Made by a program: the position numbers and the translations under genes
IMG/VR virus record: IMGVR_UViG_3300045885_000359
Coordinates: 1-47,103 of that record
Length of the DNA stretch: 47,103 bases
Direction: 5' to 3' (one strand)
Source of the DNA: a virus
The notes under the pieces: generated by a model
Told to the model about the DNA's origin: nothing
Database searches by the model: none
The model's input: only the letters and a program-made list of their open reading frames with translations
In this document: positions 1 to 47,103 of the stretch, piece after piece
Layout of the letters: every line of letters starts with the position of its first letter
Numbering within the stretch: position 1 is the first letter of the stretch

Positions 1-2
1 AT

Positions 3-161
3 CCGATGCTGCCCGGCGCGGTTCCGGGACCGCCGATCCCGACCGGCGGCCACATCCCGCCGGGCGCGTCGCTCGGGCCGCCGCCGAGTGCCAGGATTCC
101 CCCGACGCCGTCGCGGCGGGACTTTGGACGAGCGCAAGGCGAGAGGTGGCGGGGCCGCTGA
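3..161 (+). CDS. C-terminal part of a Pro-rich virion-region protein that wraps around from the right end
   Basis: This reading frame enters from the left edge with no start codon and ends at TGA 159-161. The 52 visible residues are rich in proline and glycine and finish with a basic Arg-rich tail. Base 47103 plus bases 1-2 form one codon that joins this frame to the gene starting at 46917. The window ends are therefore most simply a cut in a circular or permuted genome. The joined protein would be about 115 residues. Its stop overlaps the next start (TGATG). Function unknown; its place between head genes and tail genes suggests a minor structural or assembly protein. Confidence 0.7.
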   Translation, partial: PMLPGAVPGPPIPTGGHIPPGASLGPPPSARIPPTPSRRDFGRAQGERWRGR

Positions 162-355
162 TGCGCTACGTGTACGAGGCGGTCCCTCGGGATCCTGCGA
201 CGGGCATCCTCGATTTCTCCCGGGCCGTCGAGCTGACCGAGGCCGAGTACCGCCAGGGGCGCCCGCCGTGGCTGCCGTTCGACGAGTGGGCAAACCACGC
301 CTGGGTCACGGTGTGCCGAGTGCTGGAGCATGGCGGCGCCAGTCTTCGACGATAA
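161..355 (+). CDS. Small unknown protein in the head-tail cluster
   Basis: A 64-residue protein. ATG 161 overlaps the upstream stop as TGATG, which favours it over the in-frame GTG at 146. The sequence is soluble, with aromatic clusters near the middle (PPWLPFDEWANHAW) and no transmembrane segment. Its end overlaps the next start at 330 by 26 bases in another frame, so the two are probably translated together. I do not recognise the family. Confidence 0.6.
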   Translation: MRYVYEAVPRDPATGILDFSRAVELTEAEYRQGRPPWLPFDEWANHAWVTVCRVLEHGGASLRR

Positions 356-1016
356 CGTCGTCGTCGATGCGGGCGCGGCGGCGCTCCTATCGCTGACGTT
401 CAGCAAGACGAACACCGGATCGAATCTCGGTCTCGCCGTGGGGGTCGCCGTGCGGTCGGCGACGGCCACTGTCTCCAGCGTGACGTACAACGGGGTCGCT
501 GGCACGTCGATCGGGAGCACGCGCAACACGCAAGCGCTCATCGACCTGTGGGAGTTCAACGCGCCGGCGTCTGGGGCTCACGACGTGATCATCACGCTGT
601 CGGCGACCTCCCAGCTCGTCGGGATGGCGTGCTCCGCGACGGGCGTCGACCCGGCGGACGCGCTCAGTACGGCGGTGACCAGCAACAACGGCGGGGTGAA
701 TGCCGCGGCGCTCTCCGTCACCGACGCCGCGGCGTCGGTGGACAAGCTCTACGTGGCGTTCCTCAGCAAGCGCGACTCGACGGAGGCCCCCACCGCGAAC
801 GTGGGCCAGGCCAACGACAAGAACGACGTGACGACCAACGCCACCGCGTCGAACAACGTCTACGGGGCCACCAGCACCGAGGGCGGCGCCGCGAGTGTGA
901 CGATGGGCTACACGTGGGCCACCGCGCGGAACTGCGCCATCGCGATGGCCGGGTTCAACGCGGTGGCTGCGGGCGGCGGCGGCACGCAACCCTGGTACGC
1001 CTATGCCCAGCAATAG
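330..1016 (+). CDS. Putative virion protein, beta-rich
   Basis: A 228-residue protein rich in Ala, Thr, Ser, Val and Asn, with alternating hydrophobic and small polar residues throughout. This is the pattern of a beta-sandwich virion surface or fibre-associated protein. It ends with a Gly-rich linker and an aromatic tail (PWYAYAQQ). No enzyme motif, signal peptide or membrane segment is visible. It lies directly before a repeat-containing fibre-like gene in the same direction. The structural assignment rests on composition and context only. Confidence 0.65.
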   Translation: MAAPVFDDNVVVDAGAAALLSLTFSKTNTGSNLGLAVGVAVRSATATVSSVTYNGVAGTSIGSTRNTQALIDLWEFNAPASGAHDVIITLSATSQLVGMACSATGVDPADALSTAVTSNNGGVNAAALSVTDAAASVDKLYVAFLSKRDSTEAPTANVGQANDKNDVTTNATASNNVYGATSTEGGAASVTMGYTWATARNCAIAMAGFNAVAAGGGGTQPWYAYAQQ

Positions 1017-1024
1017 GGGCCGCC

Positions 1025-2095
1025 GTGCCTGACCTGTGGGTCGACGTGGACGCCGCGGTGGTGGTGCCGGTCAACTTGCTCGCGCTGCTCGACGACACCG
1101 ACTTCAAGACGCGCGAGACGGCGATCGCGTTCAACGCGGCCGGCATGGACCTGGTCTGGAATTTCGTCACCAGCGCGGGCGTGGTGACGCAGACCGCGGT
1201 GACGCCCACGTCGGGCGGCGTCTACGACTGGACGCACCTCGGCGACGGCATCTACACGATCGAGATTCCCGCCTCGGCCGGCGCGTCCATCAACAACGAC
1301 ACCGAGGGCTACGGGTGGTTCTCGGGCCTGGTGACTGGCGTGCTCCCGTGGCGGGGCCCGACGATCGGGTTCCGGCGCGCGGCCCTGAACGACCTGCTTG
1401 TCGACGGCGGCACCGCGAGCACCAACTTGGAAGATTTCTTCGACGGCACCGGCTACGCGGGCGGCACGATCAAGCAAGACGCGAATGTCGCCCAGATCAG
1501 CGGTGACACCGCGGCGGCCGACAACGCCGAGGCGTGGTTCGACGGCACCGGCTACGCGAGCCCCAACAGCAGCCTCGGCATCGTCGGCAGCGTCGGCACG
1601 GTGACCGGCAACGTGAACGGCAGCGTGGCCAGCGTGACCGGCGCCGTCGGGAGCGTCACCGGGAACGTCGGCGGCAACGTGGTCGGGAGCGTCGGCAGTG
1701 TCACCGGCGCCGTGGGCAGCGTGACCGGCAACGTCGGCGGGAACGTCGTTGGCAGCGTGGGCAGCGTGCTCGGGAATGTCGGCGGCAACGTGGTGGGCAG
1801 CGTCGGCAGCGTCACCGCCCTGGGCCCGGATGCGATCGGCGCCTCGCAGCTCGCCGCGGATGCGGTGGCGGAAATCGTGGCGGGGATGTTCACCACCGCG
1901 ATGTCCGAATCCTATGCCGCGGACGGGGTCGCGGCCACCCTGCCGCAGATCCTCTATCGCATCGCGCAGAACCTCTGTGAGTTCGAGGTCGTCGCCGGTA
2001 CCTGGACGACGAAGAAGCTCGACAAGAGCACGGCGGCGGAGACGTATCTGCTCGATGACACCAGCGAACCGACCAGCCGCACGAGGGTGACGTAA
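1025..2095 (+). CDS. Fibre-like structural protein with Gly-Ser-Val-Asn repeats
   Basis: A 356-residue protein. I chose GTG 1025, eight bases after the previous stop, because upstream codons in this frame overlap the preceding gene. Residues about 1-185 resemble a globular attachment domain. Residues about 188-264 are repeats built from GSVGSV, TGAVGSV, TGNVGGNVV and similar units. Such repeats are expected to form a beta-helix or triple-stranded fibre shaft. The C-terminal 90 residues are non-repetitive. The stop overlaps the next start (TAATG). Likely part of the tail fibre or neck appendages; the fold is inferred from composition. Confidence 0.7.
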   Translation: MPDLWVDVDAAVVVPVNLLALLDDTDFKTRETAIAFNAAGMDLVWNFVTSAGVVTQTAVTPTSGGVYDWTHLGDGIYTIEIPASAGASINNDTEGYGWFSGLVTGVLPWRGPTIGFRRAALNDLLVDGGTASTNLEDFFDGTGYAGGTIKQDANVAQISGDTAAADNAEAWFDGTGYASPNSSLGIVGSVGTVTGNVNGSVASVTGAVGSVTGNVGGNVVGSVGSVTGAVGSVTGNVGGNVVGSVGSVLGNVGGNVVGSVGSVTALGPDAIGASQLAADAVAEIVAGMFTTAMSESYAADGVAATLPQILYRIAQNLCEFEVVAGTWTTKKLDKSTAAETYLLDDTSEPTSRTRVT

Positions 2096-2871
2096 TGCCG
2101 ATCAAGCATGTCGTGACGCGGGGCTTCATCCGGACCGGGGCCGCTTCTCCCACCGTTGCGACGGATCCGCAGCAGAAGACGCTGTCGAGCCTGAAGACGG
2201 CGGTCCGCAACTCGCTCGATGAGCCGGTGGCCGCGTTCTGGAGCGACGACCAGATGGTCGAAGCCATCAATCGCGCCAAGGATCGCGTCTGGATGGAGGT
2301 CAAGCGTCTCAAGGACGATTACCTGCTGTCCTCGCCGCGCAGCACCGACGGCACGATGTCGATCCTCGGCGCGAGCTACGCCGCGACCAACTTCCGGCTC
2401 GTGGCAGGGACGACCGAGTATTACCTGCCCTTCGATGTGGCCGAGGTGAAGCTGATCGAGGTCATCACCTCGAGCTACGAATGGGTGCGATTCTCCCACC
2501 GCGACCTGAACGACATGCGTGGGTTGCGCGAGACGACCGAGAACCAGTCGCCGGGCACCGTCTACTTCGACCTGGTGGCCGAGCGCACGTTGGTGATCGC
2601 GCCCCCGCTCGACACGTCGCTCGACCTGCGGCTCTGGTACGTGCCGATCCTCGCGGATCTGAGCGCCGACGACGACCAGCTTGAAATGCCGCACCCGCTC
2701 TACATGGCGGTCGAGCACTGGGCAGTCGCGCACCTGCAGGTGATGGATCGCGACGAGACGAGCGCGGTCTGGGAACAGAAGGGCGCCACGGTGGTCGCGG
2801 CGTTCATGGGCTCGCACAAGCGGCAGACGCTCGATCCGGAGTTCGTCACGCCGTACATGGGCAGCTACTAG
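2095..2871 (+). CDS. Putative head-tail adaptor (P22 gp4 / T7 gp11 type)
   Basis: A 258-residue protein. After a 30-residue leader comes a helical segment (LSSLKTAVRNSLDEP... MVEAINRAKDRVW), then a beta-rich core with aromatic YYLPFDVAEV, and a C-terminal helical segment. This layout is common to the small ring proteins that bind below the portal of short-tailed phages and extend the DNA channel. It overlaps the upstream stop by one base and precedes the tail-nozzle gene, where such adaptors usually lie. Not assigned to a single named family. Confidence 0.65.
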   Translation: MPIKHVVTRGFIRTGAASPTVATDPQQKTLSSLKTAVRNSLDEPVAAFWSDDQMVEAINRAKDRVWMEVKRLKDDYLLSSPRSTDGTMSILGASYAATNFRLVAGTTEYYLPFDVAEVKLIEVITSSYEWVRFSHRDLNDMRGLRETTENQSPGTVYFDLVAERTLVIAPPLDTSLDLRLWYVPILADLSADDDQLEMPHPLYMAVEHWAVAHLQVMDRDETSAVWEQKGATVVAAFMGSHKRQTLDPEFVTPYMGSY

Positions 2872-2897
2872 ATGCCGGGTGAGGCGCTGGGCCCCTG

Positions 2898-3353
2898 ATG
2901 CCTGGCTTCAGTGCGGAAACGCTGAACAGCGCGCTCCTGAGCGCGGCCTCGCGGCTCTGGTCCGTGGCCGGCTCCATGCGCTGGGTGAGCGACACCGGCG
3001 TCGATGTCCGGATCGAATCGCTGAGCGAGGTCACCACGATCGGCGCCGCCGCCTTCACCGACACCGCGATCAAGTTCCCCGCGGCGTCGTTGGGGCTCGG
3101 CGTGGCGGTGCGCGTGTCGGTGGCCATCCCGACCGCCGCCACGTTCGATGTGGGCGTCTCCGGCGCCACGACCCGCTACGGCAGCGGCATCGCCACCACG
3201 GTGGGCGTCGCGACTACCGGCAGCATGGGCACGACCACGCCGAGCCTCTACGCGGCGGCGACCGGCGTGCGGCTCACGCCCAACGCGGTGCCGGCCAGCA
3301 ACGCCGGCCGCGTGCGCGTCACGATCTTCTTCCTGCGCCTGGTGGTGGTCTAG
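2898..3353 (+). CDS. Small putative structural protein, unknown
   Basis: A 151-residue protein with an amphipathic start followed by a Val/Thr/Ala/Gly-rich beta-like body, ending in hydrophobic RLVVV directly before the next start codon. No motif is recognised. It sits between the adaptor and tail-nozzle genes with tight spacing, so a structural role is the simplest inference. An eight-codon reading frame at 2872-2898 just upstream overlaps its start and could couple translation. Confidence 0.55.
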   Translation: MPGFSAETLNSALLSAASRLWSVAGSMRWVSDTGVDVRIESLSEVTTIGAAAFTDTAIKFPAASLGLGVAVRVSVAIPTAATFDVGVSGATTRYGSGIATTVGVATTGSMGTTTPSLYAAATGVRLTPNAVPASNAGRVRVTIFFLRLVVV

Positions 3354-4925
3354 ATGCCCAAGCTCAAGGCGCTCAAGCGCTACCGGGCCTTCGACTTCTC
3401 GGGCGGGCTCGATAACCACACGAGCCCGACGATCCTGGCCTACGCCCAGGACAACCGCTTCCTCACGCAGGCGGACAACCTGCTCTACGTCCCGTCGGGC
3501 GGGGTCGCCAAGCGCCGCGACAGCGTGAACGCCAACACCACCAGCCTCGGCGCGAACGTGGCGATCACGGGCGGGCGCGAGCTCCGGCAATCGACGGGCA
3601 CCGACCGCGTGATCGTGGGCACCACCGACGGCCGGCTCGTGCGGATCGACACCGACGGCACCACCACGAACCTCGCGACCGGGCTCTCGACGGGCAGCGG
3701 CGTCCGCTGGAGCTTCGATCAGTACAACGACCTGCTCATCTGCTGCAACGGCGTCGATGCCCCGCGCAAGACGGATGGCACCCCGGGCGGCACGGCGCTG
3801 CTCGGCGGCTCGCCGCCCACCACCGCGCGCAAGGTGCTCGTGCATCGCAATCACGTGCTGCTCTTCGACGCGACCAATCCCTCACGGCTCACGATCTCTG
3901 CGACGGACAACCCCGAGGACTACACGACGGCGAACGACGCGGCGACCATCCTCGTCGACCTGAAGGACGGCATGGGACCGCTGACCGACATGGTGTCGCT
4001 CACGACGGGCGAGGCCATCCTGTGGAAGGACTACAGCGTTCATCGCCTGCAGGGCTCGGGGTTCTCGACGTGGACGCGCGTCCCGCAATCCTCGAGTGTG
4101 GGCTGTCAGTCCCTGGCCGGCGCCTGCTCGGCGGGCACCGAGGCGTTCTGGGTCGCGCCGGAAGGCGTCTACGCGCTCAGCGGCGTGACGGAGTTCGGCG
4201 ACTTCGTGCCGCGCTTGATCTCGGACCCCATCGAGCAATATTTCATGCCCGACGAGGCCGAGGCGCTGACCTTCGTGTCGTTCGACACCGCCGTGACCTG
4301 TTTCGATCGCCATCGCCGGCTGCTCTTCTTCGCGATGGATTCGGACGGCGACGGGCTGAACGACATCCTGCTCGTCTACAGCCTGCTCCTGAAAGCCTGG
4401 AGCGTCTGGCCGACGCGGACCGACACGACGAAGTGGGGCATCGCGTCGCTGTGGCTCGTTAGGAATTCTGCCACCGGCGTGCAGGAGCTCTACGCCGGCG
4501 GCTACGACGGCTTCGTGCGGATCCTGCACAGGGAGAGCACGAACCCGATTACGGCGACCTTCAAGCACCTGACCACGCTGGGAGAACCCGGCACGGAGAA
4601 GTCGCTGCGCCGGCTCTACCTCTACTTCGACGCCGAGACGGCGACGACGCTGCGCGTGACGACCGAATTCGATTTCGGAGCCTCGGGCGGGCAGACGTAC
4701 GTCCTGGACCTGGCCGATCCGGAATCGCACCTGCTCGGCCTTACCTGGGTCCTGGGCGTGGATCCGCTCGGCGGCAAGACGCGCGTCATCAAGCGCATCG
4801 ACACGCGCGGCCTGGGCGACGTGATCGGCCTCACTCTGGAAGGGCTCGGCGCGAGCGAGCCGTGGACGTTTCTAGGCTATGAGGCGCACTACCGTGAGCG
4901 GCGCATCATCCGGCGAGGAGATTAG
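3354..4925 (+). CDS. Tail nozzle / packaged-DNA stabilisation protein (P22 gp10-like, T7 gp12-like)
   Basis: A 523-residue protein. The N-terminus (FDFSGGLDNHTSP... LYVPSGGVAKRR) matches the usual opening of podovirus stabilisation or tubular B proteins: a GG turn, then a PSGG-KRR stretch. The remainder alternates short beta strands with Gly/Asp turns over about 350 residues, consistent with a beta-propeller. Length is close to that of known nozzle proteins. In known phages this protein closes the tail channel after packaging and attaches below the adaptor; the gene order fits that. Confidence 0.75.
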   Translation: MPKLKALKRYRAFDFSGGLDNHTSPTILAYAQDNRFLTQADNLLYVPSGGVAKRRDSVNANTTSLGANVAITGGRELRQSTGTDRVIVGTTDGRLVRIDTDGTTTNLATGLSTGSGVRWSFDQYNDLLICCNGVDAPRKTDGTPGGTALLGGSPPTTARKVLVHRNHVLLFDATNPSRLTISATDNPEDYTTANDAATILVDLKDGMGPLTDMVSLTTGEAILWKDYSVHRLQGSGFSTWTRVPQSSSVGCQSLAGACSAGTEAFWVAPEGVYALSGVTEFGDFVPRLISDPIEQYFMPDEAEALTFVSFDTAVTCFDRHRRLLFFAMDSDGDGLNDILLVYSLLLKAWSVWPTRTDTTKWGIASLWLVRNSATGVQELYAGGYDGFVRILHRESTNPITATFKHLTTLGEPGTEKSLRRLYLYFDAETATTLRVTTEFDFGASGGQTYVLDLADPESHLLGLTWVLGVDPLGGKTRVIKRIDTRGLGDVIGLTLEGLGASEPWTFLGYEAHYRERRIIRRGD

Positions 4926-5618
4926 ATGGCAAGCCTGGTGACCCTGGTGGACGGCACCATCCCGCTCGCAGCGCACTTCAATGGCAATTTCCAGGCGCTC
5001 AACAACGAGACGCGCCCGGTGACGACGGGCGGCACCGGGCTGTCCACCATCGCGGCCGGCGAGCTGTTGTACGGCTCCGCAGCCAACGTGATGGCGCGGC
5101 TCGGCGCCGGCCTGGCCACGCAGGTGCTCCGGGGCGGCAGCGTGCCGTCGTGGGTCGCGCTGTCCAGCACGCTGCTGGCGGTGAGTGACGCGGAAGCCAC
5201 GACCACGTCGGCGTCCATCACCACGCTCAAGACGATCTCGTCGCTGAGCGTCCCGTCCACCTCGGCGCTGCTGGTGCTGTTCGGGTTCCGCAAGAACAAC
5301 GCGGCGGCCGACTCGATGCTCATGGACGTACGCGTCAACGGCACCACCAATGTCGCGGAGGCCACGGTGCTCGCCTCCACGGCCTCCAACGAAGCCGGGC
5401 TGTCGGTGCTGTTCATCGGTCCGCGCGCGACGAATTACGCCCAGGCGATCGTCTGGCTGATCGCGTCCGCGGCGGGCGCCGGCACGGGGCTGATCCGCGG
5501 CGCGACGATCTCCCTGGCCACGACCATCACGTCGATCGACCTGCGCGGACGCAACACGGGCGGCGTCATCACGGTGGGGGCGGCCAACGTGCGCGTCTTC
5601 GAGCTGCTGGGGGTCTGA
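4926..5618 (+). CDS. Tail fibre / spike-like protein
   Basis: A 230-residue protein. The N-terminus (VDGTIPLAAHFNGNFQALNN) and the stretch GGTGLSTIAAGELLYGSA, followed by a QVLRGG..PSW segment, are typical of short tail-fibre proteins. In those, such segments form the shaft before a receptor-facing domain. The C-terminal 130 residues are small, hydrophobic and beta-rich, ending in FELLGV. Its stop overlaps the start of the giant tail protein (TGATG), suggesting coordinated synthesis. Receptor type cannot be read from the sequence. Confidence 0.65.
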   Translation: MASLVTLVDGTIPLAAHFNGNFQALNNETRPVTTGGTGLSTIAAGELLYGSAANVMARLGAGLATQVLRGGSVPSWVALSSTLLAVSDAEATTTSASITTLKTISSLSVPSTSALLVLFGFRKNNAAADSMLMDVRVNGTTNVAEATVLASTASNEAGLSVLFIGPRATNYAQAIVWLIASAAGAGTGLIRGATISLATTITSIDLRGRNTGGVITVGAANVRVFELLGV

Positions 5619-8428
5619 TGGGCTTCGGGTACTACATCGGCTTCTACGCGTCCGGCGTGAAGGGCACGCAGCTCTGGAATCGCTACCACCGTGAGATCAC
5701 GCGCTTCGAGGCCCCGCGCGCGCCGCGCGTGGAACAGGCGTGGCTTGGTAGCGTGGAAGAAACGCCGATCGTGGTCTATCCCTACCGGCCGGACAAGCCA
5801 CCTCCCACGACGGCTAACGTGCCGCCGCACGGCTATCCGGAATTCAGGTTCCTCGTCGGCATCGAGGATCGCCTGGAGGTGGCCTCGGACTGGATCGCGG
5901 GCCCGGCACCGTGGGCGGCCACGATCGACTGGTCGCAGTTCACCGTGCAGGGCTATTCCACGGTGCTGTGGGGCGAGGCGCGCTGGCCGGCGGGCGTCGA
6001 CGGCCCGCCGGTGTGCGTGCTGGGAGAACCGATCGCACTCGAGGGCCAGGGCGATATCAACCGGCCGCAGTGGTTGTGGAACGTCGTGACGAAGTATGAA
6101 GTCAACGGCGCGCCCTTGATCGAGACGACCGACCGCCCGGTGCCGGTGTTCTGGCCCGGTGGCTTGCTCGCGCATGTCCACCGTCCGCTGCTGCCGCGCG
6201 TGACCTTGCCGATCGACACCACGCAGCCGGACACCCTGGAAGTGGATCGCATGGCGTGGGCGTGGCATCACGGGATGCCGCTGTACGCCGCCGCCGACAG
6301 CCAGGATCGCCTCGGGATCTGGGTGCGGCAGCACTATTACGACGCGGATCTCGAAACCCAGAAAACCTTGATGACCGATGGCTGCCGGCAGCACTGCGTG
6401 ATTCATCATCAGTGGCCGAGCAGCAGCGGCGCGTGGCACAACGGCTGGTTCTGGTTCCTCGAAACCCGCGGGCGCTTTGGTTACACGGACGTGGAGCAGG
6501 GACTTTCGCGCACGCTCGTGGGGTGGCGCACGCGGAGCAACGGCCCGCACCTCTACTGGGACGAGTGGCACAACGAGCGCGTGGAAGTGATGTCGCCGGC
6601 CGAGCAGCAGGAACACGACAAGGCGATGTCGCGCCTGGAGCTCTGCGGCACGTGGCTCGATTGCAAGCCGGGGCTGAGCGAGCCGTGGGGCACGTGGGTG
6701 GGCCCGGCGTCGGTGCTCCTCGCCGATGCCGCCGAGGACCAGGAGATCGGGCTGATCGTCGACACCTTGCATCACCGCATCCTGATCGTCGGACCGTGGA
6801 GGCAGGCGGACTTTACCGACTACGACGACGAGACGGTCGCCGACACGCCGGTCCGCACCTGGTGTGGCGATCCCTGGGGCGCGGAGGGGAACGAAGACGG
6901 CGAGGGCGCGCAGGCGCGCTTCCGTGAGCCGTGGGACATCCTGCAGCACAGCAACGGGAAGTTTTACGCGACGATCACCGTCTCCGGCCGCCTGGTGGAG
7001 ATCGTTCCGAATCGCCTGGCCGGCACGGGGATCGTGCGGACGATCTTTCAGTCGCGCACCGACTCCGGCGCACCGTTCGAGCCTACCGACGCCCAGCTCC
7101 GCGTCGGCGGAGCCACCACGGACCGTCAAGCACTCGGCCAGCGCGGCAAGGTCTCGAAGCTGCCGCCCGAGGTGCTGCGCGCGATGGTGCGCCCGGGCCC
7201 GTTCTCGAACGCGAGCGTCCTGCGCCCCCAGGGGCTCACCGAGCTGTCCGATGGTCGCCTGATGGCCTCGGGCTTTCACGTGTGGGATTCGTACGGGTTC
7301 GATCTCGCGATGGAGCAGGTGACCAAGGCGTTCGACCTCGATTTCTCCCCCGATCCCGATGCCGAAGTGGGCACGCGAGTGTTCAGCGGCATCTCGTTCG
7401 TGGCCGATCGCCGCGCCAAGGTCGGCCCCGTCGATTCGATCGCGACCGGGGCCTGGCAGTCGAACACCGGGCGCTGGTGGCGCCCGCAGGGCGACACGTG
7501 GGTGAACAGCGGGCCGATCATCCGCACGCGCCCGAATATCGGGACCAAGCGGATGCTCGATGGCCCCGCCAATCGCCTGCCGGATCCGGCGTACCCGATC
7601 GCCGTGAGCATCAACCATCAGGACGTGGGCCCGCAGGGCTTCATCTTCCACGCGGCGAACGTGCCGTGGATGATCTACGTCCGCTCGCGCAACGACCAGG
7701 ATCGCATCTGGACCGATGCCGAGTTCGAGGCCATCGAGCGCGGGCAGTGGATCTTCGGGAACGGCACCAGCCTGAGCGAGCCCACCTACCATCGCCCGAG
7801 CTGGTTGAAGTTCTACGGGCCCGACTTCACGAACTACATCGGGCCGACGGCGATGGACCTCTGGATGAAGCACGCCATCGACGAGCGCGGGCTGGAGATC
7901 GACCGCGCGGCCCTGGCCGAGGAGATCCGTGCGGGCTGGGGCACCGGGGTGCCGCGCCCGGAGCTGACCGACGAGGACATCGAGGACCTGATCCTGTTCC
8001 TCGATAGCCGGGCGAACGCTTACAAGTACGGGCCGCCCATCGGCACCGTGGTCGAGCCGCCCGAGGTCGCCGAGGTGACCGGCAGCATTACCGTGAGCCT
8101 GGTGCCCGACGCGCGGCACGCGGGCGAGCGACATATAGGCTGGGCGTGGTACGTCAACGACGAGCGGCGCGCGGTGACGACGCTACCGCAGTGGACCGTG
8201 CAGCTCTCGGCGGGCACGTCGCGGATCGAGGTGAGTACGGTTGACGATACGGAGGGCGAGTCGGTGCGAACCCCGGTCGGGCTGGTGACGTGTAGCCCCC
8301 CGGGCCAGCGCGGCGGGAGGCGAGTGCGTGGGCGGTGGGCGAGTGGCGTTCTTCGTGATGATCGCGGCCGCGTTGCTCGCGGGCGTCGTGGGTGTCTATC
8401 TCATGCTCCGGTAAGGACCAACGAATGA
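5618..8428 (+). CDS. Very large tail protein with NHL-like propeller segment
   Basis: A 936-residue reading frame rich in Trp, His, Tyr and Pro. Residues about 375-465 look like NHL-type beta-propeller blades (GEGAQARFREPWDIL... GRLVEIVPN), a fold often used for binding sugars or proteins. Residues about 720-800 contain a helical segment (ELTDEDIEDLILFLDS) that resembles the last helix of cytochrome c domains, but no CxxCH is present. The tail after about residue 890 becomes Arg-rich with weak third-position GC and may be run-on past the real functional end. ATGA overlap with the next start at 8425. Probably an adhesin or receptor-binding protein; alternative: a virion enzyme of unknown type. 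Confidence 0.6.
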   Translation: MGFGYYIGFYASGVKGTQLWNRYHREITRFEAPRAPRVEQAWLGSVEETPIVVYPYRPDKPPPTTANVPPHGYPEFRFLVGIEDRLEVASDWIAGPAPWAATIDWSQFTVQGYSTVLWGEARWPAGVDGPPVCVLGEPIALEGQGDINRPQWLWNVVTKYEVNGAPLIETTDRPVPVFWPGGLLAHVHRPLLPRVTLPIDTTQPDTLEVDRMAWAWHHGMPLYAAADSQDRLGIWVRQHYYDADLETQKTLMTDGCRQHCVIHHQWPSSSGAWHNGWFWFLETRGRFGYTDVEQGLSRTLVGWRTRSNGPHLYWDEWHNERVEVMSPAEQQEHDKAMSRLELCGTWLDCKPGLSEPWGTWVGPASVLLADAAEDQEIGLIVDTLHHRILIVGPWRQADFTDYDDETVADTPVRTWCGDPWGAEGNEDGEGAQARFREPWDILQHSNGKFYATITVSGRLVEIVPNRLAGTGIVRTIFQSRTDSGAPFEPTDAQLRVGGATTDRQALGQRGKVSKLPPEVLRAMVRPGPFSNASVLRPQGLTELSDGRLMASGFHVWDSYGFDLAMEQVTKAFDLDFSPDPDAEVGTRVFSGISFVADRRAKVGPVDSIATGAWQSNTGRWWRPQGDTWVNSGPIIRTRPNIGTKRMLDGPANRLPDPAYPIAVSINHQDVGPQGFIFHAANVPWMIYVRSRNDQDRIWTDAEFEAIERGQWIFGNGTSLSEPTYHRPSWLKFYGPDFTNYIGPTAMDLWMKHAIDERGLEIDRAALAEEIRAGWGTGVPRPELTDEDIEDLILFLDSRANAYKYGPPIGTVVEPPEVAEVTGSITVSLVPDARHAGERHIGWAWYVNDERRAVTTLPQWTVQLSAGTSRIEVSTVDDTEGESVRTPVGLVTCSPPGQRGGRRVRGRWASGVLRDDRGRVARGRRGCLSHAPVRTNE
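8328..8414 (+). CDS. 28-residue membrane peptide nested in the large tail gene
   Basis: GTG 8328 follows a GGGAGG sequence by seven bases and opens a frame of 28 codons ending at TAA 8412. Residues 7-26 form one continuous hydrophobic helix with a Gly/Ala face, ending in LMLR. This frame has strong GC at third codon positions, whereas the overlapping tail-protein frame loses it here. A single-pass phage membrane peptide is the likely product. It could be a small holin-like or accessory lysis peptide; that role is inferred only. Confidence 0.5.
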   Translation: MGGGRVAFFVMIAAALLAGVVGVYLMLR

Positions 8429-8781
8429 CGACGGTGCGACGGGCCTTTCTCGATAGCACGCTCCTGCGGTGGTACGTGACCGGGGAGGGCGTGCCGGAAG
8501 ACGTTCACCGGCAGGAGCTCGCCGAGGCGCTGCACGTCGCGCCGGCGCGGCTCTCCTTCGAGACGCGCGAGGTGGAGGACGGCGAATACCTCGCGAAGGT
8601 GATCGACGTGATTCAGAGCGATGGCCAGCCGCTGCCGCCGCCGCCGCCCACCATCGAGCAGCAGCGCAAGGACGCGCTCGACACGTTGATCGGGGTCCTC
8701 GCTGCGGCAGGGGCCGATGCGACCTTGCCGCGACCGCTGCGGCAGGTGTGCGGGGCGCTTGGGGCATGGCTCAGGGTCTAG
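8425..8781 (+). CDS. Small unknown protein in the tail / internal-protein cluster
   Basis: A 118-residue protein. ATG 8425 is used because it has AAGGA seven bases upstream and an ATGA junction with the preceding stop; an upstream in-frame start at 8392 is less likely. It has a folded-looking first half, a PLPPPPPT linker (residues about 70-78) and a C-terminal helix that ends in LGAWLRV. It overlaps the next gene by 16 bases. Family not recognised. Confidence 0.6.
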   Translation: MTTVRRAFLDSTLLRWYVTGEGVPEDVHRQELAEALHVAPARLSFETREVEDGEYLAKVIDVIQSDGQPLPPPPPTIEQQRKDALDTLIGVLAAAGADATLPRPLRQVCGALGAWLRV

Positions 8782-10526
8782 CGCGCGTCTTCGGGGCGGT
8801 GCCGGCCGGCCAGCGTCGGCTGCGGAGCTCTGGCCGCTACAACTACAGCGCCCCCAGCACGCCGGCCTACCGGCCTCCTTCTCCCAGCACGCCGTTCTCC
8901 TGGGAGGCGCCGAGCTGGGCCCCGGCGAGCTGGACGACGCCGCCGACCCCGGCCGTGTCCGCCTCGCAGGCGCTGGACAAGGCCAAGTCGGGGCCGGCCC
9001 CGGCACCGGCGGCTTCTCCCACCGCGAGCACCCTGGCCAGCAGCTCTGCCCAGAATGCGCCTCCATCACCTCCAGCGTCACCCGTTTCTCCCACCACTCC
9101 CCCAGCGACGGGGCTGGCCAAGCTGGGGTCGCAGCCGCCGCCCGCACTGCCACAGCCGTCGAAGGGGCTGAGCGCGGACGACCTCGCCATGCTCCAGTGG
9201 CTGGGGCTGGGCGGGAGCGCGACCAAGCTGGGATCGTCCGCGCTGGGCGGCCTCGGCGCTCTCCTGGGCAAGGACACGGGCCTCGGCGGCCTCGCGAACA
9301 CCGGTTCGGCGGCCCTGGCGGGGCTGGGGGGCCTCATCAACGCCGGTCAGAACGTCTACAGCATCGCCAAGGGCGGTGACCCGGTCCTGGGGGCTCTGGG
9401 GGCCGCCAGCGGCGCGACCACGGCCCTGAAAGGCGGGGCGGAGGCCGCGAAGGCGCTCGGCTACGCGAGCCCCGCGCTCTCCGCGATCTCGACCGCCGCG
9501 CCCTACGCCGCGCTGGCCCTGGGCGCTGGTGGCGACATCTATAACGTTCTGCAGGGCAACATGTCGCCGGGTGCGGCGGGGCTCAACTTCGGGCTGAACG
9601 CGGCCAGCACCGCGCTCACCGCCCTGGCGTCTTCCAGCAGCGCGGCGCTCGGCGGCGTGGTGGGGCCCGTCACGGGGCTCATCAGCCAGGCCATCATGCG
9701 GAATTTCTCGAAGGCGCTCGCCCCCGACGTGCCACACCGCGTGCGTGAGGCGATGGAGGTCGGGCGCTCGATCGGGGCCAACCGGCAGGAGTTCGCCAAC
9801 CTCCGCTATGCGGAGACCCCGGACGCCTGGATGGACGCTGTGCGGCATCTCTGGAAGCCCGGTGCCGAATCGATGGCGACGGTCAACATGTACGACCGCC
9901 AGGGCAACCACCTGGGGGAGCTCAACGGAAACCACCCGGGGATCCCCCAGCTCTCCTTTGCCGACGCCACGCGGATCCTCCGCGAGGGGGGCAAGGTGCG
10001 GGGCGATCTGCAGGCGGGCGTGAACCCCGGCATGCTCACCGATGAATCCCAGCGGCTCACCGAGTGGCTGGACGCCACCCTGCGCCTGCACGGCGATGCC
10101 CAGGCCGGCAACGTCTACGCCAAGGGCATCGTCGCGAACCTGCAGGCAGCCAGGCAGAAGGCGGCGGCCGAGGCACAGGCGTACATCGCCTCGCCCGAGT
10201 ATCTGGAGCGCTACCAGTCAGGGGATGAGGCCCCGAATCCCGGGCTCGATGCCGCGCGGAAGATGGGGCAGCAGTTTGGCTCGCGCGCGCAGTCGGCGCT
10301 GCAGCGGCTCATCGAGCAGGACCCGGCCACGAAGGAGCGGACGCGCGTGGCGCACCGGCAATATCTTGGCTACGACGATCCGCAGTCGCAGTATTACGGC
10401 GCCGACGCGGCGACGATGGAGCAGTGGGCGCGCGAGGAGCGCCAGCGGCGTATCGATGAGGCCCAGCAGTACGGGCCGGTTTCTTCTGACGTGTTGCGGG
10501 CGGCGATCGCAGGACGGAGGGCGTAA
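8766..10526 (+). CDS. Putative internal virion / DNA-ejection protein 1
   Basis: A 586-residue protein. I start it at ATG 8766 because upstream codons of this frame belong to the neighbouring gene. Residues 15-140 are a low-complexity Pro/Ser/Ala linker that holds two copies of the dispersed TTCTCCCACC motif. Residues about 150-320 are Gly/Ala/Leu-rich with repeated LGGLG-type patterns, likely membrane-interacting. The C-terminal 250 residues are charged and helical. Three further long genes of similar style follow, matching the set of ejection proteins that podoviruses carry. No lytic transglycosylase motif was found. Confidence 0.6.
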   Translation: MAQGLARVFGAVPAGQRRLRSSGRYNYSAPSTPAYRPPSPSTPFSWEAPSWAPASWTTPPTPAVSASQALDKAKSGPAPAPAASPTASTLASSSAQNAPPSPPASPVSPTTPPATGLAKLGSQPPPALPQPSKGLSADDLAMLQWLGLGGSATKLGSSALGGLGALLGKDTGLGGLANTGSAALAGLGGLINAGQNVYSIAKGGDPVLGALGAASGATTALKGGAEAAKALGYASPALSAISTAAPYAALALGAGGDIYNVLQGNMSPGAAGLNFGLNAASTALTALASSSSAALGGVVGPVTGLISQAIMRNFSKALAPDVPHRVREAMEVGRSIGANRQEFANLRYAETPDAWMDAVRHLWKPGAESMATVNMYDRQGNHLGELNGNHPGIPQLSFADATRILREGGKVRGDLQAGVNPGMLTDESQRLTEWLDATLRLHGDAQAGNVYAKGIVANLQAARQKAAAEAQAYIASPEYLERYQSGDEAPNPGLDAARKMGQQFGSRAQSALQRLIEQDPATKERTRVAHRQYLGYDDPQSQYYGADAATMEQWAREERQRRIDEAQQYGPVSSDVLRAAIAGRRA

Positions 10527-11374
10527 TGCCGTACGGCACGATGTTCGGATTCGAGGGGCCCTGGCTGCCGGACTTCTCGCCGGTCGACGAGCTGTATCCG
10601 ACGCTCGACTTCGATTTCTCCTACCGGCCGGAGTCGGACTACCTCGGCTACAACCCGGGCGAGTGGGACAACGTCGGCTCGATCGTCAACGAGTACCCGA
10701 ATCTGCCCATCGATCTGAGCTACCCGGATTACGGGCTCCCGGAGATCGAGGAGCGCCCGGTGCTCGACCCGGGCAAGTTCTCGCTGAGCGGCGAGCCGCC
10801 GACGCAGATGGACATCATGCGCGACGCGGTGACGCCGTCGCAGTACGCGACGCCCTACGAGCTGGTCAAGCGCGAAGGCTTCTTCGAGGCGCCGCCGACG
10901 CAGTTCGATCTGGGCGGCCGGATCGGCGATTACTGGGATCCCGTGGTCTCCCATGGCTCCGAGCCGTCGACCCGCATGCAGTGGCCGGGGCTCGGCACCA
11001 TCACCGGCAACCTGCCCGGTGACCTCAGCGAGAGCGCGGTCACGCCCCGCGGGCCCGGCTCGCCGTTGTCGCGGATCCTCTCGGCACTCGGCTCCGGGGG
11101 CAAGGGGCTCGGCTCCGCCCTGGGGGATGCGCTCGGAGACGTGATCGGCGGCGCGAAGGCGGGGGCGAGCGCGCTCAGAATCGGCGAGCCGCCCGGCACG
11201 CCTTCCCCGGTGTCGGCGATGGCGGTCCCGCGCGCCCAGGTGCTGGCCCAGCCGAAGGGCGCGGAGCTCGCGGCGGCCTTCACGCCGTTCTCGCCCGAGC
11301 TCAGCACGCCGGGCGGGGGCATGGGGGCCCTGGAACGACTGATGGCTCGCAGTAGTGGAGGAGCACGCGGATGA
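10526..11374 (+). CDS. Putative internal virion protein 2
   Basis: A 282-residue protein whose start overlaps the previous stop (TAATG). The first 130 residues are acidic and aromatic, with many Tyr/Asp/Pro and almost no Lys. The middle contains a Gly/Ala-rich stretch (LGSALGDALGDVIGGAKAG) that could insert into membranes, and the end is Pro-rich. Context among long Gly/Ala-rich genes suggests a companion ejection protein. No known family recognised. Confidence 0.5.
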   Translation: MPYGTMFGFEGPWLPDFSPVDELYPTLDFDFSYRPESDYLGYNPGEWDNVGSIVNEYPNLPIDLSYPDYGLPEIEERPVLDPGKFSLSGEPPTQMDIMRDAVTPSQYATPYELVKREGFFEAPPTQFDLGGRIGDYWDPVVSHGSEPSTRMQWPGLGTITGNLPGDLSESAVTPRGPGSPLSRILSALGSGGKGLGSALGDALGDVIGGAKAGASALRIGEPPGTPSPVSAMAVPRAQVLAQPKGAELAAAFTPFSPELSTPGGGMGALERLMARSSGGARG

Positions 11375-12321
11375 CGCAGTACGCCCCGGACGCCTTCAAG
11401 GTCACCGATCTCTCGCCCGAGCAGCAGGCGGAATACTGGAGGACGAGGTTTGGCTACACCGGCACCGGCACGCCGACCGACGCCGATCTCGGCTACACGC
11501 CGCCCGCGGGCCCGCAGAGTCCCACGTCGCCGATCAGCCGCACGCCGTACAGCCTGAACACCGGCTTCGACGACAGCCTCCGGGTGCTCACGGGAGGAAG
11601 TGGAGGGCTCGCCTCGCTCCTGGAAGATCCCGAGGCGCTGTCGGCGTACACGCGGCCCCAGGACTTCATGATGCCGCGCACGCAGGAAGCGCTCGATGCC
11701 TTCCGCAACCTGCAGCTTGAGAGCGCGTCGGGCTTGCGCGATGTCCTCGCTCATCCGGCCCAGGGCCAGCCGGAGATCGAGCGCGCGCTGTTCGAGCGCC
11801 AGCGTGAAGACGTGGAACGGCTCGCCCTGCGCGAGCGGCAGAAGAGCACCGAAGGCGCGTTCGGGCGCGGCGTCGGTCTCTCGACGATCCTCAACGACCG
11901 GCTGACCGACATCAATCGCGAGGAGATGGATGCAACCACGCGCGCGCGGCGCGAGGCCATCCTCGGCGCCGGCGCCGAGGCCCGCGCGCAGGAAGGCGCA
12001 CGCCTGGCCGCGCTCGGCCAGGGTTATCAGATGGGCACGGGCGGGCTGCAGTCCGATGCGAACGTCTTCTTCCAGAACGCGCGCAACGAGGCCGCCGCCA
12101 ACCAGTTCGGCATCTCGACGGCGGCCACGAACATGACGAACCGCCTCAACCGCGAGTTGCAGGAACAGCAGTTTGCTACCGAGCTGAATTCGCGCGAGGA
12201 CCTGGAAAAGCGCCGCCACGATCTCGCGCGCGAGCTGCAGCGCAACCAGCTTCTGGCCTCAGGGATCGGTGCGGGCATCGGCGGCCTCGCCGGGCTATTC
12301 GCGCCGCCGACGCGGGGGTAG
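11371..12321 (+). CDS. Putative internal virion protein 3, coiled coil with glycine zipper
   Basis: A 316-residue protein overlapping the previous stop by four bases (ATGA). Residues about 120-290 are highly charged, Ala/Glu/Arg/Gln-rich and probably a long coiled coil. The C-terminus is a glycine zipper (IGAGIGGLAGLF), a pattern associated with membrane insertion or oligomer pores. Together with its neighbours it fits the set of proteins ejected to build a trans-envelope channel. This is inferred from architecture and position, not from a recognised domain. Confidence 0.55.
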   Translation: MTQYAPDAFKVTDLSPEQQAEYWRTRFGYTGTGTPTDADLGYTPPAGPQSPTSPISRTPYSLNTGFDDSLRVLTGGSGGLASLLEDPEALSAYTRPQDFMMPRTQEALDAFRNLQLESASGLRDVLAHPAQGQPEIERALFERQREDVERLALRERQKSTEGAFGRGVGLSTILNDRLTDINREEMDATTRARREAILGAGAEARAQEGARLAALGQGYQMGTGGLQSDANVFFQNARNEAAANQFGISTAATNMTNRLNRELQEQQFATELNSREDLEKRRHDLARELQRNQLLASGIGAGIGGLAGLFAPPTRG

Positions 12322-12324
12322 ACG

Positions 12325-14265
12325 ATGGCAAGCCCACTGGTCGCGATCCTGGCCGGCATCGGCTCCGGCATCGGGGGCTGGGGCGAGGTCGCGCGTGAGA
12401 CGCGCCGCCTGCAGTACGAGGCCGATCGCGCGGCGGCGGATCGCGCTCTGCGCGAGCGCACCCTGCAGGCGCAGATCGATCAAGAGGCGGCCGATCGCGC
12501 GTTCAAGGTGCGGCAGCTCGAGGCCGCGCAGATCCCGATGGCGCGGCTGCGAGACATGGGGATCCTCCCGCCCGGCATGACCTTCTCCCCCGAAGATCGC
12601 TGGCCCGTGGCGGGCCTGAACGAGCTGGTCACCATGGCGACCAAGCGGGCCGAGCTCGAAGATGCCGAGAAATCGCGCAGGGCGATCGCCGGCTTCAATC
12701 CCTTCGAGGCGGTGCCTCCGGCGCCGGGCGCGACCGCGGCGCCGAGGCCGGCGATCACGCCGACCCCGCCCCCGCTGGATCCCCTGCGGCAGAGCGGCAT
12801 TCTGCCGTCGATCGTGCCGCCCCAGGTGCGCGCCGACGAGACGGCGCGAATGCTGGAGCTGGAGCCGCAGACGACCACGACCCAGGACGCCGCCCGGATC
12901 ATCCCTGGCGTCCCGCCGCCGTTGCGGGAGGCTGATGCTGGGATGACGCGGGACAGCTACCTCGCGCACGTCCAGGCGCTGAACCGCGGGCTGGGCCGCC
13001 CCGAAGACGCGCCGTGGCCGGAAAGCCCGCCGAGCGGCCTGGAGACCGAGGAGGGCCGCGCGGCCCTGGCCCACCAGGACATCCTCGCCCAGGGCCGTGA
13101 GCCCGATGTGTCGACGTTCGCGGCTTCTCCCACCACGGTGCCGAGCGGCGCTCCGGCAGCTCCGGCAGCTCAGCCGCGTTCTCTCACCGCGGAGGCCGCG
13201 CCGACCGGGCGCCCGACGGCCTCCGACGTGTACTCGGACTATCGACGCCGGGTTGACGAGACGGCGCGAAAGCGGAACGCGTACTTCAGGTATCTCGTCG
13301 CGAACCGCATGAAGCCGGATGACGCGCGGCAGGCGGCGGCCGAGGCGTACCCCATGCCGCAGGAGCCGAAGCCCCTGGCCTACGGGCGCGAGCAGAACGT
13401 CTCTCTCGACGGCCAGGGTGTCTACGAGGGCGAGCGGAAGGTCACCACGCAGCTCCGTCAGGACGCCAGAGGTAACTGGTACGCGCACAGCATCGACGAC
13501 CGGGGCCAGCCGGTCGGCCAGCCGCGGCTCCTTGGCAGCGGCATGGTCAACCCTGGCCAGGAGTACGTGATCGCCGGGCGGGATCTGCGCGCGGCCGAAG
13601 CTAGCGGTGACAAGCAGAGGATCGCGGCGGCGCAGAAGCACCTCGCCCGGATGCGGCAGATCGTCGCGCCGGCCGGCGGGACCGTTCTCGACCCCGATGG
13701 CAACGTCATCGCGGTGGTGCCGCTGGCGCCGACTGCCGGCGAGCGGGAGCGGGCGGCGGCGTACGAGGCCGGGATGGCGATCCTGGAGTATTACGAGCAG
13801 AAGCTGGCGGAGATGACGTTGCCCGGCAGTCCGCTAGAGCGCGCGCTCCGCACGCCCGGCGCGTACGCCAAGCAGTATTTCCAGACGGACGAAAACGCGG
13901 TGGCGTTCAAGGCGATGGTCACGGCTGCGCGAGGTCTGTTCGTGAAGATGCTGGGCGACACCGGCCAGCTCAGCGACCAGGACAAGAAGGATGTCGAGGC
14001 GGCGATGCCGACCATGGTGCCGCCGGACACGGCGGCCGTCACCATGCAGAAGATCCGCAACATGAAGGAGATCGTCACGAGGATCCGGGCCCGGCAGCAG
14101 GCGGCCTCGCCGCAGGCTGCTTCTCCCACCGCTAGCCCGCCGCGGCCGACTCCTGCGCCCGCGGCGCCCGCGGCTCCAGCAGCGCCCGCGCAGCCGGCCC
14201 AGAGGGTTCAGGAGTGGCGACGTGATTCCACCGGCAAGCTGGTACCGGTACCGGTGGCGCCATGA
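12325..14265 (+). CDS. Putative internal virion / DNA-transfer protein 4
   Basis: A 646-residue protein. It opens with a glycine-zipper helix (VAILAGIGSGIGGWG), then a charged coiled coil to about residue 130. Pro/Ala-rich linkers follow, one with a copy of the dispersed motif at 13125. Residues about 490-600 (FVKMLGDTGQLSDQDKK... AAVTMQKIRNMKEIV) resemble a conserved helical block seen in phage DNA-ejection proteins. The C-terminus is again Pro/Ala-rich, with a motif copy at 14121. It overlaps the next gene by four bases. Confidence 0.6.
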   Translation: MASPLVAILAGIGSGIGGWGEVARETRRLQYEADRAAADRALRERTLQAQIDQEAADRAFKVRQLEAAQIPMARLRDMGILPPGMTFSPEDRWPVAGLNELVTMATKRAELEDAEKSRRAIAGFNPFEAVPPAPGATAAPRPAITPTPPPLDPLRQSGILPSIVPPQVRADETARMLELEPQTTTTQDAARIIPGVPPPLREADAGMTRDSYLAHVQALNRGLGRPEDAPWPESPPSGLETEEGRAALAHQDILAQGREPDVSTFAASPTTVPSGAPAAPAAQPRSLTAEAAPTGRPTASDVYSDYRRRVDETARKRNAYFRYLVANRMKPDDARQAAAEAYPMPQEPKPLAYGREQNVSLDGQGVYEGERKVTTQLRQDARGNWYAHSIDDRGQPVGQPRLLGSGMVNPGQEYVIAGRDLRAAEASGDKQRIAAAQKHLARMRQIVAPAGGTVLDPDGNVIAVVPLAPTAGERERAAAYEAGMAILEYYEQKLAEMTLPGSPLERALRTPGAYAKQYFQTDENAVAFKAMVTAARGLFVKMLGDTGQLSDQDKKDVEAAMPTMVPPDTAAVTMQKIRNMKEIVTRIRARQQAASPQAASPTASPPRPTPAPAAPAAPAAPAQPAQRVQEWRRDSTGKLVPVPVAP

Positions 14266-16061
14266 AGATCGTCAACTACGGCGGCCAGGCGCACAAGTTC
14301 CCGGATGACGCGAGCGACGCCGAGATCCGCGCCACCCTGGAGTCCGCGGACGCGAACCGCTCGACCTACCAGAAGATCACGGGGCTGGCGACCGATGCGG
14401 CCGGCAAGATCATCACGAACATCGGCAACGCGATCATCAGCCCGCTGACGGCGATCCCCGGCGCGCAGCAGCTCCTGGAGAAGCTGCCGGATGTAGAGAT
14501 CAGCGTGACGGACGACAAGGGCCGGCCCGTGATGGGCGCCGGGCGCTACGGCGGTGGCATGTTCTCGAAGGAAGCCGCGGCGGCGGGCACGGAGGCGGGC
14601 TACGCCTCGGCGCGTCCGATCGCCAAGGACTACATCGTGCCGCAGACGCCCGTCGAGGCCGCAACGCAGGCGGCGACGCTGGCGGTGGGGCCGGCGGCGA
14701 TAGCACTGAAGGGCTCGAAGTTCGCCGCGCCAATCGTGAAGGCCGCGCCCAACCTCGCCCGGCAGCTCTTCGGCGGGCCGACGCCCGCGGTGGTCGAGAA
14801 GGCCGTGACGAAGTACGGGCCCGCGGTGGGCCGCACCGCGACCGGCGCGCTGGCGGGAGAAACCGCCGGGCAGCTCAGCGGCGAGGACGCCGGTGTCGGG
14901 GGCATGCTGGGTGGCCTCAGCACGGCGGTGGGAGAAGGCATCAACCTGGCGACGCCGTTCCTGGCGCGGATCCTGGGCGGCGGCAAGCAACAGGTGAACC
15001 GGCTCGACACGCAGCGGGTGATGGACACGCTGGAAGAGCTTGCCCCGGAGTTCCGGGGCACCACGCACACGAAGCCGACGTTCATGTCCGGGCCCGGCCG
15101 CGCGCCCGAGGACATGCAGCGCCTGGTGCGCGGCGAGGGGCTGGAGGTCCTGGGCGCACAGAAGGAAGCCACCCATCAGGCGGTCGAGAAGGGGCTGGTC
15201 GGGGTCACCGGGACTTCCTGGAACCAGGTCCTCAAGCCCGGCGAGATCCCGATGCCGTCGCTCGGCACGCGCACGAAGCCCTTCGATGCCTCGAAGCCGG
15301 CGGGGATCTCGCTGCGCGCCGCCAACGAAGAGCTCACGCGCGTCGGCGACATGCTGCACGGACGCCTGCCGCTCGATCCGCGCTACCGCGAGGTGCCGAT
15401 CGACAAGCTCTACGCGCAGCTCCGCAAGGAGATCGGCGATGGCATCGAGCTCGCGGGCGGCACTCAGGGGCCGGCGCTGCGCGCGATGTGGGAGACGGGG
15501 CAGACCAACTACCACCGGGGCCGGCAGCTCTACGACTGGCTGCGCGACACCACGGGGCTGATCGACAACAACGGCTACCTGAACATGCGCGTGCTACAGA
15601 AGACCCTGAAGGACGATCCGCAGAAGGTGGCGAAGCTCGTCGATGCCATTGGTCCCGACGACTACAAGAAACTCGAAAACGCCGTCTTCCGCGGAGCGTT
15701 CCCGATGAAGACCGATCGCCCGATCACCGGCGAGGGCGGCCACCTGTCAGCACTCCGGCAATTCTTCCGCCGCGAGGGCGGCGAGGGCTCGCTGCGCTCG
15801 ATCCAGATCCCGGTGCTGACCCTGTTCCCGAACACCGGGCAGTACGTCGGCAAGGTGCCCCAGCGCGCGGTGCCGGAGGTCCTGCAGCGCGGCGTGACGG
15901 GGTTCTCGCAGAGCGTGGGCATCAATCCCGAGAATCAGCCGCACCCGGTGACGGCTGGCGCGCAGAAGGGCGCGGCGAAGACAGGGTCGGGGCTGCAGGA
16001 AGCCGCGAGGCTGTGGACGCTCGGCGCGCGGCGGATTCTTCCAGCGTCGCTGTTCCAGTGA
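14262..16061 (+). CDS. Putative large internal virion protein 5
   Basis: A 599-residue protein. The first 35 residues (HKFPDDASDAEIRATLES) are a sequence pattern common at the N-terminus of phage internal proteins. Residues about 120-240 are hydrophobic, with helices rich in Ala, Gly and Val and one LAGETAG segment suited to membrane contact. The last 300 residues are charged and mixed helical. It is the last of five consecutive long genes and directly precedes lysis candidates. It overlaps the next frame as GTGA. The ejection role is inferred. Confidence 0.6.
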   Translation: MKIVNYGGQAHKFPDDASDAEIRATLESADANRSTYQKITGLATDAAGKIITNIGNAIISPLTAIPGAQQLLEKLPDVEISVTDDKGRPVMGAGRYGGGMFSKEAAAAGTEAGYASARPIAKDYIVPQTPVEAATQAATLAVGPAAIALKGSKFAAPIVKAAPNLARQLFGGPTPAVVEKAVTKYGPAVGRTATGALAGETAGQLSGEDAGVGGMLGGLSTAVGEGINLATPFLARILGGGKQQVNRLDTQRVMDTLEELAPEFRGTTHTKPTFMSGPGRAPEDMQRLVRGEGLEVLGAQKEATHQAVEKGLVGVTGTSWNQVLKPGEIPMPSLGTRTKPFDASKPAGISLRAANEELTRVGDMLHGRLPLDPRYREVPIDKLYAQLRKEIGDGIELAGGTQGPALRAMWETGQTNYHRGRQLYDWLRDTTGLIDNNGYLNMRVLQKTLKDDPQKVAKLVDAIGPDDYKKLENAVFRGAFPMKTDRPITGEGGHLSALRQFFRREGGEGSLRSIQIPVLTLFPNTGQYVGKVPQRAVPEVLQRGVTGFSQSVGINPENQPHPVTAGAQKGAAKTGSGLQEAARLWTLGARRILPASLFQ

Positions 16062-16426
16062 GAATCGCGCTTGCCGTCCTCGCGGGTGCGCTGGCGTGGG
16101 GCGTGACCTCGAGCTGCGATAGCGACGCGCGCTGGGAGAAAACAGGAGGTGACGATGGCCGTCGTACTCATGTTGCTCATCAAGCTGGTGCTGGTGCTGG
16201 TGATTCTCGGGTTAATCGGTGCGGTGTTGCAGTGGATCGTCGGCATGTCGCCCGTGCCAGAACCCCCGAAGTCGTGGATCATCTGGGCGGTGTGGGCGGT
16301 GATCGGCTTGTTCATGCTGTGGGTGCTGGTGGCAGCGCTCACGGGGAGCTTCCCACCCGGCTGGTTCGCGCTACCGAAGTGAGCGCCGGGGGCGGTGCGA
16401 CCGCTGTACCGCCCCCGGCCGCGTGA
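16058..16426 (+). CDS. Signal-sequence peptide, possible small lipoprotein overlapping the holin gene
   Basis: GTG 16058 overlaps the previous stop as GTGA. The first 20 residues (VRIALAVLAGALAWGVTSSC) look like a signal peptide ending in a weak lipobox with a Cys. The following 15 residues are polar. The frame then stays open for a further 85 codons across the holin candidate, where composition becomes Arg/Gly/Val-rich and looks non-coding. The real product may act as an outer-membrane spanin-like lipoprotein or just be a leader peptide. The start and N-terminus are credible; the full length is not. Confidence 0.4.
   Translation: MRIALAVLAGALAWGVTSSCDSDARWEKTGGDDGRRTHVAHQAGAGAGDSRVNRCGVAVDRRHVARARTPEVVDHLGGVGGDRLVHAVGAGGSAHGELPTRLVRATEVSAGGGATAVPPPAA
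16155..16382 (+). CDS. Holin candidate, two transmembrane helices
   Basis: A 75-residue protein. ATG 16155 is preceded at five bases by AGGAGG; GTG 16149 is possible too. Residues about 3-30 are one strong hydrophobic helix, a short Pro-rich turn (SPVPEPPKS) follows, and residues about 40-64 are a second helix, leaving a short polar tail. Size and topology match two-helix holins, which permeabilise the cytoplasmic membrane at the end of infection. It is the last gene of the late operon before a terminator. No endolysin lies beside it, so the role is provisional. Confidence 0.6.
   Translation: MAVVLMLLIKLVLVLVILGLIGAVLQWIVGMSPVPEPPKSWIIWAVWAVIGLFMLWVLVAALTGSFPPGWFALPK
16385..16419. terminator. 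Hairpin between convergent transcripts
   Basis: A perfect 12-bp inverted repeat, GCCGGGGGCGGT and ACCGCCCCCGGC, with an 11-base loop. It lies between the end of the late plus-strand genes and the end of the minus-strand gene. There is no long U-tract on either side, so it may act as a bidirectional stop or mRNA-protecting hairpin. Confidence 0.6.
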
Positions 16427-16436
16427 CGACCCTCAG

Positions 16437-16961
16437 TTACCCGCTCATTAGCTCTTCTACGTCCGGCGACACGAAGGCGTCGGCGATCTCCGGGGGCGGG
16501 GCTTTCCTCGGACGTATATCCGTGGCGCGTGCGACAGATCCGACGGTGCGCGACGACCGGAGCACCCGCTTCAGCAGCAGGTACTCATCGCGCCACCTAT
16601 TGTAGAGGTCCCACGTCTCGCCGACATCGTCCATGAATTTCCCGATGTCTTCTGGTAGCGGAAGACTGCGTGCTCGTAGTCGAGCGTTTGTGACCCACGA
16701 CTGCATCTCGGCGAGCAACGGATCTTCGGGCGGTGGCGCGCTCGGTGGCGGCAGCCCTTTCAGTATGTCGCGCCACCATTTCAACAACTCATTTGCAACT
16801 ACCGATGCTGGAATCCCGTGGCGCCGGTAGTTCACGCGCGTTCCTTCGCCACGCATGGCAGCCCAGCGTTCGTATTGGGCGGGGGTCCAGCCTCGGAGGC
16901 GGCAGACTTCTTCGGGCGAGAGTAGGTCGCTGCGCTGGCGTTTAACTTTGGGACTGCCCAT
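16437..16961 (-). CDS. Unknown minus-strand protein at the switch region, possible regulator
   Basis: A 174-residue protein. The start at 16961 has a very strong GGAGGAGAGG sequence upstream. Residues about 13-35 (LLSPEEVCRLRGWTPAQYERW) look like a helix-turn-helix-like or DNA-adaptor segment. The body is charged, with a PPPSAPPPED linker and many Trp/Arg. It is divergent from the HTH gene at 17275 and shares a 313-base control region with it, the position expected of an immunity or lysogeny gene. A cI-type repressor fold or peptidase domain is not visible, so repression is only inferred. Confidence 0.6.
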   Translation of the reverse strand: MGSPKVKRQRSDLLSPEEVCRLRGWTPAQYERWAAMRGEGTRVNYRRHGIPASVVANELLKWWRDILKGLPPPSAPPPEDPLLAEMQSWVTNARLRARSLPLPEDIGKFMDDVGETWDLYNRWRDEYLLLKRVLRSSRTVGSVARATDIRPRKAPPPEIADAFVSPDVEELMSG

Positions 16962-17274
16962 GGCTCCTCTCCTCCATATTGTGTAAGCCTATGCTTTCAT
17001 GAGCAGAAGTCTCATGATCGACCCCCGGTTACTAGGCTAACACGTTTTTAGGTAATTGGTAGTCAACTGAAGTAAGACTGAAACGCTCCTGAAGCGTCCT
17101 GTCCATGGGCGTCACGGGTGTAACAAAGGCCGACACCTGTAGGCTTGAAGCCTGGCGGACGCTGCCGAGCGCGACGCAATTACGGTAAGATGGGTCTTGA
17201 CATGGGCGGGTCGACCGGCGCAGCATCCCCCCGTGCTACGAGAAAACCACCGGCCATGGAACAGGAATGACGCG
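16962..17274. promoter_or_regulatory. Divergent control region with operator-like palindromes
   Basis: This gap is clearly less GC-rich than its surroundings. It contains TCATGAG-N7-CTCATGA (16997-17017), a GGTGT...ACACC pair near 17120-17140 and the palindrome AGGCTTGAAGCCT. On the minus strand TTGACT (about 17065) is a possible -35 box leading to the 16961 gene. On the plus strand TTGACA occurs near 17194. No convincing open frame lies in it. It probably holds divergent promoters and operators of the lysis-lysogeny switch. Confidence 0.5.
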
Positions 17275-17625
17275 ATGGCACGGGACACGCATAAGCGCCC
17301 GACCCTTCAGGGGTTTAGCCGGGCCGAGATCACCGTAATTCGCCGGGATCCCTACCGCCGGGCGCTCCGGGACTGGCTGACCGCTGGGGGCTGGAACCGT
17401 TCGGACTTCGCCGGGCTCGCCAAGGATCCCGGCTACTTACCCCTCAAGCGCGACCTGCACGAGGAGGGGATCCACCTGCGGGAGATCGCCGAGCACGTCG
17501 GCGTCTCCATCCCCATGGTGAGCCGGGCCCTGTCCGGGTCGATGCCGTCGCCCCGGGTGATCCGGGGCGCCCAGGAGCTCCTGGCCCGGCACCGGAGGAA
17601 GAAACCGGCCAGGCGCTCGGCCTGA
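17275..17625 (+). CDS. Small HTH transcriptional regulator
   Basis: A 116-residue basic protein. ATG 17275 is chosen because the longer frame from 17197 runs through control DNA and AGGAA lies nearby. Residues about 68-88 (LREIAEHVGVSIPMVSRALSG) are a clear helix-turn-helix of the LacI/Cro-like type, and the C-terminus is strongly basic (RHRRKKPARRS). With no ligand-binding or dimerisation domain it resembles a Cro-like or antirepressor-type DNA-binding protein. It is the first gene of the rightward early operon and faces the divergent control region, so it probably controls that region. Confidence 0.7.
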   Translation: MARDTHKRPTLQGFSRAEITVIRRDPYRRALRDWLTAGGWNRSDFAGLAKDPGYLPLKRDLHEEGIHLREIAEHVGVSIPMVSRALSGSMPSPRVIRGAQELLARHRRKKPARRSA

Positions 17626-17649
17626 GCCCCTAGCAGTTCCCGGATTCTG

Positions 17650-17674
17650 CCTGCGGCCCCGTGGTCGCCGCAGG
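17650..17674 (+). promoter_or_regulatory. Hairpin overlapping the ribosome-binding site of the next gene
   Basis: CCTGCGGC (17650-17657) pairs with GCCGCAGG (17667-17674) across a nine-base loop. The right arm includes the first bases of AGGAG, the Shine-Dalgarno of the gene at 17682. The structure could lower translation of that gene or attenuate transcription after the regulator gene. Confidence 0.4.
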
Positions 17675-17681
17675 AGCTGTC

Positions 17682-17831
17682 ATGACCTGCACGATCCTGA
17701 AGCTCGTGGCCGCGGGCTGGCTGCTGACGTTCCTGGGGCTGTTGCTCTTCACCCTGTGGACCGTCTACCGCGACCAGCGCGAGCTGGATGACCTTGAGCG
17801 CGAGATCGCGCGCTGGGAGAAACCGCGGTGA
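17682..17831 (+). CDS. Small membrane protein with charged cytoplasmic tail
   Basis: A 49-residue protein with AGGAG six bases upstream of ATG 17682. Residues 6-28 form one hydrophobic helix (LVAAGWLLTFLGLLLFTLW) and residues 29-49 are a charged, probably helical tail. It begins the early operon after the regulator and overlaps a possible following GTG as GTGA. Early single-pass phage membrane proteins often block superinfection or alter the host envelope, but nothing here proves that. Confidence 0.6.
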   Translation: MTCTILKLVAAGWLLTFLGLLLFTLWTVYRDQRELDDLEREIARWEKPR

Positions 17832-17977
17832 GCTGGCCCTGGGCGCGGCGGGGCGGCTTCGTGCCTTCCCGTTTCCTCGTCGCCTTGCTGTTCATGCCGA
17901 AGCCCGCCGCGCGAGCGCGGTGGTGGTGGAGAACCCGAGATGTCCAGCGGCCGTCGGTGGAAGCGTGTCACCGGTGA
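17828..17977 (+). CDS. Possible 49-residue basic peptide
   Basis: GTG 17828 overlaps the previous stop as GTGA and stays open for 49 codons, ending inside the next gene. The product is Arg/Trp-rich with a short hydrophobic centre (FLVALLF). Third-position GC is fair in the first half and weak in the second. It fills an otherwise empty 108-base gap. It may be a real coupled peptide or chance. Confidence 0.3.
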   Translation: MSWPWARRGGFVPSRFLVALLFMPKPAARARWWWRTRDVQRPSVEACHR

Positions 17978-18284
17978 AGGTGGCGGCGCGATCGTGGGAA
18001 AGCTCGTGAAGTTCACGGACCAGGGCCAGGAGATCGAGGGCGTCTGGGAAGGCAGCCGTGCGGGCAAGTACGGCTTGCTCGGCGTGCTGGCGACCGCGGA
18101 CGGGCCAGTCACCTTCCCGATGCACACGGTGCTCGTGGATCGCCTGGAGGCCGTCACGGTCGGCGACACCGTGAAGATCGTGTACCTCGGCATGCAGGCC
18201 AGCAAGGAATCTGGCAAGAGCTTCAAAAATTTCGATGTGTTCTCGCAGGCGGAGGGCGACGACGACGACGAGGATCCGTTCTAG
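17940..18284 (+). CDS. Putative single-stranded DNA-binding protein
   Basis: A 114-residue protein. The body is beta-rich, with VGDTVKIVYLGMQASKESGKSFKNFDVF near residues 77-104, a pattern seen in phage OB-fold SSB-like proteins. The C-terminus is a short acidic tail ending in DDDDEDPF, like the protein-interaction tip of bacterial SSB. It precedes a RecB-like nuclease, HNH nuclease, initiator and helicase, so a role in coating DNA during replication or recombination is likely. Confidence 0.65.
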   Translation: MSSGRRWKRVTGEGGGAIVGKLVKFTDQGQEIEGVWEGSRAGKYGLLGVLATADGPVTFPMHTVLVDRLEAVTVGDTVKIVYLGMQASKESGKSFKNFDVFSQAEGDDDDEDPF

Positions 18285-18286
18285 GG

Positions 18287-19108
18287 ATGGCGTTCAAGGA
18301 CACCGCCCGCCGCTACTCCATCGAGGTCAAGCCCGGCGTGGTCGAGCTGCTGGCGTCGGTGACCACGGGGCTCTCGATCATCGACAAGAGCGCGCCCCTG
18401 ATGCACTGGGCCGTGAACAGGGAGCGCATGGTCGTGGCCGAGGCGATCCAGCGCGTGTTCGTCGACCTGGAGGCCCTGGTCGGCGATCCCGAGAAGCGTA
18501 GGAGCGACTTCCTCAAGGCCGTGCACGGCGGCTACGACGCCTTCGTCGGCGCCATCAGCGGGGCCAAGGCCATGGTCAAGGCCAACGAAGAGGCCCTGAT
18601 GATCGGCACCGCGGCGCACGCGATGATCGAATGGCTCAACAGGAAGCAGATGGGCGAGAAGGTCGGCCCGGAACCAAAGGTGCCCGACGCCGCCCTGCTG
18701 GCCGTCGAGGCGTTCAAGGACTGGGCGAAGGCCGTTGACTTCACGCCGCTTGTCATCGAGCGGGTGGTGTACTGCGCGGAGCCCGAGTGCTACTACGCGG
18801 GCACGTTCGACTTCATCGCCCTGGTGCAGGGCATCCGCACCCTGGGCGATTTCAAAACGAGCCGTGCCATCTATACCGAAAGTTTCCTGCAGAACATCGC
18901 CTATCGCCACGCCGCCGAGCAGTGCGGGATGCCCACCGAGCAGGGGATCATCCTGCGCTTGCCGAAAACGCTGGAGGATCCCGCCTTCGAGGCGATGCCG
19001 GTGCCGCCCACGGACCTCGAAGACTTCCGGTCGTGCCTGCGGTTGTGGCGCTGGCGCAGGCGCATGGAAGGGCGTGACGACTACGCGCCCCCGGAGTCGC
19101 GCGCATGA
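18287..19108 (+). CDS. PD-(D/E)XK exonuclease, RecB/Cas4-like
   Basis: A 273-residue protein. It shows GTAAHAMIEW (residues about 107-116), GTFDFIALV (about 172-180), GDFKTS (about 187-192) and QNIAYRHA (about 203-210). These are the His, Asp, D-x-K and Q-x3-Y elements of the RecB/Cas4-type nuclease motif set. Phage members process DNA ends for recombination or packaging. The gene follows an SSB-like gene and overlaps the next gene by four bases (ATGA), a recombination-replication operon. No helicase or iron-sulphur cysteine set was seen. Confidence 0.75.
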   Translation: MAFKDTARRYSIEVKPGVVELLASVTTGLSIIDKSAPLMHWAVNRERMVVAEAIQRVFVDLEALVGDPEKRRSDFLKAVHGGYDAFVGAISGAKAMVKANEEALMIGTAAHAMIEWLNRKQMGEKVGPEPKVPDAALLAVEAFKDWAKAVDFTPLVIERVVYCAEPECYYAGTFDFIALVQGIRTLGDFKTSRAIYTESFLQNIAYRHAAEQCGMPTEQGIILRLPKTLEDPAFEAMPVPPTDLEDFRSCLRLWRWRRRMEGRDDYAPPESRA

Positions 19109-19521
19109 GCAAGGGCCCGGTGACCGACGGCGGCTTCCTCCTGTTCATCCTCCGCCAGCAGCCGCGGGACATGGAGATGGAGCTGCGCCGCGCGTTCCGG
19201 CTTGGACGGGCCCGCTCGCCCGAGAACACCAATAGGGGGGCGCTGCGAGAAATGATCACGCTGGCCGCCGAGGTGTGGACCGCGGGCGACGAGCGGACGA
19301 TCGACGAGATTGTCGCGCGCGAGACGCGCCTTGCTCGCCGGCACGCCACGATGCTGGCGCTGCGCCACGTGATGCGGCTCGGCGCCGAGGTCGAGGGCCT
19401 GGACGGCGAGCACGCCCAGGGGATGCGCGCGGCGTGCGAGGAGATCGGCGCGCGGATCCTCGCCGAGAACCCGGATATCCGCGAAGAGCTCCGGCTGAGG
19501 ATGATGGAGTGCTACTCGTGA
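19105..19521 (+). CDS. Unknown early protein, helical
   Basis: A 138-residue protein overlapping the upstream nuclease gene by four bases and the downstream HNH gene as GTGA. It is strongly helical by composition, rich in Arg, Glu, Ala and Met, with no cysteine pairs beyond scattered residues and no membrane segment. The tight coupling on both sides suggests a partner in DNA metabolism. I do not recognise the family. Confidence 0.6.
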   Translation: MSKGPVTDGGFLLFILRQQPRDMEMELRRAFRLGRARSPENTNRGALREMITLAAEVWTAGDERTIDEIVARETRLARRHATMLALRHVMRLGAEVEGLDGEHAQGMRAACEEIGARILAENPDIREELRLRMMECYS

Positions 19522-19964
19522 GGACGAAGATGTTCGCCCTGTCGCCCGAGCTGGTGGCGCTGGTGGAACGGCGCCTCGAGCTCCGTTCCGAGCGGCGCTG
19601 GAAGAAGATGCTGTCGCGCCGCGAGCTGTCGATGAGCTGGAGGGAGATCAAGCGCGCGCTGCTCATGCGGGTGAAGGGCTGCGAGGTGTGCACCCTCTTC
19701 CCCCAGGGCCCGCTCGACGTGCACCACGTGGTCCGGCGCTCGCAGGGTGGCACCGACGACGCCGACTCGAATCTGACGGCGCTGTGCAGGTCCTGCCACG
19801 ACTGGACGGCCGCCGCGTTCTCGTCCTACCGCGGGCGCCTCGTCATCGAGCCCGCGTTCCCTGGATTCTTCCACTGGCGGGTGATGCGCGCGCCGTCGAA
19901 GACGGAGGCCCGGGCGGGGCGCTACGAGGTGCTGGCCAGCGGCATCACGAGGAAGCGGTCCTGA
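19518..19964 (+). CDS. HNH endonuclease
   Basis: A 148-residue protein. GTG 19518 overlaps the previous stop (GTGA); ATG 19530 is an alternative. A zinc-binding CEVC (residues about 55-58), then DVHHVVRRSQGGTDDADSN and LCRSCH (about 93-98) give the classic HNH/beta-beta-alpha-metal core. The C-terminal 50 residues are basic. Phage HNH proteins act as homing-type nicking enzymes, packaging helpers or DNA-processing enzymes. Its place inside a replication operon suggests the last, but it could be a free-standing homing endonuclease. Stop overlaps the next start (TGATG). Confidence 0.8.
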   Translation: MRTKMFALSPELVALVERRLELRSERRWKKMLSRRELSMSWREIKRALLMRVKGCEVCTLFPQGPLDVHHVVRRSQGGTDDADSNLTALCRSCHDWTAAAFSSYRGRLVIEPAFPGFFHWRVMRAPSKTEARAGRYEVLASGITRKRS

Positions 19965-20872
19965 TGCGCTGCCTGGTGAAAGAACCCGTGTTTCGGAGCC
20001 TGACTCGGGCTGGCCGGATCTGCCTGAGCGGGCTCATCGCGGTGCCCGGTGGGCTCACTAAGGAAGAGATCGCCTGGGCCTACGGACCGGCCGCCGAGGC
20101 TGCTATCGCAGAGCTGGAGTCCGCTGGCCTGGTAGAGCGGATCGGGGGGCAGATCCGGAAGAAGCGGTATTCCAGAATCATTCTGGAATGTTCCAAGAAT
20201 CATTCTGGAATATTCCAGAATGCTCAAAACGCTGGCGAGCCTGGCACGGACAGTGCTCCTACGCGCGCGCACGTCGAGTTAAAACTTAATACTAGGAAAA
20301 GCGCTACTAGGAAGAGTCAAAAGCAGGAAAAACAAGGATCGCTCTACGAGCGAGAGCAGGAGGGGGAGTCTGAGGGGGAACCGGTGAGGCATTTGCCACC
20401 GGTTTCGGCGCCAACTTTATATCTTAACGGCGCTGTTGAGTCCGCTCCGAAGGTAGGTCAGGAAATTCCCCCCGCCGCGGCTGAGTCCGTTTCTTCCAGC
20501 AAGGAGGAAATCCCCCCCGCCACGGCTGAGCCGGCCAAGGTGGAGCCGCCGAAGCTCGACACGAAGGCGGTGTTCACCGAGCACCAGAAGCTGTTCGAGG
20601 CGCTGGCCGGCTCGAAGCCGAAGCCGTACACCGGCAGGGACGCTGTCCTGATCGCGCCGGTGCTGCGCCAGTACGGGACCGAGCGGACGCTGGCGCTGCT
20701 GCAGAAGTTCTTCGAGAACGCGGACCAGTGGACGCACGAGCGCGGGTACACGATCGCGACGTTCGTCAGCCAGATCGATCGCCTGCTCATGAGCGAGACG
20801 AAACTGAAGCGTAAGCGCTACGACGGAGATCACCTGTTTGCAATCCCGCTACGCCGGAAATCACCTGTATGA
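19964..20872 (+). CDS. Replication initiator / helicase loader with internal origin
   Basis: A 302-residue protein. Residues about 12-70 look like a winged helix (GGLTKEEIAWAYGPAAEAAIAELESAGLVERI). Residues 70-200 are a polar low-complexity linker. Residues about 205-290 (AVFTEHQKLFEAL... HERGYTIATFVSQIDRLL) resemble the C-terminal domain of phage replication proteins that recruit DnaB. The gene is just upstream of a DnaB-type helicase gene and contains an iteron cluster, as in lambda O. Codons in the linker are noticeably AT-rich compared with the rest. The exact family (O, DnaD or DnaA-like) is undecided. Confidence 0.7.
   Translation: MRCLVKEPVFRSLTRAGRICLSGLIAVPGGLTKEEIAWAYGPAAEAAIAELESAGLVERIGGQIRKKRYSRIILECSKNHSGIFQNAQNAGEPGTDSAPTRAHVELKLNTRKSATRKSQKQEKQGSLYEREQEGESEGEPVRHLPPVSAPTLYLNGAVESAPKVGQEIPPAAAESVSSSKEEIPPATAEPAKVEPPKLDTKAVFTEHQKLFEALAGSKPKPYTGRDAVLIAPVLRQYGTERTLALLQKFFENADQWTHERGYTIATFVSQIDRLLMSETKLKRKRYDGDHLFAIPLRRKSPV
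20169..20340. other. Candidate replication origin: iterons plus AT-rich stretch
   Basis: Inside the initiator gene, AGAATCATTCTGGAAT occurs twice at a 22-bp interval (20174 and 20196). A perfect inverted repeat of ATTCCAGAAT spans 20169-20189, and ATTCTGGAAT plus ATTCCAGAAT form a perfect 20-bp palindrome at 20202-20221. About 55 bases further on, 20277-20340 is the most AT/purine-rich stretch nearby. Initiator-gene iterons followed by AT-rich DNA are the layout of lambdoid origins. Confidence 0.6.
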
Positions 20873-22152
20873 AGTCCGCTGACCATCGACCGTTCGTACT
20901 TGAGGATCACGTTGCGAGAATCCTGCCGGTCGAGCGCGCGTTGATCGGCGCCTGCCTCTGGCCGAAGGAGGCGGCAGGCTCGCCCCTGCCGCCGCTGCTC
21001 GTGCAGGAGTTTTACCTGGAAGGGCACCGGCTGATCTGGCGAGCCATGCAGGAGCTGGAGGTGCAGGGTCGCGAGGTGATGATCGTCGCGCTGCATGACG
21101 AGCTAGAGCGGGCCGGCGATCTGGAGGCGGCGGGCGGGCCCGCGCACCTCGCGCTGTGCTTCGAGGAGGGACACATCTCGTCCTACGTGCCGCAGCTCGT
21201 CCGGCTGGTGCGCCGGGGGGCGCGCGAGCGTGCGCTGGTGGCGCTGGGAGAAGAGATGGCTCGCCAGGGGCTGCCCGAGGAGGAGATCGAGCGCCGGCTC
21301 GCCGAGCTGCCGGCGTCGCTCACCGGCGCGCTCTACGATCCGGCGGAAAACTGGTCGGAGCTCGTGGAGGACTGGCAGAAAAGGGGCCGGATCTGGACTG
21401 GCTTCGAGGGCCTGGACACGTTCTCCGGCGGCTTCGGGCCGGGCGATTTCGCGATCGTGGGCGGACGCACGAGTCACGGGAAGACCGCATGGCTCACGGC
21501 GCTCGCGATGAACCTTGCCGAGCGTGGCGTCGTGGTCGAGTACGTGACCCTGGAGGAAACGGCGACGGCGATCACGCGGCGGCTGATCGGCAAGCGGGCG
21601 GGAGTCGCCGTGCGCCGGCTGAAGGACGGCGGCGATCTGACCCAGGAGGAATTCGAGCAGTGCGAGAGCGCCGTGCGGTGGCTGCAGACCCTGCCCCTCA
21701 CCGTCGCGGACATGGAGCACGTGCGGAACCTCGAAGAGCAGACGGTGGTCGGCATGGTGGGGGCGTCGAAGGCCGCGGTGGTGATCGTGGATCACCTGCA
21801 GCAGATCATCACCGTGGGCAAGGAGAGCCGGGTGTACGGGCTGGAGCGCGTGCTGCGTCGCCTGCAGGCGGTGGCGCTGCGGGACGAGAAGGTCGTGATC
21901 CTCGCGGCGCAACTGAACCGGCAGACCGAGGAGCGCCAGGGCCAGCCGCGGCTGTCGGATCTCCGTGACTGCGGGGCGATCGAGCAGTCGGGCCGGCAGA
22001 TTCTTCTGCTGTACTGGCCCTGCAAGCATGACCGGGAGCGCGCGGAGTGGGAGTACGAGCTGTTTGTGGCGAAGAACGCGGACGGTGGCACGGGCCTCGT
22101 GCCGCTGCACTTCGATGCGCCGACCGGGCGCTTCACCGAGCGGGCGGCGTGA
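20869..22152 (+). CDS. dnaB: Replicative DNA helicase, DnaB-like
   Basis: A 427-residue protein, a usual DnaB length. An N-terminal helical domain (ERALIGACLW...) precedes the ATPase domain. Walker A is GGRTSHGKT (residues about 198-206) and Walker B is VVIVDHLQQI (about 304-313). AAQLNR and the LSDLRDCGAIEQSGR segment carry the sensor and arginine-finger region. It unwinds DNA ahead of the phage fork. ATG 20869 overlaps the initiator stop (ATGA), matching loader-helicase pairing. No primase gene was found, so host primase is probably recruited. Confidence 0.85.
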   Translation: MKSADHRPFVLEDHVARILPVERALIGACLWPKEAAGSPLPPLLVQEFYLEGHRLIWRAMQELEVQGREVMIVALHDELERAGDLEAAGGPAHLALCFEEGHISSYVPQLVRLVRRGARERALVALGEEMARQGLPEEEIERRLAELPASLTGALYDPAENWSELVEDWQKRGRIWTGFEGLDTFSGGFGPGDFAIVGGRTSHGKTAWLTALAMNLAERGVVVEYVTLEETATAITRRLIGKRAGVAVRRLKDGGDLTQEEFEQCESAVRWLQTLPLTVADMEHVRNLEEQTVVGMVGASKAAVVIVDHLQQIITVGKESRVYGLERVLRRLQAVALRDEKVVILAAQLNRQTEERQGQPRLSDLRDCGAIEQSGRQILLLYWPCKHDRERAEWEYELFVAKNADGGTGLVPLHFDAPTGRFTERAA

Positions 22153-22733
22153 TGACGTGGCCCGTGGGGGGCGGCATCCCGTTCGCGGTGGAAGAAATCG
22201 TTCAGGAGGCGCGTGAGCTCGTGCGCCGGCACGAGGCCGGCAAGGCGATCGATCTCGACCGCGTGCGCGAGATCGTGACCACGCTGGACGCCTACACGGC
22301 GACCTTGCCGAAGGAGATCCGCGACGAGACCGCGGAGCGGTTGGTCGCGGCGATCCAGGTCCGCTCGCTGTTCACGGCAACGGTGCCGCGGCGGAAGCGG
22401 ACGAAGACCTACGACCTGATCAACGAACGGAGGACCCCGATGAGACTCGGTACTACGGCGAAGAAGGCAACCCCGAAGCTCCCGGCGAAGAAGACGGCGG
22501 CGAAGGTGCAGCCGATCAAGCGCGCGGCGCCCATCGAGGCGCACCTCGTCGAGGTGGCCGACAGGGTCTACGCGGGCCTGCTCCTGGTGTCGGCCAAGCT
22601 GCAGGCGCTGACCGACGTAATGGCGCCAGGGATCCAGCCGGCGGTGGGAGAAGCCGAGCCGTCGCCCGAAGAGCTCGAGGGCGCGCGTGCGCCGTTCTAC
22701 GAGCTGGAAGAAGTGCGCGAGGGTACGCGGTAG
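22152..22733 (+). CDS. Unknown early protein with Lys/Ala-rich linker
   Basis: A 193-residue protein starting at ATG 22152, one base overlapping the helicase stop. Residues 1-85 are helical and charged. Residues about 95-125 are a Lys/Ala/Pro linker (KKATPKLPAKKTAAK) that could bind nucleic acid. The C-terminal domain is helical and acidic. A copy of the dispersed motif lies at 22642 in the C-terminal linker. Two bases separate it from the resolvase gene. No family recognised. Confidence 0.6.
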   Translation: MTWPVGGGIPFAVEEIVQEARELVRRHEAGKAIDLDRVREIVTTLDAYTATLPKEIRDETAERLVAAIQVRSLFTATVPRRKRTKTYDLINERRTPMRLGTTAKKATPKLPAKKTAAKVQPIKRAAPIEAHLVEVADRVYAGLLLVSAKLQALTDVMAPGIQPAVGEAEPSPEELEGARAPFYELEEVREGTR

Positions 22734-22735
22734 CC

Positions 22736-23254
22736 GTGAACGAGGAGAACCGCCCGCCGTTCTGGCCGCACCCGCAGGCGCTGGTGTCGTTCTTCGTCGA
22801 GGGCCGGCCGAAGTCGACGCAGACCGGCACGGTGATCCGGGCCGGCGGGAGAATGATCCCGATTCGACGGAACACCGAGTGGAGCAGCGTGGTCGGCCTG
22901 GTCGCGCGCCAGTACGCCCCGACGGTGCCGTACGAGGGGCCGCTGCTCGTGACTCTCGACTTTCGCCTGCCGCGCCCCCAGGGCGGCAAGCGGTTCCTGC
23001 CGTCCACGCGGCCGGATCTGGAAAACCTGTCGAAGGGCCTGACGGATTCCTTCAGCGGCGTGCTGTTTCACGACGACGCGCAGGTCGTGATGCTGCTGCT
23101 GTCGAAGGGCTACGGGCGGCCCGGCGTCTACGTGCAGGTGCTGACGGCCAAGGAAGAATGGGTGTACGAGACGGCGCCGACGCGCAGGGTGCCGACGCGC
23201 AGGGCCACGACGAAGTCGGGCGCGGCCTTGACACCACCGCAGGGAGTTAACTAA
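22736..23254 (+). CDS. rusA: RusA-like Holliday junction resolvase
   Basis: A 172-residue protein starting at GTG 22736. Residues about 90-118 contain RPDLENLSKGLTDSF followed by GVLFHDDAQVV. This matches the RusA core in which Asp residues of the D-x-x-N-x-x-K and DD-x-x-V motifs bind the catalytic metal. RusA enzymes cut four-way junctions, resolving recombination intermediates and branched DNA before packaging. The last 35 residues are basic and Thr/Arg-rich. It belongs to the replication-recombination operon and lies just upstream of the integrase. Confidence 0.8.
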   Translation: MNEENRPPFWPHPQALVSFFVEGRPKSTQTGTVIRAGGRMIPIRRNTEWSSVVGLVARQYAPTVPYEGPLLVTLDFRLPRPQGGKRFLPSTRPDLENLSKGLTDSFSGVLFHDDAQVVMLLLSKGYGRPGVYVQVLTAKEEWVYETAPTRRVPTRRATTKSGAALTPPQGVN

Positions 23255-23256
23255 AG

Positions 23257-24276
23257 ATGAAAGCCACCCAGAGGTCTAGACGACGCAGGGGGTGGCGAGA
23301 CATGAAGCTGTCGAAGGCGAGGGACGAATTCCTTGAGTGGCTGGCGCGGCGGCGCTCGGTGGCAACGGTGGACGCCTACGGGGGCGATCTCAACACATTC
23401 GTGGAGCTGGCCAGTCCAGACGTGATTCACGCCTTCACGCCCGAGCTGGTCGAGGCGTTCCTGGGCACGCTCACCGCACAGGGCCTCAAGATCGCCACCA
23501 TCAACCGCAAGGTGGCCGCGTTGCGCCGCTTCGCGCGGTGGGGCATGCAGGAGGGGCATTGGGACAAGGACCCGATGCGCCGCGTGGAGCTACGGCGCCG
23601 ACCGAAGGGCCAGCCGCGGCCCTACACGCGAGACGAGATGGCGGCGCTGTGGCGGCTGGATCTACCGCCCGACCAGCGCGTCATCCGCGCGCTGCTGTAC
23701 TGGACGGGGTTGCGCGTCGGCGCCATCTGCGCGCTGCGCGTGCGCGATCTGGACTTCACGCCGACGGTGCTGCTGGACGGGCAGGGGGAGAAAATCGAGG
23801 TCGCCGGGCGCATCACGAGCAAGGGCAAGGGCGGCGTGGAAGTCACGTGCTACATGCAGGCTGGGCTCAAGGATCTGCTCTTCGATCACATCCTCCGCGG
23901 CGACCTGAAGGGCGGCAGCCTCGTGCTCGATCGCGGGCGCGACAAGGACCAGGAGCAGCGTCCGCACTATCGCTGGTCGATCGAGCGCATGACGCGGGTG
24001 TGGGGCCAGTTCGCCAAGGTTCCAAACTGCACGCCGCACCGCTTCCGGCATTCGTTTTCGACGGAGCTACTGAGCCGCGGGGTCGACATCCGCGTGATCC
24101 AGGTCTTGCTCGGCCACGCCAGCATCTCGACCACGCAAATCTACACGCAGGTGATCGAGTCCAAGGCGGCGGCGGCAGCGCTGCGGCTGCCCGACCCGGC
24201 GGGGCCGGATCGCGACGCGCGGATCCGGGCGCTGGAGGCCGAGCTAGCCCGGCTGCGCGAGACGGAAACGGCGTGA
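23257..24276 (+). CDS. int: Tyrosine-type site-specific integrase
   Basis: A 339-residue protein. The N-terminal 100 residues are a core-binding SAM-like domain (VATVDAYGGDLNTFVELA). The catalytic domain has TGLRVGAICALR with the first Arg (about residue 153), HRFRHSF (about 260-266) with His and Arg, and LLGHASISTTQIYTQV with the final His and the Tyr nucleophile (about 296). It joins phage and host DNA for lysogeny. ATG 23302 is an alternative start that removes a very basic 15-residue leader. No excisionase was identified. Confidence 0.85.
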   Translation: MKATQRSRRRRGWRDMKLSKARDEFLEWLARRRSVATVDAYGGDLNTFVELASPDVIHAFTPELVEAFLGTLTAQGLKIATINRKVAALRRFARWGMQEGHWDKDPMRRVELRRRPKGQPRPYTRDEMAALWRLDLPPDQRVIRALLYWTGLRVGAICALRVRDLDFTPTVLLDGQGEKIEVAGRITSKGKGGVEVTCYMQAGLKDLLFDHILRGDLKGGSLVLDRGRDKDQEQRPHYRWSIERMTRVWGQFAKVPNCTPHRFRHSFSTELLSRGVDIRVIQVLLGHASISTTQIYTQVIESKAAAAALRLPDPAGPDRDARIRALEAELARLRETETA

Positions 24277-24598
24277 AGGTTCTGGTGCAAAGTTATGCGC
24301 GCCGTTCGGTAGCAAGATGCAGAGTGCAGGAAAATCAGGTGGTTAAGGGTGGGAGTTCCTGAACAGAGGTTCTGGTGACGGCCCCGTGAAGCATCGCAAC
24401 CACCTGGAATCATTGCCGTATCTCCTGGCGGTATTACGAGCGGCCCGCCGTGCTCAGAACCTGGAGATCAGGCCACGTTAAGGCCCAGCGCAAGGGCGCT
24501 CCGCGCCCTGCGGGCCAGGAAGGGCCCAAACAGGGGGGTCTACGTCGGTGGGCTATACCTAGATACCCCCCCGGCCCTTGGAAGGGGAGCAATGAGGC
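24277..24598. other. Integrase-adjacent non-coding region, candidate attP and hairpin
   Basis: The 322-base gap after the integrase holds AGGTTCTGGTG twice as a direct repeat (24277 and 24367) and an inverted copy of its first eight bases (24455-24462). Spacing is close to 90 bp, which suits integrase arm-type sites. At 24520-24579 the arms AAGGGCC/GGCCCTT and GGGGGGT/ACCCCCC form a two-part hairpin that could end integrase transcription. The core crossover site cannot be located without a host sequence. Confidence 0.4.
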
Positions 24599-25264
24599 AT
24601 GCTGTCGCGCAAGGACGCTAACCGACTCTTCGACGAGCTCAATCTGCAGCATTGGCAGGGGCGCCTGCCCAAGCACCAGGTGCGGGTGGTGCGGCCTCAC
24701 CGGGAGGACTTCGAGCCGGGGCTGCTGGGGCGGTGCGTGCACGCCTCGCGGACGATCTACCTCGCGGGGGGGCTCTCCACGCGGCGGACGCGCTCGACCC
24801 TGCTGCACGAGATGTGTCACGCCGCGAACCTCGATGTCGAGCCGCACGGCCGGCCGTTCGTGCAGCGCCTGCAGCGGCTCGTCGACCGGGGCGAGCGCGA
24901 CCTGCAGGGACAGGTCGACTGGTACTCCGGCAAGGTGTGGGGCCGGATCGTCGACGAGGCGATGCCCGACATCATCGCGGCGACCATGCACGTGATGGCC
25001 AGCGCCCCCGGGTCGAGGGCCTGGCCCTGGTCGTCGATCGAGCGCCTGCTGGCCCAGACGTATCAGGTGCGGCGCGCCGACATCCGGGCCGCGTTGCCTC
25101 AGGCGCGCCAGCAGTGGCACACGCTCCGGCGGACGCGCGACGAGGCGGCGATTCTCCTGGCGCGGCTGGCGGTGATGCCCCGCCGCGGTGCGCGCCCGTC
25201 GTCGGAAGCGGCGTACGAAGACGCTTTAGCCCGCATGGGGTTCCATCCGGTAGAGCACGCCTGA
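24599..25264 (+). CDS. SprT-like zinc metalloprotease
   Basis: A 221-residue protein. Residues about 69-76 contain LLHEMCHAA, the HExxH zinc site, and HGRPF about ten residues later offers the third ligand, as in SprT/Spartan-like proteases. The N-terminus (ANRLFDELNLQHWQGRLP) is the usual SprT opening (length about 150 for the domain). The last 80 residues add a helical extension. Cellular members cut proteins crosslinked to DNA. A phage protein could clear DNA of bound proteins or attack a host factor; that is inference. AAGGGGAG lies upstream of the start. Confidence 0.7.
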   Translation: MLSRKDANRLFDELNLQHWQGRLPKHQVRVVRPHREDFEPGLLGRCVHASRTIYLAGGLSTRRTRSTLLHEMCHAANLDVEPHGRPFVQRLQRLVDRGERDLQGQVDWYSGKVWGRIVDEAMPDIIAATMHVMASAPGSRAWPWSSIERLLAQTYQVRRADIRAALPQARQQWHTLRRTRDEAAILLARLAVMPRRGARPSSEAAYEDALARMGFHPVEHA

Positions 25265-25334
25265 TCTGCAGGTGCGGTGTTCTTTCTTCGTGCGAACGTG
25301 AGTCAAATGTGCGTTAATTCCGGGAGGTCCACCC

Positions 25335-26090
25335 ATGGGACAGTCGGCCGAGGTCGATGACATCATCGCTCTAGTAGAAGCCGGCGGCGGCGTATTCGTC
25401 CGCAGGACCACGACGGGCCGGCGGCGGTTCGTGTTTCAGGGCCGCGGATCCGCGCTCACCCGCATCGATATTCCGATGGGCCACGCGCACCTCGACGGAC
25501 GCTTTTTGAAGAACCTGCGATCCGAGGCAGAGCGCAAGCTTCGCGCCTTCCACGCCGAGAATCCCGAGATCGTCGCCTCGCTCGCGCCCCATGCTCCCCG
25601 AGGCGAGAGCCCGCCCCCGTCCTTCCACGAGCAGATGCAGGGGCCGGATTCTCCCACCACGCTTCCCGCCACGCCCCCGATCTCGAGCCCGGAGCCGGTG
25701 CTCGAGCTGCCGATCGAATCGGTGGAAGAAGAAGTTCCCCAGGAGCAGCAGGTCGTCACCGTTACCACGGAGGACACGATGGGCGCGAGGAAGAAGCACG
25801 CGGAGCGGACGCCGGGCGCGTATCAGTGCCGCTGGTGTGATCGGGTCTTCGGGCACGGCGCGCACCGGGGCCGGCACGAGTCGACCATCCATGCCGACCG
25901 GTACCAGCAGGTGCTGACGGTGACGCGTCGCCCTGGCCGTCCGAGGAAGGTGAAGGCGTCGGTCGATCCCGTCGCGGTCAACGGGGTCAACCTGGCGGCG
26001 CGGGTGCGCGCGGTGGAAGAAGAGAACGCGGCCATGCGGCGGCGCCAGGGCGTGATCGACCAGGCGCTCAAGGCGTTCGCGCTGGCATGA
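25335..26090 (+). CDS. C2H2 zinc-finger and AT-hook DNA-binding protein
   Basis: A 251-residue protein with CGGGAGG upstream of its start. Residues about 1-85 form a compact domain, 85-145 an acidic Pro-rich linker with a dispersed-motif copy at 25649. Residues about 165-186 are YQCRWC...HRGRHESTIH: a C-x2-C-x12-H-x4-H finger as in eukaryotic-type C2H2 proteins. RRPGRPRK (about 199-206) is an AT-hook core. The C-terminus is a short coiled coil. Such combinations are rare in phages; a nucleoid-like or transcription role is likely. Stop overlaps the next start (ATGA). Confidence 0.65.
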   Translation: MGQSAEVDDIIALVEAGGGVFVRRTTTGRRRFVFQGRGSALTRIDIPMGHAHLDGRFLKNLRSEAERKLRAFHAENPEIVASLAPHAPRGESPPPSFHEQMQGPDSPTTLPATPPISSPEPVLELPIESVEEEVPQEQQVVTVTTEDTMGARKKHAERTPGAYQCRWCDRVFGHGAHRGRHESTIHADRYQQVLTVTRRPGRPRKVKASVDPVAVNGVNLAARVRAVEEENAAMRRRQGVIDQALKAFALA

Positions 26091-26335
26091 CCGACAACCG
26101 CGACCCCATCAAGGATTCCGTGGCGCGGTTGCAGGACGAGCTCGCGCGCGTCGATGGAGAGCGGGCGCGGATTCTCGGAGCGCTTCGGGCCCTGACCGGG
26201 AAGCGGGCCGATCACCGCGCCCACCGCTCGCGGCACTGGAAGATGACTGCCGAGCAGAAGCACGCGGTCAGCGAGCGCATGAAGCGGTACTGGGCTGAGT
26301 GGCGCAAGCGGAACGGGCGCACGCCGCGACGGTGA
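26087..26335 (+). CDS. Small basic coiled-coil protein
   Basis: An 82-residue protein that overlaps the zinc-finger gene by four bases. Residues 7-40 are an amphipathic coiled coil (VARLQDELARVDGERARILGAL). Residues 45-82 are very basic and aromatic (HRSRHWKMTAEQKHAVSERMKRYWAEWRK), suggesting DNA contact. It may act together with the zinc-finger protein. Family not recognised. Confidence 0.55.
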   Translation: MTDNRDPIKDSVARLQDELARVDGERARILGALRALTGKRADHRAHRSRHWKMTAEQKHAVSERMKRYWAEWRKRNGRTPRR

Positions 26336-26342
26336 GAGAACG

Positions 26343-26726
26343 ATGGCGACCCCTTCGAGTGCCGAGCTAATCAGGAGCGTGGACGCGAACCTGAACCTCG
26401 ACGCCCCGGCCGCTCCAGGCGAGCAGCGGCTGGTGCGCGATTTCTACCGGATCCGCCGCGGCCACGACCGGCAGACGGGTGGCACCGCCAACTGGTCGTC
26501 GCTGTGCGCCTCCTGTTCTTCCAGCACGATCTACTTCCGGCGCGCGCCGGCCGGGGTGCCGATCGAGCCCACCACGTACTGCTCGGAGATGAACCGCACG
26601 GTGCCCGGCGACATCGTGGAGTGCTCGGGCTACGCCGAGCGCTCGGCGATGACCCTGCAGGGGATGTACGACATCGCGGTCATGATCGATCCGCGCGAGG
26701 GCGTGAACGACGGGGCGTATCGGTGA
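26343..26726 (+). CDS. Small Cys-containing unknown protein
   Basis: A 127-residue protein. Four cysteines, arranged as CASC near residues 57-60 and two further Cys about 25 and 38 residues later (YCSEMNRTVPGDIVEC), could form a zinc site. The rest is mixed helical. It lies seven bases after the preceding gene, and its stop overlaps a possible 22-codon frame as GTGA. No family recognised. Confidence 0.6.
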   Translation: MATPSSAELIRSVDANLNLDAPAAPGEQRLVRDFYRIRRGHDRQTGGTANWSSLCASCSSSTIYFRRAPAGVPIEPTTYCSEMNRTVPGDIVECSGYAERSAMTLQGMYDIAVMIDPREGVNDGAYR

Positions 26727-26791
26727 GAGATACCCTGGTCGGCCACTACGTCCGCCGCACGCCGGCGCCGGTGTACGCCCCCTTTACGTGA
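26723..26791 (+). CDS. Possible 22-residue peptide
   Basis: GTG 26723 overlaps the previous stop as GTGA and gives 22 codons (VRDTLVGHYVRRTPAPVYAP...). It is too short to judge by codon use. It may be a real small peptide, a leader for the gene at 26813, or the remnant of a frame-shifted 5-prime end of that gene. Confidence 0.25.
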   Translation: MRDTLVGHYVRRTPAPVYAPFT

Positions 26792-26812
26792 GCCCCTGGC
26801 TCGGTCGGCCTG

Positions 26813-27259
26813 GTGGTCGACGAGAGGTTTACAGGGTTCATTGAGGTCGAGCTGATCTGCGACTGCATGCCGCGACTGGGCGACAGCGGGGCGCGGATGC
26901 TCAGAAGCCGGACCTGGGCGTATCCGGAGGTCGGCGAGGTGCTGGACAACGCCGCGCTGGAGGCTGAGCAAGCGCGGCACCGCTCGTGCGGGAGGGGAAA
27001 TCCCATGGACCGCGCCGGGTCCGATCTGAACCTGGACGGCCTCGTGAAGGGCCTTGGAGTCGATCCGCGGGTACCGCGACCTCTTCGGGAAGGCAAGCGG
27101 CCGGGTGACGATGGACGACATCCTCGTCAACCCCGGCAACCGAGTCGGAGACTGCCTCGTGGTCGCGCTGGTGGTCCTGAACAACGGGTCGATCCGCTAC
27201 GTCGTGCTCGCGCCAGGCGGGAACGAGGCGTACCTCTGGACGAAGGACGATGTCCTTGA
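26813..27259 (+). CDS. Unknown early protein whose 3-prime part loses coding character
   Basis: GTG 26813 opens a 148-codon frame. About the first 80 residues (VDERFTGFIEVELICDC... NLDGLVKGLG) have the expected third-position GC. After about position 27055 codon use deteriorates and the product turns into an Arg/Pro-rich shadow, while a different frame starting at 27054 becomes the good one. Either two genes overlap by 200 bases or a one-base difference has split one gene. No Shine-Dalgarno is clear. Function unknown. Confidence 0.4.
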   Translation: MVDERFTGFIEVELICDCMPRLGDSGARMLRSRTWAYPEVGEVLDNAALEAEQARHRSCGRGNPMDRAGSDLNLDGLVKGLGVDPRVPRPLREGKRPGDDGRHPRQPRQPSRRLPRGRAGGPEQRVDPLRRARARRERGVPLDEGRCP

Positions 27260-27278
27260 TCGGCAGTGGACATCATGA
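27054..27278 (+). CDS. Small unknown protein, possible second half of the preceding gene
   Basis: TTG 27054 opens a 74-codon frame with strong coding character; ATG 27111 is the first ATG and would give 55 residues. The product has a beta-rich core (DCLVVALVVLNNGSIRYVVLAPGG) resembling a small barrel. The frame opens three bases before the TTG, exactly where the upstream gene loses coding signal, so it may be the displaced C-terminus of that gene. Function unknown. Confidence 0.45.
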   Translation: MESIRGYRDLFGKASGRVTMDDILVNPGNRVGDCLVVALVVLNNGSIRYVVLAPGGNEAYLWTKDDVLDRQWTS

Positions 27279-27303
27279 CCTGCGGCTGGTCGGTGACGCA
27301 TCG

Positions 27304-27597
27304 GTGAGAGAAAACGGCGCCCCGTTCGGACGCTGGCCAGCTCGGGAACCGCGGCGCGTGGCCTACGGCAACGGCCGCAAGCTGGAGCGCTCGACGGTGG
27401 CGTCGCCCACGAAGATCGCCCAGCGGCTCGTGGCTGACGCGGAACGGAGCGCGGCGAAGCCGGACGGCCTCTACCGGGTGGTGTTCGGATCTATCTGCGC
27501 CGGGTTTATCATCAGGGGGCGAAAGCTCGCGGAGTGTGCGCCGGTTCTCCGGAAGAGCGCGAAACTGCGGGACCTCGGGGTGTGGATCTCGAAGTAA
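27304..27597 (+). CDS. Small phage protein with conserved AGF..R..LAECAPVLR segment
   Basis: A 97-residue protein. GTG 27304 is chosen; it overlaps the stop of a ten-codon frame (27275-27307) as GTGA. The first half is basic. The second half (YRVVFGSICAGFIIRGRKLAECAPVLRKS) resembles a short conserved block seen in many small phage proteins of unknown function. It is the last gene of the rightward early block, directly before a long palindrome and a convergent operon. Confidence 0.55.
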   Translation: MRENGAPFGRWPAREPRRVAYGNGRKLERSTVASPTKIAQRLVADAERSAAKPDGLYRVVFGSICAGFIIRGRKLAECAPVLRKSAKLRDLGVWISK

Positions 27598-27621
27598 GCG
27601 CGCGCGCGATGTTGTGCCGCT

Positions 27622-27663
27622 CGTGAGTACCCCGGATCTCTTAAGAGGTCCTGGGTACTCACG
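27622..27663. terminator. 42-bp near-perfect palindrome between convergent operons
   Basis: CGTGAGTACCC (27622-27632) pairs with GGGTACTCACG (27653-27663). The centre also pairs around CTCTTAAGAG, with only a C/T mismatch and a T/G wobble. It lies between the rightward early genes and the leftward four-gene operon, so a bidirectional terminator is likely. A protein-binding site or cruciform is an alternative. Confidence 0.55.
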
Positions 27664-27672
27664 AAAGGCTAC

Positions 27673-27723
27673 CGGTGGGAGAAAACCTGGCCCGGGTTAA
27701 CGGTCTTGTTCACCCGGGTAAAC
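27673..27723. repeat. Dispersed motif copy plus CCCGGGTWAACGG direct pair
   Basis: CGGTGGGAGAA (27673-27683) is an intergenic, reverse-oriented copy of TTCTCCCACCG. It is followed by CCCGGGTTAACGG at 27691 and CCCGGGTAAACGG at 27713, a direct pair with a 22-bp period. Two copies on the same face of the helix suggest operator half-sites. Confidence 0.4.
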
Positions 27724-27898
27724 GGAAGGGATCGGCCCGCCCCGTCGTCCGCGCCAAAGCCCTGACTCGGACCGCACGCCTCCGACGATGCTGGCAATTC
27801 TCCCAGTCGTCATCGCTCGTGAGCGCGGCATCCTGCCGTAACAGCGCCTTGACCGATGCTGCCGCTTCCTTCAGCCGTCGCACTTCGGCGTTCAGCAT
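27710..27898 (-). CDS. Small basic protein, last gene of the leftward operon
   Basis: A 62-residue protein starting at ATG 27898 with GGAGGAA upstream. The first 30 residues are a short coiled coil (NAEVRRLKEAAASVKALL) and the last 25 are Arg-rich. It overlaps the preceding gene by seven bases. Its stop lies inside the 27.7-kb repeat region. Function unknown. Confidence 0.5.
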   Translation of the reverse strand: MLNAEVRRLKEAAASVKALLRQDAALTSDDDWENCQHRRRRAVRVRALARTTGRADPFRLPG

Positions 27899-28290
27899 TC
27901 GCCAGTTCCTCCCCGTGGGTTTTCTCCCAGCGTCTTCAGTTCCTCAAGGGCCAGGGCCAGACCATGCTCGGCCCAGGTCTGGACCTCCGCGCGGGTGGCC
28001 AGTCCGGGCCGGTGCAGGGCTGCCGCCAGCATCTGCCGCGTGGCCTCGTCGAGCACGAGCGGCCGGAGCGGCACGTGCATGTTGCCGTCCTCGTCGATCC
28101 TCGGGGGCTTGCCGCCCAGGCGCCCGTTGAGCCGCACGGCTGCCGTCTTCGCCTCGGACGTGACGGAGCCGCCTTTTCTCGCACCGCGCCGGGCCAGGGC
28201 GGCGGCCGCGGCCTTCAGCCGGGCCTCGGAGACCGGCTTGCCGACCCGGGCGCGCGCCAGGGCCACCGCATGCGGGTTCTTCTTGGTCAT
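27892..28290 (-). CDS. Unknown protein with KNPHAVALAR-type N-terminus
   Basis: A 132-residue protein. I start it at 28290 (MTKKNPHAVALARARVG) rather than at 28461, because the longer form is Arg/Pro shadow sequence and 28290 overlaps the upstream stop as ATGA. Residues 1-65 are basic with small-residue repeats (ARRGARKGG, RLNGRLGGKPP), the style of a small nucleic-acid-binding region. The rest is an acidic helical C-terminus. No family is recognised. Confidence 0.6.
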   Translation of the reverse strand: MTKKNPHAVALARARVGKPVSEARLKAAAAALARRGARKGGSVTSEAKTAAVRLNGRLGGKPPRIDEDGNMHVPLRPLVLDEATRQMLAAALHRPGLATRAEVQTWAEHGLALALEELKTLGENPRGGTGEC

Positions 28291-28595
28291 GCGGATTCTT
28301 CCACCGGGATGCCCGCGGCGTCGAGCTGAAGCTCGTAGGCGTGGCAGCAGACCCGCCGCTGTTGTGCTGGTCTGTTGGGGAACGTCATCGGGTGCAAGGT
28401 GCAGCGCCAGTCGATCATGGTCTTGCGGTGCGCGACCGCTTCCCGCCGAGTGGGAAACCACGGCGTGTGTTGTCGCTCCAGGGGTTGCCCGGTGGGCCCG
28501 TGATACGTCTCCACATGCCAGCCCTTACCCTGGCACTTCCCGACGCCGATAAGCGAGCACTTCGAGACTCGGTGTACCTGTTTGGCCTTGCCCAT
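28287..28595 (-). CDS. Small Cys/His-rich unknown protein
   Basis: A 102-residue protein with AGGAG upstream of its start at 28595. It holds five Cys and several His residues (KCSLIGVGKCQGKGWHVE, DWRCTLHP, RRVCCHAYELQ), which may bind zinc. It is basic at the N-terminus. Ten bases follow the preceding gene of the operon and four overlap the next, so it is co-transcribed. Function unknown. Confidence 0.6.
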   Translation of the reverse strand: MGKAKQVHRVSKCSLIGVGKCQGKGWHVETYHGPTGQPLERQHTPWFPTRREAVAHRKTMIDWRCTLHPMTFPNRPAQQRRVCCHAYELQLDAAGIPVEESA

Positions 28596-28604
28596 GGGTT
28601 TCTC

Positions 28605-28994
28605 CTATCGAATGCGGTTGTTCACGCAGCCGTCGCAGAGCGGCGTGCCGCGGAAGCGGATCGTCGCGTCCGGGTGGGACGGGTTCATCGCGCATGCCTC
28701 TGGCGCGATTTCGACGATCTGGTTAGCGCGCCCGCGCCGCTTCGCCCAGGCGACGAAGGGGCGCGTGTCGTCTTCGAGGATGGCCGGCCAGTCGAGCTCT
28801 TCTTGCACCGGCGGCGTGTCGAGCTCGGGATCGTCGTCCTCGGGATCGTCCACCTCGCGCTCGGTCAGCCAGCGACGCGTCTCGGCCTCCACCTCCTCCT
28901 CTTCGACCTCGACCTCGACCTCCTCGGTTGGCAGGGGCTTCAGAATCCGGGCCGGGGGTGCCGGTACCGGGATCACCACGAACTTCCTGGTCAT
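28605..28994 (-). CDS. Acidic protein, first gene of the leftward operon
   Basis: A 129-residue protein with a very strong AGGAGGAGG sequence before its start at 28994. Residues about 23-65 are extremely acidic (VEVEVEEEEVEAE... DDPEDDDPELD). The C-terminus has three Cys and one His (CAMNPSH... LCDGC) that could bind zinc. Highly acidic early phage proteins sometimes mimic DNA; that possibility is speculative here. Transcribed from the promoter at 29024-29053. Confidence 0.6.
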   Translation of the reverse strand: MTRKFVVIPVPAPPARILKPLPTEEVEVEVEEEEVEAETRRWLTEREVDDPEDDDPELDTPPVQEELDWPAILEDDTRPFVAWAKRRGRANQIVEIAPEACAMNPSHPDATIRFRGTPLCDGCVNNRIR

Positions 28995-29023
28995 CGCCTC
29001 CTCCTGAGTTTGAGTTAACGGCC

Positions 29024-29053
29024 ACAGTAGCAGAGCGGCTTAGGCTCAGTCAA
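29024..29053 (-). promoter_or_regulatory. Promoter of the leftward four-gene operon
   Basis: Read on the minus strand: TTGACT (29048-29053), an 18-bp spacer and TACTGT (29024-29029), about 30 bases before the first start codon. The spacer begins GAGCCTAAG. The promoter at 32913-32942 has the same -35 box, spacer length and a CCTAAG element, so both probably share a regulator or sigma factor. Confidence 0.6.
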
Positions 29054-29136
29054 CCAAAGGCTAAGACATCCGGGAGCGCGCCGGGCGATGCCTGCTCTAG
29101 CGCACCGAAGGTGTAGGCCACGACATCGAACGCGTC

Positions 29137-29538
29137 ATGCTGGTGAGTGAACCGGCAAAGATCGCCTGGCACCCAAGCAGCGGAAACCGTGGGAAGACGG
29201 CCAGGTGCCGCCGAAGCCGAAGCGCTGAGGCGCGGAACCGGAAGTTGAAGTCGACCACGAAACCGTGGCTGGTATGCTGGCAGCGGGTCGGCCGGCCGTT
29301 GATCGGGTCTGAGACGCCGGATAGCAAGGACGTGAAGCTCCGGAATCTGGGCGTGTGGGTGGGCCCGGCCCCGCTGGAGGGGGTCCAGCAGGGCCGGGAA
29401 GGGGTCAAAGTGGGGGGTCTGAGGCAGGGGGCCCAGGGGTTAACCTACCCCCCCCCGGCCCGGTTGTCGTCGTCCCATGCGATGACGAAGATCATGGCGA
29501 CTGACCGCTGGCTCCCTGCTGACACATGCGCTCGTTGA
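29137..29538 (+). CDS. Doubtful plus-strand frame
   Basis: A 133-codon frame with reasonable third-position GC but no Shine-Dalgarno. It ends inside a minus-strand gene. It contains KLRNLGVWV, resembling KLRDLGVWI at the end of the 27304 gene, which might indicate a decayed relative. The first half is Arg/Ser/Lys-rich. It is the only plus-strand candidate in the 29.05-29.49 kb stretch, which otherwise shows only a G-rich run followed by a C-rich run near 29400-29460. Confidence 0.25.
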   Translation: MLVSEPAKIAWHPSSGNRGKTARCRRSRSAEARNRKLKSTTKPWLVCWQRVGRPLIGSETPDSKDVKLRNLGVWVGPAPLEGVQQGREGVKVGGLRQGAQGLTYPPPARLSSSHAMTKIMATDRWLPADTCAR

Positions 29539-29647
29539 TGTCGGTCAGATGCTCCAGGATCGCCGTACGAAGCTTCTCCGGCGCCGTCTGGCGGTACGGC
29601 GGAAACAACGCGTAGTAGGCGGTGAGTCGGTCGGTGGTCTCTAGCAT
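29492..29647 (-). CDS. Small unknown protein at the end of the phosphatase operon
   Basis: A 51-residue protein starting at ATG 29647, with GGAGAA upstream. The longer upstream frame is Arg-rich shadow and rejected. The product is a soluble helical peptide (LTAYYALFPPYRQTAPEKLRTAILEHL). It is the last leftward gene of this operon. Function unknown. Confidence 0.5.
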   Translation of the reverse strand: MLETTDRLTAYYALFPPYRQTAPEKLRTAILEHLTDINERMCQQGASGQSP

Positions 29648-29733
29648 CGTTCGTTCTCCGGTTGATTGCGTTTGCTGCGTTCTGCCACCGCCGGCCCCAT
29701 GCCGGCGGTGGCGTAGCTCGTGAAGCGACGCTG

Positions 29734-30105
29734 CTAGGCGTTCTCCGGGGCGCCCGGGATCCCGCCGGGCGCGCTCACCAGGCAGAGTCGGAGATAGGCG
29801 GCTAGCTCGGGAGCGTAGACGCGCCACCGCAAGTCTTTTACGCGGATCCTGACGAAGTCTTGCTTCGGCTCCGTTTCCGGACGCATGGACAGTGGCGAGT
29901 AGGTCACCTGCTCGGGGGAAGCCAGGGAGTGAAGCGTTGGGGCCGCCCAGGAGATACCGGGCATTGCCGCGCATTCGCCCGCGAAGCCGTAGGTACGGTT
30001 GCCGGTGGGGCCGGCAATCTGGTAATGCAGCATGCCGGCGTAATACTTCGCGCGCGCCATCACGTACACGGTGCCTTTGCTACTGGTGACGAAGGTACTG
30101 TCCAT
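29734..30105 (-). CDS. Unknown 123-residue protein of the phosphatase operon
   Basis: Starts at ATG 30105, with GGGAGG seven bases upstream and a TAATG junction with the phosphatase stop. The product is mixed, with a YVMARAKYYAGMLHYQIAG segment and scattered aromatic residues. No motif or membrane segment is seen. The tight coupling suggests it works with the phosphatase or with the 642-residue protein upstream. Confidence 0.6.
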   Translation of the reverse strand: MDSTFVTSSKGTVYVMARAKYYAGMLHYQIAGPTGNRTYGFAGECAAMPGISWAAPTLHSLASPEQVTYSPLSMRPETEPKQDFVRIRVKDLRWRVYAPELAAYLRLCLVSAPGGIPGAPENA

Positions 30106-30989
30106 TACTTGCCTCCCGTGGTCGGGCATTCACTCCAGTGAAAGCCGTCCGCTTGCGAGCCGCACTTGTTACAGGTGACGCGCCAACCGTTCTCCCGCGC
30201 ACGGCGTAGCCGATCCTCGTTGGAGTGAGAGAGGTAGTCGCGCCGCGGTGGCGGAGTGTCTAGCAAGCCATCGAGCATCGGCCGGTTGATGCGCGGCAGG
30301 TCGAACGCGGGAGCCGCAATCGGAGTGAACATGGGGCGCGGCTCCGAGGTAACCGTCCGGCCGGTGATGTCCGCGATGTAGGTGACCTGCGACTTCGTCT
30401 CTACGACTTCGACACAGTAGTTGTTCCGTACCCACGCTACCGGGCATTCGTCCGCGGGGATTGCTCCCCAGAGTGACAGCATGATGGCGAGCGCGGTACC
30501 GGTACGACCGTGTCCACCATGGCACCCGACAAGCACGTCAAGGTGTCCGCGCTCGACCGCCAGTGACGCCAGATCATCGGTGAGCGCTTGCCACTGCTCC
30601 CTGGTGAGCGGCGCGACACCGCCGTCGGGCCAGACGATACGGACGGTGGCCATCGCCACCGCGCGTGCGAGCCGCGGTAGCTCGGCGCCGGTGATGGTGA
30701 TGGCAGGTTCGACGAGCCGCCCCACTAGATCAAGCACGACACCGCCGGGGATTGGCTTCGCGCCCGACGAGATACCTCCCGCGTAGAGCGCGAGCGTTGC
30801 GTCCGCGACACCAAGGTTGATGACATGCACGTTGCCCGTATGGCAGTCACGGGAGCGCTTGCCGGTGGGCGCCTTAGGCACGGTGTCCGCTCCAAACTCC
30901 GGTGGCGACTTCAGCGATCCCTTCGGCCTTGAGCGCGGCGAGCGCGGTGGCTCCGGGGGAGTGTTGTTGCTCTGGCTCTTCGATGACAT
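30105..30989 (-). CDS. Protein tyrosine / dual-specificity phosphatase-like enzyme with zinc knuckle
   Basis: A 294-residue protein. Residues 156-166 are CHGGHGRTGTA: the C-x5-R phosphate-binding loop with Cys156 nucleophile and Arg162, preceded by a beta strand (LDVLVG) as in PTP/DSP enzymes. Downstream NNYCVEVVETKSQVTYI (about 189-205) fits the usual R-x-x-YC...ET-x-Q-x-x-Y helix. The N-terminal 45 residues are a basic Pro/Ser linker. C273, C276 and C288 with a nearby His form a possible zinc knuckle. Its start lies 116 bases inside the upstream gene. The substrate may be phosphoprotein or nucleotide/RNA 5-prime phosphate. Confidence 0.75.
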   Translation of the reverse strand: MSSKSQSNNTPPEPPRSPRSRPKGSLKSPPEFGADTVPKAPTGKRSRDCHTGNVHVINLGVADATLALYAGGISSGAKPIPGGVVLDLVGRLVEPAITITGAELPRLARAVAMATVRIVWPDGGVAPLTREQWQALTDDLASLAVERGHLDVLVGCHGGHGRTGTALAIMLSLWGAIPADECPVAWVRNNYCVEVVETKSQVTYIADITGRTVTSEPRPMFTPIAAPAFDLPRINRPMLDGLLDTPPPRRDYLSHSNEDRLRRARENGWRVTCNKCGSQADGFHWSECPTTGGK

Positions 30990-32802
30990 GGTGCTTAACT
31001 CCCTTCACCGGCGGCTTTGCCGTCGGCTTTTCGGCGGTGAGATGTACGACGAGCGTCCGCTGACCCCATGCCAGCGGCGCGACGCGTACTTGCTCGCGCC
31101 ATTCGATGACGTTGCGGTGCGCGAGCGCACGCGGCATGTCGGTGTCGACCACGCGCTCGCGAGTAGTCGGCCAGAACCGTAGCGACTTTTCGACATCGCG
31201 CACCATGCGCTCGGCCAGGTTGAGCCAATGCTGCTCGCGCGTGAGCGCGGTAAGCTCCACCATCACGCATGCGGTGACCAAGGTGCGGCAGTAGTCAGCG
31301 CTCTGCTCGTCGGACATGGGCCACGGCACGTTCTCCCACCGCTCCGTAGCCGTGCACCAGGTGTCGCGGCAGTAGCCGAGCCAGCGGGAGAATGACGCGG
31401 GGAGCAAGAGCTTCCGGTCAGTGGTTGCCCACGTGAGCAGCGAGCCATCGCGCTTGGCATCGAGCAGGCGCTTGTAGGCGGCTTGATCGCCCAGCGAGAA
31501 GATGACGCGCTTGTCGAATGCGACACCGGAGTTATGCGACAGGTCGACTACCCGATCGATGTACATGTCCGCGGGGAGCGAGTAATACTCCGCGGCGTAG
31601 CTCGCGATGGTGGCCCACCGCGCGCCACCGTAGTTGCCTTTCCACATGCCGCGCTCAAATGCGACCTTCACCGCGGGGAGCGCTTGCCGGGGATCTAGCT
31701 CCACCGCGGCGCCGTAGGCGGCTTGCCGCGAATGCGGGAGCGGCGCCATCGGCTCGAAGCCATCATCACTCCGCATTGCCAGGTACACGTTGTGAGCAAG
31801 TGACGGGCAATGTCGGGCTTCTCCCACCGCAGCCGCGACGAGATAATCGAAGAGATTGCGCGCTAGCTCGGCATCGTAGGCGGCTTTCTCCTGGCGAAGC
31901 TCGGTGATGGTCAGGACATCGCGAAACGGAGCGCTCGCTGCCCACGTGTACGTGGTCACGGTGACCGTAAGCTCCGGGCAGTAGGGATTAGGGCGCGTTT
32001 CGCGGCCGCTCATTACCTCCCACCCCTTGTCGCGCGCCATCGCGGTGATGCGGCGTTCGATGTCGACATACACGTAATGCGTCAGGATCGCGGCGTAGAC
32101 ATCGCGCCGCGTGCCGCTCGACTCACCGAGCTTCACTAGCTCGGGGCCGGTGAGCGTTCCCGCGAGCGCGATGCCCGCGAGCGCGGTGATGTCCTGCGAC
32201 TTGCCGGGGAGCTTCGCCTTGAGCACCGGTGCAGCGTCGTTCGCCTTGAGCGTTCCCTTGGCGATGGCGTCCTTCCACGCCTGCTCGACAATGCCCGGCT
32301 TCGCGGCAGGCGCTGGCGGGAGCTTCGGCGCGTTGCCGTTGCTGACGCCAACGCTGCTCATGATGGCGGCGGGATCGGTCGACACTCCGTACATCGCGCA
32401 CGTGCATGGCGTGATTTCTTTCACCGCGGCATGCTTCGCTACCCAATCGTGCGCGCGGTAATGCCCGTGCGAGAGCACGAGCTTCGTCTTACTCCCGTAG
32501 CTCGCGGGATTGCCGAGCGCGAAGAATGCGGTGAGCAGGCGCAGCTCGCCGTGCCAGCAGAGCCGCCGCGATGGGTACGGCACCGGCCCCTTCGTCTTGT
32601 GCATCTTCGTTTGCACGGTGGCCCACGGGGCCTTCACCACCGTGCGTTCCAGGTTGAACGTGATGGCGTAGCGGCCGCTCTTGCGGAGCTTCACCGCTGA
32701 GACGTTCACCGGCTGCACGGGCGCGCTCGAAGGGAACGCGTGTGCGAGCGCATCGGTGAAGCCTTGCCATGCCGCGATTGCGTCGACGGCGACTAGGCGC
32801 AT
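30874..32802 (-). CDS. Large protein of unknown family, partner of the phosphatase
   Basis: A 642-residue protein. ATG 32802 is preferred because the promoter at 32913-32942 would start transcription near 32906, after the longer TTG start. No nuclease, ATPase or membrane motif is visible. Residues about 80-140 hold conserved-looking aromatic and His residues (LSHGHYRAHDW). Residues about 400-460 include ARWATIASYAAEYY and VVDLSHNSGVAFDK. Two copies of the dispersed motif lie in the gene (31331, 31819). Codon use is less extreme than in the virion genes, suggesting later acquisition. Overlap and shared promoter tie it to the phosphatase gene. Confidence 0.65.
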   Translation of the reverse strand: MRLVAVDAIAAWQGFTDALAHAFPSSAPVQPVNVSAVKLRKSGRYAITFNLERTVVKAPWATVQTKMHKTKGPVPYPSRRLCWHGELRLLTAFFALGNPASYGSKTKLVLSHGHYRAHDWVAKHAAVKEITPCTCAMYGVSTDPAAIMSSVGVSNGNAPKLPPAPAAKPGIVEQAWKDAIAKGTLKANDAAPVLKAKLPGKSQDITALAGIALAGTLTGPELVKLGESSGTRRDVYAAILTHYVYVDIERRITAMARDKGWEVMSGRETRPNPYCPELTVTVTTYTWAASAPFRDVLTITELRQEKAAYDAELARNLFDYLVAAAVGEARHCPSLAHNVYLAMRSDDGFEPMAPLPHSRQAAYGAAVELDPRQALPAVKVAFERGMWKGNYGGARWATIASYAAEYYSLPADMYIDRVVDLSHNSGVAFDKRVIFSLGDQAAYKRLLDAKRDGSLLTWATTDRKLLLPASFSRWLGYCRDTWCTATERWENVPWPMSDEQSADYCRTLVTACVMVELTALTREQHWLNLAERMVRDVEKSLRFWPTTRERVVDTDMPRALAHRNVIEWREQVRVAPLAWGQRTLVVHLTAEKPTAKPPVKGVKHHVIEEPEQQHSPGATALAALKAEGIAEVATGVWSGHRA

Positions 32803-32912
32803 GTTCGACTCACTTTCTCCCAACGTTGGCCGATGTCGGCCCCTGCCCGTCGGTCCCTTCGCCCCTTGCTCATCTCTCCCCCCTTCGTCTGGCACGTGGT
32901 CATGAGGGTTCA

Positions 32913-32942
32913 ACTCTACCGCCTAGCGCCTTAGGCAGTCAA
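32913..32942 (-). promoter_or_regulatory. Promoter of the phosphatase operon
   Basis: On the minus strand: TTGACT (32937-32942), an 18-bp spacer that starts GCCTAAGGCGCT, and TAGAGT (32913-32918). Transcription would start near 32906, giving a leader of about 100 bases before ATG 32802. It shares the -35 box, spacer length and CCTAAG element with the promoter at 29024-29053. Confidence 0.55.
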
Positions 32943-33165
32943 TAGCTAACTCGCTACCAGGATGAGCAGGAACCGGAGAGCCAGGAAGCCGTTACCGGGG
33001 GGGAGCAAGCCACCAAAGAGAGCCGAGGTAACAAGGCGAGCCGAGCCGCGTTACCGCTCCCCCGTTACCGCCGCTCCCCGCCGTTTCCTGCCTCCCCGCC
33101 CCGAAGGGGCCGGCCCGTACCCCTACCAGGGAGAGCAGACAGGCAGCGTTACCTCACTGGGAGAA

Positions 33166-33360
33166 GCTAGCGAGCCAGGAGCAGGGAGCGCGACGAGCAG
33201 GCAACCGGGAGACGGGAGAAGCTAGCGAGCCAGGAGCGCTAGCGAGCGCGACGAGCAGGCAGTAGAGAGCTAGCGAGCCAGGAGCGCTAGCGAGCCAGGA
33301 GCGCTAGCGAGCCAGGAGCGCTAGCGAGCGCGACGAGCAGGCGCGACGAGCAGGCAGTAG
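33166..33360. repeat. Composite short-repeat array built on GCTAGCGAGCCAGGAGC
   Basis: The 17-bp unit GCTAGCGAGCCAGGAGC occurs at 33166, 33221, 33269, 33286 and 33303, the last three in perfect tandem. Between them a second unit, GCTAGCGAG followed by CGCGACGAGCAGG, recurs at 33237, 33320 and in part at 33190 and 33342. The 17-bp period breaks any reading frame, so the array is non-coding. It lies in a gap of more than 1 kb (32943-34016) that has no convincing gene and also holds several GTTACC/GGTAAC hexamers (32990-33155). Confidence 0.65.
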
Positions 33361-33698
33361 GCTTCGGGCGCGCGCGCCGCTGGGAGAAGAGCTCGCCAGG
33401 AGCTAGGGGCGCGGCGCCGGCGGTAGGAGACCTGAGCTCCTGGCCAGGGAGCCGAGCAGCGCGCGCGCGAGCTAGCCGCGGTGCGCTAGGATGGCGCTAC
33501 AGGCGGTATCACGGTCGTGCCCTGTGTCTATCCCTGCGATATCCTTACATAATTGGTTATTATCGGACGCTGCACTGCGGCAAGCTACTGCTCCCCCCCG
33601 GACGGGTGCCCGGGCGCGCGCGCGTTCTCCCACCGGCGCCCTGGCCCGGACCGATCCAGGCTCGTGGGGCCCCCCAGGGTCACGTGCACGGGCCCCCC

Positions 33699-33927
33699 TA
33701 CAGAAACTCCACGCAGAACTTGCTAACGGTTACCTTTACAGAAACTCCACGCAGAACTTGCTAACGGTTACCTTTACAGAAACTCCACGCAGAACTTGCT
33801 AACGGTTACCTTTACAGAAACTCCACGCAGAACTTGCTAACGGTTACCTTCTTCCGCAGAGCTCGCCGCCCCTACAGAAACTCCACGCAGAACTGCTAAC
33901 GGTTACCTTCTTCCGCAGAGCTCGCCG
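33699..33927. repeat. Five-copy 38-bp tandem repeat
   Basis: Four identical 38-bp units start at 33699, 33737, 33775 and 33813. Each begins TACAGAAACTCC and ends CGGTTACCTT. A fifth copy at 33873 lacks one T. CTTCCGCAGAGCTCGCCG follows copies four and five (33851 and 33910), so the last unit was duplicated with its flank. There are no spacers, so this is not a CRISPR array. An AT-rich island (33537-33570) lies just upstream. Iteron-like or operator arrays look similar. Confidence 0.7.
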
Positions 33928-34016
33928 GGTGGTTCGCAGAATTTTGCGGGCACGCTAAAAGTGAGCCAGCGGCTATAAGGTTTCCCGCTTCCTCGGTTGA
34001 TGCTAGATTCCGTGGC

Positions 34017-34595
34017 ATGCAGGTCTGCTCTAGGTGCGGTAACGAGCCTCGGCAGGGGTCCCACCGGTGGGGGGCTAGGTGTAGGGCTGAATACAGGGCG
34101 CTTGCCCGAGGCGGGCAAGGGAACGGCCCGGACGTCCTGGCGGAGGCGATTCTTCCACCGGAGGCCCGGTTTCCGCCGCCGCCTATGCTCGGAGAACCGG
34201 TTCCACCGGTTCCGGTGGTTCCCATCCAGGCCAGTCCGGACGTGCCGGCGTCCGTCTCCCCTGGGGCGGGCCGGGGGGCTGGCCCGGCCGCGTGCGCGAA
34301 TTGCCTGCACTTGCGGGACGCGCTCGCGCACAAGGTGGTGCTGCAAGCGGAGCTCGAGGCCGAGATCGACCGGCTGCGCTTCGATCTCAGGGGCGCGCTG
34401 CGTAACCGCGTGCAGGAGGCCGCCGGGCGCCGCGCGATCGGTGGGCTAGCGGCCGGTTACCAGGAGGTGACGCACGGGCGCAACTGTCAGTGCCTGCAGT
34501 GCCGCTCGGTGCGGGCCGAGGCCACCCGCCTGGGGCTGGAGGAGATCGTGCGCGTGCAGGCGGCCGAGCGCCTGGCCGGGAAGCGAGAGGGATGA
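34017..34595 (+). CDS. Zinc-binding protein with Pro-rich linker and coiled coil
   Basis: A 192-residue protein, the first of the late gene block. The N-terminus (CSRCGNEPRQGSHRWGARC) is a compact Cys/His site. Residues about 45-90 are a Pro-rich linker. CANCLHL and a following coiled coil (AELEAEIDRLRFDLRGAL) occupy about 92-135, and CQCLQC near 161-166 adds further cysteines. It probably contacts nucleic acid or acts as an adaptor. It overlaps the next frame as ATGA. Function unknown. Confidence 0.6.
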   Translation: MQVCSRCGNEPRQGSHRWGARCRAEYRALARGGQGNGPDVLAEAILPPEARFPPPPMLGEPVPPVPVVPIQASPDVPASVSPGAGRGAGPAACANCLHLRDALAHKVVLQAELEAEIDRLRFDLRGALRNRVQEAAGRRAIGGLAAGYQEVTHGRNCQCLQCRSVRAEATRLGLEEIVRVQAAERLAGKREG

Positions 34596-34768
34596 TGAGG
34601 AGGAGGCGGGGGCGCCCGAAAGGCGCTCGGACCGGCGGCACCAGGAGGATGCGCGGTGGACTGGAGCGGCCCCAGCGCGGGCCTCATAAGCCCGACCAGG
34701 CGGGTTCGACTCCCGCTCGCGCCACCAGGGCCGCCGTCAAGGCCGCGATCGCGATGTACCGGCCGTGA
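34592..34768 (+). CDS. 58-residue basic peptide with AT-hook-like start, overlapping the tRNA
   Basis: ATG 34592 overlaps the previous stop (ATGA), and its own stop overlaps the next start (GTGA). Both junctions match the genome style. The product is very basic, with RRRRGRPKG at the N-terminus, an AT-hook core. The whole tRNA-like gene lies inside this frame. It may be a real peptide or just an open path that couples translation between the neighbours. Confidence 0.4.
   Translation: MMRRRRGRPKGARTGGTRRMRGGLERPQRGPHKPDQAGSTPARATRAAVKAAIAMYRP
34650..34727 (+). tRNA. tRNA-like gene, anticodon CAU (Met or Ile2)
   Basis: The T arm GCGGG-TTCGACT-CCCGC (34700-34716) and the anticodon arm CGGGC-CTCATAA-GCCCG (34678-34694, anticodon CAT 34685-34687) are perfect. 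A five-base variable loop lies between them. CCA is encoded at the end. The acceptor TGCGCGG pairs with TCGCGCC in six of seven positions, with position 1 unpaired as in initiator tRNAs. The D arm is irregular: CTGG/CCAG can pair, but leaves two extra bases before the stem. Isotype cannot be settled by eye. Confidence 0.7.
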
Positions 34769-34953
34769 ACGCGCTGCCGATGATCGAGCGCTGTGGCCTC
34801 TACCAGAACCAGCATGGCGTGCCCCTGGGGCTGGCCGACCTGCTGGTGCGCGCGCACAGCTCCGTGCCCCTCTGGAGCGTCGAGCCGGGCAACGAGCACA
34901 CCAGCACCCTGACCGGCGCCCAGCGCGAGCTGATCTCGATGAAGTGGAGCTAG
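34765..34953 (+). CDS. Small unknown protein upstream of terminase genes
   Basis: A 62-residue protein starting at GTG 34765, overlapping the previous frame as GTGA. It is soluble and mixed (GVPLGLADLLVRAHSSVPLWSVE), with two Cys/His residues near the start. Two bases separate its stop from the next GTG. Function unknown. Confidence 0.5.
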   Translation: MNALPMIERCGLYQNQHGVPLGLADLLVRAHSSVPLWSVEPGNEHTSTLTGAQRELISMKWS

Positions 34954-34955
34954 GG

Positions 34956-35312
34956 GTGACGCGGGCGACCTACAAGGAGCCCCTGAACCAGCAACCGCTG
35001 CACATGCGGATCCGCGAGCGCCTGGACTGGTTGAAACGGGTGGCTCCGGGCAACTTCGAGCGGAGCTGGTACGCCGAGGATGTCCAGGGGCTGCTCTCCC
35101 TGGTGGATCTGCTGCGCTGCCGGCTCCTGCGCGGCCGGCTCGACGCGCTGGCGGCGGGCGCCGACCTGCCGGTGCCGGAGTCCGGTCAGAACCGGACCAA
35201 CCTGCCCCCGCACTGCCCGTGCGGCTCGGCGTGGAGCACCATCGCGCTCGACGGGCGCGGGGTGGTGCTGGTGTGCGGGCAGACGTGCGAGTACGTGGTG
35301 GCGGTCGAGTGA
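34956..35312 (+). CDS. Small protein with C-terminal zinc ribbon
   Basis: A 118-residue protein starting at GTG 34956. Residues 15-75 are helical (MRIRERLDWLKRVAPGNFERSW...). The C-terminus has CPCGSAW and, 14 residues on, CGQTCEYVV, the paired cysteines of a zinc ribbon. The overlap with the terminase small subunit gene (GTGA) suggests a helper for DNA recognition or packaging. No family assigned. Confidence 0.6.
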   Translation: MTRATYKEPLNQQPLHMRIRERLDWLKRVAPGNFERSWYAEDVQGLLSLVDLLRCRLLRGRLDALAAGADLPVPESGQNRTNLPPHCPCGSAWSTIALDGRGVVLVCGQTCEYVVAVE

Positions 35313-35758
35313 GCGCCGTAGCGGATGACGCCTGGAAGCCGACGTTCCTCGCCGAGCTCGAACAGTGCGGCGGCAAGTGGATCGCCGCCCGTCGGGCCGG
35401 GGTCAGCCGCGGCCTCGTGCTGCGCGAGCTCTCGAACAGCGCCTTTTTCTCGCAGCAGTGCGAGGACGCCGTCGAGCTCTACGCCGATTCCCTCGAGCAG
35501 GCGCTCGTGCACCCCGGTACCAGAAACGTCATCGGCCTGATCGTCCGCCTGAAGGCGCTGCGCCCCGCCCTCTACCTCGAAAAGAACATCACCCTCGGCG
35601 TGTCGGTGACCGCGGAGACCAAGGTCACGCCTGCCCAGGCGGTGTCGCTCTTGAAGGACATGATCGGGGATCTGCACCCGGAGACGCGTGAGGCGATCGC
35701 CGCCTTCGCGCCGCCCGAGGGGGCGGTCCCGCAGGAGGACGGCCATGCCGTGCGGTGA
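35309..35758 (+). CDS. terS: Terminase small subunit
   Basis: A 149-residue protein starting at GTG 35309 (GTGA overlap). Residues about 15-40 (ELEQCGGKWIAARRAGVSRGLVLRELS) are the helix-turn-helix seen in many small terminase subunits, followed by an amphipathic oligomerisation helix. It recognises phage DNA and controls the large subunit. Position directly before the large subunit, with only one small gene between, supports the call. It overlaps that small gene by 14 bases. Confidence 0.7.
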   Translation: MSAVADDAWKPTFLAELEQCGGKWIAARRAGVSRGLVLRELSNSAFFSQQCEDAVELYADSLEQALVHPGTRNVIGLIVRLKALRPALYLEKNITLGVSVTAETKVTPAQAVSLLKDMIGDLHPETREAIAAFAPPEGAVPQEDGHAVR

Positions 35759-36098
35759 CTGTGTCTTCTTCCAGGAGCTGGGCCTCGATCTCAACAACGA
35801 GACCTACGGCGAGTGCCGCCGCATGCCCCCGCCCCCCGCGACGCCCGGCACCTGGGATGCGAGCCGCCGGCCGATGTGGGCCCGCCTGGTGGCCTCCGAG
35901 TGGTGCGGCGAGTACCGCTCCGGCCCCGCGCTGGCCCTGCAGCACCGGCCGAAGGCCGCGCCGGCCCCGGCGCCGCCGGAGTACCGTCCCACGATCCCGC
36001 CGCCGGCCACGCCCAAGCATCCGAACACGCCGCGCGAGCCCGAGGCCGAGCCGGCGGCGCGGCGCGAGCGCGAGATGGCGCTGCCCCGCAAGCGGTAG
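35745..36098 (+). CDS. Cys-cluster protein between terminase genes
   Basis: A 117-residue protein. The first 60 residues contain CGDCVFF, GECRRMPPPP and WCGEY. This C-x2-C...C...C layout is common in small phage proteins encoded near packaging or replication genes and probably binds zinc or an iron-sulphur cluster. The last 55 residues are a Pro/Ala/Glu-rich tail. The stop touches the terminase start. Role unknown. Confidence 0.6.
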   Translation: MPCGDCVFFQELGLDLNNETYGECRRMPPPPATPGTWDASRRPMWARLVASEWCGEYRSGPALALQHRPKAAPAPAPPEYRPTIPPPATPKHPNTPREPEAEPAARREREMALPRKR

Positions 36099-37823
36099 AT
36101 GCGCGGACGCAAGGCGCAGCCGATCCCGGGCGCGGCATCGCCGGCGCTGACGCCGCAGAAGTCGGCCGCGCACGCGGTGACCCGCGAGGGGATCCGCTTC
36201 ATCGCGCTCAATGACACCTACGCGCTGGCGAAGCGGATCCTCGGCTACACCGACATGGCGTGGGGCTTCCACGGGCCGCTCTGCCGCTTCCTCGATACGT
36301 CGCCCTACGAGAAGAACCTCTATCTGTGCCCGCGGCTGCACTTCAAAACGTCCATCATCACCGTCGCCCGCAACATCCGGCGGATCCTGCGCGACGGGGT
36401 CTTCGGCGATCCGGCGAAGCCGATCCGGATCCTGATTGCCTCAAACAAAGAGGACAACGCGGCGGCGATGCTGGGAGAAATCCAGGCCAAGCTCGCGACG
36501 CCGGAGCTGGTCTGGGCGTTTCCCGAATTGCTGTGGGAAGAGCCTAGCAAGCAAGCCGAGAAGTGGACGAAGACGGCGCTGACCATCAAGCGCCGGCCGC
36601 GGCGCGAGGCGACAGTCGAGGCGATCGGGATCACCGGCGAGCTCACGAGCAAGCACTACGATCACGCGACCTACGACGACCTGGTCGGCAAGGAAAACTC
36701 CGAGACCGTCGACAGCCTGGAGGCGGTCAAGGACTGGTACCGGAAATCGCTGGCCATCCTCGAACCGGGCGCAACCCTCGACATCGTGGGCACGACCTGG
36801 GCGGCGTCGGACCTCTACGGCTACCTGCAGGAGCGCAAGCAGCGGGACGACATGCCGCTCGGCGTCTACAAGATCGCCTGCTGGGTCAACGAGCGCGGCG
36901 CGGTGCCGAGCACGCCCGACGACACGACGGTCCCGACCTTTCCCGAGCGCTTCTCGATCCCGCGGCTGCTCGCGCTCCGCGCGGAGATGGGCTCCGAGGT
37001 CTTCGCCGCCCAGATGTTGCTCAACCCCGAGGACCAGTCGACGGCGGTGTTCGCGCGGGCGAAGATCCTGCCCTACATCAAGAGCCGGCCGGCCGTTCTG
37101 AAGGACACGGGCGGGCTGGACAAGCTGTGGATCGCGATGACCGTCGATCCCGCGATCTCCACGAAGGCGTGGGCCGACTACACGGCGATGGCCGTCGGCG
37201 GCTTCGATCGCGATGGCGTGCTGTGGATTCTGGATCTGCGCCGCGGGCGCTGGCAGGAGGACCGCACGCTCTTCGAGCTCTACGACGCCTGGGAGAAAAC
37301 GCCGGGCATCAAGGCCATCGGCTTCGAGGCCGTCGGCTTCCAGCAGATCTACCGGCGCCTGATCGTGCAGGAAGGCGAGCGGCGCGGCTACCACCTGCCG
37401 ATCACCAGGCTCGAACGCGACACGCGGCAGAAGAAGAACATCCGGATCCGCGCGTTGCAACCGCACTGGGAGAACGGCAACATCCGGATCGTCGACGACG
37501 CGCCCGCGCTCGAGGATTTCCTGGAAGAAGCCTCGCGGTTCCGGACGTATCGCGAGAGCGATCACGACGACCTGCTCGACGCCGTCGTCGATCTCTTCCA
37601 GCTCCGCCTGCGGCCGGCGGCGGCGGAACCGGAGTACCTGACCGGGGATCCCGAGCTCGACGCACGCATGTCGTTCGAGGTGGCCCTGGCTGCCCGGCGC
37701 CGCGAGCTCGGCGCGCCCGCGCTCGATCGCGGCGCGCTGCGCGTGGCCTACGACATTCATCGCGTGTCGACCACGCCCGCGGTCGCGGAGACGGTCGGCA
37801 TGGCTGGAGACTTCTGGCGATGA
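36099..37823 (+). CDS. terL: Terminase large subunit
   Basis: A 574-residue packaging motor. PRLHFKTS (residues 78-85) is the phage form of the Walker A loop, and HATYDDLV (about 189-196) carries the Walker B acidic pair. The C-terminal RNase H-like nuclease has VDPAIS with Asp near 349, GFEAVGFQQ (about 408-416) and DHDDLLDA (about 487-494), the three metal-binding acidic clusters. It translocates DNA into the head and cuts it. Circular permutation of the sequence suggests headful cutting. It overlaps the next gene by four bases. Confidence 0.88.
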   Translation: MRGRKAQPIPGAASPALTPQKSAAHAVTREGIRFIALNDTYALAKRILGYTDMAWGFHGPLCRFLDTSPYEKNLYLCPRLHFKTSIITVARNIRRILRDGVFGDPAKPIRILIASNKEDNAAAMLGEIQAKLATPELVWAFPELLWEEPSKQAEKWTKTALTIKRRPRREATVEAIGITGELTSKHYDHATYDDLVGKENSETVDSLEAVKDWYRKSLAILEPGATLDIVGTTWAASDLYGYLQERKQRDDMPLGVYKIACWVNERGAVPSTPDDTTVPTFPERFSIPRLLALRAEMGSEVFAAQMLLNPEDQSTAVFARAKILPYIKSRPAVLKDTGGLDKLWIAMTVDPAISTKAWADYTAMAVGGFDRDGVLWILDLRRGRWQEDRTLFELYDAWEKTPGIKAIGFEAVGFQQIYRRLIVQEGERRGYHLPITRLERDTRQKKNIRIRALQPHWENGNIRIVDDAPALEDFLEEASRFRTYRESDHDDLLDAVVDLFQLRLRPAAAEPEYLTGDPELDARMSFEVALAARRRELGAPALDRGALRVAYDIHRVSTTPAVAETVGMAGDFWR

Positions 37824-38104
37824 GGATGCTGAAGGGGGCGGCGGCGCGGCTGGAGGCGGTCGAGCAGCATCTCGCCCGCGCCGAGATGACCGAGGCGCGC
37901 AAACGGGAGGAGACCCGCGCCGGGTGCTGGGTCGAGGAGCCGGGCGCGCGGCGGCGCATCGAGGAGCTGGAGCGCGGCGACGCGATCCAGGACGAAACCC
38001 TGTCGGACCTGCTCTCGGCCCACGAGCTGCTGCACTCGCTCTATCGGCGGCTGGAGCGGCGCGTGCGCGCCCTGGAACGGCAGGCGTCGGACCCGTCGCG
38101 ATGA
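37820..38104 (+). CDS. Small coiled-coil protein after terminase
   Basis: A 94-residue protein overlapping the terminase stop (ATGA). It is almost entirely helical and charged, with heptad patterns in residues 10-45 and 55-88, and one Cys. Small coiled-coil proteins here may aid packaging or head assembly. Function unknown. Confidence 0.55.
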   Translation: MRMLKGAAARLEAVEQHLARAEMTEARKREETRAGCWVEEPGARRRIEELERGDAIQDETLSDLLSAHELLHSLYRRLERRVRALERQASDPSR

Positions 38105-38316
38105 GCGACCAGCGTCAGCGCATCGCGGTGCCGCCCGGGTCCGAGTTCACGCACACCATGCTGGTGCCGCGCGCGATCGGGCCGCCGCTGGACGATCGGG
38201 TGCTCGTGGCGACGTGTACCACCCGCCGCCCGGCGGCGCCGACGTTGCAGCGGGTCATGGCCTCGTGGGGCACGCGATGCGACTGCGGCTACTTCGACCT
38301 GGTGTGGCCCGCATGA
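38101..38316 (+). CDS. Small protein with CDCGYF C-terminus
   Basis: A 71-residue protein overlapping the previous stop (ATGA). It is beta-like and Pro/Val/Arg-rich, with CTT in the centre and CDCGYFDL near the end, so it may coordinate a metal. It overlaps the next gene as ATGA. Function unknown. Confidence 0.5.
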   Translation: MSDQRQRIAVPPGSEFTHTMLVPRAIGPPLDDRVLVATCTTRRPAAPTLQRVMASWGTRCDCGYFDLVWPA

Positions 38317-38555
38317 GCTGGTGGCGCCGCCACCGCGATGATGCCCTCGTGCAGCATCTGCGCGAAGAGGTCGCTTTCTGGCGCGAGCAATTCGTCCACG
38401 AGCGCCAGCGCGCCGAGTTCGCCGTCGATCGCTTGTTGCAGCAGCACGGACACGGGCCCGTCACCGTGCCCACCCCCTCCGAGCAGCGCGAGCGCGAGCG
38501 GGACGTGCTGGAAAAGCTCGCTCAGAGCGCGGAATTCGCGCAGGCAGGAGAGTAA
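38313..38555 (+). CDS. Small helical protein before the portal
   Basis: An 80-residue protein overlapping the previous stop (ATGA). Residues 1-45 are an amphipathic helix with aromatic residues (WWRRHRDDALVQHLREEVAFW), followed by a charged helix. No motif recognised; probably an assembly accessory. Confidence 0.5.
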   Translation: MSWWRRHRDDALVQHLREEVAFWREQFVHERQRAEFAVDRLLQQHGHGPVTVPTPSEQRERERDVLEKLAQSAEFAQAGE

Positions 38556-38558
38556 GCC

Positions 38559-38774
38559 ATGCACGAACAGTCCGAGTCGGAGCAGCGGAACGGGCGGTGG
38601 AAGAATCTGTACGGGCGGAAGACCGACAAGGCCGGGCAGCCGTTGCCGCTGCGCTACGGCTTTGAGCGCGAGGACTACGAGACCGTCGAGGAGGCTGTGG
38701 CCGCGGCCCGGCGGCGCTCGGAGCTGGAGCGTCGCGGGATCCGCCCCTTACAGCGCTTGCTGGAGGAGCACTGA
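38559..38774 (+). CDS. Small charged protein before the portal
   Basis: A 71-residue protein with AGGAG upstream of ATG 38559. It is hydrophilic, with an aromatic middle (RYGFEREDYETVEEAV) and an Arg/Glu-rich helix. Its stop overlaps the portal start (TGATG). Function unknown. Confidence 0.5.
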   Translation: MHEQSESEQRNGRWKNLYGRKTDKAGQPLPLRYGFEREDYETVEEAVAAARRRSELERRGIRPLQRLLEEH

Positions 38775-41095
38775 TGGCGATGCCTGAGAACCAGCTCGGC
38801 GCGGCCCTGGCCGCGATGACCCAGCAGGCGTCCGCGCCGCCGTCGGCGCCGATGGGCGGGATGCCGCCGGGCCCGCCGCCGATCCAGTACGACCCCGGCG
38901 CCATCGTCGATCTCATCAAGCGCAAGCGCGAAGAGTGGAGCCACGGGCGCATGAACCGTCTGCGTCCGGCCTACAGGAACCTCCTCTTCCTGCGCGGCCG
39001 GCAGTGGATCCGCTGGGATCGCGGCAGTGCGCGTTATCGCGACGTGGTGCTGCCGCCCACCGTGCCGATGCCGGTGACGAACCGCTACGCCTCGACCATG
39101 GCCGCGGTCATCTCCGTGTTCGCGCGCATCGAGCCGCGGCTCAACTATCTGCCGGCCACCGACGACGCTGACGATCGCGCGACGGCCGATGTCGCCGGGC
39201 GCGTGATCGAGGTGGTGGAAGACGAGGTCGGCATCCGCATGCTGCGGCAGTACCTCGCGCAGTGGGTGGGGCACACCGGCGACGCGTGGCTCGAGACCGG
39301 CTACGATCCGGATCCGCGCTGGGGCACGCGGCTGATCCCAGACGAGATGTGTCCGACGTGCGCGCTCCAGCAGCCGCCGACGCCGCAGGGGCAGTGCGCG
39401 GCGTGCGGGCAGCCGACGCAGCCGGCCATGGGCCCGGACGGCGCGCCGCTCGGCCAGCAGGCGCCGATCGGCCGCGTGTACGCCGATGTCGTCTCGTGCT
39501 TCGAGATGTTCGCGGATCCATCCATCACGGACTGGACGAAACAGCGCGAGTGCTTGCGGGAAAAGGCGATGCCGCTCGATCACGCCCGGGAGCGCTGGCC
39601 CGAGCTCGCGGACTCGCTGCAGGCGGACTCGATGGGCTCCGTGCAGGATGCGTTTTATCAGGAATCGCTGCCGACGCTCGGCGCCTACATGGGCGAGACC
39701 TCCAGGCGCGCCGACACGGGCGCCGGCATGGCGAAGAAGATCACCGAAAGCTGGTTCTGGCAGCTTCCGACCAAGCAATACCCCGAGGGCTTGCTCGCCA
39801 TCACCATCGGCAAGAATCACCAGCTCGCGCACGCGGGCCCGCTGCCGTACAAGGATTCGCGCGGCAATCCGTTTCTCCCGTTCACGTGGTTTCCTCAGCA
39901 GCTCGTGCCCGGTTCCGGATGGTCGAAGACCGTCGCCGACGATGTCGCGCTCAAGCAAGCGCAGCGCAATCGCTGGGAGTCGATCATCGAGATGTCCGGC
40001 ATGTCCATGGGCAACGCCGTCTGGCTCTTGCCCGAGGGCAGCAACGTCGTCAACCTCACCGGCACGCCGGGGCAGGTGATCCGCTATTCCCCGCTCGTGC
40101 CGGCGAAGCCCGAGCGCGTGGCCGGGCAGCCGATCAACGGCAGCTTCGTCAGCTACCTGGAGAAGATCGACGCCGATTTCGAGGAGCTGGCGGCGACGTT
40201 TGATGTCATCAAGGGGGCCAGGCCCGAAGGCGTGTCGGCGGGCATCGCGCTCCAGATTCTCAACGAGCGCGGCCAGAGCCGCTTCGCCCCGCTGTTCATC
40301 ACGTGGGAAGTCGCGTGGTCACAGTGGAGCCTGCAGGCGATCGATATCTTCCGGCAGTTCGTCACCGAGCCGCGCATGCTGCAGCTCCAGGGGCGCGACG
40401 GGCAGTGGGAAGTTCAAAAGTTTCTCGGCGCCGATCTACGCGGCCACGTCAACGTCGTCGCGGAGGCGGGCAGCGCGCTCCCGCGGACGAACATGGCCGA
40501 GCGCGCGGAGATCGAGCAATTGATCTCGCTCGGCATCGTGCAGCCCATGGATCCCGAGCAGCGGTTCAAGATCCTGCAGGTGTACGGCCGCACGCGTTTC
40601 GTCGAGACCTTCGCGCTCGACGCCAAGAACGCCGTGATGGAGGATGAGGCGTTCGCCGCACTCGCCCAGGATCCGCGGATGCAGCAGGCGGCGCCCGAGG
40701 AGCTGGCCGAGCTGCAGATGCTCGACTACGAGTCGATCGTGCAGGTCTTCGCCGGCCTGGGCGTGCAGCTCCCGCGCGTGCGGCCGTCGGTCGACGATCA
40801 CGGGATCCACAGCCGCGAGCACGGCAAGTTCCTCAAGGGCCAGTACAGCCAGAGCCTGCCGCCCATGATCCAGATGCTGGCCGAGCGGCACAAGGCCGCG
40901 CACGATCAGCTCTCGATGGAGCAGATGATGGCCATGCAGCAGGCCCAGGGCGGCGCCGGCAACCCGGCGCGGCCAGGAGCGCCGCCTGGACGGGGCGCGC
41001 CGGCCCGGCCGAATCAGAACCCGCTGAACGCGGGCAGCTCGCCGAAGCGCATGGAAGGGGAGTTCGAGGAGATGGGCGAGAAGAAAGGAGTCTAG
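38774..41095 (+). CDS. Portal protein, P22-type, with inserted zinc ribbon
   Basis: A 773-residue protein, close to the size of P22-type portals. After a Pro/Met-rich leader come the typical features: helical wing, PVTNRYASTMAAVI, the WGTRL region, and a C-terminal crown and barrel with long helices. Residues about 191-213 contain CPTCALQ...GQCAACGQ, two Cys pairs of a zinc ribbon inserted in the wing, which is unusual. The portal forms the DNA entry ring of the head. The tail is Gln/Met/Pro-rich. Confidence 0.8.
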   Translation: MAMPENQLGAALAAMTQQASAPPSAPMGGMPPGPPPIQYDPGAIVDLIKRKREEWSHGRMNRLRPAYRNLLFLRGRQWIRWDRGSARYRDVVLPPTVPMPVTNRYASTMAAVISVFARIEPRLNYLPATDDADDRATADVAGRVIEVVEDEVGIRMLRQYLAQWVGHTGDAWLETGYDPDPRWGTRLIPDEMCPTCALQQPPTPQGQCAACGQPTQPAMGPDGAPLGQQAPIGRVYADVVSCFEMFADPSITDWTKQRECLREKAMPLDHARERWPELADSLQADSMGSVQDAFYQESLPTLGAYMGETSRRADTGAGMAKKITESWFWQLPTKQYPEGLLAITIGKNHQLAHAGPLPYKDSRGNPFLPFTWFPQQLVPGSGWSKTVADDVALKQAQRNRWESIIEMSGMSMGNAVWLLPEGSNVVNLTGTPGQVIRYSPLVPAKPERVAGQPINGSFVSYLEKIDADFEELAATFDVIKGARPEGVSAGIALQILNERGQSRFAPLFITWEVAWSQWSLQAIDIFRQFVTEPRMLQLQGRDGQWEVQKFLGADLRGHVNVVAEAGSALPRTNMAERAEIEQLISLGIVQPMDPEQRFKILQVYGRTRFVETFALDAKNAVMEDEAFAALAQDPRMQQAAPEELAELQMLDYESIVQVFAGLGVQLPRVRPSVDDHGIHSREHGKFLKGQYSQSLPPMIQMLAERHKAAHDQLSMEQMMAMQQAQGGAGNPARPGAPPGRGAPARPNQNPLNAGSSPKRMEGEFEEMGEKKGV

Positions 41096-41097
41096 CG

Positions 41098-41202
41098 ATG
41101 CCGAGACTGGAAGAGGCGTTGGAGCGGTTGGCGGGCGCGACGGAGCAGATCGCCGAGCGCGAGGACGGGCCCAAGCCCAAGCCGAAGGACCGCGACCGCT
41201 AG
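41098..41202 (+). CDS. 34-residue peptide after the portal
   Basis: ATG 41098 follows AAAGGAG by eight bases and gives a 34-residue charged helix with a Lys/Pro/Asp-rich tail. It overlaps the stop of the minus-strand gene by four bases. The ribosome-binding site and composition support a real peptide; function unknown. Confidence 0.5.
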   Translation: MPRLEEALERLAGATEQIAEREDGPKPKPKDRDR

Positions 41203-41462
41203 GCGACGCGCCGGAAGCGCGCGAGGTAGGCGGACGGAAATCCGCTCTCCTCGCGCGCGAGGGCGAGGAGCACCGGGGCGAGCGTTTCGTCGTCGGTGAT
41301 CCACGGGGTGGTGCCGACGGGGGTGTCGCGTCGTACGACTGATTCCCCCTCCGGGGTGTCGATGACGACGGCGATCAGCATTTCGATGCGGGGCGTCGTG
41401 CGCGTCGAGTGAAGTTCGTCCAAGGGGGGCGCCGGACCGGGGAATGGGCGAAGGGTTCTCAT
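41199..41462 (-). CDS. Small minus-strand protein inside the late block
   Basis: An 87-residue protein. ATG 41462 overlaps the upstream stop as ATGA, which fixes the start. Residues 30-55 look beta-rich (IEMLIAVVIDTPEGESVV) and the C-terminus is helical. A minus-strand gene within the plus-strand head cluster suggests an inserted accessory cassette expressed separately from the late genes. Function unknown. Confidence 0.5.
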   Translation of the reverse strand: MRTLRPFPGPAPPLDELHSTRTTPRIEMLIAVVIDTPEGESVVRRDTPVGTTPWITDDETLAPVLLALAREESGFPSAYLARFRRVA

Positions 41463-41665
41463 GACCACGCCCGTTGCTGCTGCGCTTCAATGGAGCCCCG
41501 GCCCGGCAACCCGACGATAGCACCGTTCGGCGTTCGGCGAACAGTCCCGAACGTTCGGTGAATGTTCGGCGGATTCGCGGGGCTTTCTCCCACCGGTAAC
41601 GTGTCACGCTCTTCGGGGTCCGTTAAGCCGTGACCGTTTCCCACCTGGTTCGTAAGATTCGTCAA
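41459..41665 (-). CDS. Possible small minus-strand protein upstream of the 41199 gene
   Basis: A 68-codon frame from TTG 41665; GTG 41644 is an alternative start. Its stop forms an ATGA junction with the next start, which argues that it is translated. The product is polar (GLTDPEERDTLPVGESPANPP). The region 41524-41570 inside it contains repeated GTTCGG and the palindrome CGAACGTTCG, so control sites may overlap the gene. A copy of the dispersed motif lies at 41585. Confidence 0.35.
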   Translation of the reverse strand: MTNLTNQVGNGHGLTDPEERDTLPVGESPANPPNIHRTFGTVRRTPNGAIVGLPGRGSIEAQQQRAWS

Positions 41666-42152
41666 TTTCGTACGGCCCTAGCACGGGACCCCATGGCCGA
41701 GTCAAGACCCCCTAACTATCCGTTATCGTTCGCCGTAGGTCGTCCTGGATCATGCTGGTATGCCGATGTCATACATGTGCCCGGCGGTGGGAGAAAAGGG
41801 TACTTCGGTAGGAGAAGGAGACCGTAAGTACCTGTAATCGTTGGGGCTATTCTTGTTCCCTGGATCTCGCGTGGCCCCCCGATGTCCCCCCTTTCGAGGC
41901 AATTGCCTGGACTAAAGGCCCACGGCCTACGCGGTTAACGCGGTTAACGCGGTGTTGGACAGGTTGGACAGGTTGGACAGGTCCTGGAGCTCGCGGCAGG
42001 GGAACACTTTTCTCCCACCGGGGCGGACACCTTGTCCGCGTGTCCGGGCCTTGTCCGCCGGGGGCATCAGGTAATAGGGGATCCCTATGCCTTCACCGCC
42101 GGGCTCGCTCTAGCGTTACCTCGAAGTTACGGCTACTACGGGTAGATTCAGC
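41666..42152. promoter_or_regulatory. Operator-dense non-coding region upstream of the capsid block
   Basis: This stretch has no convincing gene. It holds two dispersed-motif copies (41785 reverse, 42010 forward), GCGGTTAAC twice in tandem (41931, 41940) and TTGGACAGG three times in perfect 9-bp tandem (41955, 41964, 41973). It also holds the palindrome CGGACA-CCT-TGTCCG (42024-42038) and further TGTCCG copies to 42057. The repeated GGACA/TGTCC half-sites look like a cooperative repressor or activator binding cluster. Confidence 0.55.
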
Positions 42153-42181
42153 TTGACACCATCGGAAATCCCAATGATAAG
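42153..42181 (+). promoter_or_regulatory. Promoter directly before the 42191 gene
   Basis: A perfect TTGACA (42153-42158), a 17-bp spacer and GATAAG (42176-42181). Transcription would begin at about 42188, only two or three bases before ATG 42191, so the message would be almost leaderless. The operator-dense region lies just upstream. Confidence 0.6.
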
Positions 42182-42190
42182 GTTGCCTCG

Positions 42191-42400
42191 ATGCCGCTCA
42201 AGGGTAACGTCCGTTACCGCGTGACGCACCGGGGGGGTCAGCCGGTCCGGCTGGCCTTCCGGGGGCCCGGCAAGGGCCAGGTCGTCGAGGCCAAGAACCT
42301 GAAGACCGGCGACACGCACACCCCCAAGGAGTTCGCCGCCGAGAAGAAGGCCGGACCTCCGAAGCGGCCGGGCGGCCTCTCGCGGCTCATGGAGGAGTAA
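42191..42400 (+). CDS. Small basic protein from a nearly leaderless transcript
   Basis: A 69-residue protein. Residues 1-45 look like a small beta barrel (NVRYRVTHRGGQPVRLAFRGPG... VVEAKNLKTGD) and the rest is Lys/Pro-rich. No Shine-Dalgarno precedes ATG 42191 and the promoter ends ten bases before it. A terminator follows at 42487, so this gene may be transcribed by itself. It could be a head decoration, a regulator or a lysogen-expressed peptide; unknown. Confidence 0.6.
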   Translation: MPLKGNVRYRVTHRGGQPVRLAFRGPGKGQVVEAKNLKTGDTHTPKEFAAEKKAGPPKRPGGLSRLMEE

Positions 42401-42486
42401 AGCCGAGCTAGCTGAACACTCGCGGGTGGGCTCGACGGGGCCCCGTAAGCCCGGCTCCTCGTAGCCGAGGCCCGAGGACGGAACGG

Positions 42487-42526
42487 AACGAGGCCGTTGG
42501 GGAAACCCGGCGGCCTCGTTTTGTTT
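42487..42526 (+). terminator. Rho-independent terminator before the scaffold gene
   Basis: AACGAGGCCG (42487-42496) pairs with CGGCCTCGTT (42511-42520), with an inner GGG-GAAA-CCC stem-loop and the U-rich run TTTTGTTT. It is the clearest intrinsic terminator in the window. It lies between the small 42191 gene and the scaffold gene, so scaffold and capsid expression must read through it or use another start. The 42401-42486 stretch before it holds short GC inverted repeats only. Confidence 0.75.
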
Positions 42527-42543
42527 CGGCTCCCTTCGCTGCG

Positions 42544-43380
42544 ATGCGAGGCGCGGCGCGAGCGAACCAGATGGACGAGATGGAAGGCGTAGCCGCTGAC
42601 TCCAGCGGCGCGGGTTCGCCCCCCGCACCAGTTGACAGCGCGTCACCCACGTCGGCCGCGACGCAAAACACGGATCCCGACGCGCAGGTCCCGTTTCACC
42701 GTCACCCGCGGTTCCAGCAGCTCATCGCCCAGAACCGCGAGCACCAGCAGAACATCAGGCACCTCACCGAACGGCTCGCCCGCGCCGAGCACTTCCAGCA
42801 TTACCGCCAGCAGCAGCCCGCCGAGCCGCCGAGCCAGGAGATGGTCGACGCCGCGCGCGCGCTCAAGCTCCTGATGCAGTCCGATCCCGAGCTGCGCGAG
42901 CTGTACGAGCAGCGGCAAGCCTTCCGGCTGCTTCCCCAGCTTCATCAGGGATACCAGTCGCTCCACCAGGCGCACCAGCGGGGCATCGTCAGCAGCGGTA
43001 CGTCGCAGATCGCTTCGCTCGCCAAGGATCTCGGGCTGTCGACCGACCCCAAGGCGTTGCGCCACGTCGAGGAGATGGTGGCGGGAGTCATCCGGAGCGA
43101 TCCCGACCTCGATGCGCGGTTCCGGGCCGGTGACGGTAGCGCGATCGCCGAAGCCTTCAACGAGGTACGTGCCTCGTTCCTTGACGGATTGCGCCGCCAG
43201 CAGACGACGGCGCTCACCTCCACGAAACAGCGCATGCAGCAGCTTCCCTCGCCCCTGCGTGGCGGTAGTGCGCGCGGCGCCGAGCTGCCGGAGAAGCCCG
43301 TCGAGGGCCAGGAACGGCAATTCGAGCAGGCGTTGCACCAGAAGGCCATGGCGCGGCTGCGGGAGCTGATGCCGGGGTAA
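42544..43380 (+). CDS. Capsid scaffolding protein
   Basis: A 278-residue protein; ATG 42571 is an alternative start. It begins with a Ser/Pro/Ala-rich leader. A Gln/Arg/His-rich helical region follows (VPFHRHPRFQQLIAQNREHQQNIRHLTERLARAEHF with coiled-coil spacing), then more helices, and it ends with a basic helical tail. Low hydrophobicity, high helix content and position immediately before the major capsid gene match phage scaffolds, which guide shell assembly and then leave. Confidence 0.7.
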   Translation: MRGAARANQMDEMEGVAADSSGAGSPPAPVDSASPTSAATQNTDPDAQVPFHRHPRFQQLIAQNREHQQNIRHLTERLARAEHFQHYRQQQPAEPPSQEMVDAARALKLLMQSDPELRELYEQRQAFRLLPQLHQGYQSLHQAHQRGIVSSGTSQIASLAKDLGLSTDPKALRHVEEMVAGVIRSDPDLDARFRAGDGSAIAEAFNEVRASFLDGLRRQQTTALTSTKQRMQQLPSPLRGGSARGAELPEKPVEGQERQFEQALHQKAMARLRELMPG

Positions 43381-43383
43381 TCC

Positions 43384-44682
43384 ATGGCCGGACAGGACAC
43401 TACTGCCTACGACGAGGTCCTCAAGGATGTCTATGAGGGCGGAATCCGCGAGCTGATTCCGACCAAGGTCAAGATGCTCGACCGTTTCTTGCAGAAGGAA
43501 GCGCGCGACTGGGGTGGCCGCACCGTGACGTATCCGGTGCACGTGCGTCGCAACCAGGGCAGCGGCTGGGCGAGTGAGAACGGCAACCTCCCCGCTGCTC
43601 AGATGCAGGGCTACACCAACACGCGCATCCCGATGCGGTTTCAATACGGCAGAATTTTGCTGACCGCGCAAGTGATGAAAGCCTCGCAGGGCGAGCGCCA
43701 TGCGTTCGCCGCCGCGATGGAGCAGGAGATGCGCGGCATCATCACCGACATGTCCTCGGAGCGCGGGCGCGCGATCTGGGGCGACGGGCGCGGTGTCTTC
43801 GCGCTGGTCAACGGTGATCCCGGCACCGGCACCACGGTGACCGTGGACGCGCCGGGCGGCATCGCCGGCGCGACGAACGGCGCCAGGTTTTTGAACCCGG
43901 GCATGGCGATCGCGTTCATCGATCCCACCACCGGGACCATGCGGGCCTCGGCGAATCGCACCATCCAGTCGATCGCGTCCACCGGCACCACCATCACCGT
44001 CGACTCGGCGATGGCCGCAGCGGTCGCCGACAACGACTACATCGTGCGGGTCAACACCACCGGCGCGACCGACGTGTCCGACAGCGGGTACCAGAAGGAG
44101 ATGATGGGCCTCCTCGGGTTGATCGATGACGGGACGTACGTGCAGACCCTGCACAACATCAACCGCACGACTTACCCGTTGTGGGCGAGCAACGTCATCA
44201 CCGGCGTGGGTGCGCTCTCCGCCGACGTGATCCAGCGCGGCATCGATCTCGCGGACCAGCTCGGCGACGGCGAGATCAGCCTGCTGGCGATGCATCACAG
44301 CGTGCGCCGCGCGTACCTCGCGGTCACGAACGACGCCCGGCGCTACGTGGGCTCGGATTTGCTGAACCCCGACGCCGGCACGCGCGCCGCTCGCGGGCGC
44401 GACATGAGCTTCGGCGGCATCACCGTCATGGCGGAGAAGTACGCGCCCTATTCGATGATCTTCGGCATCGACGAGTCGTATCTCACTCGCTACACCATGA
44501 CCAACGGCGAGTGGGCGGACGAGGACGGCGCGATCCTCTGCCGCGTCGGCACCGGCTCCGCGGCGAGGGATGCGTTCGAAGCGTTTTACAGAATCTGGGA
44601 CAATTCGGCCTTCGAAAAGCCCGCCTCGAGCTTCCGGCTCGAGGGCATCACCGCGACCGTCGTCGTCGCGCACGTGCACTAA
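43384..44682 (+). CDS. Major capsid protein
   Basis: A 432-residue protein. The N-terminal helical arm (DEVLKDVYEGGIRELIPTKVKMLDR) is followed by YPVHVRRNQG, QYGRILLTAQVMKAS and long beta stretches. GGITVMAEKYAP and the final beta strands resemble phage coat proteins of the HK97 fold. Size and location, three bases after the scaffold gene and downstream of the portal, support the call. The domain from about 150 to 260 is Thr/Gly/Ala-rich and may be an insertion on the capsid surface. Confidence 0.8.
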   Translation: MAGQDTTAYDEVLKDVYEGGIRELIPTKVKMLDRFLQKEARDWGGRTVTYPVHVRRNQGSGWASENGNLPAAQMQGYTNTRIPMRFQYGRILLTAQVMKASQGERHAFAAAMEQEMRGIITDMSSERGRAIWGDGRGVFALVNGDPGTGTTVTVDAPGGIAGATNGARFLNPGMAIAFIDPTTGTMRASANRTIQSIASTGTTITVDSAMAAAVADNDYIVRVNTTGATDVSDSGYQKEMMGLLGLIDDGTYVQTLHNINRTTYPLWASNVITGVGALSADVIQRGIDLADQLGDGEISLLAMHHSVRRAYLAVTNDARRYVGSDLLNPDAGTRAARGRDMSFGGITVMAEKYAPYSMIFGIDESYLTRYTMTNGEWADEDGAILCRVGTGSAARDAFEAFYRIWDNSAFEKPASSFRLEGITATVVVAHVH

Positions 44683-44685
44683 GCC

Positions 44686-45132
44686 ATGCTGCTCGACGAC
44701 GCCGACCAGAGCGCGCCGCCGATCGATTACCGGGTGGTCACCCTGCGCGATCGCGCGCAGGGTGTCCCGCCGCTCGAAGTGCTGTTCAACGGGCAACCGT
44801 TCAAGTGGTCCGCCGCGCGGCCGGAGATGACGCTGCCCTACGTGGTCGCGCGGCACATGCTGACGCACGAGCACGCGCACGCGCACACCGACCATGGCTT
44901 CGTGTGCCGGCTCGCTGCCATCAACCCGCCGCCCGAGCTGGCCATTGAGTGCGGCGGCGATCACATCCTCGATGCGAGCCCCGTGGTGGTCGACACGGGG
45001 CGCATCGAGGGCTGGGATGTCGATTCGGCCGATCCCGATCGGGCGTCGGCCAGGGTCATCAACGTGGGATCGGTGCGGACGGATTTCTCCCACCAGGGGA
45101 TGCCGAGCCACGCCCTGATCCGGGACCGCTAG
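44686..45132 (+). CDS. Unknown head-region protein
   Basis: A 148-residue protein three bases after the capsid gene. It contains a His-rich segment (HMLTHEHAHAHTDHGF, about residues 57-72), which could bind a metal, and a mixed beta-rich second half with a copy of the dispersed motif at 45085. No HExxH zinc-protease motif is complete. Its place suggests a capsid-associated role. Confidence 0.55.
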   Translation: MLLDDADQSAPPIDYRVVTLRDRAQGVPPLEVLFNGQPFKWSAARPEMTLPYVVARHMLTHEHAHAHTDHGFVCRLAAINPPPELAIECGGDHILDASPVVVDTGRIEGWDVDSADPDRASARVINVGSVRTDFSHQGMPSHALIRDR

Positions 45133-45144
45133 GAGGCCGCCACC

Positions 45145-45618
45145 ATGTCGAACACTGCCACCCTCTACCAGCTCGCGGCCTCCGCGCAGTACGAGCGCGA
45201 CGGCCTGAACCGGGTGCTGGAGATCCTGAAGCGTACCCTCGGCGATTACGAGGAGCTGAGCGACGCGCTCGTCATGACGCGGCTCAATCCCTCGTCCGCC
45301 GCGGTCGAGGCCACGGCGTGGACCAACGCCGCCGTGCGGCTCTACCTGATGCACGCGGCGTCGCCGGCCGGAGCGACCACCGCGGCGTTCCTGCAGGTGT
45401 TCAGCACTTCCAGCGCGTCGGTGACCCTCGGCACCACGCGGCCGGATACCGGGCTCAAGCTCTCGCCGGGGGCGAGCAAGACGCTGCTGTTCCTGCCCGG
45501 CAACAACGACAGCGATTTCGCGGCCGGGCTGTCCATCGCGGCCACCACGACCGCGGGCGGGGCCACTGGGGTGAATTCCACCAACGCCCCCGTGGTGACG
45601 ATCGTCGCCAACAAGTAA
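45145..45618 (+). CDS. Putative head decoration or minor structural protein
   Basis: A 157-residue protein with AGGAGG upstream of ATG 45145. The N-terminal 60 residues are helical. The C-terminal 95 residues are Thr/Ser/Ala/Gly-rich and beta-like (ASVTLGTTRPDTGLKLSPGASKTLLFLPGNN), as in small capsid-binding proteins. It lies two genes after the major capsid gene. The decoration role is inferred from size and composition. Confidence 0.55.
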   Translation: MSNTATLYQLAASAQYERDGLNRVLEILKRTLGDYEELSDALVMTRLNPSSAAVEATAWTNAAVRLYLMHAASPAGATTAAFLQVFSTSSASVTLGTTRPDTGLKLSPGASKTLLFLPGNNDSDFAAGLSIAATTTAGGATGVNSTNAPVVTIVANK

Positions 45619-46329
45619 GTGATCCCGGTCGAGAGTCGGCACCCGCCGGGCGTGGTCGGGCTGCCGTGTGGAGAGCTGGCGCGGTACTCGCTCTTCACCG
45701 CGGCGATGCTGGGCCTCCACGTTCCGGCGGGTACGACCCTCGCCATGGCTTGCGGCTACGACACCAGTTACAACTCCAACGACTGCATCCAGATGATGCT
45801 GCGCGATCCGGCCGCGCAGTGGATCTGGCTGATGGACGACGATCATCGCTTCGAGCCGGATACCCTGCTGCGGTTGCTCGATCACGACGTGGACGTGGTG
45901 GTGCCGCTGTACTGCTACCGCCAACCGCCGTGCGGGCCCGTGGCCTACAAGGACGTGACCGACGCCTTCACGTTCACGCCGTACTCGTGGGAAGACCTGG
46001 AAGGCAAGGCGGGGCTGCTGCCCGTGGTGGCCGCGGGCAAGGGGGGCCTCCTGGTGCGCCGGCGCGCGCTGGAGGCGATCCCCGCGCCGTGGTTCGAGCG
46101 CCAGGGCGTGCTCGGCGAGGACCTGCACTTCTTCGCGAAGTGCCACCTCGCTGGCTTCCGCCCCTGCGTGGATCTCGACACGCCCCTGCGCCACCTGACG
46201 ACGGTGGACATCCTGCCGCGGCGCGACGCACAGGGCCGCTGGTGCGCCGGGGTCGATCTCAAGCGCGACGTGATCGTGGAGCTGTGGCCGGAGAAATATC
46301 GCCATGACCCCACCGTCGAGCTTCGTTAA
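45619..46329 (+). CDS. GT-A type glycosyltransferase
   Basis: A 236-residue protein starting at GTG 45619, directly after the previous stop. Residues 65-80 (AQWIWLMDDDHRFEPD) are the strand and DxD metal/nucleotide-sugar site of GT2/GT-A enzymes. KGGLLVRRRALEAI (about 140-155) and GEDLHFFAKCHLAG (about 169-182) match the acceptor-side and catalytic-base regions. It would transfer a sugar from a nucleotide donor. Among head genes, virion glycosylation is plausible; DNA-base or host-surface modification are alternatives. It overlaps the next gene by 26 bases. Confidence 0.75.
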   Translation: MIPVESRHPPGVVGLPCGELARYSLFTAAMLGLHVPAGTTLAMACGYDTSYNSNDCIQMMLRDPAAQWIWLMDDDHRFEPDTLLRLLDHDVDVVVPLYCYRQPPCGPVAYKDVTDAFTFTPYSWEDLEGKAGLLPVVAAGKGGLLVRRRALEAIPAPWFERQGVLGEDLHFFAKCHLAGFRPCVDLDTPLRHLTTVDILPRRDAQGRWCAGVDLKRDVIVELWPEKYRHDPTVELR

Positions 46330-46924
46330 GGACCTCCGCGCCTACGATCCCCTTTTGCGGGTGCGCTGGGGGCGGCACACGCAGATGTGGGTGATCGAGC
46401 GGAAGATGCGCGAGCAGAATCCGCAATACGTCGCCGAGCGCCCGGCCGAGTGGAGCAGGAGCGCCCGGCGTCGGGATCTCTGGGAGGGCTGGCGCGAGGG
46501 ACACGTCAACGTGATGTTTGTGCACCGCGACTTGCTCGGCACCCCCGTGTTCGAGGCGCTGGCGGAGTGCGACACCTACAGGCACGGGGGCTTCGAGCGC
46601 TACGCGGCCAAGCTCGACGCCGCCGACGAGGCGTGGGAGCGCAGCAAGGACCGCGACATCCAGACCTACACCGAGGCGGCGGCCTACGACTTCCACGATT
46701 CGCTGGCGTGGCGCGAGGGCCGGAAAATCCAGGTGCCCGGCGAGCCGGTGCCGCCGAAGGACGACGTGATCCCAGCGCGTCGACCTGCGCGAGATCCTTC
46801 ACTTGTTTCACCATGTGAAACAACTGACGGGTCCCGCCGGGTCGACGATCAGGCGGATCGTCTTCCTGGTGCTCGGCAGCGCGAGGGCTACGTGGTCCGC
46901 GATCGGAGGCATCACGATGCCTAG
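46304..46924 (+). CDS. Unknown head-region protein with displaced C-terminal coding signal
   Basis: A 206-codon frame. Residues 1-155 are clearly coding: a Trp/Arg-rich start (RVRWGRHTQMWVIERKMRE), a helical middle and GRKIQVPGEPVPPKDD. From about 46770 the third-position GC falls sharply in this frame and rises in the frame that later becomes the 46917 gene. The last 50 codons are therefore probably not the natural C-terminus. A one-base sequence error, recent frameshift or long overlap would explain this. Function unknown; likely a minor head or connector protein. Confidence 0.5.
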   Translation: MTPPSSFVKDLRAYDPLLRVRWGRHTQMWVIERKMREQNPQYVAERPAEWSRSARRRDLWEGWREGHVNVMFVHRDLLGTPVFEALAECDTYRHGGFERYAAKLDAADEAWERSKDRDIQTYTEAAAYDFHDSLAWREGRKIQVPGEPVPPKDDVIPARRPARDPSLVSPCETTDGSRRVDDQADRLPGARQREGYVVRDRRHHDA

Positions 46925-47103
46925 CGTGCCGTGGGGCCTCTCGCGGCTCCTGATGGACCCCGGCCAGGCGTCGCAGGACGCCGAGGTGAACCAGGATCCG
47001 TGGACGATGCTCGATCGCTACGCGCAAGGCATGACGGCCGAGCGTCCGCAGGCGGGAGCGCAGGACTGGCTGTCCGGCCTCGCGTCGCTGGTGGGCCTGG
47101 CCG
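46917..47103 (+). CDS. N-terminal part of the gene that continues at the left end
   Basis: ATG 46917 has GGAGG seven bases upstream. The frame stays open to the last base and joins the frame at 3-161 through one split codon, giving a protein of about 115 residues. The visible half has amphipathic helices (GLSRLLMDPGQASQDAEV, AQDWLSGLASLVGLA) before the Pro-rich half. The same frame is also open from 46770 with good coding character, so a longer protein beginning upstream is possible. Function unknown. Confidence 0.55.
   Translation, partial: MPSVPWGLSRLLMDPGQASQDAEVNQDPWTMLDRYAQGMTAERPQAGAQDWLSGLASLVGLA

What the first reader, a model, noticed from the sequence alone, without database searches (positions are those of the whole stretch)
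29492..32802. Phosphatase cassette with a 642-residue protein of no recognised family
A leftward operon with its own promoter encodes a large unknown protein, a PTP/DSP-like enzyme with an intact C-x5-R loop and a zinc knuckle, and two small proteins. The phosphatase start lies 116 bases inside the large gene, so production is coupled. The cassette is separate from replication and virion genes and less extreme in codon use, like a lysogen-expressed accessory module (host-altering or superinfection-exclusion). This pairing is not one I know.
Basis: partly seen in the sequence, partly recalled or inferred. Interest (0 to 1): 0.7.

Follow-up and report, generated by a model that had tools for sequence, protein, structure and literature searches.

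The report
Mobile phage phosphatase and partner-domain cassette
This phage carries a tyrosine-phosphatase-type enzyme beside a protein with an uncharacterised domain, and the pair recurs together in many otherwise unrelated phages, usually with a dikinase-like phosphate-transfer enzyme, so it looks like part of an undescribed viral system that puts phosphate on something and takes it off again.

Summary
The pair is real: a 642-aa protein and a PTP-type phosphatase with intact WPD and C-x5-R motifs. Their pairing is close to a rule. Residues ~300-480 of the large protein form a distinct alpha-helical domain (PHROG 20946, function unknown), confidently modelled, with no PDB fold match. A phosphatase-based scan found the same domain nearby in 78 of 80 viral loci. 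In most loci the module is PPDK-like kinase / PTP / domain / PTP / extra gene, in isolated phages next to DNA polymerase. 27 of 28 sampled "PPDKs" have the ATP-binding and phospho-histidine domains but no PEP-binding domain. In one bacterial protein the unknown domain is fused directly after those two kinase domains; in a second protein type it follows a predicted ATP-grasp domain. I infer that it is the acceptor-side partner of a PPDK-like dikinase and that the phosphatase acts on the same substrate. The window holds a kinase-less version: several relatives share only this cassette with it, and the phage nearest by virion genes lacks it, so it moves as a unit. The 116-base overlap is probably a wrong start call (8 bases is likelier), the promoter match is at chance level, and nothing supports superinfection exclusion. 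The substrate is unknown.

The parts
30874..32802 (-). large protein, 642 aa; N-terminal ~300 aa of unknown fold, then PHROG 20946 domain, then a C-terminal tail
   Evidence: PHROG 20946 E 9e-13; relative L096 41% identical over 156 residues
31363..31905 (-). core domain, residues ~300-480
   Evidence: AlphaFold2 pLDDT mostly above 80, many blocks above 90; no PDB fold match at E<=0.001
31810..31821 (-). E328-x-R330-H331 motif
   Evidence: E328 invariant, R330/H331 at least 90% in 54 diverse members
31615..31629 (-). G392-G393-x-x-W396 motif
   Evidence: invariant in 54 members
31510..31536 (-). H423-N424-x-G426-x-x-F429-x-K431 motif
   Evidence: these residues invariant in 54 members
30105..30989 (-). 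PTP/DSP-type phosphatase, 294 aa from ATG 30989; likelier start GTG 30881 (258 aa)
   Evidence: PF22784 E 3e-7; profile matches solved phosphatases, best E 3e-16; start evidence
30504..30524 (-). phosphatase signature loop C156-x5-R162
   Evidence: C156, G159, G161, R162, T163, G164 invariant in the 13 aligned sequences; residues checked
30624..30632 (-). W120-P121-D122, candidate general-acid loop
   Evidence: D122 at least 90% in the 13 aligned sequences; residues checked
30126..30173 (-). C-terminal CCHC cluster C273-x2-C276-x7-H284-x3-C288
   Evidence: sequence; zinc-ribbon-like clusters also occur in several related cassette proteins
29734..30129 (-). third gene, 131 aa, function unknown
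   Evidence: weak match to the third gene of the related cassette L096 (E 0.002 for that one comparison); homology to the canonical module's extra gene inconclusive
29492..29647 (-). likely fourth gene, 51 aa
   Evidence: GGAG shortly upstream of its ATG, GC3 0.79 against 0.63 for the longer reading

Best explanation
The two genes are the core of a mobile phage phosphoryl-transfer module. In most relatives a PPDK-like dikinase is expected to move a phosphoryl group from ATP through a swivelling phospho-histidine domain to an acceptor. I propose that the PHROG 20946 domain binds and presents that acceptor, taking the place of the PEP/pyruvate domain, and that the adjacent PTP-type phosphatase removes phosphate from the same product or from a later intermediate. 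The window carries a compact version without a recognisable kinase, so the phosphate would come from a kinase supplied in trans (host, or a diverged phage gene) or the cassette would act on a phosphorylated host compound. Shown: the pairing, the phosphatase motifs, the kinase association and fusions, the missing PEP domain, and transfer between unrelated phages. Inferred: acceptor role, shared substrate, and the source of phosphate in the window.
For: 78 of 80 phosphatase-found viral loci contain the domain and 65 of 80 a PPDK-like kinase; by my reading of the contig names, 51 of these contigs had not already been found through the domain, and 49 of those have it. The canonical order occurs in 99 of the loci listed (not de-duplicated). 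28 of 28 kinases have PPDK_N and PEP-utilizers, 1 has PEP-utilizers_C. Fusion PPDK_N + PEP-utilizers + domain in one 750-aa ORF. A second fused type: modelled with pLDDT 82 and pTM 0.79; its significant PDB matches are ATP-grasp enzymes, best E 9e-5, probability 1.00; invariant swivel-like His; one member hits PEP-utilizers weakly (E 0.017). L040 has a stand-alone His-swivel ORF beside the pair. L060, next to the window in the phosphatase tree (long branches), has a complete PPDK in the cassette. Precedent for dikinases with exchangeable or separate acceptor parts: rifampin phosphotransferase (PMC4844700) and two-component HpeHI (PMC12167813).
Against: No kinase was found in the window or in the near relative L096, so the core can exist without it. 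The window's N-terminal 300 aa resemble no kinase and model poorly. hhalign between the fused N-terminus and PPDK gave only P 0.03, on the His motif. The domain also occurs without kinase or phosphatase in some large bacterial and viral proteins. No substrate and no biochemical data. The PTPs could instead regulate the kinase.
Confidence: 0.5

Rival explanations
1. The phosphatase is a host-directed protein phosphatase and the large protein is its targeting or scaffold subunit; the cassette rewires host protein phosphorylation.
For: The phosphatase profile matches protein tyrosine and dual-specificity phosphatases; zinc clusters in cassette proteins could bind host partners.
Against: The domain has invariant E, H, N and K and nearly invariant R residues typical of a ligand or active site, and the recurrent PPDK-like kinase and fusions are unexplained.
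Confidence: 0.17
2. The module acts on nucleotides or on phage nucleic acid: phosphorylation and dephosphorylation of a nucleotide, base adduct or nucleic-acid end during replication.
For: In isolated phages the module lies just before DNA polymerase, with dcd or dUTPase nearby in some. Zinc-ribbon and KOW-like parts occur in some cassette proteins.
Against: No nucleobase-modifying enzyme is recognisable in the window cassette; the 'thymidylate synthase' label on relatives of the phosphatase is not backed by any thymidylate synthase Pfam match.
Confidence: 0.15
3. The PTPs regulate the PPDK-like enzyme, as plant PPDK is controlled by its regulatory protein, and the PHROG 20946 protein is an adaptor; the module tunes host carbon metabolism.
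For: Two PTPs flank the domain gene beside the kinase in most loci; published papers read the kinase as a metabolic PPDK (PMC12038007).
Against: 27 of 28 kinases lack the PEP/pyruvate domain, and the pair occurs without a kinase.
Confidence: 0.1
4. The window cassette is a decaying remnant of the full module and does nothing.
For: Kinase missing; the virion-gene relative does without the cassette.
Against: The conserved motif residues of both proteins are intact; the kinase-less form recurs in several lineages, and L096 keeps it at about 36-41% identity.
Confidence: 0.08

Closest known systems
Module of Vibrio phages J26 and VHS1, Stenotrophomonas Delepquintavirus, Rhodobacter RcZahn and Rhizobium RHph_Y1_11 (PPDK-like / PTP / PHROG 20946 / PTP / extra gene)
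   Same: Same domain family next to the same phosphatase family, same order for the last two where a downstream PTP is present
   Different: Those have a separate PPDK-like kinase, an upstream PTP, and no 300-aa N-terminus; the window has none of these. In the papers found they are described only as single annotated genes (PMC12038007, PMC7326821)
Small-molecule dikinases: rifampin phosphotransferase (PMC4844700) and two-component HpeHI (PMC12167813)
   Same: ATP-grasp plus His swivel with an exchangeable or separate acceptor part
   Different: Their acceptor domain is not shown to be related to PHROG 20946, and no PTP is reported with them in the passages read; the window lacks the kinase parts
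Glucan water dikinase with SEX4/laforin phosphatase (own knowledge)
   Same: A PPDK-type dikinase opposed by a dual-specificity-type phosphatase on one substrate
   Different: Analogy only; no glucan-binding part was seen
PTP-SAK family PF22784
   Same: The phosphatase matches above the curated cut-off
   Different: The match covers only 53 residues (127-179)

Membership tests
Cysteine-dependent PTP/DSP phosphatase | C-x5-R(S/T) signature loop | tested here: met
   C156-HGGHG-R162-T163, invariant in relatives
Cysteine-dependent PTP/DSP phosphatase | upstream general-acid Asp | tested here: met
   W120-P121-D122; D122 at least 90% conserved
Cysteine-dependent PTP/DSP phosphatase | phosphatase activity lost on C to S change | not testable with these tools
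   needs an assay
PF22784 PTP-SAK | score above gathering cut-off | tested here: met
   31.1 against 27 bits
PHROG 20946 | profile match with the conserved motifs | tested here: met
   E 9e-13; ExRH, GGxxW and HNxGxxFxK present
PPDK-like dikinase | ATP-grasp and His-swivel domains in the window | tested here: not met
   no PF00391 match in the record; no match to the phage PPDK profile; N-terminus not alignable
PPDK-like dikinase | module relatives carry ATP-grasp and His swivel | tested here: met
   28 of 28 kinases sampled; fused form L087
True pyruvate phosphate dikinase | PEP/pyruvate-binding domain PF02896 in the module kinases | tested here: not met
   1 of 28, only L060
Known anti-phage defence system | PADLOC model match | tested here: not met
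   0 hits for eight cassette proteins
Superinfection exclusion or lysogenic conversion | expression in the lysogen and an exclusion phenotype | not testable with these tools
   needs transcription data and plaque tests

The most novel reading that the evidence does not exclude
PHROG 20946 is a new fold and the acceptor or catalytic domain of an undescribed class of viral dikinases with an obligate opposing phosphatase, acting on a nucleotide, nucleic-acid or host metabolite target; the window carries a trans-fed, kinase-less form that is exchanged between phages.
Probability: 0.3. Interest if true: 0.8.

Novelty: new variant of a known kind. Interest (0 to 1): 0.58.

Why it matters
Phage 'PPDK' and 'tyrosine phosphatase' genes are annotated one by one, and the PPDK has been published as an auxiliary metabolic gene feeding glycolysis. 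The evidence here says that they belong to one module with an uncharacterised domain, that the pyruvate domain is almost always missing, and that the domain-phosphatase pair travels by itself between unrelated phages. That makes the metabolic reading doubtful and gives a directly testable question: what does this viral dikinase-phosphatase pair phosphorylate?

Tried and rejected
DNA-level search of the region in phages: no match. Plasmids: no match for the large protein. Close-relative scan of IMG/VR with the large protein alone: none confirmed. PADLOC: none. PDB sequence search with the domain profile: only two matches above E 0.2, taken as chance. PDB fold search with the 642-aa model: best E 1.2; the viral library's only good hits (4 at E<=0.001) are unnamed proteins of 326-478 aa, sizes that fit the family itself. 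Idea that the window's N-terminus is a diverged kinase: no support. Idea that the C-terminus of phage PPDKs is related to the domain: no. Idea that the 131-aa third gene belongs to the canonical module's extra gene family: the alignment falls in the right place but at P 0.02-0.08, inconclusive. Structures of the phosphatase itself were not predicted; both jobs went to the domain protein. A paper on the rhodanese-phosphatase superfamily that may discuss such enzymes is not held, so priority could not be checked there. The IMG/VR counts come from scans whose patterns were derived from module members, and loci are not de-duplicated by phage lineage.
Full report
OBSERVATION. The window is one IMG/VR virus record of 47,103 bases. 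Its recognisable genes include an integrase, a DnaB-type helicase, terminase, portal and major head protein, and its virion genes are nearest to those of a record labelled Podoviridae. The large ORF has no Pfam match, but residues 312-454 match PHROG 20946, unknown function, at E 9e-13. The phosphatase matches PF22784 above its cut-off, and a profile of its family finds 202 distinct PDB sequences at E<=0.001, best 3e-16; the 60 shown are phosphatases or phosphatase-family proteins. WPD, Cys156 and Arg162 are intact.

CORRECTIONS TO THE OBSERVATION. The 116-base overlap depends on an ATG at 30989. A GTG at 30881, preceded by GGAG, overlaps the large gene's stop by 8 nt. The nearest relative, L096, has an ATG in the corresponding place with a 14-nt overlap, and most family junctions are short. 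I favour the GTG, but this is not proven. The promoter-like site is one match where shuffles give 0.6. The 160-aa ORF is better read as a 51-aa gene.

RELATIVES OF THE LARGE PROTEIN. tblastn finds 35 phage records; the 20 listed all match within residues 281-492. Aligned with 53 other sequences, the domain keeps E328, G392, G393, W396, H423, N424, G426, F429, K431 and L447 invariant and R330, H331, Y320, D416 and L421 nearly so. AlphaFold2 models about residues 300-480 well and the first 230 and last 150 residues poorly. The model has no PDB fold match at E<=0.001.

THE PAIRING. In Vibrio, Stenotrophomonas, Rhodobacter and Rhizobium phages the domain protein stands directly next to one or two PTPs, behind a PPDK-like gene and, in most, shortly before DNA polymerase. 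A scan of viral contigs with the phosphatase family, which does not require the domain, gave 80 loci; 78 hold the domain and 65 a PPDK-like kinase. Of the two without the domain, L103 begins at the phosphatase, so nothing upstream can be seen. The order kinase-PTP-domain-PTP-extra gene occurs in 99 of the loci listed, duplicates included. In a phosphatase tree the copies upstream and downstream of the domain gene separate, with one exception, and the window's copy falls among the downstream ones with L096, L060 and L003 (98/92 support; branches are long, so its exact place is unsure).

MOBILITY. L096 lies in a 45-kb viral contig that shares with the window only the large protein (41% over 156 residues) and the phosphatase (36% over 201). 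The same holds for L060's and L065's contigs (for L065's contig 40.0 of 41.1 kb were compared). ctVRi840 shares only the phosphatase at that threshold, although it encodes a domain protein next to it. L043's contig also has a weak terminase match (40.0 of 43.2 kb compared). ctLwi270, nearest by capsid (48%), portal and terminase, has neither gene. So the cassette is exchanged independently of the virion genes.

THE KINASE LINK. All 28 module kinases sampled carry PPDK_N and the PEP-utilizers mobile (His) domain, and only L060's has the PEP-binding C-terminal domain. The published reading as a complete PPDK (PMC12038007, resting on a predicted structure) therefore gets no support from domain profiles in these sequences. 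In a Zambryskibacteria contig (L087) one 750-aa ORF runs PPDK_N, PEP-utilizers, PHROG 20946 domain, and its neighbours look chromosomal (by eye). A second fused type (L092, L058, L177, L178, L179 and the phage ctVRi840) showed TQK-x-x-G, VQLR-x-GP-like and a G/E-S-x-x-(S/D)H motif before the domain. The model of L092 (pLDDT 82, pTM 0.79) matches ATP-grasp enzymes in the PDB at best E 9e-5 and probability 1.00. The swivel part rests on the motif, an hhalign alignment at P 0.03 and a sub-threshold PEP-utilizers match in L179. L040 has a stand-alone His-swivel ORF beside the pair.

MECHANISM. In known dikinases the swivel domain carries phosphate from the ATP-grasp domain to a separate acceptor domain, which differs between families (rifampin phosphotransferase, PMC4844700) or sits with the swivel on another polypeptide (HpeHI, PMC12167813). 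The PHROG 20946 domain stands in that position in the fusions, and it is encoded beside kinases that lack their normal acceptor domain. I therefore infer that it is the acceptor-side partner and that the PTP opposes or completes the phosphorylation. Both steps are inference. The substrate is open: the place beside DNA polymerase, zinc-ribbon-like segments and a KOW match in one relative (L009) make nucleotides or nucleic acid plausible, but a small metabolite is equally possible.

THE WINDOW ITSELF. No PEP-utilizers or phage-PPDK match exists in the record, and none was found in L096's contig. The record shows no terminal repeat and may be incomplete, though structural genes run up to both ends. 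The N-terminal 300 residues have only L096 as a possible counterpart, by eye (C-x-H and C-x-C positions). The window therefore holds a kinase-less form, which also seems to occur in several other lineages, although a diverged kinase like that of the second fused type would be missed by those searches. How it is supplied with phosphate is not known.

VERDICT. A real, conserved and mobile module whose parts belong to known enzyme classes plus one uncharacterised domain. I found no description of the module in the papers searched, but one likely relevant paper was not available.

Noticed in passing
window 33699-33927: Four perfect 38-bp direct repeats followed by longer variants, in a stretch without clear genes between the cassette and the terminase genes; looks like iterons or a regulatory array.
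   Followed up: no
window 33159-33355: Second, imperfect repeat array (GCTAGCGAGCCAGGAGC units) in the same stretch.
   Followed up: no
window 20168-20221: Tandem copies of a palindromic unit (TATTCCAGAATCATTCTGGAA) inside the 19688-20872 ORF, next to the DnaB-like helicase gene.
   Followed up: no
window 34650-34727: tRNA-Met (CAT) gene just before the terminase genes.
   Followed up: no
L094 (Umezawaea endophytica) 4762-6957: PHROG 20946 domain fused to a cyclophilin-type peptidyl-prolyl isomerase domain in an actinobacterial genome.
   Followed up: no
L083, L086, L088, L090, L093: The domain also occurs in Patescibacteria contigs (Uhrbacteria and others), mostly in large proteins, without phosphatase or kinase nearby; of 198 genomes searched around L087's, only L087's own had it.
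   Followed up: partly
phage 'PPDK' genes in L001-L012 and IMG/VR loci: Phage genes annotated as pyruvate phosphate dikinase, and their relatives, lack the PEP-binding domain in 27 of 28 cases, so the published metabolic interpretation is doubtful.
   Followed up: yes
L009 (LR756511.1) 3566-8526: A 595-kb jumbo phage record has two consecutive large ORFs each with the domain, one followed by a KOW match.
   Followed up: no
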